Below, one piece after another: positions 1 through 64,000 of a DNA stretch of 64,000 nucleotides (within the stretch, counting starts at the first letter, position 1; each line of letters begins with the position of its first letter). This DNA is from Cantharellus purpuraceus (lineage: Eukaryota; Basidiomycota; Agaricomycetes; Cantharellales; Hydnaceae), in the NCBI GenBank assembly GCA_025174535.1, contig JALBUN010000020.1:62001-126000 (forward strand), given 5' to 3'. The notes under the pieces were generated by a model. The model was not told the DNA's origin and did not search any database. It saw only the letters and a list, made by a program, of their open reading frames with translations. A program made the position numbers and the translations under genes.

Positions 1-1
1 G

Positions 2-292
2 GTGTGGCACTGGGGACCTACACAACAACGAGCTTTTGAGTCTGTCAAACATACAATTCAACAATATAGAGACTCACACCGTGTACCAATTGATTACACC
101 GCAAACCTTTCAGATAAACCTGTGAATTTAACAATCAATGCTTGCCAGACTGGGGGAGGAGGTGTTATTACCCAAGGAACACCGCTGCATATAAACGTGA
201 TCACATTTTGGTCTGGTAAATTTAATCCGGCTCAGCAAAACTATCCTGTGCATGAGAGAGAATTACTTGCCATTATAGAGTCATTGAAGTGA
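2..292 (+). pseudogene. Ty3/gypsy RNase H fragment
   Basis: This open frame of 96 residues is the RNase H-like domain that follows reverse transcriptase in Ty3/gypsy polyproteins. It shows an N-terminal W-G-P-x-Q-x-A-F motif, the core strand with ACQTGGGGVI where the family usually has DAS-x-x-G-x-G, and the conserved SGKFNPAQQNYPVHERELLAI block. The first catalytic Asp position reads Asn, so the domain is probably dead. The frame stops at a TGA after IESLK, continues as YRYLLYG in the same frame, and is then cut by the start of an LTR at 306. The 5' part lies outside the window. It may belong to the same family as the gypsy element at 32.4-38.8 kb, but the segments do not overlap so this cannot be tested here. 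Confidence 0.85.
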
Positions 293-305
293 TACAGATA
301 CCTTT

Positions 306-1975
306 TGTATGGGAACTGGTTTTCCCTTAAAAAAGATCTTGTTTAAAGTCCCGAAACTGTACAATTTCACTTCATGGCCTTAAAATATCAGCATATATGT
401 GCTGCTTTCTCTTGATTCAGGGCCATTCAAATATTCTCTATTTTTTCATATTTTTTCAGGAATTTTCCATGCAGAAATGAGTCCACAACCTTGTTGTTCT
501 GCTGGGTGAAGTTTTGGGACCCACATGGACCCACAAACCTTCGCAGATGTCAGCAGCCCCAAGGTCAGCCGGAGTCACCCGGACAACTGACTCATTTTCA
601 ATCACATGACTCATTTCAATCTCCGACTCAATCTGGTCACCACTGCCAGTAAATGCTCAATATCTTCACAACCACTGCACCTCCTGACTCCATTTTCAGT
701 GGAGAGTTCAATAGAAGCTGTGCCTACCTATAGCTGTGCTGATCAGCCCGGGAAACGAAGTATTGACCGAGTTATTTGAGTAATGGTGACTCATGCTATG
801 ACTCCTTCCATGACTCATACCATGACTCCTTCCATGACTCATACCATGACTCCTTCCATGACTCATACCATGACTCCTTCCATGACTCATACCATGACTC
901 CTTCCATGATTCATACCATGACTCCTTCCATGACTCATACCATGACTCCTTCCATGACTCATACCATGACTCCTTCCATGACTCATACCATGACTCCTTC
1001 CATGACTCATACCATGACTCCTTCCATGACTCATACCATGACTCCTTCCATGACTCATACCATGACTCCTTCCATGACTCATACCATGACTCCTTCCATG
1101 ACTCATACCATGACTCCTTCCATGACTCATACCATGACTCCTTCCATGACTCATACCATGACTCCTTCCATGACTCATACCATGACTCCTGTGATTACTC
1201 ATACTATGACTCCTGCTCTGAGTCACACTATGACTCCATCCATGACTCATGCCATGAGTCAGAGCAAATCAAGCAGCTCATTGGCTAGGAAACTTCCACC
1301 CCTTCTCACATATTCCACTAGCTTCCAGTAGTTTCCATCTATTAATAGGTAGAAGTTTCCAGTAGTATTAGTCAGCTCCTGTAAATACAATATAAAAGGA
1401 GCCCATTCTGCCTCTGAATAAATAACCATTTTCTACCCCATCATTTGCACATCAGTGTGACTAGAGTGACATACAGTGTCATCCTCTATATCTCAGTAAC
1501 TGTTGATTGTCCAGTTCAAGGGTCGCTTACAGTTGTGTAACTGTATTCAATTGCACTCAAAGTAGTGATTGTCCTGCTTTGGGCGTGAGTGTAGTATCTA
1601 CCTCGTGTGACTACAAATCTACAGGGTGAGATTGTCTGTCAATAGTCCTGCCATTAGTGCTCTTTGTTTAAGTTACTAGTGTGTACTGCCTTTGCAGAGC
1701 ATTAGAAGCTTGAACTCGTGTGAAGCAGTTGCTAGACTACTTCACACATCGCTGTTACCCGCTTCAGAGTGTCACTGGTTGGACGGTCGGATTCATCCAC
1801 CTACTTCCTCTAGCCTCTAAGTGCATTCCCCTCTTTTTGGAATATCTGGACCCCTAAGCATCCGTGAACTCTAGACTCTGGAAGTCTTATTCATTCCCTA
1901 CTGCTAAGAAACGTATTACCTTCCTGCATATCGTCTGCATCGACCATTACAACGGATTGTAACCAAAGTACAAAC
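306..1975 (+). mobile_element. LTR A, forward copy, 3' end missing
   Basis: A long terminal repeat starting TGTATGGGAAC. It matches, almost base for base, the reverse complement of 2097-3573, and its 3' third resembles the complete solo LTR at 35081-36514. It contains a 24-bp tandem array at 803-1186, a TATA box (tataaaag) at 1391-1398 and a downstream region rich in short direct motifs. It stops abruptly at gtacaaac, about 120 bp before the expected CCAAAACA end, where a reverse copy begins. With its missing tail the LTR would be about 1.79 kb. No target-site duplication is visible for this copy because its right flank is lost. Confidence 0.85.
803..1186 (+). repeat. 24-bp tandem array, 16 units, in LTR A U3
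   Basis: Sixteen head-to-tail 24-bp units; each is itself two 12-bp halves, one holding ATGACTCAT and the other ATGACTCCT. The fifth unit has a single change (GATTCAT). ATGACTCAT is the optimal palindromic site for Gcn4/AP-1 type bZIP factors (established knowledge), so the array offers about 15 perfect sites plus flanking ones, some 205-590 bp upstream of the TATA box. The long open frames across the array in three frames are a by-product of the 24-bp period and are not genes. Confidence 0.9.
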
Positions 1976-3573
1976 TGTTTTGGAACCCGCAAAATTATGG
2001 TGTTAGGGCAAACTCTAAATCACCACAATTCCATGAATGAACAGCTGAGAAGAATATCAAATCCTACTGCAGCACAACTCCAGAAACGATTTAACGTTTG
2101 TACTTTGGTTACAATCCGTTGTAATGGTCGATGCAGACGATATGCAGGAAGGTAATACGTTTCTTAGCAGTAGGGAATGAATAAGACTTCCAGAGTCTAG
2201 AGTTCACGGATGCTTAGGGGTCCAGATATTCCAAAAAGAGGGGAATGCACTTAGAGGCTAGAGGAAGTAGGTGGATGAATCCGACCGTCCAACCAGTGAC
2301 ACTCTGAAGCGGGTAACAGCGATGTGTGAAGTAGTCTAGCAACTGCTTCACACGAGTTCAAGCTTCTAATGCTCTGCAAAGGCAGTACACACTAGTAACT
2401 TAAACAAAGAGCACTAATGGCAGGACTATTGACAGACAATCTCACCCTGTAGATTTGTAGTCACACGAGGTAGATACTACACTCACGCCCAAAGCAGGAC
2501 AATCACTACTTTGAGTGCAATTGAATACAGTTACACAACTGTAAGCGACCCTTGAACTGGACAATCAACAGTTACTGAGATATAGAGGATGACACTGTAT
2601 GTCACTCTAGTCACACTGATGTGCAAATGATGGGGTAGAAAATGGTTATTTATTCAGAGGCAGAATGGGCTCCTTTTATATTGTATTTACAGGAGCTGAC
2701 TAATACTACTGGAAACTTCTACCTATTAATAGATGGAAACTACTGGAAGCTAGTGGAATATGTGAGAAGGGGGTGGAAGTTTCCTAGCCAATGAGCTGCT
2801 TGGATTTGCTCTGACTCATGGCATGAGTCATGGATGGAGTCATAGTGTGACTCAGAGCAGGAGTCATAGTATGAGTAATCACAGGAGTCATGGTATGAGT
2901 CATGGAAGGAGTCATGGTATGAGTCATGGAAGGAGTCATGGTATGAGTCATGGAAGGAGTCATGGTATGAATCATGGAAGGAGTCATGGTATGAGTCATG
3001 GAAGGAGTCATGGTATGAGTCATGGAAGGAGTCATGGTATGAGTCATGGAAGGAGTCATGGTATGAGTCATGGAAGGAGTCATAGCATGAGTCACCATTA
3101 CTCAAATAACTCGGTCAATACTTCGTTTCCCGGGCTGATCAGCACAGCTATAGGTAGGCACAGCTTCTATTGAACTCTCCACTGAAAATGGAGTCAGGAG
3201 GTGCAGTGGTTGTGAAGATATTGAGCATTTACTGGCAGTGGTGACCAGATTGAGTCGGAGATTGAAATGAGTCATGTGATTGAAAATGAGTCAGTTGTCC
3301 GGGTGACTCCGGCTGACCTTGGGGCTGCTGACATCTGCGAAGGTTTGTGGGTCCATGTGGGTCCCAAAACTTCACCCAGCAGAACAACAAGGTTGTGGAC
3401 TCATTTCTGCATGGAAAATTCCTGAAAAAATATGAAAAAATAGAGAATATTTGAATGGCCCTGAATCAAGAGAAAGCAGCACATATATGCTGATATTTTA
3501 AGGCCATGAAGTGAAATTGTACAGTTTCGGGACTTTAAACAAGATCTTTTAAGGGAAAACCAGTTCCCATACA
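1976..3573 (-). mobile_element. LTR A, full-length reverse copy
   Basis: Read on the minus strand this LTR begins TGTATGGGAAC at 3573 and ends CCAAAACA at 1976, so both TG and CA ends are intact; length 1598 bp. It is nearly identical to the forward copy, differing by a few 1-2 bp indels and by having 8 rather than 16 units of the 24-bp array. Its outer end abuts the Glu-rich gag-like fragment at 3574; its inner end abuts the truncated forward LTR. The flanking pentamers (caaac, gttcc) do not match, so this is not a simple insertion with a target-site duplication. TATA box at 2673-2680 on the minus strand. Confidence 0.85.
2887..3078 (-). repeat. 24-bp tandem array, 8 units
   Basis: Same 24-bp unit as at 803-1186, in reverse orientation, with 8 copies. 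The single-base variant is again in the fifth unit from the same side, so the two arrays differ by exactly eight units on the TATA-proximal side. Each unit carries an ATGACTCAT bZIP-type site. Confidence 0.9.
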
Positions 3574-3878
3574 GTTCCGTCTTCACCGCCTCTTTCTGCC
3601 GCTGCTCTTCCTCCTCCTTCCATCTCCGTTCCGCCTCCTCCTCCTCCTTCCGTCTCCGTTCCGCCTCCTCCTCCTCCGTCTCTGTTCCACCTCCTCCTCC
3701 TCCTTCTGTCTCCCTTCCTCCTCCTCTTTCCATTTCCGTTCCGCTTCCTCCTCCTCTTTCCGTTTCCGTTCCACTTCCTCCTCCTCTTTCCGTTTCCGTT
3801 CTGCTTCCTCCTCCTCTTTCCATTTCCGCTCCTCCTCCTCTTCCTTCCGTCGGGCCAAGAGCAACTGCTCAAGCTCAG
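3574..3878 (-). pseudogene. Glu-rich gag-like fragment (element C), interrupted
   Basis: The minus strand encodes ELEQLLLAR followed by repeated KEEEE-AERKRK decamers, the same sequence as the N-terminal half of the 529-residue protein at 52690-54279. The fragment is cut on both sides by LTR insertions: LTR B at 3879 enters just after the LEQ-coding start region, and LTR A at 3573 enters after RQKEAVKTE. About 100 codons remain. It is a remnant of the retroelement whose 5' leader and LTR lie at 5305-6002. Confidence 0.8.
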
Positions 3879-5304
3879 TGATGAGCCAGGACGCATCGAG
3901 GACGTATATCGAACCACTCTGACAGTCCAACTCCACCAGCATCTTTTCATATCAACTTTAAATAGCGCCGTAACTCCCTCTCCACCTCAGTCTCTAATTC
4001 TAGCCATTGATCGTCACTCGTGTTTCATCACCATCGATCATTATCAGCCTTCTATTCACACCAATCCTTTCATCATCATTCACATGGCTTCCCATTCTAT
4101 TCCCCTCTCCAACATCGCTTCTAATAATACGTCACACTGGTCTCTGGACACAGAGGACTATCAAAAATACGCCAAGCTCCATGGGCATGTTAAGCCACCT
4201 CCACGTGTCAAAATACTTCCAAAACTCTTTCAACGAGCAAGATCCCCACCATGTCTCTCTTATGCCATTGGCGATCCCATATTCTTTCACAATTCCGTTG
4301 AACCATATACATTCCTTGGCATTTCGCCTCTATATCGTAACACGGATAGAAGAGTCGAACGTGAGGTAGAATTTCAGTCGCCATCGCCGACCTATCCTCC
4401 CACTTCAATCCAACTCAGGTTACATCGTGTCAGGCAAAGGGACCAAATACCCTTGGAACGGGATACCATATGGAGACGGATCACTAAGACAATAAGGAGT
4501 ATTTGTTGTGGATGCTGACTGAAGTCCTCATGTGACTCAGGGTCAATTTACCTTCGGAGCCATAGGGAAGATGGTATTGGTGGACGTTTCTATTGTTCTT
4601 TGATATGACTCACCCCTGTTTCATCTTTTAATTCATTCATACACAACTTACTCATCCTTGTTCTATTTTTGGTTCTTTTATTACTCATCACCCCCTATTC
4701 TTACAAAGATTACCCCTATCTGTCGTTTCATTTCTCCATGATTTCCCCATTAGTAGTTCAACTTCACACACTTCGTCAGCTGGCTTGATCAGCATTTCTT
4801 GCATCATATCACATCATTTGCTCCTCATATTGTGTCATTGTGCCCTGGGGATTTGTATATAAAAGGGCACTAGTTTTTGCCTTTGGAATCAATCAACAAG
4901 TTTTCAGCCAACACTCTAAAGTCAAAGTCCACGCTCTAAGTCTACGCTCTACGCTCTACATCACAATCCATCATATCGACACTGAGGTAAAGCACCTTGG
5001 TTCCACGATCAGATTTCCCTCCGCCACCGAGAGGTCGCTTCTCTTGAAACCAGCTTTTGTGTACCTCCCAACCAGGCTATCCATTGTCATCCAGTCACAG
5101 AGCACGATCAGCCATTGGGACCAACCTTTTGCTCCCATCCTCATCCAACCACAGAGCACTATTCCACTTTCCTGTTACTCAGTGCTACCTCAACCCCTTG
5201 ACCTGATTGATCTTTGGAGTGCTGAACAACTGCGTTACACACCGTCTGTTTGCTAGGACTGTTGCGCACAGGCTTATAGGATTTATTCCTTAAGCAAACC
5301 GACA
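3879..5304 (+). mobile_element. solo LTR B (copy 1)
   Basis: A 1426-bp block starting TGATGAGC and ending AACCGACA, about 94-95% identical by eye to the copy at 48307-49733. It has TG/CA ends and a strong TATA box (tatataaaag, 4856-4865) followed by a short leader, as expected for an LTR on the plus strand. It splits the Glu-rich gag-like gene: the sequence resumes after 5304 with the gene's upstream leader. No clean target-site duplication is seen around this copy (ctcag left, ttggc right), unlike the second copy. No matching internal retrotransposon domain is attached. Confidence 0.75.
4084..4518 (+). CDS. 144-residue ORF inside LTR B
   Basis: An open frame starting MASHSIPLSN and ending ICCGC, upstream of the LTR TATA box. 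I do not recognise it. The second LTR B copy keeps the same frame for 120 codons with few amino-acid changes, then has a TGA in place of CAA. It contains the phrase SYAIGDPIFFHN and a Pro/His-rich middle, with no signal peptide or membrane span. It could be a captured host fragment, a real LTR-borne gene, or chance openness in a young repeat. Function unknown. Confidence 0.35.
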   Translation: MASHSIPLSNIASNNTSHWSLDTEDYQKYAKLHGHVKPPPRVKILPKLFQRARSPPCLSYAIGDPIFFHNSVEPYTFLGISPLYRNTDRRVEREVEFQSPSPTYPPTSIQLRLHRVRQRDQIPLERDTIWRRITKTIRSICCGC

Positions 5305-5472
5305 TTGGCTACGCTCATGCTTGTCAAAGGGTTTGACATCGTTGAGGATAAGACCTCAATCATGCTTATATGTCTCCAGACCCCCAGCATAACTCTGACC
5401 GCGCCCAATCGTCTCACCTATTCAATCCACAGACATGAGGCCTCAGGGGCTCAGCCTTAAATGGAGAGATAC
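5305..5472 (-). mobile_element. element C 5' leader
   Basis: Read on the minus strand this lies between the LTR C 3' end (CATAACA at 5473) and the start of the Glu-rich gag-like frame. It is nearly identical to 54230-54392, which occupies the same place in the second copy. The stretch just after the LTR (GTATCTCCCC) is where a primer-binding site would lie, but I cannot match it to a known tRNA 3' end. Confidence 0.6.
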
Positions 5473-6002
5473 TGTTATGACTATATTCATTAACGTCCAG
5501 ATCCCCGTCCGATCCACTCAGATCCCCACGCACATGAAATCTATACTCCATTTAGAAACCGCTACGTCTCCATTTACCTGTCCGATTGTCACCGCCGATT
5601 CCACCCATCCATCTCCGGTTCCGATTGATGCATCAGCATCACCATAGGAACCCAGACATCCGTCCCCGTCGGACTCGGACATACTCACGTAAGGCCATCG
5701 GCCTCAGAGACTCATCACCGGAGTAATTATTATTAGATTTCAAATATGTATTTAAGTTGCCCGACTGGGGACTTCATTCCCCAGTTCGAATATTGAATCA
5801 CGCCTAGTTCCTAAGTCTGATCCTAACTCTCTAAGTCGTACTCCGTCTCCGAAATCTCGGACACCGGTATTAGTGAGGGCACAGCACATAAGCTGAAGCC
5901 AAGTCTGTTCCGACTCCCACGACGTACTCCAACTCTGACCCAACCTCCAACCCAACCTCCAACCCAATCTCTGACCCCCAATCGGACCTAGTGCATAATA
6001 CA
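5473..6002 (-). mobile_element. LTR C, 5' LTR of the Glu-rich element
   Basis: About 530 bp, reading on the minus strand from TGTATTATGCAC to CATAACA. It is homologous to the solo LTRs at 6655-7182 and 34003-34529 and to the truncated copy at 54393. It precedes the leader and gag-like fragment in the orientation of a 5' LTR. The terminus carries extra bases (TGTATTATG instead of TGTTATG). The hexamers beside it (agatac and agacac) are similar but not identical, so a target-site duplication is not proven. Confidence 0.75.
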
Positions 6003-6049
6003 AGACACATACCTAGAAGTGCTTCATGCATGCCAACACCATGGAAGTT

Positions 6050-7964
6050 GTGGATCTTCTATACTGTTAGTTCTGTTCAAGAGGTTCTGGCAAATATGAA
6101 TTTTTTTTGACCATTCATGCATGCACCCCACCTAGTTCCAAAAAAATGTAATTCACCCCATAACTGCCCAAGGTAAGTAAAGGAAAAGCCAACAAAGGAA
6201 GATTGAGTTCATTGAATGCTTGTACACAATGCTTGACAAACCTGTCTTAGTAATGACATAGGGGATACATCACTTGGCCAGTCAAATATCCCGGTGTTCA
6301 CTTCAGCTGCCTCCACAGAGAAAATGGCCTCTAGATCCACATTTGTATAACACCACCATGATTTAACTTCAATGACTGCTGACTGTTGATGCTGTTGTGG
6401 ACTTTTGTATAAAAGAAAGTTGGGAAACCCAGCATTATTCCTGCTGCCAGGTATGTGATGAGCTTTTGGACAACTCCAACCCCATTGGGGATAGAAAGGA
6501 ATATCAGAAGCTAAACATGCAGGATTGGAAGTTGGGTAACAATTCTGCAATAATTCTTAGTCTGTGGAATTCTCTGCACAGAGGGTTGTATACTGACTTC
6601 TAAAAGCATGTTCAGGGGTTCAATGATCTGTGTGTGAACCTTGTCCTGAATAGATGTTACACACTGGGTCCGATGGGGGGTTGGAACCTGGATTGGAGTT
6701 TGGGGTCAGAGTTGGAGTGGGGGTTGGGGTGTGTCATGGGGGTCAGAATGGATGTGGCTTCAGCTTATGTGCTGCACCCTCACTAATACCAGTGTCTGAG
6801 ATTTTGCAGATGGAGTATGACTTAGATAGTTCAGATTGGACTAAGGAGCTAGGCATGATTCAATATTTGAACTGGGAAATGAAGTCCCCATAGTATGACT
6901 TAAATACATATTTGAAATCTAATAATAATTACTCCAGTGATGGATCTCCGAGGCTGATGGCCTTACATGAATATGTCTGAGTCTGATGGGGACAGATGTC
7001 CAGGTTCCTATGGTGATGCTGATGCATCAATTGGAACTGGAGGCAGATGAGTGAGACCAACAGTGACAATTGGATGGACAGATGGAGATGTGATGGTTTT
7101 CAAATGGAGTATAGATTTCATATGCACAGGGATCTGGGTATATCAGATGGGGATCTGGTCATTAATGAATGTAGTCATAACAATAGAGGGCTCAGAAGTC
7201 ATTGCTGCAGGAATCCTTTGAGCATGATAATTAAACCATCCATATAGTCTGTCAACAGCATCAGCTTGTTGGCATGCATCAGGAACTCCCATTGTAAATT
7301 GTGAACAAGTATGGATGACATCTGGAATCTGAACATTGGGGGGTAATGGAGTACCTGCTTGAGGTATTACTGTTGCTACACCATCACCAGCTGGGTAGCA
7401 GTACAATCGAAGATTGTGCCAGAAGGTCCTGCAGCGTCGCAAAACATGCAAGCGATCTGCGACAGGCATATTGAGAACTTGGGCCGTAGTGTTAGTGCGA
7501 CTCCTGTCCGTTCTAATGGGTGCCTCATTTAATCGCTTGCATACCAAATTGGTGGGCAGGGGTGTTATAGATGGAATTGGGAATGCATGCCAATTAAATT
7601 CATGGAGAGGAGCTTCGTCCGGATGAAGAGCGCCAGGAATACCTTGGACAATGATATCCGGAAAGTAAATCAGAGGTCTACCTGGCATTGCAGGGGGTCC
7701 ATAAGGTGGAGGCATGATATGCAATACATCGCCGGCCGTTCTCAAGCATCTTATATACATGCCCTCCATACTCTGAAGACTCAAAGGAGTGCCTGTGGCA
7801 CCACCCATCGATGGATCGGCTTTTCCGTACGAGCTGCTTACATATGTGGCAAGGATCAAAACAACACCACATTGAAAACGCTTCTGGAATACAATGCAAA
7901 CCAGTACGTTCATGGTAAGGAGAATTTTACCTCCCCAAGACAGTAATAAGATGCTTCTTGACAT
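6050..7964 (-). pseudogene. PD-(D/E)XK-like fungal protein, split by solo LTR C
   Basis: On the minus strand a frame runs from about 7964 through RPLIYFPDIIVQG and PVADRLHVLRRCRTFW to MTSEPS at 7188, is broken by the solo LTR at 6655-7182, and continues from 6654. A likely intron (GTTCAC to TTGCAG) leads into a frame with IPGSRNNAGFPNFLLYK and AVIEVKSWW, then, after another likely splice, LGQLWGELHFFGTRWGAC. The spacing FP(N/D)-x-L then E-x-K resembles a PD-(D/E)XK nuclease core (inference), with the Asp replaced by Asn. Stops follow RTS near 6090. The LTR insertion, the Asn change and the stops suggest a dead gene. It is head to head with the kinase-like gene at 8079. Confidence 0.5.
6655..7182 (+). 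mobile_element. solo LTR C with ATAGA target duplication
   Basis: 528 bp, starting TGTTACACACTGGG and ending CATAACA. The pentamer ATAGA occurs immediately left (6650-6654) and right (7183-7187), a perfect target-site duplication. No internal retrotransposon sequence remains, so this is a solo LTR left by recombination. It contains GGAGTTGGAGT-type short repeats near its 5' end. It sits inside the reading frame of the PD-(D/E)XK-like gene. Confidence 0.92.
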
Positions 7965-8078
7965 TCACAGCCTTTGAATGCCTTCTCATCTGTAATCATC
8001 GACGGCCTCATTAAAATCAACGATGCTCAGGTCCCATTGACATGCTTGAAAAGCAAAGTAAGGCCTGCGAAGCCAGTC

Positions 8079-9046
8079 ATGTCTACTGTAGAAAACAATA
8101 AGAGGGTCGGTGGTCCAGCCCCTCGTCCCCCCTCCAAACTCCCTCCTCAAGGCGACCTATGTCTTCATCTCTCCATAGAGGCAGAACGACTTGGCTGTGG
8201 CAGAGTGGGATCGGTCTACCCCGTCAAACTTCACCCTTCTAGTCAATATTGCCTACCATCACTCGTCATTAAAGTCGCTGCTCGCCGCCGCTCTCCAAAT
8301 CTAGCACGTGAAGCCTGGTTCTATGAAGAGATGGAAAACATCCAAGGAGTAGCCATCCCACACTGCTATGGAATTTTCATGGCTGAGATAAATGTGAATA
8401 GCGAGGTGTTAGATTGGGCAGAAACCGATGCAGATTATGACCCTGAAAGGGAAGACACGCCTCTAGAGGAGGAGGAGGATGATGACGATCAAAATGGTAA
8501 GAATACCGTGTTTCTCATTGCGATATCGGAATCATCTCGTGTTTACCATGAGCATTCGATGCTAATTTAACATCCTCCCACAGACACAAGGGAGGTTTCT
8601 GATGTCTCGCTCCCTGCTTCAAACGGTAAGGAGAGCACGCTCGTCTCGCTATTAGTTCTGGAAAGACTTGGAGGTATGATGCCCAGGTATGTTTCACTGA
8701 AATCAATCGAGTACGTACGTTTCCATCTCGTTTCTCGTATCCGCATTCTAGTATATGTTTTTTTTTTTTTTTCAGGCCGGATCTGCAAGAAATATACAGC
8801 GACATCGGACGATTTAGCATAGAGCATAGAGACGTTCGATGGAGAAATATCCTGGAAGCACCCTCCACTCATGACAGTCTTGTCTGTCCGTTTCACGGCC
8901 ACAAACATCAGTGGCGGGTGGTTGACTTCGATTATTCGAGAAAGTCAGGCTTCAAGCACGCTTTCATTGAGCGCGTTCACAATTATTACATTAGAAGACT
9001 TCTTGATGGCTTGCCTCAAGGGTGGGTTCTTGAACCTCGGGAGTAG
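8079..9046 (+). CDS. kinase-like protein (263 aa)
   Basis: Three exons, 8079-8496, 8584-8686 and 8776-9046, joined by GT-AG introns (the second has a long T tract before CAG), give 263 residues. The N-terminal half has a glycine loop (LGCGRVGSVYPV) and a VAIK-like lysine (LVIKVAA), an acidic insert of DE residues follows, and the C-terminal exon carries HRDVRWRNIL and VVDFDYSRK. So the catalytic loop HRD and Asn are present, while the DFG motif reads DFD. The kinase domain is very short, typical of basidiomycete kinase-like proteins of unknown substrate. An in-frame ATG at 7974 would add 35 residues; 8079 is preferred because the protein alignment starts later. It shares a short promoter with the broken nuclease-like gene on the minus strand. 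Confidence 0.75.
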
Positions 9047-9248
9047 CAGGTATATATCACTTTGCTTCTCACACAGATACCGGAATTTGAGAACTTTTGC
9101 CATATGCGCATTATGAGTTGGCATCCATCGAAACATACGGTAGCGTGTTCTTAATGAAGATAGATACCCAAACTGCTCAGTCGCCAAAACTGTCTCAATA
9201 GCCACATGACATTAAAAGCCCACCCGAGTAGCAAAAAGGGCACTGATC
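9047..9248. other. intergenic, convergent 3' ends
   Basis: About 200 bp between the stop codon of the kinase-like gene and that of the carboxylesterase. No further gene is visible. Confidence 0.6.
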
Positions 9249-11129
9249 CTACAAACCCCCGCCAAAGAGATTTAGCACTTGCTCCACCAAAGAAAGCTCT
9301 GTCTCTGCAGCCGTACAACCAGCATCAAATGCTGTGCCTGTCGTGAAGACCACACCAGTCTCATTTATTACGTTCCCAAGCTGAGCAAGTGTTGAGGTGG
9401 TTGGGTTGTATGTAGGCCAACCATAATTAATCAGCCCGTTCATGGGGTCACGAGCAAAGACCACCCAAGCACCTTGAACATACTTGGAAAGGGCAATCTC
9501 GTTCGCCGTGGGGGCAACCGAGAAGGTGGACGAGTTGTAAGTGCCAAAGACGATGGGGACTTCCGACGCGTGGTAAGCGCGAAGGTCAGTGTGAGTGGAC
9601 AAGTCTGGGAAGATCGCTGAAAAGTAAAATTAAGAACGTTTTTCCTAGAAATACCAGACAAGTGTGACTACCTTCATATCGGTATCTCCAGGTCGGGACC
9701 CCACCCTTCACACGATCTCCTGCCGTGATGCTCGCCGGGCAGTTAAACATCAAATCAGTGACCTCATCACTTCCGACCTGTGTCAATCCAGGGATGCTAC
9801 CTCCGAGTGCCAGATCCTCCAAGTCGACGACGAAGATGTCGCCCTCTTGCGCATTGCTTCCAACCAGAAGTGGTACCTTCAGGAACTCTCCCGCAGCAGA
9901 TCGAGCGTTCGTATCCGAAAAGAACGTGATACCTGGATACATGGTAATCGCTTAATTTCGACAATACACCGCTTGATAACAAACGTACCATCTGGCACAA
10001 GTGCAAATGCGGCAGACTCGGCGATAACTGCATTTTCCAAAATCTGAAAAGGAACGGCTTTCATGCAATCGAACTGCAAAGGTGTGACGACTTGGTAGGC
10101 ATTGAGCGATTATAAGTTTATGATATTTGGCAGGGCTCTCACAAGCACCGCAACCAACTGACGTTGCAATCTCAATCCAAGAAGCTACGGTCGACGTATT
10201 TGCTTGGGGAGCCAATAATGCATTTCCTGCCAGACTAGAGAAAGTCATATTTTTAGAGAACGAGTCTGTTATCCATTTCGGACGCACCTCCCCGACTCTT
10301 CGATGACACCTTTTCGATAATATCTTGACAACAACTTCACAAGAAAAACAAGCGAAAGTACTGTTACCTTTGACAATAGTATCCTGAGGATTTGCATACA
10401 TATACGCGTCAGCGGAAAGAGCGCCAGCACTCTCTCCAAACAAGATAATTCGATCTGGATCTCCTCCAAAGGTAGCAATGTTGGCATGGACCCACTCTAT
10501 CGCAGCCTGCCTATCCAGCAGGCCAAAATTTTGTGATTGAGTCGAGCTGATGAGTTGGGGGGCATTTGGTTGACCAAATATATTTGTTCGATAATTCAGA
10601 GACACAACCACGATGTCGTCATTATCTCGAACAATGTTCTGACCTTCGTAATACTTGAAGTTACTCTGTTTTGAAAGGCTCATAGGTATCAGATATATTC
10701 CAGTGCCATTGTAGCACATACTGTCCCAAAGGCAAAACTCCCGCCATAAATCCAAATCATGACTGCCGCACCTTGTTTTCTATCGAGGCTGGGTGTCCAT
10801 ATATTCACACTTAAGCAGTCCTCGGAATGTGTAGGATTTTGGCCTGCTGCTCCACTGAGATGCAGAAATTCTCTGTTGGTGGCAGTGAGTGACTCTGGGC
10901 AAGAATCACCGAACTTCGTGGCCATGAGAGTCGTACTCCGTACCGGCGGAGACTGCGGGGCCTCCCATCTATTCGCAACAGCGTACGGGATGCCTAAAAA
11001 CTGCCGTACACCCTCGACTACTAGTGTGCCAGTAACGGGCCCCTGATGTGTCTGTACAGTGGACCCATTGTTCTGCGCCTGGGTCAGGGTCGTTAAGGCA
11101 GAAGCAATAATAAGAGTGAAGAGCTGCAT
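9249..11129 (-). CDS. secreted type-B carboxylesterase/lipase (516 aa)
   Basis: Seven exons on the minus strand (about 10722-11129, 10368-10665, 10288-10309, 10143-10234, 9989-10090, 9672-9932, 9249-9616) sum to 517 codons with 52-58 bp introns; one exon is only 22 bp. The product starts with a signal peptide (MQLFTLIIASALTTLTQA) and has the type-B esterase layout: oxyanion GGSFAFG, nucleophile elbow FGESAGA, acid residue in LLVGSNAQEGD, and catalytic His in RAYHASEVPIVFG. Cys residues around SEDCLSVNIW match the conserved disulphide of the family. It should hydrolyse carboxylic esters or lipids outside the cell; the substrate cannot be told. Length is normal for fungal members. The start was chosen because the signal peptide follows directly. 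Confidence 0.93.
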
Positions 11130-12478
11130 GGGGGAATAGTGATTTAGAATGCAGGCACAAAAACAATTTGAAGCCTCACAGACTGCGAGGTTCGGCATTC
11201 CCGCATGTGATTGCAATCACCATGAGAAAGAAGTGTCAGAAAGACCCTCATTATTACCCCAAGCGGCATTATTCATGGATACTAGTGACTTCTTGAAGCT
11301 TGGGAAGATGGTTATATGTGGACTTCCAATCGTCATATCACATGTACTTTCCTACAGCCGCCGGCCTGTGGAGACATACGTGGGGTCAGATGGCTCGTTA
11401 TACTTGACAAGCTTGTCCTTCTTGACATCACGGTGATCATTTGCTACATCGATGTCCAGCTGTGGGGCTTCTCGCGTGGAGGTCGTGTGACGTAATGCGT
11501 TAGACTGTATCCACCAACTATCTAAGACTATCAATAGCTGAAGCTCGCTTCATAGTCGTGATGTTCATGAAACAAGTGTTAAAAGGTTCAATGAGGTTAT
11601 ACGAGGTAGCAGTCATTCAAAGTCTTTTAAGCATCAAGTAAACATACATACAGGTAGGTATATAGCGATTGAAGACCGGAAGGCCAGCCCAATACAGTAA
11701 GAATCAAATGCTGGGAGAGACGCTGGAACCTTGACGGCTTGAATGCCGTACTCAGTGGAAACTCATGTGGAAAGTACTCGGAACGGTTCCGGCGTATAAC
11801 CAATCATTTCCGGAAGTGGTTCTTAAGAAGAATATCATTAGGTTATATGAACTATTCCAGTAGAAGCAACACACCAGGGCATCCTCACTCTTTCACATAG
11901 AACCAAGCAAAATAGTCGCGACCAACCCATTAATTGACCTGAACAAGACGGTGCGACAATCTTCATTTTGGAGGTGTGTGTCAGCCATGCATGACCGACT
12001 TGCGGTGTGGGAGGTGCTGAAATGCAAGTGACTGCTGAGATCAGCAGAAGAAAAAACTCACCGAGTATATGAAATTGTTACTGTGATGTGTTTTATCAAG
12101 TAAAACAAAGAAGAGAGCAGAAGGGAATCTAATATGGTTACTCATATGTGCATATTGGTCTGACTGTGGTTATGTTTGATTGCAATACCTTTCTAGAAAA
12201 TAATCGAGGTCTCGTGTCCCAGAATTTTTCAGAGTTGTACGCGGAAAGTGACAATAGTAGAGCCGGGACCTTTCGACAGTTCCACCCCTTACAGAATGCA
12301 ACGTCAGATAAATTGCTTCTCACGGGACCGGGGAACAAAGCGAGAAGGTATTCCACAACTTTATTGAACATGTTGAACGATCGGAGTTTATTTACGCACC
12401 TCGCAGTGGGCGCGTGCTTTTTGCGGCCACCATCCCGAAGCCAACGCCTCTGCAACAAAATCGATCATCTCTTTCTTG
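11130..12478. other. intergenic, 1.3 kb
   Basis: Divergent promoter region between the carboxylesterase (minus) and the hypothetical gene at 12479 (plus). Only short open frames without recognisable domains are present. No repeat or RNA gene seen. Confidence 0.6.
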
Positions 12479-13348
12479 ATGATCATTGTTTCAAAACCTT
12501 TAATCGACCCCGAATGGATTTTACCCACCGTCACTAACAGTTGCGAAGCACGCTTGGCAGGACGAAAGCGTGGCCACGACGAGGTTTGCGAGGAGAAACA
12601 GGAGCTGATGCAAATGCATACCCGACGTTTCAATAAGAAGGCGAAAATAGACGGTTCATTTCAGGACGTGTTAAACGCGTCAAACGCGTGTGTTGACCGA
12701 GCTCCTCATGAAGTTTTGGCGGATGCAGGAGATTGGAAGTTTGAGCCACTTGTCGAAGACAATGGTCTACTTGATGAAGACGACACTCCAACAAACGAAT
12801 CTGTCAATGTAGAAAAAGTGATATCGATTTTGCTAGAGGCGATGAACGCTTCGAGCCAGAGGGCGGAGTCACCAGAACCGCCAGCTCGCTCACACCAGCA
12901 CCATCCCACGTCCCCGCTTTCCGACTCATGCCATCGCACGCCGTTTATTCGGAAGTCCGTTGGTGGATCATGTCGTGGCAGGACAGACCCAGGGTTGCGT
13001 AAATGGGTGATGTGCAAAAATCATGTTGAAGAGTAAGTTTACTCTTTCTTATTTTGTACGACGTATGCATTTGCAGATCCTCATACCTCTTGTATGTCGC
13101 TTACTCTAAATGACTAACATCTGGCCATCTGCATCAGTGTCCGTTCATCCCACCCTTCCCTTCGATCTTCCGAATGGGTTGAGGCGCTGCATGAAATGGG
13201 TTGGGAACACCTACATCCAACATACGTTCTCCAGTCGCAACAGACCACTGGAGAAGTGCACGCACTCTTAAATCCCTTCGATGGCTGGATCGACATTGGT
13301 GGTCCTAGCAGTGGCGGTCAGGCTCAAAGCATTGAAGATGGTGGATGA
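12479..13348 (+). CDS. hypothetical protein (254 aa), two exons
   Basis: Exons 12479-13032 and 13138-13348 with a GTAAGT to CATCAG intron give 254 residues. I do not recognise it. The N-terminal third is basic with a nuclear-localisation-like stretch (LAGRKRGHDE, FNKKAKI), the middle is acidic (EDNGLLDEDDTP), then comes a Ser/Pro/His-rich linker and a more conserved-looking C-terminal half with SVGGSCRGRTDPGLRKWV and SSEWVEALHEMGWEHLHP, which looks like a small folded or helical segment. No signal peptide or membrane span. A nuclear protein is a guess from the basic stretches. The ATG at 12479 is the first in frame. Confidence 0.65.
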
Positions 13349-13492
13349 CCATCAAGAATATTGTTGTGATCTAGAGATTCCATGGGGCCATCGCACAGAG
13401 GTTTGCACTGTTGACCTGATCCCGGTACATTTCGGTCTCTTTTAGACACACAGTTGTACCAATTCCAAATTCCCCATACTTATCAACGAGCC

Positions 13493-13879
13493 ATGGATTC
13501 CGCTAGCAAATATAGTGGTATTTTAATGGCTACTGTAACTAAGGCAGATGCGACAATTGTTGCACTTCGTCGTTTGCGAAGTGGGCGCCAAGAATCGTCA
13601 CGCCTAACTTATGTAAGCTGGCGTCATGCTAGCCTGTTGTGGTTCGGTCTAACACGTTTTGAAACATTGAACTCCACACCCTAGGACCTCCACAGATTAA
13701 AGCATCTGCGGTGCGTTTCGGATGGTCATGGCAAGATTTGAAAAACTAACAAACTGTTCAGGTTGACCTGCAACGCCACATTGAACGCTTTTCAAGCTCG
13801 AAACTCACTACCCGCACAAAACGATGGCACAGGAAATAATCAACATCCAATGTGGACAAGTAAGTTATCCATAACGTAG
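13493..13879 (+). CDS. possible 87-aa three-exon ORF overlapping tubulin start
   Basis: Exons 13493-13612, 13685-13710 and 13762-13879 join in frame into 87 codons starting MDSASKYSG, with good GT-AG sites. The middle has helical Leu/Arg spacing (VALRRLRSGRQESSRLTYDL). The last exon overlaps, in another frame, the first coding exon and first intron of the tubulin gene at 13824. It may be a small upstream gene or just a spliced 5' leader of the tubulin transcript that happens to stay open. No known domain. Confidence 0.3.
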
Positions 13880-16613
13880 TTGCATGCACTTACAGAATAG
13901 AAGTTTCTCTGCAGGCTGGAAATCAAGTCAGTATTTGCGACTGCGAACCCGCTAAATCAAGGCTGAGCGCGGCAGCGGTCTTCTTTGGTTTACTCTTTGC
14001 ATTGATGTGAACCACATAGGTTGGCGAGTCTTTTTGGAAGATGATTCTCGCCGAACATGGCCTCGACCAGACCGGGGTGCGTTCAAGTCATTTCGAATGA
14101 TATCAGTCGTGTTCAACGATGTGTTTAGGCCTACGTTGGGAACGATCCACAACAGCTGGAGCGTGTAAGCACCGCTCTTGAGGTTCCCACCATTGAATTA
14201 ACGGAGTGCGCATGTCTCGCCACCCATTCAGATTGGAGTCTATTTCACAGAAATAAACGCGGGCCCGTCTCCAAAGTATGTGCCACGGAGTGTCCAGATT
14301 GACTTGGAGTCTGGAGTGTTGGACAAGGTATGTGAAGTGACTTTGTGTTATATTGAAACTTGGGCTTGCGGTGATACCGTTGCAATCCAGATCAGATCAG
14401 GTCCCCAAGGCACTTTGTATCGGCCAGACACGATGATATCAGCCAATTCCGGTGGGTGTTTATTTCCCAGGTCCCTTGTTCCCATCACGTAACAACTTTA
14501 TTCTAGGCGCTGGAAACAACTGGGCTAAAGGATGTTAGTTATGAGCCGTTTTACATCAAGTTTTACTTGTCTCAAAATTGATCTATTTTTGAACTAGATT
14601 ACACTGAAGGTTTGTACATTCACTTTAAGCCGTATCCAGGCACTAATTGTCTGGTCTTTCAGGCGCGGAAATGATTGAGCAAATCCTCGTATGTTTATGG
14701 ATTGCGTCTTCTCGCTATGCACTCGCTAATGTCATACTTCTCTAGGATTGTCTGCGTCAGCAAGCAGAGCCTTGCAATGCCCTTCAAGGATTTCAAATGC
14801 TCCATTCACTGGGAGGCGGAACGGGAGCTGGGTTAGGGTCATTACTTTTGGCGAAACTTCGGGAGGTAGGTACTACACGCAGGAGGATCAAATGGATCTA
14901 TCTCAGACATTGTAATGCACTATGCAGGAGTATCCAGATCGTATGCTCAGCACGTTTTCAGTTCTCCCGTCTCCTAAAGTGCGTTTCGTACCTATGCTCT
15001 ACCAGTTATGATCTGACCCCAAAATAGGTCTCAGAGACCGTCGTGGAGGTATAATCATCTGCCACTTCACTGGTCTTCCTTCTCACCACTTTTTTTTTCA
15101 GCCATACAACTCCCTGCTCTCTATCCACCATCTTGTTGATAACAGTGACATGACTGTGTGCTTGGATAATGAGGCACTGTACGTACCCCGTCCCAGGCAC
15201 TAGCATCTCACCTAATTGGCTGTTTGTTTGAAGGTACGAAATTTGCGTGCGGACGTTGAAAAATCCTAATCCAGAGTTCTCACACCTTAATAAGGTGAGT
15301 TTTGATTTGGCCCTTCCTTCAATACCTAATCTTCACTTTCACCAGTTGATATCTCAGGCCGTCTGCGGTGTAAGCACCTCGCTCAGATTCCCTGGGCAAC
15401 TCAACGGGTATGGTTCTTCTCCGAGAGTTTCTCGTGCTAATGCATATTGCGCACAGAAATCTTCGCAAGCTATCCCTGAACCTGGTTCCCTTCCCACGCG
15501 TAGGTGTTATGAGCGTGATTTTGGATTGAGCTCATGATTTCTCGAATGTAGTTGCATTTCCTTGTCCCGTCTTGCGCGCCCTTTTTCTCCGAGTCTTCGA
15601 AGCTCTTCCAGCAAAACACGGTGCAGGAGCTTACAACTTCGTACGTCGAATGCCTTTTAACCTCTACTCGTCAGCCCATTCCATCTCCGCAGGTTGTTCG
15701 ATCGGAGGCACGCCTTGGTTGCTGTCGACCCCCGCTTTGGAAAGTATCTAACGGCTGCCGTCATTTTCCGAGGGAACGTTGCTTCAAAAGACGTATGTCA
15801 CTACCTTTTTCTCACATTGTTGTTGGTATTGACTTCCTATCCTTTCGTAGGCTGAAGTAGGTTATCCTACATCTGCCATTGGATGTGATTTATAATTGTT
15901 TCCTCCAGGAAACCGTGCAGCAACTCCAGGTCAAGAATTCGAGTCTATTTGTCGAGTGAGTTAGTGTTGTTGCCTGTAAGTCAGGCGCTTATCGTTGTCA
16001 TATAGGTGGATCCCCGACAACGTGTCTATATCATTGTGTAATGTTGCTCCCGTGGGTCAAAAGAGGGTATGTCTAAGGGACGTACTTGTTTCTCACCTCA
16101 CTAAACCACTTCTCAGTCTGCGACTGGCCTTGCGAATACCGTAGGGAAATTCTCACTCATCTGCTATACATTTCTGACGGTCTATAACAGACTGCGATTC
16201 AGGAACTTTTCAAGCGGAACTTGGTGCAGTTCGCCGCCATGTATAAGCGAAGGGCCTTCTTGCATTGGTATCAGGGTGAAGGGATGGATGAGATGGAATT
16301 CACGGAAGGTCAGTGTCGTCCTGCAGTTTCATGAAGTTTTCCTACGTCTAATCTGTTGCATGTGCAGCTGAGAGCAATGCGATGGATCTTATGTGAGTTT
16401 CCTTCAAATTTAGCGTTGGTCTGTACTGATGTTTCCGCCGACGTATCAGTGCCGAGTATCAGCAGGTGTGTTTACAAACGTCGTCGCTTGTAACTAATCT
16501 GATCGTGTTTTACCCTCCCAATTCAGTACCAAGAGTCGTCGGTCGAAGATGAAGAGCAGTATGAAGAACAGACTCAGCCTGAAGACTCCATATCGAATGC
16601 AATGTCTCAATAA
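13824..16613 (+). CDS. TUB2: divergent beta-tubulin (456 aa, 26 exons)
   Basis: I could chain 26 exons: 13824-13859, 13915-13926, 14020-14076, 14129-14164, 14232-14327, 14391-14451, 14507-14533, 14598-14609, 14663-14688, 14746-14865, 14928-14978, 15028-15048, 15102-15178, 15234-15294, 15346-15407, 15457-15499, 15552-15640, 15693-15792, 15851-15856, 15909-15955, 16006-16066, 16117-16140, 16191-16308, 16368-16392, 16450-16465 and 16527-16613. They sum to 457 codons. Beta-tubulin hallmarks are all present: tubulin signature [42 protein letters not shown] and an acidic tail ending in SNAMSQ. Beta rather than gamma or alpha is shown by [12 protein letters not shown] and the tail. It is divergent: the nucleotide-site Cys of GQCGNQ is Ala, LHFFMVGFAPL has become [12 protein letters not shown], and the Glu198/Phe200 positions read Met and Val. 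It makes heterodimers with alpha-tubulin in microtubules; a specialised paralogue is likely. Confidence 0.93.
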
Positions 16614-16866
16614 CGAAAGATGGAAGGTCTAGGGGCCTTGGTTGGATTTAAAAATTTTCTAGGGGAACGGATGGCATTATGGAGGAATCTTTGCTTTCAC
16701 TCAAAATTGACCAGTCTTACCTAATTCTCCTACGTGATTGATCTTGACTAATCTGCATAATACAAACTGTTTCCATGCAACAAGACTTTGGCTGATATCA
16801 AAAAAAACAAGGGTGGTTTAGCTGCTCTCAGATCTACATTAAGGCCGGTCAATGTCGCCCTTTGTT
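16614..16866. other. intergenic, convergent 3' ends
   Basis: About 250 bp between the stop codons of the tubulin and DUF1479 genes. No gene seen. Confidence 0.6.
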
Positions 16867-18754
16867 TCACGTTGACGCTGAGACGGGCAAACCCATTGCC
16901 CGGCGTCCCACGGGAGTCACAATGTCCTGATCATTGCCAAGATACTGGAACCCGATTTCCCCTTGATTCTGAGGGAAATCAGGAGGTGGTGCGCCACGCA
17001 AAAAGTGTTCCTTTTGCCTATCGATATATGCCAAGTTTTGTCTCGTGGCCGGAACAGCAGGGATGTACATCACTGGGTGTCGCGATCTTCAACCAGCGAT
17101 ACGCCATGTACAAATTTTTCACTTACCACTGGAATCATTTGAGCCAAGGTGATCCACCTCGACCGAGTGGATAAGATCCTTTCGCAAGGAGAGACTGAGC
17201 ACGGACGAGCTCAATGTGTGCTAATCAACGTACGCAATGCCAATATACCATGTCGCCAGGCTTCACCCGTGGGACGCTAACCATGCTTTCGCTGACTTTG
17301 AGGTGAGGGTGGGACTCGTCATTGAATCGTGGTCCGTGGAAATACTTGCCCTCTGGGAAAATTCCAGGAAAGTCGGGGGTGGATATGTCTATGCATGCAT
17401 GGTAGCTTAGCTTGGTCATTCTTGGGTGCGTGTGGGATACGCACCAAAAGCCCAGTTCTTAGGATCCAATGGATCATCGGAGACCGGTGGACTGACGGGA
17501 CGGAAGAAAGGTCGAAGGATCAAATAGGAATTTGAGAGAGTCACATTGGGGAATACTGTGTGGCCTGCCCGTCAGCTCGTGCAGAGTAGTCTAAGGAGTA
17601 GATGAACCTTGTAATGTTCCCTCGTTTGGCCCAGTGTCGCTGACCGAAATAATGCTCAGACTCTGTTCAATGCTGTTCGGGTACAATTATCTACCTCATA
17701 GCAAGCCATCCCTGGAAGGTCCTGAAAATGCTTGCCTACGACGCACGACAAATGTCAAGGACGCCACGGATGCAGTTGTAATATAAAGCGATTACCTGAC
17801 CAGGCCGACTATATATATTGGAATTGACATTTAGCCTAGCCTGAAGATCATAAGGGTCGTGTGCTTTCCAATTTCCCTTCAGAATCTCGGCATACACGTT
17901 TCGGAAACCAGGATCTTCCCAGCGTTCAATTGCGCCTCCTGAACAAACTGACGCATCAGAGAACGAAATCGGTTCTTGTACGCATAAATGGCACCATCAA
18001 TGTGTGGTAGGTGGGCAAGCCACCTCGTTGGACCTGGATGCCGGATGCGCAGCCTGTCAGCATAGACGAGAGGCGTGTCGAGCGGGCTGTTATCCTTTAC
18101 TGAAGGCCCCACGTGGTACAATGAGTTCAGCCAGTCCTGAGACGCCAGGACGTTAGGGTGAGATCGAGCTTTGACTTGTGACTTTGACCAGCTGTACATG
18201 GGGTGGGAAACCCCACAACTGTGAGGTATTGTTCGAACACTTACTACATGTGGAAAAACTGCTTGTTATCTTCCGGGAAGCCTAACATGGTTCGAATAAG
18301 CACAACGTGACCATGAATACAAGGGTAGAAAGAACAAACACACCAGGAATGGTGGGATTCGCCGTGACATAATCCTCCACAAGTTGTTTCCATCCCAAAG
18401 CATCCTCATCGTCGACCACATTCCTAATCAGAACACATCCATATTTCTTGATGTTAGCTGTGGTCTCTGGAGACAGCGTTCCCAGATCTGCGAAGTCAAC
18501 TTGTGGGATCAACTGACAGACAGTATGACTACTGTTAGTTCCAAAGAAATCAACAGGGACACCATTACACAGGAGAGGCTTACATCAGACCCCTGTTCCT
18601 TAAAGCTCTCCGTCACTTTTGCCAGCTCCTGCAGCAACTCCGTCCATACCTCCGTCAGCCGCGCCTGAGCCTCAGGCCCGCTATCCACAATCTCTTTTTT
18701 TAGCTCCGCAAATCTCGGGGGGAAGTCTTGCGTCTCAAGCACTCCAGCAGCCAT
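16867..18754 (-). CDS. DUF1479 family protein, Fe/2-oxoglutarate oxygenase fold (437 aa)
   Basis: Eleven exons on the minus strand (18584-18754, 18344-18512, 18245-18281, 17995-18191, 17796-17938, 17695-17735, 17608-17639, 17445-17555, 17234-17388, 17127-17178, 16867-17072) sum to 438 codons with 52-71 bp introns. The product matches the DUF1479 layout (family includes E. coli YbiU): an N-terminal helical part (FPPRFAELKKEI), IKKYGCVLIRNVVDD, DNKQFFHMYWSKSQVKAR, YADRLRIRHPG, then LPHIDGGAIERWED and PGDMVYWHCDLIHS. The HxD (HID) and the later His (IHS) are the expected iron ligands. The family is structurally like non-haem Fe(II)/2-oxoglutarate dioxygenases; the substrate is unknown. Length is normal. 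The start was taken at MAAGVLETQDF. Confidence 0.92.
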
Positions 18755-19969
18755 CCTCAGGAGGGGAAGGAAACAATGGACTCTTTTTGCAAGGCTGGGT
18801 TTATATATCGCACATAGTATATGCCAATGGTTTTGCGGTCCGATGCCGTGAACGTGAGTGAACCCGTGCCCCTCATTCTGGAAGTCAGGTGTCTTTATCG
18901 CCTGTAAGTCAGTCAGCATTGCCTGCTATACATCTTTCAAGACCTTGATCCTCCTATAAAAGGTACTTCTTGCCAACCGCACTGCACCGAGCATTTAGAC
19001 GTGTATATAATAACTGAATCAAACGCTTGCGCCATGGTTCCGTTTGGTTGATAAGTACTGAATCGAACTCCCGGAGAAACCATACGGTGGATTGTCGGGG
19101 AAATGTCGATATGGATGATACCATAGTGAACCCTTCTCCTACAGCCTTTGTACGTTGTCAACCTATTGTAGTCAGATATAAGAATAGAGTCACGAAGATC
19201 CCACCTGAGCTAAGCCATTACCACGAATTCTGATGGGAACGAGCAAAGGATCTGTGCCTCACTGGCAACTGCTCTCCAGTGCATACCAAGATCAAGAACA
19301 AAGCCGCCATCCCTGGAGCCCAAAACCACCGGTGATAATATATCGTTGTATCGCTTCATGAGACGAGCACTCGATTAGAGGCGCTTTTTGATCCATCATT
19401 AACATGGGTTGACTTGCCAAGCGTGTTCAAGTCACGTGACTTTATCACTGCTTATGTAACACCTCATGACACGGTTTACGTCTCTAGCTCTTGGAGTACT
19501 TTTTGTCCTACGTGTTTCATCGTTCGATACATAAGGGATTAGTCGTGGTGGCTCGTGTACAACATTATCTACTCAGGACAATGCAACCTATCAGTCTCGT
19601 GGACAGCGACTATTTCAACACAATGCTTGTCTATTTACCCAGCCTACCGACTCACATACTACCATATTGGATTCAAAATAGGCACCTCCTTCTCAGTTAT
19701 GTCCATAGCCAATGATTGGGAAGTTAGAGACGGTGGTGAATTCACAATGTGAGCGGTGAGGAGAAAAGCTAATGAGCAACGTTCGTACACTCCTAATGAA
19801 AGGGTGGCATGACGTCGCCAAGCCTCGAAATTCTTGCTTTGCTTCATGCGGTATCTTAGCGCCAACGTTACAATAGTACATTCATGATGCCAGTGCAGGT
19901 GAATTCCTGACACATCAAAAGCAGATTGTTTCAACGATCATGGTTCAAATTCAGAGCAAAGTGCAGGAT
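18755..19969. other. intergenic, 1.2 kb
   Basis: Promoter side of the DUF1479 gene (a TATA-like tataaaag in reverse lies near 18955) and the 3' side of the TMEM163-like gene. Several short open frames, none with a recognisable domain. No repeat or RNA gene seen. Confidence 0.5.
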
Positions 19970-21194
19970 CTAACAGGCGCAATGTGCGGGGGAATCCTGA
20001 GATTCTTGGTTGTTTGAGCAACATCCTCCAACGACGGGTGAACGAGATCCGCCCGCATCGGCACATTTGTCTGCAGGTGAATTTGAATCACCATCAGAAA
20101 CCTGGTGCTCTGAGACGGGAGGACTAGGGACAGGCTGGAACAAAAGAAACGATAAATGAGACAGATCATAGGTGACAAGAAACAATACTAGAATCAGTCG
20201 ACTAACATGTTCGGACTCAGTTCCACGGATCATCTGATTCGCACAGCATTTGGAACCATTGCTGTCGAGCGGGGAACAACATCTTTGCTGATGTTCCATA
20301 GCGCCCTCATCAACATCAACCACACACGGCAATATCAAATTACAAACTCAACGCACCTCTTCATCGCCTTGCGACGTCCCCTTACACCCCTTCTTCTCAA
20401 CACAGCACTCACATTTCTCCCCCAACTCTTCAGCCTCCACAGCAGCAGGCTGCACACACGTCTTGCAGCACCCCCCATCAAATTCAGGATCGCGCACCCA
20501 CTTGATTGTCGCGTACGCCTCCCACCCGAAGAGAAAGCCCAAGAACAGCGAGGTAGCGCTGTCAACCCACCAGCCTTTCTCCCACAACCTACGAATCAAC
20601 GATCCCACGAATAGTACAACAGTGATCTGGATACAAGACAGCGAGCACGTGGCTTCGCCCTTCATGGCGCTACTATCAAGTTCACGGGCGAGATAACGTT
20701 TGGGTAGCCAGATAAAGATCATAATCACCAATGCAGAAGCAGAAATGATGAGCGATGAATTGGAAGAGTCCGGTTTCTGCTGGAGAGCCAGACCGACGAT
20801 GGCAGTGACTTCAGTAGCAAGTGCCAGGGCCGCAAGCAGTCCGCCAATGCTCGCGGAGACGATCTTTTCGATTCTATAAAGTAGAACGTTTCATATATAA
20901 ATATTGTCGGCTTATCATACTGGAAGCAGTAACACAAATCATTGACCTTAGCTCCTTAGGCGCCAAACGTGCACCCTTCTCCTCACCCGGCTTAGCGACA
21001 TTCTTGAATCTCCACACAACAAGCGACGCCGAAATAACCTCCAAGCCAGACTGCAAGCCAAAGAATATGAGCGAGCGAGAAGAAGACTCGCTGCCAAACC
21101 CAATCGAAACGGCGCCCTCTGCACCGTTGTAGACGATGCTGAGGATGCTGATTGCAATGGCGTACTGCTGTAAGCGACGATATGAAGGGTGCAT
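19970..21194 (-). CDS. TMEM163-like cation-efflux-type membrane protein with Cys-rich tail (342 aa)
   Basis: Exons 20947-21194, 20357-20873, 20207-20305 and 19970-20134 on the minus strand sum to 343 codons. The first 210 residues carry about six hydrophobic spans: around ILSIVYNGAEGAVSIGFG, SRSLIFFGLQSGLEVISAS, SIGGLLAALALATE, SSLIISASALVIMIF, ITVVLFVGSLI and WWVDSATSLFLGFLFGWEAY. The pattern and the GLEVISASLVVWRF motif resemble TMEM163-type cation-diffusion-facilitator relatives (zinc handling in animals). After KWVRDPEFDG comes a long tail with many CC and CxC pairs, including GGCCKTC, EKCECCVEKKGC, QRCCSP, SKCCANQ, GGCCSNN and a terminal CAC. The last two exons were added because a 51-bp GT-AG intron restores a Cys-rich frame; without it the protein ends at DEEVR. 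A metal-related membrane role is inferred. Confidence 0.75.
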
Positions 21195-21717
21195 TGGCAG
21201 GGGTGTAGGTCGTTGAACCTGAAGTGAACGATCACGTGATGCCACGTGATGTTTATGTAGACCGGGTCAACAATACCATACACAGCTATCATACTTCCAA
21301 TTTCCGCCCTTCTCACTCACGTCCGGGAAAATAAGATAGAAGAGTACTGTTTAACAAAAGAAAACTCATTGTGATACATGTGGAGGTAAGTAAGTCATCA
21401 GAAAGAGTAACCATGAACTAGTGCGACCGCCATCACCGCGATCCTTTTAATTAGGTATGCACAACCAAACCGACTGGCCGACCACGCAACAATACCTCTC
21501 ACTCCTTTTCTTAGGCTTCACCATTGCCTTTCCTACTTCTAAGAACCCCAAATCAACCCTCCGCACACCGTGGACATCATCCAAAATCCATCCTAGACAT
21601 TGCAACCACGTAGCACCGTGTAAAGCGAGTGGAATCGTAAAACATTGACAGATAGAGAAACCGCAAGACATTCGTAATAGAGCACCAGGAAATCGAAGTT
21701 GCATATACGGAAATACT
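21195..21717. other. intergenic, 0.5 kb
   Basis: Spacer between two minus-strand genes, presumably the TMEM163-like promoter and the transporter 3' region. Short open frames only. Confidence 0.6.
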
Positions 21718-24151
21718 TTAAAGGAGGATGGAACGCTTCAGAGCACGTTCGCTGCGATAGCGGCGGTCTGTAATGTCGTAAGCTGCACAAAACAAGGGAT
21801 TCTCAGTGACGCGGTAGAGGGTTGGAGACGCAAGACGTACGATGGAAAGGAGCAGCGCAGGGATGGCGCCATGCGCGATAATGCTTTTTCGCGACGGTGC
21901 AAGAGCGACCATCACTCCCACCTGTGTTCCAATCGAAGCTACAACACACCATCAGCATCGACTTCACGTACAAACCAACACACAAAAACTCACCCAACGT
22001 CCCCGTATTCGCCAACGCAAACACCAACACCCCATGTCCCCTCGCACTGAACGGCGCTGAACTCGCCATCGTCTTCGCCAACGCCGCATACGCGAAATCA
22101 GGGCTCACAAGCAGCTTCCCTGACACAATATAGGCCAGGTCAAAGATTTCTTTACGCGGCACGCCCAGGAAGAACACGAGTGGGAACAGAGGTCCTGCCA
22201 CAACTTGGTGAAGATCCAGGTTGTGTACGCCGAAGCCGCGGAATATCCAGGTAAGCGTGCCGTTAACAAAGACCAGCAATCCCAGGATGGTGAAAAAGTT
22301 TGTTCTGGGAGCAAAATGTCAATTCTATAGCACGGGGAGAATCAAGACTTCCACGAGGGAACTCACAGAACCAATCCCGCGACCCGTAAGCCAACACCGG
22401 CTCCATCACTCAACGCATCCACAATATCATGCGCCTTGCGCACATTCAGCTTCTTGCGCGCCGCACATGTGCTCTCCCTCGACCTTGTCACAGGCTTCTC
22501 CGCGTCCGCCTCGGGGAATGCCACCTTGGCGTTGATGATAGCGCCTGGGATGATCATAGCAGATTGTGCGAGGAGGCTGCGGATCGGGACTGAGAGTTTT
22601 GTGGCGTAGGTGGCGATCATGAGGGAGGAGATGCTCGACATGGCTAGGGACGCGACAAGCGAAGTGAGTAAATGTTGGAGGGACCAGCAAAGCGTCGAGG
22701 CTTACAGGTCGCCATGACAGTGAATATTTCCGTGTCTGTCATGCTTTCCACATACGGCCCCACGAGCACAGCGCTGTTGACTTGTCCGAACCACGGCGAC
22801 CACACGGCGACAAAAGTCTCTGCGCCTGATGCGCCGAAGACTTTTTGTCCGAACCATGCGCTAAATGATGTGACGGTCAAACGCTGGGTCAATGCAATGA
22901 CGTAAGAGAAGGACGTACAATTGTTTGGTAAGCCATTGCATCCAGTTGAACTGTTATCACAGCACCATATTGAGCGTGACGTTGCGTGTTTATGTGGGAC
23001 AGATGACTTACAAAGTAGAGCATCTGGACGAATGACGCCGTGAAGATGATCACAGCAAGCTACAAAAAAGGAATTGAGGACCCCTGCCATCCATGCATCC
23101 AGAAGATACCCAACTCACCCCAGAGACGAAGAACCACCCCTTTGTCGCGACGTCTGCATCGAAAATGAAAGCGGTGGCCTGGACGGCGCACGTTGCAAAG
23201 TCGGCGACGGCAGCGTTGAACCAGGCAAAGAATTTGAAGCCTGCGGACGATTTGAGAACGAAGAGTGCGAGGGCTTGTTGAAGGATAATGGAGATTGGGA
23301 TGCGGACCCTATTTGGGGGTGTGTAGGTCAGAACACGAGCATCAGATGTGAAGGAGGCTTACCAGTTGATGGCGCCACGGTTAGTGGAGATACCGCAGAT
23401 GGCCAACTGAAAGAAGTACACGCCAGCGAGGGAGATGACGCGATCCGAAACTGCAGTGCCCTGCATTGACGTACAAACCTTGTCAGCACGCAATACAACG
23501 CGACAATGAAGACTTATACCTCCGGTCTTGCGACGCCAAACGCGGTGCCGAATGTGATACCCAGGACGCCAAGCCAGAGGAGGGCGAGGCGGCCACGGGT
23601 GGGGATGTTGGAGATGGGCTGGGCGACGGTGGGGGTCCAGATCGCAGAGATGGGGCGGGAGATGATGGTGGCGGGGACGAAGCGGAACATGATGACGAGG
23701 ACGAAGAACCATGCCCAGAGTGTCTGCACGAGCCTAGCAGAGGAAGTAAAACACGCGTTTTAGGGTCGTGCGACGCGGGTGTGGCGTATGGCACGTGGGA
23801 GACCTACCAGCGATGCCGCGTCCTGGGAAGAATGGTGGAGGAAACCCACCAGCCCAGTATGACGATGGCCAAGAGGGGGAAGGCGACAGTGCCGATCTTG
23901 CCTGGCCTGCGGAATGCCGTGGACGCTTTGGCGTCGTCTACGTGGTCATCGTCCTCCTTCGATAGGAGGACATCCTGGGTGGTGCCGTCGCAGGGGCTAC
24001 CGCCAGGGGAACGTGGACCACCCTTCTTGAGGGAGTCGACGGAGGAGCAGGATTGGCGGCGCTCCTTGGTTGAGGCGGAGGGGGTAGAGACGGGCGGGGC
24101 GACTTGGATAGACGAGCGGGGGGCTGCGGCGTTTTTCTCCATATCAGACAT
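21718..24151 (-). CDS. concentrative nucleoside transporter, CNT family (629 aa)
   Basis: Ten exons on the minus strand (23808-24151, 23520-23733, 23364-23460, 23119-23308, 23012-23059, 22919-22950, 22706-22860, 22367-22643, 21994-22305, 21718-21938) sum to 630 codons; introns 55-74 bp. A polar, Ser-rich N-terminal region of about 80 residues is followed by many hydrophobic spans. CNT landmarks: AICGISTNRGAINWR, QQALALFVLKSSAGFKFFAWFN, FNWMQWLTKQFAWF, the central GASGAETFVAVWSPWFGQVN (usual family: GA-x-E-x-x-V-A-x-N-x-F-x-G-Q), PYVESMTDTEIFTVMAT and IPGAIINAKVAFPE. The C-terminal third has GVPRKEIFDLAYIVSGKL and FALANTGTLASIGTQVG, matching the second CNT domain. It should carry nucleosides with protons or sodium into the cell across the plasma membrane. 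Confidence 0.92.
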
Positions 24152-27100
24152 GGTGAGCGGCACACGGAAAGGGGGAGGTAGGGGTGGTGCTAGACGATGG
24201 GTGGGGCCAAGTGAGCAGGTTTATATAGAAATTGGGAGGGTGAGGAATATTCTGAAAGGCGTATGATGAGCCGAAAGTAACCAGGGGCGATTTGATTAAA
24301 ATAATATTTTAATTGGCGTATGCTTTGTCGATCACCCTGAGTACGCTGTTGTACTCGAATATTGATCGATCACACAAGTGTTCATCGACCGTCCCCTCTG
24401 GAGCGTCTGTCCCCTTGTCCTCTTGTCGTCTCATGTTGGTCTCACGTACCTTTTTTCTGTTGCACAAGTGGAAGACATCGCCGGACTTGGGCCTAGCTTA
24501 TCTAGATTCAGTCCTGCGCACAACTAGGATTTGTTTGGCAGTAGCAGCCGACGCTGCTTCTCCGCAATCTCGCGTGTACCAGAAACGTTTCGGTAAGCAT
24601 TTTGAACGATACGCCAAGTCGAAAAAGGCAACAAAAATATTACACAAGCGTGTATTAAATACAATGGAGTAGGTAAATTACGCAATTCCAAATATGGTGG
24701 ATACGAACAAGGGGAGAAACCACCATCACACACCCACGTTATGGCACGTGCGCGCTGGAAGGAACTTGAAGGAGGTGTTCCAATTCCTCTCACAACCCTG
24801 TCTATTTACCTCCCAGGAGCTAGCATGTTATCTAAATACTGGATCTTCCAGGGCCGCGGGCAAATATACTCACGCGGAATCACACTCATTCCCGCGTGAT
24901 ATGGCTCGGCGCAAGCATAAAGGGAACTTGTACACACGCACTAGGTACGCATCCTGCCTCTCAAATGTGATGGTAACCACCATCCATATCTCTAGTGGCC
25001 TGCAGCACTCAAGGCTGGTATAGGCATCTCCTAGCGAATCGGCCGGGAAAACTGATCTCACTTTGATACATAGAAGTTAAGTAAAGCCGCCGCCGCGGTG
25101 ATCAACGTCCAAAGCACCACCACCACCCACCGATGACTTCCAGCTTCCTCAATTCAGCATACTATCGTCCCAAATTCGAACAATTCATCGAAACACTTTC
25201 AACCTTCTTCATTACACGTGCCGCGTACGTACACCACTTCACACATTATCAACACCAGGACCCACTGCCCGTGCACCGCATTACACAGTAATATAAAGGG
25301 TTCTCACGTTGATCAATCGTATACGTACTAGTCTGCCCCTTTCCTCAAGATCAAGCGCGTTCTTCCCTTTTGATTTCCTGGCATGCGTGGCGCGCAACTG
25401 GTGACACGCGACTTGCGACGCTGGAATTGTCTAGCCGCTCGCAGGAAACAGAAGTTCGAGAATCACATCAACCTTGGGACCCAGGCCCTGCTTGGAAACC
25501 CTTCAAGTTTAGCGTGTTTCGCTTACCGTTAATATTTCTTCCGGCTTCTTATAGCGCGTTGAGCGCTAGCGGGTTTAGTCGTTATATGACGCGGGCCGCC
25601 ACCCTCGCACAGCAGTGACAGCACGGAACACAGAACTGAACACAGAACAGAACACAGGACAGAACATAGGACAGAACGCAACAGAATGCCGAACTTGTAA
25701 TAACCTTAAACAGAAACCTTCTAAGTCCGTTATTGACTTCCGGGAACAAGAAGTATGATAGCCTTCCGGAAAGGAACACCTAGGGATGGGGGAGATGGCT
25801 GTTGCCTGAAGGTACATACCCTATGTGAGAACGTTCCGAATCCTCGACACGTGTCCTGCTAGCATTACTACTGGTGTAGATCCCGGCCCCGCAACACTTC
25901 TTCGTCCCAAGTTTGTCGCACTGGCGTGGGACACACGTGGTGTCTCGGAATTAAAACATATATACATGTAGCCTCCACGTCACAATTTATTTAAAAGGTA
26001 CACTTCTCTGCGGCAGGCTGGCAGGTTCGCCTCATTCGGACCGGTGGTCGGATAAGTACTCCAGTCTAAACCAGCTACAGCCTGATATAATCCATGCGCC
26101 AGGGTACACCCACGGCCATCCCAACCTCTAAGCATCACCATCATACCTTATACGTCTCATCACTGGTAACCACCGCCGACTAAGTACCACAACCCCCCTG
26201 GAGTATAATCGACGCTTGATTAATAGCGCTATAAAGCAATAAATAGCAATGTGCAATCAAATCAGCAAACAACTCTGGCTCTGCGCATTACGTGTCATCA
26301 TCATGATAGTACGTACCATATACATATCGATTCTTCCGTGCATGGCGTCCGTCCGCCTATCCATCCGTCCGTACAGTATCGGAGGAAGTTCAAACCATAC
26401 GCATCTGCATCACCAGAGTAGTATCAATAAGTGTCCGCTGCCGTGCCGCGTCGCACTTGGCTTTCCCGATCATCCATCACCTGGCCAAGTCGGTAGGATA
26501 GTAAGTAGCCTTATCACTTATGAAGAAACCATCCCCAACAATATCACTTGGAATGAGACTTGGAAGTATGAAGTTGGAACATTGAACCGTTACTGTGCAC
26601 GTCGCACTCACATGCCCTTCCACATACGCACAGATCGTCATCTATGTATGTCTTTGAGCGGAACATCCGAAGATGCCGGGCTCGCGACCTCCCAAAGCAA
26701 TTAATAGTTTAGAGCCCTTCTGAAAGTCCGTGTGCATGTGCCCCCTCTTTCCCCCTTCAGGCCCATAGCTTTTTGTACTTACACGGAAGGAAAACACCGA
26801 CCACCCCCATCAACGTTAACGCAATGGAGACCGGGTCCCTGACGTTACCCCTGACCAGAAAATCGCTTACAATCTAAAATCAACCGAAACGGGGCACACA
26901 TCAATGCATCGAAGTAAGCAAATTCACCTGTGAATACAGTGATAGTTGTCGAGGCATGTAAACAGCAACTTGAAGGCGCTGGCAGGCACAACGCTGGTGA
27001 CTTTGGATGGTGTGAAAATTTCGTTTTCCTTTGAATTCAATGCCAGAACTTACCATAGAATGCTCAGATTACAAAAACCTGGCAAGAGCGGGATTCTGGG

Positions 27101-30083
27101 ATTTCTGGGATACACCTATCGTGTATAGGGTCTGGTCTGGATCCTTAGCGCCACGTACCGGTAAGTACTCGCGCTCGAAGCACAGGCTTCTTTAGGATAC
27201 CACCACCAGAATCGGATCGGAAAAGTGTGGCTAACAGGAATCATGATGCCAGGGAGTGCTGTCTTAGATCTGTATGATTTATCACCCTCGGTGTCAACTG
27301 GAACAGTCTCCGAGTCTGACACAGTAACTGTAACTGGAACTGCCGCTGAGGCGTGATAGCCATGATTCCGAAGATGACAAATGACACCAAAAAAAGCTAT
27401 CTCAATTATACGCACCAATTAGAAACGATAGAAGACCCCCTGAAATGCTGGTGCATGCCACGTGGAGTCGGTGCTCAGAGAATTCATCGTACATCTTACT
27501 TTACACGCAACACATTCCATTCCGTGTGAAAAATACATGAAGTGAAGTATCACCGCTGTCACGCCTGAAGTTACAAAGCCCACGGAAGCTCACGCGACCA
27601 CGCCGCCACGAAGAAGAGAAACATGATAGGGAGATGGCGATGAAGACAGTATACGAAGAAGTTCTGCTTAGAGAACGGAAAGAACAAAAGAATCACAATT
27701 TATTCACTCACCTGAATTGCCTGCGGGGCTACCCTGCGAGAAGCCGATGTTGGCTTCTCACCGGTTTCAGATAAACCACCACCGGCACCACCACCTCGCA
27801 CCGTGGGGGCTTTTCCCATTGTGTCTTAACTTAATCTTGGCTAGAGCAAGAGTCTCTATTAAAAACACTTCTCTTGTGACGCGCATATGCAGACGAAGCT
27901 TACCACGTCTATGACTTGCCAAATTTTTCCTCATACGTGGACAAAGACGCCCACAGCAACGAACTTCAAGCGAGTCATTCCAGCAGAGCCGTGTTATTCT
28001 ACTGTCCTTGGTGTCAGCGTATACAACTGACAAGTCAGAGATAGAGACTGATACGATTCGCGATCCACGGGGTCTAGGAACCACACCTGAATAGTGTAAG
28101 CAAATTAACGATGCACCCTGGCTCACAATCTCAAGAGTAGAAATGTAGGATATGTACACAGAAGATCTTCAGACTCACAGTTACCATGCCACTGCCTCAT
28201 GGTGTTAAAACAAGCCATGCCCCAAAAATCGAATTCATTGTGGCTCTCAAATACAATCCTGCTTTCAATTAAAAATCAAAGGGGTAAGTTTTAAAACATA
28301 TACTCCCTGAAACCATATGCACAATACATATATTGTATGTCCGAACAATGCCGCCTTGAACCCGACAAAGCAGTATCCAAACCAGACTTGCGAGACACGG
28401 ACAATTAGCAACACAGTTTGCGAAAGTCGGGAGGCATCGAAATGGAATGTCCAGCACATACACATACAGGTATTTGTTCTTGTGACTCACAGGAACAGAA
28501 ACCTGCAGGTGTATGGCCGGTCTCATCAGTTACGTCGGAACAGCCTACAGTCGGACTGTCCTGTCTAAAACATGAGAAGAAGCACAACGCAAAAGTGCAC
28601 AGCTCTCTCAATAGGACTCACAATAGGATTGCTCTAGCTTCACGGGGATAAAGTGATCGACGTCCTAAGCTCTAGTCTGGCGTACTGTCGATTACGACAT
28701 TACACAATGACATAGTCTCAGAAGCTCAGAAGTTCAGAAGACGACGAATATCGAGCAGTGGGCTAGGCCAACCAGGACAGGAAAGACAATTGGTGGGAGA
28801 GGATGAGTACGACATTGCAGTGACACGGTGGTCATCCATATAACGAGTGGATACCGTGTGCTGTGTCGCTCTAGGCGTTGAACAGCAAAATAGGAAGTAT
28901 TTTGCGTAAGTCAAGCAGTTGTAAAAAATCTCAACAGAGTGGGAACAGTAAATGGATTGCCTCTTGCTTCTTTCCGACTCATACGAAGAGTGTACCTGAA
29001 GTTTGGCGGGATGACGCATTTTGGAAGGACATGCTAAGGAGGAAAGAAGGAGCCTGCAGGACATTGCGGCTATTTGAGTGGTTTGTTTGATGTGTCTGCG
29101 AGATCGAGCATTGGGAGGCAAACTTCAGCACGACGTAGCGGTGAAGAGCGGTCGTTCAGTTTTAGCTTGGAACCAAGGGGGGCTGGACACATAAGTGTTG
29201 CGAGTGTAATAGTGTTTGATTCCGGTTGAAGGAAAGAAGTGGAAACAGCTTCAGATGTGTAGGTCTTGGCGCGGTGTGGACATCAGGTGTATGCCTCTTC
29301 TAGAATGCTATGGCGCCACTAGTAAAAAAGTTCGATCAGGATGATGGGACACCTGTACTGGCCAGAAGCTGGAGATAGGACTACTAGCAGTACAATGAAT
29401 AATGCTTCGTACTTTTACCAGGCCAACTCACTTGGAGAAAAGAAATGCCATCACGTAGTTTGAGCCTACATAAAGCAAGCAAAGTGAATTGCGAGAATAG
29501 GATTAGAAGAAGCTTCCATTCAGTCAAGGTTGATCTTGGGCAACGGAGACTCGAATATTGCGAGAGGATCGATCATTACGATATTGCGGTGACTTGATTG
29601 AAGCATTATGTCTGTGCTCTTGAATGATGTTAGAGACCGAACGACCAGCTTGAAGCTAACGTATACCGTGCTGTGTGGACTGGAGCCAAGCAAAACGTCT
29701 TTAGTAAGTCAAGCAGACGACAGTCGCTATGTATACAAAGGCTGTTGAGTTCATCCGTGGGCCTGACAATTGGCGAAACGACTACGCACATATGCAGCAC
29801 TTTCGCCTAACACATTATATAGACAGGCAGCAATTCTCGATTCATACAGGGGCGACTCTGGGCTCGCGCCAAGCATGGGTCGTAAACCAGGTGTCCTTTC
29901 CAGACGAGAACTAACAACATTATAGACACACTTGAGAACCACTCGACTGCTAGAATATGATAGCATTATGAAAAGAAATTTTCCTGCCTCAGCAGCTTCG
30001 GGTATTAGAGCGGCGCCAGAGGACCGGGACCCGTTCTCTAAGTCTACGACGAGAACAGGCCTATACTTGTGGGCAGATTAGGC
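24152..30083. other. gene-poor region, 5.9 kb
   Basis: I see no gene with a recognisable domain. Open frames up to 151 codons (for example 26249-26704, 24313-24672, 27767-28159 minus) have no domain, no sensible codon pattern and no splice partners I trust. A short frame at about 25134 (MTSSFLNSAYYRPKF) and a splice-site-rich patch at 27.1-28.2 kb on the minus strand could be fragments of small genes. Two stretches, about 28.8-28.92 and 29.57-29.72 kb, look like a diverged duplicate (shared ATACCGTG and TAAGTCAAGCAG). A short tandem repeat lies at 25615-25690. Confidence 0.5.
25615..25690. repeat. degenerate ACAGAAC-type tandem repeat
   Basis: About 75 bp of loosely repeated 9-10 bp units of the form (G/A)AACA(C/T)AG(A/G)AC. 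It is a local low-complexity satellite with no evident coding role. Confidence 0.7.
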
Positions 30084-30431
30084 TGTTGGAATACCGGATA
30101 CCGGATCCTACCATAACAACGCGTCAACACGGGTTGTCACAATGCGGGACATTACTCATTCAATCCACATGACAACGCTCCACCATATTTAAATCTATTT
30201 ATTCCACTAGTACTTACTTCACAGCTGCGATGGTATATATAAAGGAGTCGCAGCTGTCTCCCTTCCCTCAGTCATGTTTAATACACACACGCTGAGGTAG
30301 GGAGTTACTTTATTATCTCTAAATATTATGTTCACTTATTTCTCACTACAGTTTATCTGTCAAGGTATTTAGATTATAGCTAGTCGTGTTTAATACACAC
30401 ATGCTGAGTTTATTTGTCAAGTATTTCAACA
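30084..30431 (+). mobile_element. solo LTR D, copia-like, TAGGC target duplication
   Basis: 348 bp, starting TGTTGGAATACC and ending TATTTCAACA, so the ends are short inverted repeats with TG/CA. TAGGC occurs directly on both sides (30079-30083 and 30432-30436). It contains a TATA box (tatatataaagg, from about 30234) and two internal direct repeats: GTTTAATACACACA appears twice and so does a TTTATYTGTCAAG motif. Size and ends suit a Ty1/copia LTR, but no internal domain is present to prove it. Confidence 0.88.
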
Positions 30432-30436
30432 TAGGC

Positions 30437-31329
30437 ATCTATGGGGGCTGGTCCTTTCCTGAACCCCACCCAGCATCAGCAACTCACTCTCTGGAATGCA
30501 TCTTTGCCTACCCTTATGAAGATGTCTTGTGAGTATTGGCTGGTCATGAGAGATCATCAGATCTTAGATATGATGAGTCCTGCATGAGTGCATACCATCA
30601 GACCCTGGGATTTTGAACTTCCCAAGTATTTGAAATAATTTTTTTACCAACTGTCTAGAGCTTGGGAAAATCCCAAATATTTATAAAACCTTAGAGAAAT
30701 AATGTATGACTGGAATTACAGCATTTAAGACCAGCTTGATTTAATGTTACATTAGCAAACAAGCATGAGGAGCAGACTGCATGAGCTTGTATGCCCCAGA
30801 ATGTGTGAGACATGTGGTCTTTTACCTCAGATTTTTATCACTTTGCTTTGTGTACTTGATATTTAGATTTCAGATTTTTTTCCAAGCTCCTAATGAGCCC
30901 TGGCAAGAAGTTCTCAGCTTCCTATTTGTGTGTGTGGCACATCACTGGTGCTGCTGGTTTAAGCAGAGATGAAAATACATGAGGTGCTATCATTTTCTTT
31001 TATCCCTCCTACTGTCATCTTAGGTGAACTGATGTCTTGTGCTCAGTTGTAAATTCTTTTCCCTTTTGTCTCTCCCATGGTCATCTTAGTGCCATGTGAC
31101 ATTGCTCTACATTACTCATGTGTGTTTATATGCCATCAGATATGTAGTTGCCATTGTTCTGTTTGGATTCTACTTGATGGTAGGTAGCTACACCATATGT
31201 ACAGTCATATTTTGTGAGGGTCAAATCAGTATGTTTTTGTTCTATGTACCACACAACTGCTACCTCCTCCACCTCCCCCTATACCTGAGTTTAAACACAG
31301 CATTGCACTGAATTTCCAGCTGTCAGTGT
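30437..31329. other. AT-rich unassigned sequence, probably old repeat
   Basis: About 900 bp, clearly AT-richer than the gene blocks and CpG-poor, between the copia-like solo LTR and the first gypsy gag remnant. Short open frames only, one hydrophobic (31096-31311). I see no domain; it is likely decayed transposon sequence. Confidence 0.4.
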
Positions 31330-32416
31330 GCTGATGTGATGGTTTGCATCATGCAGCACAGAGCAGCATGAAACCCACTGGTCAATCGCAAGATTGACTG
31401 AGCAACTCATGTACAATCAGCATGAGATGAAGAGCATTAGCAAAGCTAGTGCTCAGGCAGCCAAGATGGTTGCCATAGCAGAACATGCTGCCACCAATAT
31501 GGGGCAGCAAATCACAGAGCTGGGAATGATGTTAAAATCACTCCAAGAGAGCTCTGAGTGATGCAAGTCATGTCACCAAAGATTAGATTCTCATTGAGAA
31601 TCTGAATCCAGAGAGTCTAGATCTCCCCAAGGTGAGAGGATCCAATCAAATGATTGGGTGGATAGAAAAAATGAGATTCCCCCAATGGAGGGAATCAGAC
31701 TTCCAGTAATCCCTCTAAGATGAGGATTACTGATACAGGTTGAGGAGAAAACTCCCCAATCTAGGTCAAAGGAGCTTGATCAAGAGATTGAGCTATGGAA
31801 GCAGTGAGAAGCCAAGGCCTCTTGCAAACACAGATATGGAAGGCTAAATATGCAGAACAAGAGCTTGGCCAATTCTTTAGAGAGCAGCAGCCCCAACAAG
31901 AGCTCAACATTGCTGTCAATTTAAACCAACAGTCATGAAACATGCTGAACAGTTATCAGCACATACAAGCAGTGGGTATCTCAGGAGACACCCACCATGA
32001 ACAGTGAGATACCCAATGGGTACCTCAAGAGGATGCTCCCCATCACAGGGAGCAATCAGCACCATTGACCCTAGAAGGCCAAGGTAACCCAGATCAATTG
32101 GATACAATTGACTCTATTAATGGTATTACTTGCATGGTATAAGTAGCCATAGTCAATAACAAAGATACAGACCCAGAGAAGTCTGTACTTGCCAAAGCTG
32201 GCATAAAAGTATCACCCCCTGAGCAATACTCAGGAGGTGCAGATCTCAAAGAGTTTGAGATCTTTGCAGCAGGGATGCTATGATGGCTGAAGATGAACAA
32301 TCTTCTCAAGCCATCAAGTACAAAGTTGCAACTGTTGTACTTAGGCACTCACCTTAAAGGCAAGGTCCAGGAATAGTTCTACAGAAATGTAGAACACTAC
32401 AACAGGGCAGTCCAAG
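31330..32416 (+). pseudogene. gypsy family E gag remnant (oldest copy)
   Basis: This stretch aligns by eye with 33205-33990 and 34535-34810: it shares the MKSISKASAQAAKM coding segment, the LEEQ/Gln-rich coil, the PEKSVLAK phrase and the LYLGTHLKGK segment, but with many stops. It is interrupted at 32417 (after ...CAGTCCAAG) by the 5' LTR of a younger element of the same family; the intact sequence continues as ACTGGACCC in the other copies. The rest of this copy is not found in the window. Confidence 0.8.
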
Positions 32417-32693
32417 TGTAAGTACCTAAGGTACTTACTTACTATAGTATGTAGCTAGATAGTTATAATTAGTGTATGCGGCATTCCATTAAGGAATGCT
32501 GTCTTCTTGATAGATATATGCGCCCATAGGGTGCATATGTATAGTTATTATGTAAGCCAGTGGACCCAAGTACATGTGTGGGTCCACATATAGTAGACAA
32601 AAAACTTAGTAACTACCACACACAGCACATCACCCAACCAATACACTTGGTTGAGTTCTGTGCAACGGTGTGAACTAAGACATCCAATTAACA
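32417..32693 (+). mobile_element. LTR E, 5' LTR of gypsy element
   Basis: 277 bp from TGTAAGTACC to AATTAACA, starting with a near-palindrome (GTAAGTACCTAAGGTACTTAC). It is followed directly by the same leader that follows the truncated LTR at 47863-48076 and then by gag, so it is a 5' LTR. It inserted into an older gag copy of the same family; the left target pentamer would be CCAAG. The right end of the element is not in place, so the duplication cannot be checked. Confidence 0.8.
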
Positions 32694-35080
32694 CTTTTTT
32701 GAACTTCCAAAGGAAGAATCAATTTTCTAGTCAATACTAGAAAACTGGCTGTTGCTGGTGTACAGATGTATACCAACCCCCCCAGTTGCTCATATAAGTG
32801 AGCAACTAGTAGACTAACTTAATTGGCCTACAAAGATAAAAGAAAGAAAGGAGTCATTATATTTAGAGTGAGTCGTGCTGGCAGTGCACAGGACATCATA
32901 AATGATGAATGGTGGCACATAGCCAGCAGCAGAAGCTCCCAGGAAGGGGAACTAGACCCTAGAGAAGTCGCAGGGACTTCTCATAAGGAAGACTCTAGAA
33001 GAGAGTTGCCACGATTGCAAGACTGCACAGACGATTGCACAATAGATTGTCTGTCAAACAAGAACCCTTCATCAAGTGGTTCTTTGATTAGAGAAGAAAG
33101 GAGGAGACAGTCATCTACTGTCTCCAATGCTCCTAAAGGAAAGGAACATGCTCAATACACAAGCACAAGTAGAAGTAGCAATACTTCTACTAGGGAATTG
33201 CACAGCATGGAGTGGCGTGAAACCCACAGGTCAATTGAAAGATTGACTGAACAACTCATGCATAATCAACATGAGATGAAGAGCATTAGCAAAGCTAGTG
33301 CTCAGGCAGCCAAGATGGCTGCTGAAGCAGGGCATGCTGCCACTACTATGGGGTAGCAAATTGCAGAGCTAGGAACAATGTTAAAATCACTCCAAGAGAA
33401 CTCTGAGTGATGCAAGTCGCATCGCTGAAGATCAGATTCTTGACAAGAATCTGAATCTGGAGAGTCTGGACCTCCCTGGGGTGAAAGGGTCCAACTGAAT
33501 GATTAGTTAGACAGAGGAAATGAAATCCCCCCAATGGAGGGAATTAGAGACCCAGTAATCCCTGTGAGGCAAGGATTACCAATCCAGATTGAAGAGGAAA
33601 CTCCTCAATCTATGGCAAAGGAGCTCGATCAAGAGATCGAGCCATGGAAACAACGAGAAGTTGAGGCTTCTTGTAAACATAGATTAGCCCTCAAATGGAA
33701 GGCTAAACATGCAGAGCAGGAACTCAGGCAGCTGTTTAGAGAGCAGCGGCCCCAGCAAGAACTCAATGTGGCTGTCAATTTAAATTGACAGTTGCGACAT
33801 GCGCTGAACAGTTATCAGCACATGTGAGCGGTGGGCCTTTCAGGAGACACCTGCCATGAGCAACGAGATACCCAATGGGTATCTCAAGAAGATGTTCCCC
33901 ATAACAGGGAACAATCAGTGCCATTGACCTTAGAAGGTCAAGGCATACTGGATCAATTGGACACAATTGATCCTATCGATGGCATTACTCACATGGTGTG
34001 AGTGTTATGCACTAGGTCCAATTGGAGGGTGGAGATTGGGTTGGAGGTTTGCTCGGAGTTGGAGAAGGAGTCGGTTACATCGTGGGGGTCGGAACGGACT
34101 TGGCTTCAGCTTATGTGCTGCGCCCTCACTACTACTGGTGTCTGAGATTTCGGAGATGGAGTATGACTTAGAGAGTTAGGATTGGACTTAGGAACTAGGC
34201 ATGATTCAATATTCGAACTGGGGAATGAAGTCCCCAGTCGGGCAACTTAAATACATATTTGAAATCTAATAATAATTACTCCGGTGATGGGTCTCCAAGG
34301 CCAATGGCCTTACATGAGTATGTCCGAGTCCGATGGGGACGGATGTCCGGGTTCCTATGGTGATGCTGATGCATCAATCGGAACCAGAGACGGATGGGTG
34401 GAATTGGCGGTGACAATCAGACAGGTAGATGGAGATGTGGCAGTTTCCAAATGGAGTATAGATTTCATGTGCACGGGGATCTGAGTGGATTGGACAGGGA
34501 TCTGGGCATTAATGAATATAGTCATAACAGTGAGTAGCCATAGTTGATAATAGAGATACGGACCCAGAGAAGTCTGTACTTGCCAAGGTGGGCATTAAAG
34601 TATCACCTCCTGAGCAATACACAGGAGACACAGACCTCAAAGAGTTCGAGATCTTTGTAGCAGGTATGCTATGATGGCTGAAGATGAATAATCTTCTAGG
34701 CCCATCAAGTACAAAGTTTCAACTATTGTACTTAGGCACTCACCTTAAAGGCAAGGCCCAGGAATGGTTTTACAGAAATGTAGAACACTACAACAGGGCA
34801 GTCCAAGACTGGACCCTGGAAACTGCAATCCAAGGATTGCAGCATAGATTCCTACACACCTTGACACATCATCATGCATCAAATAAATTTGACTCTGTAA
34901 CACAGGGTCAAAGGACTGTTCATGAATTAATGAATGATCTAGATAAGTATGTGGGTCGCATGATAATGCTGCCAGATGTGTACACGTATGAAGAGGTTTG
35001 TAACCACAATGTACAAACCTCTGAGACAAGAAGTCCTCAAGAAGGGTTTCAATGCTGAATTTAGCAGTATCGAGCAGTTG
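32694..35080 (+). pseudogene. gypsy family E gag (copy 2), decayed and interrupted
   Basis: The leader (32694-32822) leads into a frame from 32823 that is open for 177 codons, then interrupted by several TAG/TGA codons also seen in the third copy. Recognisable gag parts: a charged N-terminal region, a Gln-rich coiled-coil (EQLRQ-type), and the retrotransposon gag core with AQEWFYRNVEHYNRAVQDWT and FDSVTQGQRTVHELM. A solo LTR C (34003-34529) splits it once, and a solo LTR A enters at 35081 in the codons for SSIEQL. Without both insertions it would match the copy at 49734-51590. Confidence 0.85.
34003..34529 (+). mobile_element. solo LTR C with GTGAG target duplication
   Basis: 527 bp from TGTTATGCACTAGG to CATAACA, with 7-bp inverted terminal ends (TGTTATG/CATAACA). 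GTGAG lies at 33998-34002 and 34530-34534. The empty site is visible in the third gag copy at about 50994 (ggtgcaagtagcc), which confirms the boundaries. Confidence 0.95.
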
Positions 35081-36514
35081 TGTATGGGAATCACCTTTTC
35101 CCTATCAAATTCCATTTATGCAGCACCAATGTGCTATTCTTTGCTTTTCCATTCCTCAATATCAGCATATATTTGATGCTTGTACCTGGAATGGACTTAT
35201 TCAAATATTCTCTATTTTTCCATATTTTTCTGGGAATATTCCATGCAGAACTCGGCCCAGAATCATTTATTTCTGCTGTGCTACAGTTGTGGACCCATAG
35301 GCGCCCACAAACCTTCGCGCAGCCGGCTCTCCCCTTTTGGACCAGGCATTTGGCCTCAATTCAAGCTCAGATGTCTCTGATCAATAAATATTCTGTAACT
35401 TAACAACCACAGCCTCTCAGGGCACTATTTTCCGTGGAGATCATCACATGACATGTGGCTATCCATGGCTGTCCAAACCAGTGCAGAAAACAGGGTGGAC
35501 ACCCTTCTTTTTGCCTGATCAGTGCCTAGCTCAGGGATCAGATCAGCTGATGGGTGATCAAATCAGGTGATTGCCTTGGAATATTCTACCCCTTTCCATA
35601 ACATTCTAGCTGTTTCCTTCTATTATTAGATAGAACTTTCCAGAACCATTATTCAGCTCCTGATCAGTGTTAGTGCTGTGATCAGATCCTGTGATTGGCT
35701 TGGAATATTCTACCCCTTTCTTCCACCTTCCACAACCTTCCAGTAGCTTCCATCTATTAATAGGTAGAATATTCCAGAAGCATTAGTCAGCCCCTGTAAA
35801 TACAATATATAAGGAGGCCATTCTGCCTCTGAAAGAATAACATATATCATCATATTCTACCCATCTTCTGCACACCAGTGTGACTAGAGTGACATACAGT
35901 GTCATCCTCTATCTCAGTAACTGTTGATTACCAGTTCAAGGATCTTTTACAGTTGTGTAACTGTACTTGATTGCACTTGAAGTAGTGATATTCCTGCTTT
36001 GGGCGTGAGTGTAGTATCTGCCTCACGTGACTATGAATCTACAGGGTGAGATTGTCTGTCGATAGTCCTGCCATTAGTGCTCTTGTTTAAGTAACTAGTG
36101 TGTACTGCCTTTGCAGAGCATTAGAAGCTTGAACTCGTGTGAAGCAGTTGCTAGACTACTTCACACATCGCTGTTACCCGCTTCTGAGTGCCACTGGTTG
36201 GACGGTTGGATTCATCCACCTACTTCCTTTAGCCTCTAAGTGCATTCCCCTCTTTTTGGAATATCTGGACCCCTAAGCGTCCGTGAACTCTAGACTCTGG
36301 AAGTCTTATTCATTTCTTGCTGCTAAGAAACGTATTACCTTTCTGCGTATAGTCTGCATTGACCAATACAAAGGATTGTAACCAAAGTACAAACGTTAAA
36401 TCGTTTCTGGAGTTGTGCTGCAGCAGGGTTTGATATTCTTCTCAGCTGTTCATTCACGGAATTGTGGTGATTTAGAGTTTGCCCTAACACCATAATTTTG
36501 CGGGTTCCAAAACA
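35081..36514 (+). mobile_element. solo LTR A, complete, AGTTG target duplication
   Basis: 1434 bp from TGTATGGGAATC to TTCCAAAACA. AGTTG flanks it (35076-35080 and 36515-36519), and removing the LTR plus one pentamer restores exactly the gag sequence seen uninterrupted at 51535-51550. It has a TATA box (tatataagg, about 35806). It lacks the 24-bp array of the copies at 306-3573; instead its U3 holds scattered TGATCAG/GATCAGATCA motifs between about 35510 and 35700. This copy defines the family's ends. Confidence 0.95.
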
Positions 36515-36519
36515 AGTTG

Positions 36520-36960
36520 TACAAAACTGCTCGAATGATAGAGGAAGTGACGCGATACCACCAAGGTATGCGATGCCCAGAGAATGCAACTAACGTGTCC
36601 CCCTCAACCCATAGACCAGTAGTCAATAGAACTACTGGTATGATGAATATGGGGAGTCAACCCACGCCCCAAGGACATGTGTATACAGCTCCCAACACAC
36701 ACTCATGACAAGCGAGTGTGTCAAGGTTGGAACCCCATAATGGAAGCTCTGGGGCCAATTCCAACAATTACCTTTTCAAGGGTAATTATCCATCAAAACC
36801 ACCAGCACACGTGAGTGATGATCAATCGAACAACGTTACTAGTAATGTTGTGTGCTACAAATGTGGCCAGACAGGTCACATGCAACCTAGCTGCCCCAAA
36901 TTAAAGGGCAATGCAAGGTTGGCTGCGGTCTGAAAGGATGTGTCCTCACACATAGTGGAG
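36520..36960 (+). pseudogene. gypsy family E gag C-terminus with CCHC zinc knuckle
   Basis: Continues the gag frame after the LTR A insertion: KTARMIEEVTRY, a Ser/Asn/Pro-rich linker, then a zinc knuckle CYKCGQTGHMQPSC (C-x2-C-x4-H-x4-C) near 36853. This is the nucleic-acid binding end of a retroviral-type gag. In the third copy the residue after HM is a stop (TGA for CGA). Confidence 0.85.
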
Positions 36961-37379
36961 GATAAGGTAGATGGATTCTCCCTGATAGAGGGAGAACATG
37001 AGAAGCAATGGATGATCCCAAGGACCATCAAGATGAAAAAGTATCAGCTATAGAAGTGGCTGACGAATGGGATGAGGAGGTTGCCTCATATGAACAGGAT
37101 GACCAAGATGATGCCCCCAAAAGGGAGGCTACACCAATGTATCACTCTAATGCAATGCAAATTCGACCCAATGATTGAATTCCACCGAGACACACCTATG
37201 CAGTGCATTTCTGTATTGCAACAAGATTCCCAAGAAGCAGGGAATCACAACAGCTGCATATAGCTACTGTCAGTGTCAACAGATTGGCCAAACCTATGTA
37301 TAATCATAGGAGCCGACAGAAGTCAACAACACACGACCAGATAGACTGTGCATAGACAACAAAAGAATCTCTGGGTATT

Positions 37380-37803
37380 GGGAGATTGGTGGAACACTAG
37401 CCCACTGTCTATTAGACAGTGGAAGTGAGGGGATAATGATATCCCCTGAATTCACATGTGCAACAGGTATGAAGACATTCACACTAGAGCAACCCATCGC
37501 ACTGCAATTAGCATGTGTTGGGAGCAGGAGTACAATAAATTATGGTACTCACACTACCATAAAGTTTGGTAGTTGGAACATTGAAGAATATTTCAATGTC
37601 ACCAACATTGAGTATTACAATGTAATACTCGGTACCCCATTCCTACAAAAGCTAGGAATATGCCTGGACTTTAATGGCCCAGGCCGAATCATGATGGGAA
37701 CTGAAGAAGTCCCCACCAATGGAGAGCGTAATACCGATGCTCTTCATACCCCATCACAGGGTATAAACTCAATACAAAGAAAGAGTGTTGGCATGAATAA
37801 ATG
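37380..37803 (+). pseudogene. gypsy family E aspartic protease domain
   Basis: The frame carries AHCLLDSGSEGIMIS, the retropepsin DSG active-site motif with the usual following Ser/Glu/Gly, then YYNVILGTPFLQKLGICLDF, the second conserved block (ILG-x-x-F). It is part of the polyprotein that matures gag and pol. Upstream and downstream frames are broken by stops, so the domain is not expressed as part of an intact polyprotein. Confidence 0.85.
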
Positions 37804-37924
37804 ACACCAAGGGGGTAACTCTAAACATGAGCTACCCACAATGCAGTCCTTCCTAAAAGAAGGACTAGACTCAGTAAAGGACCCCCCAATGGAGGATCCA
37901 AATAAGAACAAGATGTGAATAGCT

Positions 37925-38760
37925 TTGTCTCGTGAAGGATCAACCACTTACATGGCTGGTCAGATCCCTCAGTTGAGGGATCAATGGAAAGAAAAGTACG
38001 CTGACCTATTTGGCAGCATACCCTTAGAACTTCCCCCATTTAGGGAAGTTAACCACGAGATTAATCTTGTGGACCCTGACAAGCAAATACATTATCACTT
38101 GCCTAAGTGTCCAGAGCACTACCGAGCAGAACTTTCAGAGAAAGTCCTGCGATACACCACTGCTAAATGGTGGGTATCAGCTACAGCTTCGCAGGCTGTA
38201 CCAATGCTATGCATTCCCCAAAAAAAATGGGAAGCTCTGCACTGTGTTTGACTTGCATGAACAGAATAATAATATGGTGAAGGACGTAATGCCCTTCCCT
38301 GATCAGGACAACATTAGACATGATGTTGCCTGCTGTACATATCAATCTAAACTTGATATGTCTGAAGTGTATGAACAGATACACATCAGACTGACAGATA
38401 TACCCAAGACAGTGTTTGCAACCATCTTGGCGACATTCATCAGTCAGGTCATGCAGCAAGGGGACTGCAATGCCCCCTTGACATTTCAGTGGCTCATGAC
38501 TGCCATTTTCTGAAGATATATCAGAAGATTTGTCCATGTATATCTGGACAACATATTTGTGTACTTTTGTACTATATGAGAGCATGAACACCACCTAGAG
38601 ATGGTGTTCACCAAGCTCAGGAAAGCACATATGTTCCTGAGCAAGGATAAGATTGATCTATACTCAATGAGTATGGATTGCCTTGGTCACCTAATAGATG
38701 ACCAAGGCATGCATGCAGACTCGAACAACAAATCTGCCGAATAAATCCGTGACATGGGGT
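37925..38760 (+). pseudogene. gypsy family E reverse transcriptase fragment
   Basis: Frame-shifted remains of reverse transcriptase: RDQWKEKYADLFGSIP and PLRE-type leader (PPFREVNHEINL), VFDLHEQNNNMVKD, the motif-A region SKLDMSEVYEQIHI, APLTFQWLM and then VYLDNIFVY, where the catalytic YxDD reads YLDN. It ends near 38760 at TPFMHADSN-type sequence with no RNase H or integrase, so the element is 3'-truncated. Confidence 0.8.
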
Positions 38761-39124
38761 GACACAGTTTGTCACTGCCACGTTAACACTTCTACAACCG
38801 TTGCAGACAGTAAACTAATTAGTGGGAAGAACTAACTCTGATTCTTTACATGAGAGTTTATAGTAAACGGACAATATTTGATTGTTCTGTGCGTGGTATA
38901 CTTAATCTTCGACGGCGGTGTCTTAGTTCGTGCTGTAGTTGCTGTATGGCTTCATCGCTGAGACTTACCGTGCAGAAACGCTCGACAGACGATCGATGAT
39001 CGCACATGCATTTTAAAGATTATCTTTATATACCTTGCAATGGGTCCCATTAAAACTAGTGTGAAAAGTCAAGAATATCATCATTTCGCATATCCTATTT
39101 CTCATGGTGCCTCAAGGCAGCAAG
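38761..39124. other. spacer between retroelement and LodA-like gene
   Basis: About 360 bp; the junction between transposon remains and host sequence lies near 38760. No gene or repeat recognised. Confidence 0.5.
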
Positions 39125-41281
39125 TCAAGATGGTGGGATCAGTTGACGCTCGCTCTCCATCCACTTGAAGCTAGTTGGAGGAGTCGTATCCTTGACGACG
39201 AACCCTAACCTGCTCCAATACTTGACCATGTCGGTACTCCCAGGGAATGAGCTCAAATCTGAAACAAAACATGAATCACTTATCACCTTCACCCGATTGA
39301 GGTCACTTACCGTTAGGCGTCACACGAAGACCTCGCACCCATGGCGTACGCACTTCGTCAGAGTCGACAGTGACGACATCGTCAGGGCGAGCACTCGGCC
39401 ACCTTAAACACAAATAAGTAAAAGTCCACGCGATCAACTTCTCGGACGTCCTACCAGTGCAAATTGCACAAGGAGAAGTTACTCTGCCACGGCAAACTCA
39501 ACCTAGCTGTCAAATCTCCAGGTTGGAGGGCAGGAGTCCCGTTGCGACCTGCATAATTGAACCTGAAAGGCGGGTTGATGGGATTCGCCCCTGTGTCGTA
39601 CACAAAAGCCTCCTTTGCAATCCAATATATCTCGATGCCAGGATACATCTGTGTTCCGGTCGTTTGTTCTAGAGCAGCGCGGGTCAGAAGTTCAGGGTGG
39701 GCTCTAACATCGTCCGGGAGAGTCCCCACACTCGCTGAACCCGTCACGAAATTGCCATCTGCCCATTTTTTGAAGCGGTCGTATTGAAGCTTCGTCACCG
39801 ATCCATATCGTAAGAAAGGTCTTTTGTAAGCTTGGGGGTCGGTGTCCCCAGCTTCAACTGCATCGCCTACTCAAGTAGATCAGCCGAAAAGATCATATTA
39901 AAAGATTAAGGTGCTGAACCATACCATCATCACCAGAGAGACGAGGCATGTATTTGACATTGGCCTGCTGTGGGTTTCCAGGCTCCCTGAGTTTGTTAAA
40001 TATGTTCTGGCGGAGGCCATGATTAGGGTCGTTTGCGCCTGCCCCCGCCGGTGGAGTTGAGAGTCTGGCTTCGCTGGGGAGAAAGTTTCCAGTCCCGTTG
40101 GGTCCTATCCGATTTCGGTAACGAGTGTCCGAGATTTATAAGAAAATATATCTACCGTGACCATCGCTTGCTTTACTATTGACCCAGGCCATCGCACAAC
40201 TCCTGAGAAAAACAGGCCAGATATCTCTGTAAAATTGAGTATCACTGGGGATACCGGTGTGCCCTGCCCCCTGGTAGATATCCTCCATGACGTCGTAGAG
40301 TGTCGTGGTATCATTGATGCCCCAGGCAAATTTCGGTGGCGAACTGATTACAGTAGCCTTGTGTGCCGCCGTTTGAGACCTGTTCCCGTCTGTAAATATT
40401 GCACAATAATGAGGGATTAATACAACCCACCATCCATCCTTTTCGACCCTCACGTCCACCCAACCATCGCAGACATCGTCGTACCAGTTCAGGTTGTCGA
40501 ATTCGGAAAGGATATCGGGCTGCGTAGAGACACCATTGTCGTCGACGTATCCTGCATACCCGTTCCCTCCTCGGAATATTAGACGACCAGACTGTTGTTC
40601 GATGGAAATGGAACCGAGCAGAACTGTCTTCTTTTCCAAAAATTTTCCCTCGAGTTTTTTCACAGTCGTTTCGGTCGAGTTGATATCGGTCTGACTAGGG
40701 GTGATCTTGAGCTTCTCGCGGTCCTTGAAGTTGAAGGAATCATTTTGTTGATGAGCTCTATGAGATTGTGCAAAGCCGCACTAAGCCTCAAAGCTACCCT
40801 TACCTCAGGCCGAACATCTGGATTACGGAGTTCCGTGGTCTCGTCTCTGAACCTCCCTAATGAAAGGAAAGCTTTAATGAGGCGGAACATCTAAGGCTTC
40901 AAAAAGATGTACCTCTGAACTGGAGCGCAGCTGCCTTCGTATTGGCCACATTGACCGTCCAGGTGAGTTTGTACCCATCCGCCTTTGTGAGTTCTTTGAT
41001 GCATATGCCATCCTTGTCAAATCCGTAGGCTCGAAATTTCACGGCCTTACGACCACTATCAGCGGGCAATAATCAAGAACGAATTAAAGGCAAACCTGCT
41101 GCTTAATTTGACCATTGGGGAGTCGGAATGCGGTAATGGGGTTACCATCAGATCCTACTGGGTAACCTGTCTGTCCAGGAACTTCAGGAGCAAAGAAGTA
41201 CTCCGAGTCGATTGCCGCATCGCCTAAACGCGCAATGCCAATTGGAGGGAAAATTTCCACAATGTCGATGTTAGAAGGCAT
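39125..41281 (-). CDS. LodA/GoxA-like amino-acid oxidase homologue (568 aa)
   Basis: Nine exons on the minus strand (41096-41281, 40913-41045, 40804-40856, 40431-40723, 40156-40379, 39925-40104, 39455-39866, 39311-39402, 39125-39258) sum to 569 codons, introns 50-80 bp; one 51-bp intron is in-frame and could be retained. The product follows the LodA family (L-lysine 6-oxidase, glycine oxidase GoxA; cysteine tryptophylquinone enzymes): N-terminal IFPPIGIARLGDA, QQAVKFRAYGFDKDG, LIFRGGNGYAGYVDD, ISSPPKFAWGINDTTTLYDV, NVKYMPRLSGDDGD, LTRAALEQTTGTQMYPGIE, LSLPWQSNFSLC and HWWPSARPDD. The last block holds the cofactor Trp region; the usual Cys in L-x-x-C-x-G-G-x-F-x-P-G-I-E is Thr here. Shorter than bacterial LodA (about 700 aa). 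Divergent to the ferritin-like and LodB-like genes. Confidence 0.9.
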
Positions 41282-41504
41282 GATAGAGTACGAGCGGGTG
41301 AGAAGAAATAGTTTGGGGAAGGAGAAGGGGCAAGGGCGGTATATGAGCGATCAATCGATCCAAGAATGAGCCAGATTAACGGGTAGTAGGTCACGAGTTT
41401 ATCAGCATGAGTAGCTTGCAGCATGGAGCTGATAACTGTCAACTGTAGTCCGATGAATGCGACTTAACGTAGCAAGTGCACGTGCCGCGCCAAGTTGGCA
41501 TAGC

Positions 41505-41532
41505 CTTCCATTGCCTCGACGTGATCACATAC
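41505..41532 (+). promoter_or_regulatory. repeated motif, LodA-proximal copy
   Basis: CATTGCCTCGA followed by (C)GTGATCACATAC, about 225 bp upstream of the LodA-like start. TGATCA in the middle is palindromic. The same block recurs at 42442-42469, and both are followed within about 70 bp by GT(A/G)ACTTCCAA. Shared control is inferred. Confidence 0.55.
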
Positions 41533-42441
41533 AAAGAACAGCCAAGCCGTATAGAGATGGGAGGAAAGTTATGCCACGGTAACTTCCAACTTGTTCTACC
41601 ACCGGCGCTGCAGTGTTGCCGCCTCAGCCTCCCACAAACGAACTCGCGAGAAGACTAACATTGAATTCAACTAGTTTTCATAATTGAGATGTGATGTGCC
41701 AGGGCAGTGGACCTGTGGAGAACAAAGAGCAAAATATAAATACAATAAAAACAGAGCAGGGAAACTAGACCATTGTGGTTTTAGTTGTAACTGCATGAAG
41801 TGAAGCCTTGATTGGCACTCCAGCAACTCTGCAACTTGTGATTACCGTCTTGAAGCTGCCAAATCTGTATGCAAGGGAAAGTATATAATTCTAAAGAGCA
41901 ATTCTAAACAAGCATTCAAATCCATTTTGCACTCTGTCAGATGATTCTGCTTGAACGAAGCCCGATTTTAACGGAGTGTCGTAACCGTGCCATTCTTGAT
42001 GACATCTCTATACTGTCATGGAAAGCTTCTCAACGAGAAGTGCAAAGTCTTGCCTTAACTCGATTAGGAGGACATGTCGTTCTTCGTATGCGATTGAGGC
42101 ATTTTGCAAAATGATCAAGCGGTATCTCAATACCGATCATAAAACTTGGCCAAATTGAATTTCCATTGACGATTTGCTTTACTAGCAATCATGTCTGCGC
42201 TTGGCACCCAGTGAGCGAGTATTCGTCATGCTTCAGCGCTTCAGCCTCTGAATGGTTACAAGAAGCGGGATGTGAGGATCACAAAGTGTGAGTTGTGGGC
42301 AACATGCCTCTTCTTCACGGTGTTGTCTGTAGCCTTCTGTCGCTTCGACGGTATTAGCGCTTAGCATTCGGTTAATAACTTCAAACCTATTTCTCTGCAA
42401 AGCTCCATTGATTAACGGACGTTTCGGAGATTCCCTATAAC

Positions 42442-42469
42442 CTTTCATTGCCTCGAGGTGATCACATAC
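42442..42469 (+). promoter_or_regulatory. repeated motif, ferritin-like-proximal copy
   Basis: CATTGCCTCGA followed by (G)GTGATCACATAC, about 280 bp upstream of the ferritin-like start. It differs from the copy at 41505 by one or two bases over 28. Confidence 0.55.
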
Positions 42470-42749
42470 GGAAGGCAATGTCGTAATTTATGTCAGGGTG
42501 ACTTCCAAACTTCCTGCCCTGTCAACCCCATTCACCAATGAATTATGGATTGACATGACTTAGACCAAGCTTTTGGGACAATGCATGCGATGCTCCGCCA
42601 TTTGTTCCGTGAAGTGCAGCCTACCAAGTGAGTACCACCGACTGGTAAGGGTCAGTTCCGGAAGGTTTATATCACATCGCGACCCTTGAGGTCAAAACGC
42701 AAGATTCCCGTGCACTCTCCTTTGCATTATTCTCATCAACCAACAACTC

Positions 42750-44097
42750 ATGACTCGTATCAAAGTGATACCTGCGCCTGTGCGCGTCGACGAGTGGACA
42801 AAGCCACTGCTAATCGAGCGCTTGAAGATAGGAATGCAATTTGAACTGAGCACCATTCCGCTCTACTTGTACGCCTACTACAGCATAAACGTCGAAGCCA
42901 GCATCCCTGAACACGCGAAGCTCGCCGGTGCCAATGCCCGTTTCGCAATTTTGGGTTTGTTATTTATTTATTCATCATTTATATCTCCCTACGAACCTCT
43001 GCAGGTGTGGTCCAACAGGAGATGCTTCACCTTACCTTGATGGGCAATCTTCTTCGTGCTGTGGACGAAACACCAACCCTCTACAGGGAGAGTTTCATAC
43101 CGGTTTATCCCGACACGGTTCTGTCTAGTAATGTACCAATGAGTTTGATAAGGGCCGGGAGGGAGAGTTTTGGGAATTTTATAAAGGTGTTTATATCACG
43201 TAGATGTGGTTTTCGTCGATCTCACTTGAGGCACTTTAGATTGAAGCCCCATATCATCCTCCTCCTCCTACCCCTAAAAGAGGTGCACTGCCAGACGAAC
43301 ACAGTCTTGGAGAATTCTACACAAATTTAGCACAAGGTGAGTGTGCTCATCCCTTCCTCTCTTCTTTATCTATTCATCTAGTATTGGTAGGCATCGAAAT
43401 AGTCAGTGAGATGGAGAAAGATCTATTCAAAGATCCCCATCTCGATCTACAGTTCGGTGGCCTTATGTTCAACAAAGACATACAGATCCAAGACAAAGAT
43501 ACTGCCCTCAAAGCCATCGAACTCATCACCGAGCAAGGAGAAGGAGGGACCAGCACCCCGGAGTCACACTACAACATTTTCGTTGATCTTTATCACCGCC
43601 AACAGAGTTGGGCCTGCTACAACGTCGTCAAGGATCCTAAGTCAGTTGAATACCCCGATGGCGCCGTCAAAGAGGTAGGATGTAGCCTCAATTCTTTGCA
43701 ACTTTGATTCCAACTCATATGGTTATACTAGCTCGCCCTCGCTTTTAATGCGTCCTACTGCTATCTTCTCCTTACCATTGAGAAGGTCTGGGATGTCTCT
43801 GACACAGTACATCGCAGGCATTTGACCAAGAATGTCCATTTGATCATGATGGCGGTCACCACACCACTCGCCAGCCTACTCGTCCAACAAAAAATCGATT
43901 TGGAAGGACACACAAACGCTGGTCCATGCTTTGAATATTATCCGTCGATGGGCACGGGGACAGATCTTGAAAATCTGCACCAAGCAATCAAAGACAAGTT
44001 GACGGCGGCTAGTGAGAAAGACCCGAGTTTGAATGATCGCATCGCCCCTCTGTTATATACAGTCAATAGAGTTGCACCGTACCAACAGGGGAAGTAA
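42750..44097 (+). CDS. ferritin-like protein, iminophenylpyruvate dimer synthase type (380 aa)
   Basis: Five exons (42750-42954, 43005-43186, 43240-43336, 43382-43674, 43732-44097) sum to 381 codons. The N-terminal 140 residues match the ferritin-like domain found in VioB/RebD-type iminophenylpyruvate dimer synthases (PF12902): IGMQFELSTIPLYLYAYYSI, then VVQQEMLHLTLMGNLL, with E and ExxH metal-ligand candidates. A Pro-rich linker (PYHPPPPTPKRG) follows, then helices with HSLGEFYTNLAQVLVGIE and SHYNIFVDLYHRQQ. It should bind a di-metal site and act in oxidation chemistry; whether it couples imines as in bisindole pathways is unknown. The LodB-like gene follows after only 200 bp on the same strand; LodA-like is divergent upstream. 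Confidence 0.88.
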
Positions 44098-44296
44098 CAC
44101 TGTCCTTAGTCCTCAACTGTATAGCGTACATCTTGTGGTTCGCACAATACTTGATATAGTTTTCACTTTGAATCCATGTACATGGACCAGGGTGTGAATT
44201 CCTTGACTTCTGAATTTCATCTGAGCGTGATTTTGGTGGCTCTACCAGTGCACTTGTGCACGTGTACTGTCCTTATCTTGAGTCTTGTTTCTAACC

Positions 44297-45621
44297 ATGA
44301 TATACGATGGTGAGCTCCATCTGACAAAACAATGTTCCGGCACCCTTGAACCGTTTTTTTCAGTTGTCATTGTTGGAGGCGGCCCTGCTGGATGTGCGGT
44401 AGCATTATCTCTTGTTCGTTCAAATCCTGACGCTTCATTCCTACTACTGGATGATGCCGATCCTGCATTCTTCAAGGTAGTTAGATGATCTAGTATTTGT
44501 TTCCCGCAGCCTCCATGCTCACTGCTGATTTTCCAGGTGGGCGAGTCGTTACCGGCAATGGCAACTCGCACTCTGAACTATCTCTCCGGCACACTTTCAA
44601 GTTGTCTGTTGCAAGATACCCAACTAGGAAAGCATTCTCGATGTACTGGAAATGCGTCAGCTTGGACTTCGCAAGATATTCACGAACAGTACGCCATTAT
44701 GAATCCTTATGGTATGGGCTGGCATCTCCACCGCGCCCTCTTCGATGAGACCGTTCGAGAAACGGTAAGGGCTCAATGTCAGAAGGGAGACGAGGGTTCT
44801 GCCCCATCTTCGGTGGAAAGAGCGCGATTTCGTTCCGTGGAAAAGGAGGAGGTTACATGGCGTGTACATTGCGAGGAGCTTGCGTCCGGCAATATGAAGT
44901 ATTACCGTGCCAAATGGATAGTTGACGCGACGGGTAGGAAGGCATCACTTGCGCGAAAGGTACCAAGTTCCACTGTTCTTGAGAGGCCCGGGGTTTAATA
45001 ATGATACAGCTAGGCGCAGAAACAGTCCGAACCGATTCGCTCCTTGCCTTTTATTCACTCTTCAGCTCACTTGGAGAAGACACAGACAATAGGACGTTGA
45101 TCGAAGCAACCCAGTCTGGTTGGTGGTACACCTCTCGACTTCCAAACGGTACACGTGTCGTCGTCTACCACACTGATGACGATGATCCACCCTCCAAGCT
45201 GGCACGAAGACAGGAGGGGTTCTTCGATCTTCTGCACAATGATACGAAACACATTTCGCGGATTATTCTTGAATTTGACTACAACATTGTTCCGAATGCA
45301 CAATTTCCTCGTCGCACAGCGGCGGGGTCATCTTGCCTGCAACCAATTTGCGACGAAGCAAGTGGATGGTGTGCTGTCGGCGATGCTGCCATGGCATTCG
45401 ATCCTCTCTCATCGCAGGGCATCATAACCGCTCTTGGGCTGGGGTGCTTCATTGGCGATGAAATTGCCAAAAGGGTTAGCAAAAAGGATCGCTCAGAAGA
45501 ATTCCGTGACATTTCAGATTATTTTCAGGAGATTAGCGAAAAATATGGGAAGGAGAAGAAATATTTCTATGATTTGGTAGAGCAGTTTGATGGTGAATTC
45601 TGGAAAAGAAGGCAAAGGTGA
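44297..45621 (+). CDS. LodB-like FAD-dependent oxidoreductase (386 aa)
   Basis: Exons 44297-44309, 44364-44476, 44537-44959 and 45010-45621 sum to 387 codons. The first exon is only 13 bp; splicing it out gives MIYDVVIVGGGPAGC, a perfect Rossmann FAD-binding start, which fixes the gene start. Further motifs: KVGESLPA, the WIVDATGRKA block, and GDAAMAFDPLSSQGI, all typical of flavin halogenase-like and LodB/GoxB proteins. In the LodA/GoxA systems the LodB-type flavoprotein is needed to build the tryptophylquinone cofactor (established knowledge). Its place beside a LodA homologue supports that role over a halogenase, as no halogenase WxWxIP motif is seen. Confidence 0.88.
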
Positions 45622-45949
45622 ACTGTTGTTAGCTACCAAGAACTTGTAATGTTAGCACATTCTCAATATGCAACATGCAATGATCAGCCACACTGTGGGA
45701 AGTGGAGCCACTGAATTTCATATCTCAGTGGGTAGATCATTGAAACAGTACCCACTGAAAAATCTTAGGTGGATGAGATTTCAGTGGTATAATCACTTAA
45801 TGAATTTAAGTGGTTGTCTCACTGAAATTTCCTATGGGTGGGTCCTATGACTTTCCATACCTTATGCACTCAAAAACTCTCAGTGATTATCATTGGAATT
45901 ACTGTGGTTTTTCTGAAATCTAGCCATTTTTAATGTAAATGTAAGTGTG
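45622..45949. other. AT-rich spacer with TTCAGTGG hairpin cluster
   Basis: Between LodB-like and the second transposon pile. From 45708 to 45828 the motif CCACTGAA or its complement TTCAGTGG appears five times in alternating orientation, able to form nested hairpins. It may be a small inverted-repeat element remnant; no ends or target duplication could be set. Confidence 0.45.
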
Positions 45950-46020
45950 TGTTACACACTGGGTCTGTTGGGTTGGAGCTTCATGGTTGGAGTTGGAGTT
46001 GGAGTCATAGTTGGTGGAAT
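45950..46020 (+). mobile_element. LTR C fragment (5' 70 bp)
   Basis: Starts TGTTACACACTGGGTC like the LTR C at 6655, runs through GGAGTTGGAGTTGGAG, and is cut at 46021 by an LTR A terminus. Confidence 0.7.
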
Positions 46021-46154
46021 TGTTTTGGACCCCACAAAATATAAGAGTTCCAGAGTCTAGAGTTGATGGATGCTTAGGGGTCCAGATATTCCAAAATGAG
46101 GGGAATGCACTTAGAGGCTAAAGGAAGTAGGTGGATGAATCCAACCATCCAACC
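46021..46154 (-). mobile_element. LTR A fragment, reverse, internally deleted
   Basis: Begins with the LTR A terminus (TGTTTTGG on plus strand) for about 25 bp, then jumps to the segment CCAGAGTCTAGAGTT through ATCCAACC, which lies about 180 bp further inside the intact LTR. It ends where a forward LTR A begins at 46155. Confidence 0.75.
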
Positions 46155-46369
46155 TGTATGGGAACCACCTTTTCCCTATCAAATCCTATTTATGCAGCAC
46201 CAATGTGCTATACTTCGCTTTTCCATTCCTAAATATCAGCATATATTTGGTGCTGGTACCTGGAATGGACTTATTCAAATATTCTCTATTTTTCCATTTT
46301 TTTTTGGGAATATTCCATGCAGAACTCAGCCCAGAATGCTCTTATTCTGCTGCACTACAGTTGTGGACC
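46155..46369 (+). mobile_element. LTR A fragment, forward 5' end
   Basis: 215 bp matching the first part of the solo LTR at 35081 (TGTATGGGAACC to GTTGTGGACC). It is cut at exactly the point where a reverse LTR A terminus starts. Confidence 0.8.
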
Positions 46370-47674
46370 TGTTTTGGAACCCACAAAATTATGGTGTTAG
46401 GGCAAACTCTAAATCACCACAATTCTGTGAATGAACAGCTGAGAAGAATATCAAACCCTGCTGCAGCACAACTCCAGAAACAATTTAACATTTGTACTTT
46501 GGTTACAATCCTTTGTATTGGTCAATGCAGACTATACGCAGAAAAGTAATACGTTTCTTAGCAGCAAGAAATGAATAAGACTTCCAGAGTCTAGAGTTCA
46601 CAGACGCTTAGGGGTCCAGATATTCTGAAAGGAGGGGAATGCACTTAGAGGCTAAAGGAAGTAGGTGGATGAATCCAACCGTCCAACCAGTGGCACTCTG
46701 AAGCGGGTAACGGCAATGTGTGAAGTAGTCTAGCAACTGCTTCACACGAGTTCAAGATTCTAATGCTCTGCAAAGGCAGTACACACTAGTTACTTAAACA
46801 AGAGCACTAATGGCAGGACTATCGACAGACAATCTCACCCTGTAGATTCGTAGTCACATGAGGCAGATACTACACTCACGCCCAAAGCAGGAATATCACT
46901 ACTTCGAGTGCAATCAAGTACAGTTACACAACTGTAAAAGATCCTTGAACTGGTAATCAACAGTTACTGAGATAGAGGATGACACTGTATGTCACTCTAG
47001 TCACACTGGTGTGCAGAAGATGGGTAGAATATGTTACTATTTCAGAGGCAGAATGGCCTCCTTATATATTGTATTTACAGGGGCTGACTAATGCTTCTGG
47101 AATATTCTACCTATTAATAGATGGAAGCTACTGGAAGGTAGTGGAAGGTGGAAGAAAGGGGTAGAATATTCCAAGCCAATCACAGGTTCTGATCACTGGA
47201 CTAACACTGATCAGGAGCTGAATAATGGTTCTGGAATGTTCTATCTAATAATAGAAGGAAACAGCTGGAATGTTATGGAAAGGGGTAGAATATTCCAAGG
47301 CAATCACCTGATCTGATCATCAATCACCTGCTCTGATCCCTGAACTAGGCACTGATCAGGCAAAGTATCCACCCTGCTTTCTGCACTGGTTTGCACAGCC
47401 ATGTATAGCCACATCTCAGATCATGATCTCCATGAAAAATGGTGCCCTGAGAGGCTGTGGTTGTCAAGTTAGAGAATATTTATTGATCAGAGACATCTGA
47501 GCTTGAATTCAGGCCAAATGCCTGGTTCAGAGGTGGAGTGCTGACTGTGTGAAGGTTTGTGGGTGCCTATGGGTCCACAACTGTAGCGCAGCAGAATAAG
47601 AGCATTCTGGGCTGAGTTCTGCATGGAATATTCCCAAAAAAAAATGGAAAAATAGAGAATATTTGAATAAGTCC
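46370..47674 (-). mobile_element. LTR A, reverse copy, 5' end missing
   Basis: On the minus strand this is LTR A from about 130 bp after its start to its exact CCAAAACA end (46370). It resembles the 35081 subfamily with TGATCAG motifs, not the 24-bp array subfamily. It breaks off at 47674 into unrelated sequence. Confidence 0.85.
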
Positions 47675-47862
47675 CTTCTGTTGTTGGAACTCTAGCCGCT
47701 GGACTTCTGGAGAGAAAAGAGAAAAAAAGGAGACTAGAGGAGACAGGGGGACAGGATCATATAGAAGGCTCAAGGTTTGGAGGGGCAAAGGGGGCAAAAG
47801 GGAATGGTTAAATGGATGTTATAGGGAACAGGGGAAGCCCCTGTGAGTTCCAGACCATTCCA
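47675..47862. other. unassigned purine-rich insert
   Basis: About 190 bp, rich in GGAGA/GGGG runs, between LTR A and LTR E pieces. Not recognised. Confidence 0.4.
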
Positions 47863-48076
47863 GGCATTCCATTAAGGAATGCTGCCTCTTGGTAGATATA
47901 TGCACCCATAGGGTGCATGTGTATAGTTATTATGTAAGCCAGTGGACCCAAGTACACATGTGAGTCCACATATAGTAGACAGAACTTAGTTAACAACCAC
48001 ACTGTACAGCACATTGCACAACCAATATACTTGGTTGAGTTCTGTGTAACAGTGTGAACTAAGACACCAACTTACA
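47863..48076 (+). mobile_element. LTR E, 5'-truncated 5' LTR
   Basis: Matches 32489-32693 of the other family E element (GGCATTCCATTAAGG to ACTTACA) but lacks the first 70 bp. It is followed by the same leader as the 32417 copy, which shows it is the 5' LTR of gag copy 3. Confidence 0.8.
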
Positions 48077-48306
48077 CTTTTTTGAACTTCCAAAGGAAGA
48101 ATCAAGTGATTCTTCCTCATTATTGAAGTTTTCTAGTCAATACTAGAAAACCGGCTGTTGCTGGCATACAGACATATACCAACCTCCCCCAGTCACTCAT
48201 ATAAGTGAACAACTAGTAGACTAACTTAGTTAGTCTACAAAGATAGAAGAAAGAAAGGAGTCATCATAATGATGACTCGCAGTAGAGTGAGTTGTGCTGG
48301 CAGTGC
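48077..48306 (+). mobile_element. gypsy family E leader and gag start (copy 3)
   Basis: Leader after the LTR, including a stem of AGGAAGAATCAAGTGATTCTTCCT, then the start of gag (KERSHHNDDSQ-type sequence with stops). It is cut at 48307 by LTR B and resumes at 49734. Confidence 0.7.
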
Positions 48307-49733
48307 TGACGAGCTAGGACGCATCAAGGATGCATATTGAACCACTCTGACAGTCCAACTCCGCCAGCGTCTTTTCGTATCAACTTTTAAATAGTGCTGC
48401 AACTCCCTCTCCACCTCAGTCTCTAATTCTAGCCATTGATCGTCACTCATGTTTCATCGCCATTGATCATTATCAGCCTTCTATTCACACTGATCCTTTC
48501 ATCATCATTCACATGGCTTCCCATTCTATTCCCCTCTCCAACATCGCTTCTAATAATACGTCACACTGGTCTCTGGACACAGAGGACTATCAAAAATACG
48601 CCGAGCTCCACGGGCATGTTAAGCCACCTCCACGTGTCAAAATACTTCCCAAACTCTTTCAACGTCCAAGATCCCCACCATGTCTCTCCTATGCCATTGG
48701 CGATCCTATATTCTTTCACAATTCTGTTGAACCATATACATTCCTCGGCATTTCGCCTCTATATCGTAACACAGATAGAAGAGTCGAACATGAGGTAGAA
48801 TTTCAGTCACCATCACCGACCTATCCTCCCACTTCAATCCAACTCAGGTTACATCGTGTCAGGCAAAGGGACTGAATACCCTTGGAACGGGATACCATAT
48901 GGAGATGTATCACTAAGACAATAAGGAGTATTTGTTGTGGATGCTGACTGAAGTCCTCATGTGACTCAGGGTCAATTTACCTTCGGAGCCATAGGAAAGA
49001 TGGTATTGGTGGACGTTTCCATTGTTCTTTTATATGACTCACCCCTGTTTCATCTTTTAATTCATTCATACACGACTTACTCATCCTTGTTCTATTTTTG
49101 GTTCTTTTATTACTCATCACCCCCTATTCTTACAAAGGTTACCCCTATCTGTCGCTTCATTTCTCCATGATTTCCCCATTAGTAGTTCAACTTCATATGC
49201 TTTGTCAGCTGGCTTGATCAGCATATCTTGCATCATATCACATCATTTGCTTCTCATATTGTGTCATTGTGCCCTAGGGATTTGTATATAAAAGGGCGCT
49301 AGTTTTTGCCTTTGGAATCAATCAAGAAGTTTTCAGCCAATGCTCTAAAGTCAAAGTCCACACTCTAAGTCTACACTCTATGCTCTACATCACAATCCAT
49401 CATCTCTACACTGAGGTAAAACACCTTGGTTCAACGATCAGATTTCCCTCCACCACCGAGAGGTTGCTTCTCCTGAAACCAGCTTTCATGTACCTCCCAA
49501 CTGGGCTCCGCATTGTCATCCAGTCACAGAGCACGATCAGCCATCAGGACCGACCTTTTGCTCCCATCCCCATCCAACCACAGAGCACTATTCCACTTCC
49601 CTGTTACTAAGTGCTACCTCTACCCCTCAACCTGATTGATCTTTGGAGTGCTGAACAACTGCGTTACACACCGTCTGTTTGCTAGGACCGTTGTGTGCAG
49701 GCTTATAGGATCTATTCCTTAAGCGAACCGACA
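48307..49733 (+). mobile_element. solo LTR B (copy 2), GTGC target duplication
   Basis: 1427 bp from TGACGAGC to AACCGACA. GTGC flanks it (48303-48306 and 49734-49737). The uninterrupted site in gag copy 2 (gctggcagtgcacagg, about 32878) confirms a 4-bp duplication. Contains the TATA box tatataaaag near 49288 and a 120-codon version of the LTR B open frame (48513-48875). Confidence 0.9.
48513..48875 (+). pseudogene. LTR B ORF, truncated version (120 aa)
   Basis: Same frame as 4084-4518 with a few substitutions (for example K to E, A to P, E to H) and a TGA after RVRQRD, 24 codons early. Not a recognised domain. Confidence 0.35.
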
Positions 49734-51910
49734 GTGCCCAGGACATCATAAATGATGAACGGTGGCATGTAGCCAGCAGCAGGAGCTCCCATGAAGGGGA
49801 GCTAGACCCTAGAGAAGTCATAGGGACTTCTCATAAGGAGGGCTCTAGGAGAGAGTCATCACAGTTGTGAGACCACACAGATGATCACACAATAGATCGT
49901 CTGTCAAACAAGAACCCCTCATCAAGTGGTTCTCTGATTAGAGAAGAAAGGAGGAGACAGTCGTTAACTGTCTCCAATGTTCCTAAAGGAAAGGAACATG
50001 CTCACTATATGAGCACAAGTAGAAGTAGCAATACGAATCATGCAGCACAGAATGGCATGAAACCCACAGGTCAATCATGAGATTGACCAAACAGGTCATG
50101 CATAATCAACATGAGATGAAGAGCATTAGCAAAGCTAGTGCTCAGGCAGCCAAGATGGCTGCTGAAGCAGGGCATGCTGTCACTACTATGGGGTAGCAAA
50201 TTGCAGAGCTAGGAACAATGTTAAAATCACTCCAAGAGAACTCTGAGTGATATAAGTTGCATTGCCAAAGATCAGATTCTCAATGAGAATCTGAATCTGG
50301 AGAGTCTGGATCTCCCCGGGGTGAGAGGATCCAACCAAATGATCAGTTGGACAGAGGAAATGAGATTCCCCCAATGGAGGGAATCAGAGACCCAGTAATC
50401 CCTGTGAGGCAAGGATTACTAATCCAGATTGAGGAGGAAACTCCTCAATCTATGGCGATCAAGAGATCGAGCTATGGAAACAATGAGAAGTTGAGGCTTC
50501 TCATAAACACAGATTAGCCCTCGAACAGAAGGCTAAACATGCAGAGCAGGAGCTCAGCCAGCTGTTTAGAGATGTAAGTACCCAAGGTACTTACTTACTA
50601 TATGCAGCATTCCCTGTGGGTCCACTTATAGTAGCCAACTTAGTTAACTACCACATTGTACAACACATCACCCAACCAATATACTTGGTTGAGTTCTGTA
50701 CAACAGTGTGAACTAAGTCACCCATTTACAAGAGAGCAGTGGCCCCAGCAAGAGCTCAATGTGGCTGTCAACTTAAACTGACAGTCGTGACATGCACTGA
50801 ACAGTTATCAGCATGTACAAGTGGCAGGCCTTTCAGGAGACACCCACCATGAGCAACAGGATACCCAATGGGTACCTCAAGAAGAGGTTCCCCATAACAG
50901 GGAACAATCAGCACCATTGACCCTAGAAGGTCAAGGCATACCAGATCAATTGGATACAATTGATCCTATTGACAGCATTACTCACATGGTGCAAGTAGCC
51001 ATAGTTGATAATAGAGATACAGACCCAGAGAAGTCTGTACTTGCCAAGGTGGGCATTAAAGTATCACCTCCTGAGCAATACACAGGAGACACAGACCTCA
51101 AAGAGTTCGAGATCTTTGTAGCAGGTATGCTATGATGGCTGAAGATGAATAATCTTCTAGGCCCATCAAGTACAAAGTTTCAACTATTGTACTTAGGCAC
51201 TCACCTTAAAGGCAAGGCCCAGGAATGGTTTTACAGAAATGTAGAACACTACAACAGGGCAGTCCAAGACTGGACCCTGGAAACTGCAATCCAAGGATTG
51301 CAGCATAGATTCCTACACACCTTGACACATCATCATGCATCAAATAAATTTGACTCTGTAACACAGGGTCAAAGGACTGTTCATGAATTAATGAATGATC
51401 TAGATAAGTATGCAGGTTGCATGATAATGCTGCTGGATGCATACACATACAGGAAGAGGTTCATAACCACAATGCATGAACCTCTGAGACAAGAAGTCCT
51501 CAAGAAGGGCTTCAATGCCAAGTTTAGCAGTATTGAGCAGTTGTACAAAACTGCTCAAATGATAGAGGAAGCAACATGCCACCACAGTATGTGACACCCA
51601 GAGAACATGACTAACATGTCCTCCTCAACCCATAGACCAGTAGTCAATAGAACTACTGGTATGATGAATGCAGGGAGTCAACCCACACCTCAGGGATGTG
51701 TGTACATGGCTCCCAACACACACTCACGACAAGTGAGTGCACCAAGACTAGAACCCTGTAGTGGAGGCTCTGGGTTCAATTCCAACAATTACTCCTTTAA
51801 GGGTAATTATCAATTGAAGCCACCAGCACATGTGAGTGGTGATCAATCGAACAGCATTACCAGTAACGTTGTATGCTACGAATGTGGCCAGACAGGTCAC
51901 ATGTGACCCA
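49734..51910 (+). pseudogene. gypsy family E gag (copy 3)
   Basis: Continuation of gag after LTR B. The core frame from 51145 is open for 149 codons (FYRNVEHYNRAVQDW, QGQRTVHELMNDLDKY, LRQEVLKKGFNAKFSSIEQLYKTAQM) and supplies the empty sites for the solo LTRs A and C of copy 2. The zinc knuckle CYECGQTGHM then hits TGA. Several other stops are shared with copy 2, so both descend from an already dead parent or share the same decay hot spots. A small LTR E sits inside at 50573-50730. Confidence 0.85.
50573..50730 (+). mobile_element. short solo LTR E, AGAGA target duplication
   Basis: 158 bp from TGTAAGTACCC to CATTTACA, flanked by AGAGA (50568-50572 and 50731-50735). It is a shortened LTR E: the middle 120 bp of the 32417 copy is missing. 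The uninterrupted site is at about 33737 (gtttagagagcagcgg). So family E inserted into its own gag. Confidence 0.92.
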
Positions 51911-52590
51911 GCTGCCCCAAACTAAAGGGCAATGTAAGGTCAGCTGTGGTCTGAAAGGACATGTCCTCACACATAGTGGAGGACAATGTAGACAGGTTCT
52001 CCCTGATAGAGGGAGAACATGAAGAAGATGGATGATCCCAAGGACCATCTAGAGGAAAAAATGCCAGCTATAGTAGTAGCTGACAAATGGAACAAGGAGA
52101 TTGCCCCATATGAATGGGATGACCAAGATGACACTCCCGAAGAGGAGGCTACACCAATTCCACCAATGTATCACTCTAATGTGATACAAATTCAACCCAA
52201 TGATCAAATTCCACCAAAATGCACCTATGCAGTGTGTTTCTGTAGTGCAACAAGATTCCTGACAAGCAGAGAATCACAACAGCTGCATATAGCTGCTGTC
52301 AGCATCAACAGATTGGCCAAACTTATGTATAATCATAGGAGCCAACAGAAGTTGACAGCATGACCCAATAGGCTGCACATAAATAATAAAACAATCTCTG
52401 GGTATTGAGAGATTGGTGGAACACTTGCTCACTGTCTATTAGACAGTGGGAGTGAGGGGATAATGATATCCCCTGAATTCACATGCATGACAGGTATGAA
52501 AACCTTCACACTAGAGCAACCCATCACACTGCAATTAGCATGCGTTGGGAGCAGGAGTATCATAAATTATGGTACTCACACTACCATAAT
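51911..52590 (+). pseudogene. gypsy family E gag end and protease start (copy 3)
   Basis: A frame of 114 codons from 52019 (acidic linker) and then the retropepsin region (DSGSEGIMIS-type sequence at about 52435-52470, TCMTGMKTFTLEQPI). It is cut at about 52590, within CTACCATAA, by the end of the Glu-rich element lying in the opposite direction. Confidence 0.75.
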
Positions 52591-52689
52591 GACACTGCTA
52601 CCCCCGGCCGCCACAGCACCTGTCTCCGTTCGCCGCTTTTTGGTCAGACAACTTTCCAATTCTTTCTCTGCCCCTCCTTGTACCACTAG

Positions 52690-54279
52690 TCAGGGCTTGA
52701 CGCTCCAACTCCAGGGATTGAACTTTCCATTGATCCTACACCCTCCTTTCCGACCCTGACAACGATCACAGGACCAAAGGCGGCAAGTTGGGCCAGTAGG
52801 CCACACATGCTCCACACCCACATCACAACACAAGTCGCAAGTTACGCTGGGCCCACCGAATGGCTCCGTTGGAGCCAGAGCCTTGGGTGGTCCGCCCCTT
52901 CTCGCTGCGGCCTCCAAATGTTCCCTCTCCTCCTCCTTGTCCTGCTGTTCTGCTGCCGCCTTCTCCATCTCACGCTTGCAAAGCTGGATCGCCGACCTAG
53001 TGACACGCAGCTCCTTCTTACGGGTCACCAAAATGCGACTCTCTGCCTTACACCATATGACCCTCTGATCCGCCTCCTGCTTCTCCATATCTGCACTCAG
53101 GTACGCCTTCAATGAAAAGACCATGACATTGAGGTTTTTCTTGGTGGTTGCAGCATAGAGCTCTGCCCTTTTGCGAGCCTCAACTGCAGCTACCCAAGCC
53201 ATTTCCTCGTAACAATTCAAAGTTGGATCCGGCTCCGCATCCGTTCCGACATCCACACCCGCCTCGGGTTCTGCATTTGCGTCAAGCTCCATATTGGCAT
53301 CAGGGTCCGCCTCCACCTCCGCTCTGTCCACCTCCGCCACTTCATCTTCCTCAGCTGCACCCAACCCAAATAATGGCCATACCCGCGGACATAACAGTGA
53401 GTCAACCACAGTGACAGTTGTCGGGCGAGTTGTCTCCGACCACATAACGGAAATAATGGCGACTTCTGGGGTCCCTGTCCGTATTGGCACACTCGGACCT
53501 CCTGGGTGGCTGGTTCCCCCTGCCCTTGTCACCTCCTCCTCTACCTCCATGGCGGCCTCTAGCTCGTGCGCCTGCTCCTCCACTTCCTTCAGCCTCATGG
53601 CCTCCATCGCGGCCGCAAGTTCCTTTACCCTGCGAGCTCTCTCTGCCTTTGCCTCCTCCTCCTTCCGTCTCCGTTCCGTCTCCACCACCTCTTTCCGCCT
53701 CTGCTCCTCCTCCTTCCGTCTCCGTTCCACCTCCTCCTCCTCCTTCCGTCTCCGTTCCACCTCCTCCTCCTCCTTCCATCTCCGTTCCACCTCCTCCTCC
53801 TCCTTCCATCTCCGTTCCACCTCCTCCTCCTCCTTCCGTCTCCGTTCCACCACCTCCTCCTCCTTCCGTCTCCGTTCCACCTCCTCCTCCTCCTTCCATC
53901 TCCGTTCCACCTCCTCCTCCTCCTTCCATCTCCGTTCCACCTCCTCCTCCTCCTTCCATCTCCGTTCCACCTCCTCCTCCTCCTTCCATCTCCGTTCCAC
54001 CTCCTCCTCCTCCTTCCATCTCCGTTCCACCTCCTCCTCCTCCTTCCATCTCCATTCGGCCTCCTCCTCCTCCTTCCATCTCCGTTCCACCTCCTCCTCC
54101 TCCTTCCATCTCCATTCTGCCTCCTCCTCCTCCTTCCATCTCCATTCTGCCTCCTCCTCCTCCTTCCGTTTCTGCTCCTCTTCCTCTTCTTTCCATCGGG
54201 CCAAGAGCAGCTGCTCAAGCTCGGCCACGCTCATGCTTGCCAAAGGGTTTGACATCGTTGAGGATAAGACCTCAATCAT
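52690..54279 (-). CDS. Glu-rich gag-like retroelement protein (529 aa)
   Basis: One uninterrupted frame. Residues 1-30: MSNPLASMSVAELEQLLLAR-type start (an inner ATG at MSNPLAS is a likelier start). About 30-200: roughly 16 decamers of the form EEEEVERRWK, a long charged coiled coil. Then a helical segment (VKELAAAMEAMRLKEVEEQ), an acidic Asp/Glu/Ala linker, a second coil (LRVTRSAIQLCKREMEKAA) and a C-terminal Cys cluster CDLCCDVGVEHVWPTGPTC followed by CDRCQGRKGGC. The Cys cluster with a Lys/Arg-rich end resembles the zinc-binding ends of gag-like proteins in basidiomycete retroelements. The decamers alter in number easily. A first copy is broken by LTRs at 3574-5304. Confidence 0.75.
   Translation of the reverse strand: MIEVLSSTMSNPLASMSVAELEQLLLARWKEEEEEQKRKEEEEAEWRWKEEEEAEWRWKEEEEVERRWKEEEEAEWRWKEEEEVERRWKEEEEVERRWKEEEEVERRWKEEEEVERRWKEEEEVERRWKEEEEVERRRKEEEVVERRRKEEEEVERRWKEEEEVERRWKEEEEVERRRKEEEEVERRRKEEEQRRKEVVETERRRKEEEAKAERARRVKELAAAMEAMRLKEVEEQAHELEAAMEVEEEVTRAGGTSHPGGPSVPIRTGTPEVAIISVMWSETTRPTTVTVVDSLLCPRVWPLFGLGAAEEDEVAEVDRAEVEADPDANMELDANAEPEAGVDVGTDAEPDPTLNCYEEMAWVAAVEARKRAELYAATTKKNLNVMVFSLKAYLSADMEKQEADQRVIWCKAESRILVTRKKELRVTRSAIQLCKREMEKAAAEQQDKEEEREHLEAAARRGGPPKALAPTEPFGGPSVTCDLCCDVGVEHVWPTGPTCRLWSCDRCQGRKGGCRINGKFNPWSWSVKP
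53640..54190 (-). repeat. 30-bp tandem repeats coding EEEEVERRWK
   Basis: About 16 units of 30 bp, rich in CTCCTCCTC on the plus strand. Units vary mainly at two sites (Val/Ala, Trp/Arg). The long parallel open frames on both strands here (for example 53294-54316 and 53402-54196) are shadows of this repeat. Confidence 0.9.
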
Positions 54280-54392
54280 GCCCCTCCTCTTATATGTCTC
54301 CAGACCCCCAGTATAACTCCAACTGCGCCCAACCGTCTCACCTATTCAATCCATGGACATGAGGCCTCAGGGGCTCGGCCTTAAATGGGGAG

Positions 54393-54600
54393 ATACTGTT
54401 ATGACTATATTCATTAACGTCCAGATCCCCGTCCAATCCCCTCAGATCCCCGTGCATATGAAATCTATACTCCATTTGGAAACTGCCATCTCCATCTCCC
54501 TGTCCGATTGTCACCACTGATTCCACCCATCCGTCTCCGGTTCTGATCGATGCATCAGCATCACCATAGGAACCCAGACACCCATCCCCATTGGACTTGG
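54393..54600 (-). mobile_element. LTR C, truncated 5' LTR of element C copy 2
   Basis: Matches the 3' 200 bp of LTR C (CATAACA end at 54393 on the plus strand reading TGTTATGACTAT). It is cut near 54600 at CCCATTGGAC by unrelated sequence. Confidence 0.75.
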
Positions 54601-56257
54601 TGTTACAGGATGTAACAAGAACAAGAAGACTGGATATGGAGTACAATATGGAAGGAGTTTGGAGTTCAGACTTGAGTCTGAACTAATAGTAATCAATATA
54701 AAAGATAAAGGTTATTGTAACCTATATCAAGGAAACCACTTATCAAGAGAACAATAAACAGAGTATGGAGTAAAATGGAGATGGAGTTGGGGACATGGAG
54801 TAGAAGGAGATAGAGTTGGAAGAACCAGACCTCAGGCCTGGTGTTACAGGATGTAATTAGGCACCCCAATAACAATGTGTTTTCAACATATAAGTTGAGC
54901 TCTATATCTATTGGATGATGGATATGTTCCAGAAGAGGTTTGTTCAACCCTCAGTGTGTCTTGGAGCAGTGTGACTCATTGGGCTCACCATTTCAATAAG
55001 TTTGGAGATGTAGTTACACTTTGGAACCCTCTTCAAAGCCGACCCATGATCTCCATGAATAGCACAGGTATTGATGCATACAGCCATTGAAAGGCAAGAT
55101 GTCCCTCTCAACCATCGCATGTCGTCTCCTGCGGGATATATGCATCGGTTTCGCTTCAACGTCGTTCCGCCTGTCCGCTCAGACTGGTTGTCCTGCGTGT
55201 TAGATGTGAGCTGAGGTACGGTAGGGCTTTCAGCAGTCCATGCTCAGCTTTCTGGGAAACCTGAAGAGGGCGATCGTGAAGGAGATGCAGGAGTCTGGTG
55301 CGAACATGGTAGTGAACTAGCTTGTTTCGTTGGTGTTATGCCGTAATTCGCCCTCGTCGCGTTGTATATGGTGCTTCAATTGCTTTGACTTCACTGTAAT
55401 CATTTATTCACTTCCTTGTCACATATCCTTGCCCAAATGATCTGACGTGGTTGCGCTCTGCCAGGTCATAGTTGGCAACGCATCTGCAGACGGCGTTCGT
55501 CGTAACCGAACGCTGTGAATTCGAAGACGCATCCCGATATCCGGGTCGGTCGTGATCAAGAAAGGACAAACTATCCACACAAAGACTTGCCGGGTCCTGG
55601 ATAACCTAGAACCTGGTCCCGGTGATAGAGATGGTTGACAGTTTGCATGGTATTATGTCCTGCGTTGTGCGACGCACGAATTTTAACAACACATGGCTAC
55701 CGACACATCCACATATACACGAGTTAAATTGCTAATTTACTTGACAAGACAAGCTTAGACGTCCTAGCAAAGATAGCTGTACAGATTGTTGACCCCCGAT
55801 CCAAACGACCTGTAACATCCGCAATAATCTGTGAGATACCGAGTCTCCGATGTATGCCGTGAGAATATTTGGCTGCCGCCACAATCCGACCAGAACCGTG
55901 GCGATTCTCACTGGCCATGAGCGTTCGGTTTGGACGCTGGGTACGACAGTTCATTCTAATGGGGGCTTTATGTAAAAACCTGTGATCGATAAGTGATGTG
56001 ATGCTCAGACTGCGCTCCGCTCGAAGGGTCGGTGCTGTTCTAAACTTGTTCGTTCCTGTGTTGCGTCACGCATCAACAAATGTTTTCAGCGCCCTATGGT
56101 TGAAACGTCGACATATATGACAGAACACTGGCTGGCTTGGCATACTTTACAAAGTGTGCGCCGATGACGTCTAATTAGACATGGTGAGTCAGGTTGTCAC
56201 GCTATAAGGAGTCCGTAGCATTTTGCAGACGGGTTGCCTCGCAAAAGTACGAACACA
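54601..56257. other. intergenic with repeat remnants
   Basis: The first 250 bp lie between two copies of the sequence TGGTGTTACAGGATGTAA (about 54599 and 54839), a possible small element. From about 54960 on the composition is like host DNA with only short open frames (for example 55724-55954 minus) and no recognised domain. Confidence 0.45.
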
Positions 56258-57471
56258 ATGAACTCCTCATTGTACAAAGACTTCAGCATCGATGGACTTC
56301 AATACCACTACTATTATCATCCCGCAAAATCATCAACAGACCCGACACTCCTCTTCTTGCATGGCTTTCCGTCAACTTCAGATCACTGGAAAAGCAGGCC
56401 GTTTATTTTACCAAGAAGGCGTTATTGGTCTGGACATGCTGGGATATGGCGGCACATCGAAACCCATAGGTCTCAAGCCGTATAACGGGACGATTCTTGC
56501 GACCCATTGTATCGGTATCCTAGATGCTGAAGGCATCCAGAAGGTCGTCATCGTCTCTCATGACTGGTGATTGATATTTCTGGTTAAGGGGTGTGCTAAC
56601 TAATATATTGCCATGCAGTTGGGATCTCTCAGGGGCGTGAGGGTAGGCTCGACGCTTGCCAGCCTCTTTCCAGAGCGTCATCTGAGCTCTGTCTTCATCT
56701 CTCTCCCGTACATGCCCCCGGATCCAGACGGCAATGCAGAAAAGAAGATCAACTATGCTAAGGAGACACTCGGAATGGACCTTTTTTCTTACTGGAAATT
56801 CTTCGCATCACAAGAGGCGCCAAGTATAATCTCAGAACATGTGGGTCCTCCCTAGCACAGATTTGTTGCATAACCCCAGTTGCTCAGTCTATATTCCCTT
56901 TCAGGAAGATTCGTTCTACAGCCTTCTTTTTACCTCAGATGCCATGCTATGGAAGGACCATGTGTCGCCTGAAGGTGCACTCAAGAAATGGCTCATAGAG
57001 GACAGAAGGGCACCTGTAGCAACATGGGCACCCGATAAGGTATCAATCCGTTAGCCTCCCGGCGTCATTTAATTGAACCTTTCAATATTTAGGACAAGCA
57101 CCTGAAGTCATTCAAGGCAGGTGGTCGGTACGCACCGACGAATTGGTACAGAAGCCTGATGCAAGGCACAATGAGTGAGGGCGACAAAGGTGAGGCTTAT
57201 TATATTTCTATTGTACCCTTGTTCACGTCAATCTTACGTCGCCTTAGCCATTCCTAAGGAGCGCTACAATATTACATACCCGGTTCTTATGGTCGGCACT
57301 CTTCGGGATACTATTTGTATCCCAGCTATGGCAAAGGCTGTCACGACAGCCATGTGCACAAATGCAACAGTGCGTTAGCTAGACACTGGTCACTGGGCTA
57401 TGCTTGAGAAGCCCCATGAGCTTAATGCCTTCATTGACGAATTTTTGGGGGGCTTGTCAGTTGAAATATGA
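56258..57471 (+). pseudogene. alpha/beta hydrolase (epoxide hydrolase-like) pseudogene
   Basis: The translation follows the epoxide-hydrolase subfamily: MNSSLYKDFSIDGLQYHYYY, LLFLHGFPSTSDHW, LDMLGYGGTSKP, KVVIVSHDW (nucleophile Asp), STLASLFPERHLSSVF, ITYPVLMVGTLRD (acid) and DTGHWAMLEKPHELNAFIDEF (His). But the frame shifts near 56395 between SDHW and LDMLGYGG, the splice after SHDW does not restore frame, and a TAG lies just before LDTGHW where an acidic residue is usual. Introns near 56570, 56840, 57040 and 57190 are still visible. Three independent faults make this a pseudogene rather than a gene model error, though sequencing error could explain one. Confidence 0.75.
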
Positions 57472-58099
57472 CTGCATAGACAATATGATGCATAACTAAA
57501 TGGGACTTAGTCAGGGGACCGAGTAGGCTTAGGAACTGATTATATGCAGTTAAATGGGCCATGGTAAGATCATCAGTAAAATACTACACCCATGATTGGA
57601 GTCACCTAGGTCGCTTAATGTGACTATTTCCGAGTCTTATCCAGCTGATGCAGGCTGCCTTCAGGTTGAAGATTGAATTGTTTTTTGAATGAGTATGTCT
57701 CTAGTATGACAGTGAAGACAGGCTCTTCATACTATCATGAAAAGCCTGTATATATATATCACGTCAACTCAACTTGTCAACTGGCATGGCATAGTACGTC
57801 TCGGAGATTTGGCCCGGGGTTCCATTTGTCTGGGTTCGATTAGTGATGGCTCTCCGTAAGCAATACAAATGGGAGGCACGTGACCAAAATGCTGTGTCCA
57901 GTCACGTGCCACATGTGGCTCCAGTGGCTGAGACCAAAACGGCTGTTCCTTGACCACGCTTAGAAGATCAAACTGTGAAAGGAGCGGTTCGAGTCAGGAA
58001 CCTCACAAGTATGTGTCCTGATAGGCAGACCTTGCTCTGATCTCACACCTCCCTCCTCTCATCTCTAACTTCTAGTATACTTGATTCATTCGGCCGCCG
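57472..58099. promoter_or_regulatory. TOR upstream region with inverted CACGTG pair
   Basis: Intergenic. GGCACGTGAC at 57875-57884 and its exact reverse complement GTCACGTGCC at 57901-57910 form an inverted pair spaced by 16 bp; CACGTG is the E-box/Cbf1-type bHLH site. A run of TATATATATA lies at about 57750. The pair is about 190-225 bp upstream of the TOR start. Confidence 0.6.
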
Positions 58100-61000
58100 A
58101 TGATGCAGAGTGCGGCTTCGATGGAAAACGATGTCAACAAAATCTTCTATGACATTTGTAATTCGAAACAAGCGACTCGAAATTACGCAATATCCCAGTT
58201 GCATAACTATGTATGTTTATCGAGTTCTAGTTGGACTTGTGAGTAAGACTTTCCAGGTCGTTTCATGTGGATCATTCGCACCCTCGACTGCATCAGTCGA
58301 ATGGGAGGACGAGGTCGGACGGAATTTACGCACCCTGGTAAATTCAAAGACCCTAGAACAGATGCGAGGGGCTATCCTAGCCATTGGTATGATATCTCTA
58401 CTGTTGCTCTTACTGAATGAAATTCACCAAATTTTCATAGACGTAATCCTAGAGATCATCAAAGAGGATCCCCTCGATAATAGGAAAAATCTCTTCCGCT
58501 TTTACAATTATCTAAACACTATATTGCGTGAAACACGAGACACAAGTATTCTCGCTGGAGCTTCACGGTCACTTGGTAGACTCATACAGATTAGCGGCAC
58601 TGTTCTCGGGGAACACTTTGTGGAGGAGCAAATTCCTTATTTTCTCGAAATGGAGGCCGATTCACCATTCAGCACCGTACTCGCTTTGAAAGAACTTGCT
58701 CGACACAGTCCTGCGTCTTTTTTCCCACACCTTTCAAACGTGTTTCTCTGTATCTGGCGGCTTTTGCAGCATTCACAGGTACACCATTTCTCTTTATACA
58801 ATTTTTCCCTGTTGACTAATGGCAATGGCAGATTGACTTCCGCCATGCCGCTGCACAACTGATGGGATACATACTAGCTGCTATGGGAGTCCGTGATTTC
58901 CAGTCGAACCGAGAATTTATCGCAAATCTGGTCGATAGAGCGCAACGCGACCTTGAATCTAATTCAATTGCCGTTCTGCATGGTTCGCTGCTTGCATTGC
59001 GCGAGTTCTTTCTGTATGCAGAGAAGGTGAGAATTCTTCTTAAGACAACCTGAAATCACTTATTCAGGCCCGTGGTGTTATAGGAATTCCTCATGGACCG
59101 CTTTCTTGAAATGTGCCAGGCAGTGCTCCGCTTTCGGGTCCATGCAGACCCCGCTGTGAGAAGCGTAGTGATGGATATGATCCCAATATTCGCCCGCTTT
59201 GACCGGCAGGTTTTCCGTGATCAGTTCTTCCTCAATTGTGTGGTTTACTTGATTGAGCGACTTGACTCGACCGACGGCCCAAAAGGTTAGTGATCACTTG
59301 CGCAAATTTGACATGCAGCTGCTGAAAGTCTTTCAGCATACTTGGCGATTGGCAATTTATCGTCTTCTGTTCAAACAGATTTGATCCCCTTCGTTGATGC
59401 AATCTTCCAGCACGTGGAAGGCGTCCTACGGAAGCACACGTAAGATATAGTTCTGAGTCAATTGATCCGCACCACTGATGTGAACCTCTTTCCGAAGCCG
59501 TCAGACTCCTGAATTATTGGATCACGTGTTTGACACAATTGGATTGCTAGCCCGCTCAATGGGCCCTGCCATCGCGCACGCCGTTAATGATCAATTGGAA
59601 TTGATATTTGCTTGTGAACTCAGCGAGTCCCTTGTCCGTATGCTTGAGACGATAGTGCGATATATCTCGGTGTTACTTGGCGTAATCCAAGGTCAGAGGG
59701 TATTACTTTACTCTCGGAATTTATTTAGTAATCACGCATCATAGTGCGTCTCCTCAACATTCTTTCCGTCATCCTCAGCGGTCAGCACTTTCAAGTGCAA
59801 GGCGCACCGCACCCCCCTGGCGAGACCTATGAGATTCCCACCTCCACCAATGTGAGTTTTGAAGCTTAAAGAAGAGGGACTGTGTAGCTAACGATAAACT
59901 ATCAGTCAAACAAGCATGTTACCCTGGCGCTTACAGTCCTGGGGTCCTTCAATTTCAAGGGCCATTTACTTAATGAATTCGTTGTCAAGGCTGTCATTCC
60001 TTATTTGGATAAAGAAGAAGTGGCCACGCGGAAGGCGGCTGCTCTTACCACTTGCAGGCTTCTTGCAAGGGATCCAATCCGGTACCAGCGCAGCTATCAT
60101 GCACTATGTACTCTCGCGAAAACGATGGACAAGCTCTTATCTGTCGCCATTGTGGACTCTGGTGCGTGTCAAATATCATCTAGTAGGCGGATGAATCATT
60201 CATTCGACTTGTGTTTACATAGAACCCACCGTCCGATATACCGTGCTGTCCTCGTTAGAGACAAGTCTAGATAAAGCCCTTTCCCGTGCTGAATGTGTCC
60301 GAATGCTGGTGATCGCGCTTCATGACGAGGCTGTTGAAAATCGGATTCTGGCCATGCAAATTGTAGGACGCATTGCGAGACGTAATACCGGGGATGTTTT
60401 GCCTCCTCTGCGGAAATCCTTGATACAACTGTTGACTGAACTAAAGTGTTCGTTTTCCCCGTACGTCTGTTGATAACCATTATCAGTCGAACTCCACCTA
60501 TACCCTAATCAGGCAGAGCAAAGAAAGTGCAATTCGTATCCTTGCAGCTCTTTTAATTGCTACACGTGCAGTGGTAGAGCGACATGTCAACGAGGTCCTC
60601 AGCGTCCTACTTGACTTCAGCAGGGATTCCAATCCCGTGGTCACTACCCACGTCCTGATTTGCCTCGGACAGCTTACGACTGTAGATGACACGGCCGCCG
60701 TCTCTAGACAGATTCCTCGGATTATGGCTATCATCTTGTCTTCGTTATCCGGATCTTCGCAAATCCGCTCCGCGGCTCTCGATTGTTTGGGGCGGCTGTG
60801 TACTAACATAGGATACGTTATCGTACCAATGGAGCAATATCCCCAACTTCCCCCACTGCTACATGGAATGCTGAAGCGGGAACAGAGTCCCAATGTGAGA
60901 CTTCAGGTCATCAAGGTGATTGGTCTGCTAGGCGCACTTGACCCAGTTCAATACCAGGCACGATCTGCTTTGTCGTGACATATCTCACATACTAACGCTT

Positions 61001-64000
61001 AGACTAGGTCAAGGTCCAGGGTTTAGTAATCATGGAGTTTCCTCCTGAGACTATTAATATAGTGCAAGACCCAGATACCGAGAAATCCCCCGAGGCGAGA
61101 TCAGATCCTCCTTCAAAGCCCGATGACCTATACGAAGACCACGTAGTTGACTTACTGTTGGATATTCTTCAGACGCCCTCATTAGGCAACCGCCATCACT
61201 TGGTAATTGACTCGCTCATATCCATTGCAAAGACTCGCGGTATTAAGTTCGCATCCTCCATTCCGAAGGTGAGCTCCTAGTTATGGCTGACGCACTGTAA
61301 TAGTATCCTGATATAGGATCATCACTACAGTTCATGCCGACCTTTTGCAACATTATACGAGACGCTATCCCCAGCTTACAGGGTTACTATCTTGGCCAGC
61401 TCACCTTTCTAGTTCGCGCAGTACACGAACACATCCGTGGTTGTGTCAGTGACCTAATTGAACTCATCCAAGGCATTTGGGATGCTTCAGCACAGCGCCT
61501 ACCACTGGTTGTACTTGTTGAGACCTTAGCTGAAGCCCTCGCATCAGAGCTTAGACCATATGTGGCGGGTCTTATCCCCAAGCTATTGCTGATACTTCAA
61601 GAGGACAAAACGGAACCTCTCGCTGCAATACAAGTCAAAGCTTTAGCTGCTCTAACCGCATTTGCTTTTAACTTGCACGACTACTTGAACTTGGTCGTTC
61701 CGGTCATCGTCTCGTGTTACGAATGCAGACGTACACCTTTTATCCTTCGTAAGGAGGCTATACAGAGTCTTACCGGCCTCTCTAATACCGTTGAATTGTA
61801 TCCATATACATCACGGATCATTCACTCCTTGATACCTCTATTAGGAGAGCTTGATGAGCCACTCCATGAAGTGGTGGTTGATGCACTCCGTTCATTTACT
61901 TATACCCTTGGCAATAGCCTCATAATCTTTATCCCGACCCTAACCAAGGTGTGTAAAGTGACGGAGGTTTTACAATGTCAAGGCTTATTGTTGTATCAAA
62001 TAGACTCTCAGCAACAACACCGTCGACGTAGAAAACCTTCTGGACCTGTTTTCAAACGTGCTTCACAACTATCCTCTTCCTCCGTTGCAACGTTCACCTC
62101 AGTAAGTCTATCCGTGACGGAATGTTTCCATAGAGCTGATCAGTTATATCGAAGTATCCCCGAAGAAGAACCGCCAGCAGATTCGGTGCGGTTGCCAAAC
62201 CGACATCTTTTGAAACGAGCTTGGGATGTTTCGCGAGTATCAGACAGCCATGATGCTTGGATCGCGTGGTTTGCCAACCTCGCAGCTCAATTCTCCAAAG
62301 AGTCGCCATCTGTCTCCTTGAGATCATGCATGAACCTTTTTGATGTCTATCCTAATATCTCTACAAAACTATTCAATCCAGCTCTAGCATCCTGTTGGGA
62401 ACATCTGGGCGAACCATTCCAGGTTTGTTATCCTATTCTCACCCAAGCCAATTGCTTACAGCTCTTGGTTAGGAGGATCTAATCCAGACATTACAGCACG
62501 TGATGTCTTCTTCTTCTGTCCCTCCCGAGGTAGCACACTATATGCTTGACCTCGTCGAGTACATGGAGCGCACAGAGAATCCGTTGCCGGTCTCTCATGC
62601 TTTCATGGCAGATAATTGCTTCAGACTCCAGGCATACGCAAAGGCTTTGCATCACCGAGAACTTCAATTCTTCCAAGATTTTGCTCCTTCAACGATTGAA
62701 GGGTTAATTGACATCAACGCCATGCTTCGTCAAGGTGATGCTGCTTTAGGGACCTTGAACCTAGCCAGAAAACATTACGATGTCCCCAATCCTGAATCGT
62801 GGTATGAAAAGCTGGGGCAGTGGAGTGATGCCCTTCAAATATACCAAGGGAAAGAAGACTCATCAGAAGGGACGCACGAGTTCATCATTGGAAAACTGCG
62901 ATGTTTGCACGCCTTAGGTGAATGGGAACAAGTGACTGCTCTTGTAGCGCAGAAATGGCCACACGACGATAGTAAGCTACAGTCAATACTCGCTTCACTT
63001 GGGGCGGCAGGCGCCTGGCACACTGGGTCCTGGACGTCGTTGGAAACCTACTTTTCTGCCATGGAGCACGACTCAGGAGATCGTGCGTTTTATAGCGCGG
63101 TATCGTATATTCAACAGAATCGACATTCGCATGCGTTGTCCGATGTATACGCGGCCAGAGATCTTCTTGACCCTGAGTTGACGTCTTTACTGGACGAGAG
63201 CCCTGACCGTTTAGATCGGTACCATTCTTCTACAACTCTTTAAAGCAACATCTAATTTTTCCTGATGAAGGTTTGCCGTCCAAGCACAGATGTTGTCTGA
63301 GCTTGAGGAAGTCATCTTGTACAAGCGATTGTCACATAAGTCGAAACGGCGCCCGAAGCTACGTGAGACATGGAAGAGACGGTTGGATGTTCTGCTGGTC
63401 TCTCACTCAAAGATAACTGAAATCAAGCTTCTTCAGACTAGATGGATGCCAGCACGACCCAAACGTGTGGCAGAGGATCCTCAAAGTCCGTAGTTTGGCA
63501 ATAAAGCCGGAGGAGGACATCGATACCATTGTACGTTTTGCGAATCTTTGTCGTAAGTCTGGTAGGTTCGGAGCGGCAAAGCGGGCGATGGACTCTTTAG
63601 TCCAGTTAGAAGATAAAGTAGGTGAATTAATCTCCTGTGGATTCTCAGAATGCTGATCTTTGATCCATGTCCAAGGCGCCTCCGCAGATAACATATACAC
63701 ATCTTAAATGGCTTTGGGCTAGCGGGGATCGCGCAAGCGCACTATCGTCGATACGAAAGTTTATTGAAGGACTGTCACAGACCCACAAGCTGGACAATTC
63801 CACTGAAGCGAAGACAATTGCCCACATCTTGGCGCGGTGTCATCGCAAGCACGGGAATTGGCAGATTGAGATTGACGGTGGCCTAACTTCAGTGGGTGTG
63901 ATTCTTAACTCAACTCTGGACATGACGGCTTATTGGTTACACAAGGCAAATGCTGGTCCTGTCCTAAAATCGTACAGCCTGGCGACAACGCTTGATCCAC
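58100..64000 (+). CDS. TOR1: TOR protein kinase (PIKK), N-terminal two thirds
   Basis: Nineteen exons fit in frame up to the window end (58100-58210, 58257-58386, 58441-58778, 58832-59026, 59084-59285, 59319-59439, 59498-59691, 59745-59851, 59906-60161, 60223-60460, 60513-60957, 61008-61268, 61331-61948, 62004-62101, 62134-62422, 62473-63218, 63271-63381, 63437-63617, 63676 onward), about 1640 residues. The first 1100 are HEAT repeats (RNLFRFYNYL, TVLALKELARHSP, MEFPPETINIVQDPDTEKS, ILRKEAIQSLTGL); then the FAT domain (HLLKRAWDVSRVSD, SCMNLFDVYPNISTKLF, PLPVSHAFMADNCFRLQAYAK, DGCQHDPNVWQRILKVRSLA, SYSLATTLDP). The FRB and kinase domains lie beyond 64000. TOR controls growth in response to nutrients. 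One intron is GC-AG (60958). The N-terminal part is shorter than in typical TOR, so a divergent paralogue is possible. The ATG at 58100 is the first in frame. Confidence 0.92.

What the first reader, a model, noticed from the sequence alone, without database searches (positions are those of the whole stretch)
39125..45621. LodA-like / ferritin-like / LodB-like three-gene cluster in a fungus
Seen: a LodA-family protein (minus), then divergently a PF12902-type ferritin-like protein and a LodB-type flavoprotein (plus), within 6.5 kb and with nothing else between. Known: LodA/GoxA enzymes make hydrogen peroxide from amino acids (LodA of Marinomonas is antimicrobial) and need the LodB-type flavoprotein to mature a tryptophylquinone. 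Inference: the ferritin-like protein, related to VioB/RebD imine-coupling enzymes, may act on the imine/aldehyde product or on peroxide, making this a small biosynthetic or defence locus. All three are intron-rich, so if it came from bacteria it is old. Retrotransposon piles lie on both sides.
Basis: partly seen in the sequence, partly recalled or inferred. Interest (0 to 1): 0.88.

Follow-up and report, generated by a model that had tools for sequence, protein, structure and literature searches.

The report
Fungal quinone-oxidase gene trio with ferritin-like partner
A mushroom-type fungus carries a small gene trio that should build and run an unusual hydrogen-peroxide-making enzyme, and the same unexplained third partner also turns up beside, or fused to, this enzyme in some bacteria, which suggests an overlooked three-part system.

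Summary
Observation confirmed: an intact LodA/GoxA-like gene (39125-41281, minus), a PF12902 ferritin-like gene (42750-44097) and a LodB/GoxB-type maturase gene (44297-45621). Three more intact copies of the trio lie in the genome, two of them perhaps alleles. The fungal arrangement is not new: Campillo-Brocal 2015 reported it for five fungal lodA genes. Beyond that paper: (1) the ferritin-like gene is a non-random LodA neighbour in bacteria (6 of 13 LodA loci in 297 genomes of the Acidobacteria phylum; 4 of 10 in 121 Streptomyces genomes), and in 5 of 343 Streptomyces genomes LodA's quinone half and a ferritin-like domain share one reading frame; (2) six putative di-metal ligands are invariant in 69 relatives; (3) the window LodA has Asn where 65 of 66 relatives have the cofactor-site Asp; (4) one locus is a divergence island between near-identical segments. 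Best reading: LodB matures LodA's quinone, LodA makes imine plus H2O2, and the ferritin-like protein uses one or both. That last step, and any defence role, are untested inference.

The parts
39125..41281 (-). LodA/GoxA-like quinoprotein gene, 568 aa; exons 41281-41096, 41045-40913, 40856-40804, 40723-40431, 40379-40156, 40104-39925, 39866-39455, 39402-39311, 39258-39125; LodA_N (aa 11-232) and LodA_C (aa 379-501)
   Evidence: model, intact, introns shared with paralogs; Pfam; solved LodA and GoxA structures
39466..39468 (-). Cys490, aligned with LodA Cys516 (sulphur side of the cysteine tryptophylquinone)
   Evidence: Cys in 66 of 66 of A4
39399..39401 (-). Trp495 (second W of WWP), aligned with LodA Trp581, the quinone tryptophan; position counted by hand on the 3weu alignment
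   Evidence: W in 64 of 66 of A4, gap in the other 2
39478..39480 (-). Asn486 in PWQS-N-F, where LodA Asp512 / GoxA Asp678 stands; Asp in the three other copies of this genome
41282..42749 (.). 1.47 kb divergent intergenic stretch between LodA and ferritin-like gene, possible shared promoter region (inference from position)
   Evidence: position only
42750..44097 (+). PF12902 ferritin-like gene, 377 aa; exons 42750-42954, 43005-43186, 43240-43336, 43391-43674, 43732-44097; putative di-metal ligands E32, E74, H77, E131, E212, H221
   Evidence: ligands invariant in A1 and A3; fold of homologue P0002
44297..45621 (+). LodB/GoxB-type FAD maturase gene, 386 aa; exons 44297-44309, 44364-44476, 44537-44959, 45010-45621
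   Evidence: QhpG structure 7ctq and FAD halogenases
38981..45684 (.). extent of homology to the other copies of the trio; beyond it only dispersed repeats matched in the stretches compared

Best explanation
The locus is a three-component oxidase unit. (1) The LodB-type flavoprotein uses FAD and O2 to finish a cysteine tryptophylquinone from Cys490 and Trp495 of the LodA-like protein. (2) The matured LodA-like enzyme oxidises an amine or amino acid to an imine and passes electrons to O2, giving H2O2. (3) The ferritin-like protein, a helical-bundle, probably di-metal protein related to VioB/RebD, acts directly on LodA's output, using the imine and/or H2O2, as VioB and RebD act after the amino-acid oxidases VioA and RebO (recalled). 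Shown here: the domains, the quinone residues, the maturase kinship, six conserved candidate ligands, the ferritin fold of a homologue's model, dN/dS below 1 between the window and the other copies, recurrence of the trio, and one-frame fusions of quinone domain and ferritin domain in bacteria. Inferred: the chemistry of steps 1 and 2 from the characterised family, and all of step 3. Substrate and product are unknown.
Against: Most bacterial LodA loci seen lack the ferritin-like gene: 76 of 79 had none in the DNA held, so it is not needed for LodA chemistry as such. The fungal LodA's nearest bacterial relatives in the tree (Burkholderiales) have none nearby, and the genome of L087 has none at all, so the association may have arisen more than once. 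The window's own LodA has N486. In two named fungi the listed LodA and ferritin-like hits are on different contigs (Suillus clintonianus, Rhizoctonia solani) and three have a ferritin-like hit without a listed LodA. In the six fused frames the last Glu is not in its alignment column in four, though a Glu lies two columns before it in all six. LodB pairs among C23, C48 and C39 have dN/dS above 1, from very few changes. No activity, metal or expression data.
Confidence: 0.45

Rival explanations
1. The ferritin-like protein is a third maturase: a di-metal oxygenase that puts the first oxygen on the LodA tryptophan (or makes the Cys-Trp bond), before the LodB flavoprotein finishes the quinone.
For: In LodA/GoxA the substrate of LodB/GoxB is already mono-hydroxylated Trp, a step thought autocatalytic and copper-dependent in LodA (passages of PMC7876137). 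The bacterial fusions tie the ferritin domain to the quinone half of LodA, with LodA_N as a separate frame. The window copy lacks the Asp thought to help that step.
Against: Most bacterial LodA loci seen have no such protein (76 of 79), and a once-per-molecule maturase fused to its target would be odd. The three other copies in this genome keep both the Asp and the ferritin-like gene.
Confidence: 0.25
2. The ferritin-like protein is a peroxide or metal scavenger that protects the cell from LodA's H2O2, in the way of Dps or rubrerythrin.
For: Ferritin fold with bacterioferritin/Dps matches and 4 Glu + 2 His candidate ligands; it sits beside a presumed H2O2 producer.
Against: Closest named family is VioB; fusion to the quinone domain fits a dedicated partner better; absent from most LodA loci seen.
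Confidence: 0.2
3. The window copy is a diverging, possibly quinone-impaired copy, while the C23, C48 and C39 copies do the work.
For: N486 in place of the conserved Asp (65 of 66 Asp); most divergent of the four copies (73-86% protein identity to the others); the zinc-finger frame carried beside the others was not found in the window.
Against: All three frames are intact and dN/dS is 0.30-0.50 against the other copies; Phanerochaete sordida P0051 also has Asn; a GoxA Asp678 mutation did not abolish CTQ.
Confidence: 0.3
4. The three genes are neighbours by accident.
For: Only the repeat-rich setting, which could shuffle genes.
Against: Same trio at the four distinct copies, in other fungi and in several bacteria.
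Confidence: 0.01

Closest known systems
Fungal lodA-like genes, group V of Campillo-Brocal et al. 2015 (PMC4417212; passages read)
   Same: Agaricomycete LodA-like gene, LodB-like gene in the opposite orientation, PF12902 gene close by or between them; best relatives are other fungal LodA proteins
   Different: The paper had 5 genes in 4 genomes; the passages read give the ferritin-like gene no role and mention it for fungi only. Here 40 named species appear, the genome has four distinct copies, and the same partner is found in bacteria
LodA/LodB of Marinomonas and GoxA/GoxB (CTQ oxidase plus flavoprotein maturase)
   Same: Both Pfam domains, Cys and Trp of CTQ, adjacent maturase gene
   Different: Below both NCBIfam equivalog cut-offs (GoxA 217 of 750, LodA 105 of 600), shorter, divergent genes, N486, and a ferritin-like partner
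QhpG peptidyl tryptophan dihydroxylase (PDB 7ctq)
   Same: Sequence kinship of the flavoprotein and role in building a tryptophylquinone
   Different: QhpG acts on unmodified Trp in a pre-crosslinked subunit; LodB/GoxB act on hydroxy-Trp
VioB / RebD (iminophenyl-pyruvate dimer synthase) with oxidases VioA / RebO (chemistry recalled)
   Same: PF12902 region matches VioB 602-821; oxidase-plus-partner logic
   Different: VioB is about 1000 aa (model length 1003); three long PF12902-bearing Streptomyces frames of that kind showed no LodA-like part; the partner oxidase is a flavoprotein (recalled), not a quinoprotein
Caulobacter ferritin-like protein CC_0557 (PDB 3hl1)
   Different: No function stated in its title; whether it lies beside LodA in Caulobacter was not tested

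Membership tests
LodA/GoxA CTQ oxidases | LodA_N and LodA_C domains over curated cut-offs | tested here: met
   156.8 and 84.6 bits
LodA/GoxA CTQ oxidases | Cys and Trp that form CTQ | tested here: met
   C490 and W495 aligned with LodA C516 and W581
LodA/GoxA CTQ oxidases | conserved cofactor-site Asp (LodA 512, GoxA 678) | tested here: not met
   N486 in the window copy; Asp in the other copies of the genome. The residue is not strictly needed in GoxA according to the passage
LodA/GoxA CTQ oxidases | LodB-type gene next to it | tested here: met
   44297-45621; GoxB 211 and LodB 190 bits
LodA/GoxA CTQ oxidases | amino-acid or amine oxidase activity with H2O2 | not testable with these tools
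   needs protein
LodA (lysine 6-oxidase) or GoxA (glycine oxidase) proper | NCBIfam equivalog cut-off | tested here: not met
   105 of 600 and 217 of 750: family member, not shown to be either enzyme
LodB/GoxB maturases | full-length match as best family, FAD-binding N-terminus | tested here: met
   GoxB model 2-358 of 358 (on the model with the spliced start)
LodB/GoxB maturases | NCBIfam equivalog cut-off of 400 | tested here: not met
   211 and 190 bits
PF12902 ferritin-like | Pfam cut-off and full model coverage | tested here: met
   144.6 bits, model 1-221 of 221
PF12902 ferritin-like | E, ExxH, E, E, H candidate di-metal ligands | tested here: met
   six positions invariant in 69 sequences and present in the window; metal binding itself not tested
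VioB/RebD dimer synthases | VioB equivalog cut-off of 1250 and full length of about 1000 aa | tested here: not met
   28.7 bits, 377 aa
VioB/RebD dimer synthases | coupling of imine products | not testable with these tools
   needs enzyme assay

The most novel reading that the evidence does not exclude
LodA/LodB plus a PF12902 ferritin-like protein is a distinct three-cofactor system (protein-derived quinone, flavin, di-metal) that occurs in Agaricomycetes and in at least three bacterial phyla (Actinomycetes; Acidobacteria and Cyanobacteria partly from MAGs). In its extreme form LodA is split: LodA_N is one protein, the quinone-bearing C half is fused to the ferritin domain, and a QhpG/GoxB-like flavoprotein follows. 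The ferritin domain is a catalytic partner, either a cofactor builder or a transformer of the oxidase product, and in this fungus one of the loci is kept in strongly diverged versions.
Probability: 0.5. Interest if true: 0.78.

Novelty: new variant of a known kind. Interest (0 to 1): 0.6.

Why it matters
CTQ oxidases of the LodA type are described with a flavoprotein maturase as their one partner (passages). A candidate di-metal partner that recurs beside LodA in fungi and several bacterial groups, and that is fused to the quinone-bearing half in some Streptomyces, makes two open questions directly testable: how the first oxygen gets onto the cofactor tryptophan, and what LodA-like enzymes outside marine bacteria make. 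The fungal branch would also be a eukaryotic tryptophylquinone enzyme; I recall none characterised, and I recognised none in the listings (open-access library only).

Tried and rejected
A first LodB model read through the first intron (404 aa, used) was replaced when the 13-nt first exon was seen. A first LodA model read through the 51-bp intron 40380-40430; indels among paralogs showed it to be an intron.

Idea that VioB/RebD N-terminal parts are hidden LodA domains: of three long PF12902-bearing Streptomyces frames the only LodA match was E 5.8 on one of them, with filters off; rejected at this sensitivity.

Idea that the trio entered fungi as one bacterial operon: the LodA sister group (Burkholderiales L087, L096, L097, L098, L102; support 0.99) has no ferritin-like gene in the DNA held, and the ferritin tree does not resolve a donor (support 0.03; 10 unnamed proteins fall inside the fungal clade). 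LodB points weakly to the same Burkholderiales plus L029 and L079 (0.65-0.81). Left open.

The Mycena maculata protein P0071 (LodA plus ferritin-like in one protein) may be two merged gene models and is not used as proof of fusion. The fifth LodA match (C39:63398) lies in a 6.6 kb perfect inverted repeat at a contig end and is not counted as a copy. The genome could not be named. A link of Caulobacter LodA and CC_0557 was not tested. In Foldseek only the two 3hl1 chains had E below 0.001; the wider ferritin-fold matches come from the second-look aligner.

Papers: PMC4417212, PMC4699246, PMC7876137, PMC9499651 and PMC7089950 were seen as passages only; the last two bore nothing on the question. 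All others were seen only as search listings.

Full report
1. What is in the window. The genome is a 40.15 Mb, 50-contig assembly; the window is contig C20:62001-126000. That it is an Agaricomycete is inferred from its LodA relatives and its introns. Splicing by hand, checked against paralogs, gives three intact genes. LodA-like: minus, 41281-39125, 9 exons, 568 aa. Ferritin-like: plus, 42750-44097, 5 exons, 377 aa. LodB-like: plus, 44297-45621, 4 exons, 386 aa, with a first exon of 13 nt that supplies the FAD-binding start. Introns are 50-80 bp. The homology shared with the other copies runs from 38981 to 45684; outside it only dispersed repeats matched in the stretches compared.

2. Families. 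LodA_N 156.8 and LodA_C 84.6 bits, PF12902 144.6 bits over its whole model. NCBIfam: GoxA 217 and LodA 105 bits for the oxidase; GoxB 211, LodB 190 and QhpG 115 bits for the flavoprotein; VioB 28.7 bits for the ferritin-like protein. All of these are below the equivalog cut-offs, so the oxidase is a LodA/GoxA-family member of unknown substrate. By sequence the solved relatives are GoxA 6ufq/6byw and LodA 2ymw/3weu, 3hl1 and QhpG 7ctq plus FAD halogenases.

3. Quinone residues. Cys490 aligns with LodA Cys516 and Trp495 with Trp581 (counted by hand on 3weu). Cys is in 66 of 66 and this Trp in 64 of 66 sequences of A4, gaps in 2 (A4 holds 66 of the 120 proteins listed). The site Asp is present in 65 of 66 (Asn in P0051, Phanerochaete sordida). 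The window LodA has Asn (N486); the C23, C48 and C39 copies have Asp. PDB 6ufq also has Asn at this position of GoxA. The passage read in PMC7876137 says the Asp is thought to take part in the first, copper-dependent hydroxylation in LodA, but that mutating Asp678 of GoxA did not abolish CTQ. So N486 is a warning, not proof of loss.

5. Copies in this genome. LodA_C, PF12902 and LodB each match at C20, C23, C48 and C39. Order, orientation and all introns are the same, and all frames are open. Pairwise dN/dS (no significance test): LodA 0.30-0.45 and ferritin-like 0.23-0.62 over six pairs each; LodB 0.30-0.32 for the window against the three others; the three LodB pairs among C23, C48 and C39 are too similar to judge (dS 0.007, ratios 1.2-1.5). 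C39:1-44109 is colinear with the reversed start of C48 at 97.5-99.3%, so these two may be alleles; the number of loci is therefore at least three. In 500-bp bins the C48/C39 flanks are 99-100% identical but the cassette falls to 88-99%, lowest over LodA. LodA of C39 is closer to C23 (94.5% protein identity) than to C48 (89.5%). A C2H2 zinc-finger frame lies on the LodA side of the C23, C48 and C39 cassettes and was not found in the window.

6. Other fungi. LodA and ferritin-like hits share one contig length, hence probably one contig, in Amanita inopinata, Suillus ampliporus, Serendipita vermifera, Hygrophoropsis aurantiaca and Hydnomerulius pinastri: 5 of the 10 named fungal species with a ferritin-like hit (the latter capped at 120 of 497). 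In Suillus clintonianus and Rhizoctonia solani the listed hits are on different contigs; for Auricularia subglabra, Mycena epipterygia and Piloderma croceum no LodA was listed. Mycena maculata P0071 has both in one annotated protein, possibly a merged model. In the LodA tree all 62 tips taken as fungal (58 hits by list position, some unnamed, P0072 left out beforehand, plus 4 copies from this genome) form one clade, support 1.0, sister to Burkholderiales L087, L096, L097, L098 and L102 at 0.99 (205 of 206 sequences kept). The window groups with the two Amanita proteins P0017 and P0018 in the LodA tree and with P0001 and Amanita P0002 in the ferritin tree.

7. Prior report. Campillo-Brocal et al. 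2015 (PMC4417212, passages): five fungal lodA-like genes in Agaricomycetes, lodB-like gene in the opposite orientation, a PF12902 gene close by or between, horizontal transfer suggested.

8. Bacteria. Of 79 LodA loci from the genome scan (best 80 of 407 relatives), 65 have a LodB-type frame and 3 a ferritin-like frame (L085, L092, L104) in the DNA held. In the genomes of L085 and L104 that is the only PF12902 match; in that of L092 it is one of two; the genome of L087, from the LodA sister group, has none. Surveys by family: in 121 Streptomyces genomes, drawn around that of L092, 9 have LodA_C (10 loci, counting the two fragments of G095 as one) and 45 have PF12902; in 4 of the 10 loci a PF12902 match lies within 2 kb (G001, G029, G059, G103), and in G029, G059 and G103 it is in the same frame as LodA_C. 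In 297 genomes of the phylum of L085 (titled Acidobacteria) 9 have LodA_C (13 loci) and 6 of the 13 have PF12902 within 5.2 kb (G002, G454, G472 twice, G499, G633); 7 do not. G001 and G002 are the centres and were known to have the pair beforehand: without them 3 of 9 and 5 of 12. Dropping also LodA_C matches under the Pfam cut-off: 2 of 8 and 4 of 10. Rough binomial chance runs from 4e-11 to 1e-5 for Streptomyces and 3e-13 to 7e-9 for the other phylum (gene densities are rounded-up guesses).

9. Split and fused forms. Loci fetched because they matched, hence not a sample, show: Fer-LodA-LodB in one direction (L092, L161, L163; L104 with a 2.5 kb gap before LodA); Fer-LodA without a LodB-type frame in 21.5 kb (L085); Fer-LodA_N-LodA_C-LodB with LodA in two frames (L162, L165); LodA_N, then LodA_C fused to the ferritin domain, then a weakly LodB-like flavoprotein (38-55 bits; L131, L132, L133, L166, L167; L164 is similar, 58 bits, with an additional separate ferritin-like gene); the split pair plus LodB without a ferritin-like frame in the DNA held (L168, L169). 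Full-length fusion matches: 5 of 343 Streptomyces genomes, 58-100% identity to the query, which is one of the five, and 1 of 297 in the Acidobacteria phylum at 36%. The flavoprotein beside the fusion in L131 is QhpG-like (62 bits, cut-off 240). The fused quinone half keeps a PWQxDFxxC...W motif in the frames read by eye. In the six fused ferritin halves five of the six ligand columns hold the expected residue; at E212 the column holds Glu in two, with a Glu two columns before it in all six.

10. Reading. A partner gene that recurs beside LodA in fungi and several bacterial groups, and is fused to the quinone half in some, very probably works with LodA. What it does is not shown. I favour use of LodA's imine and/or H2O2, because its kin (VioB/RebD) act after amino-acid oxidases (recalled); a role in building CTQ is the sharper alternative. 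That most LodA loci seen lack it fits a product-side partner slightly better. The proteins start without an obvious signal peptide (hydropathy check only), so an intracellular role or wound-released defence is as likely as a secreted antimicrobial.

11. Limits. No fungal contig collection with gene context was available, so fungal neighbourhoods beyond this genome rest on contig lengths, locus tags and the 2015 paper. Trees are FastTree with local supports and midpoint root. The paper library is open-access only.

Noticed in passing
C48:19.0-28.5 kb against C39:about 16-25.5 kb (L023, L024): Two otherwise 99-100% identical segments differ by 1-12% over the trio cassette, most over LodA: an island of divergence that suggests balanced polymorphism or conversion from an unsampled copy.
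   Followed up: partly
L022:304-960 minus; C48 about 19.0 kb; C39 about 25.1 kb: A two-finger C2H2 zinc-finger frame next to LodA in the C23, C48 and C39 cassettes, not found in the window; possibly a local regulator.
   Followed up: partly
C39:19343-25971 and 60046-66674: A 6,629-bp perfect inverted repeat that ends at the contig end and carries a second LodA; assembly artefact or terminal inverted duplication.
   Followed up: no
L131:5201-7135, L132:6037-8433, L133:5781-7799, L166:5927-8794, L167:5185-8547, L164:10713-13217: Bacterial reading frames that join the LodA quinone domain to a ferritin-like domain, beside a separate LodA_N-like frame and a weakly LodB/QhpG-like flavoprotein.
   Followed up: partly
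L085:8668-11539: Acidobacterial ferritin-like and LodA genes 1 bp apart with no LodB-type frame found in 21.5 kb.
   Followed up: partly
LodB of C23, C48 and C39: LodB is almost identical among these copies (dS 0.007) while LodA beside it differs at dS 0.09-0.18, a mosaic that points to gene conversion.
   Followed up: no
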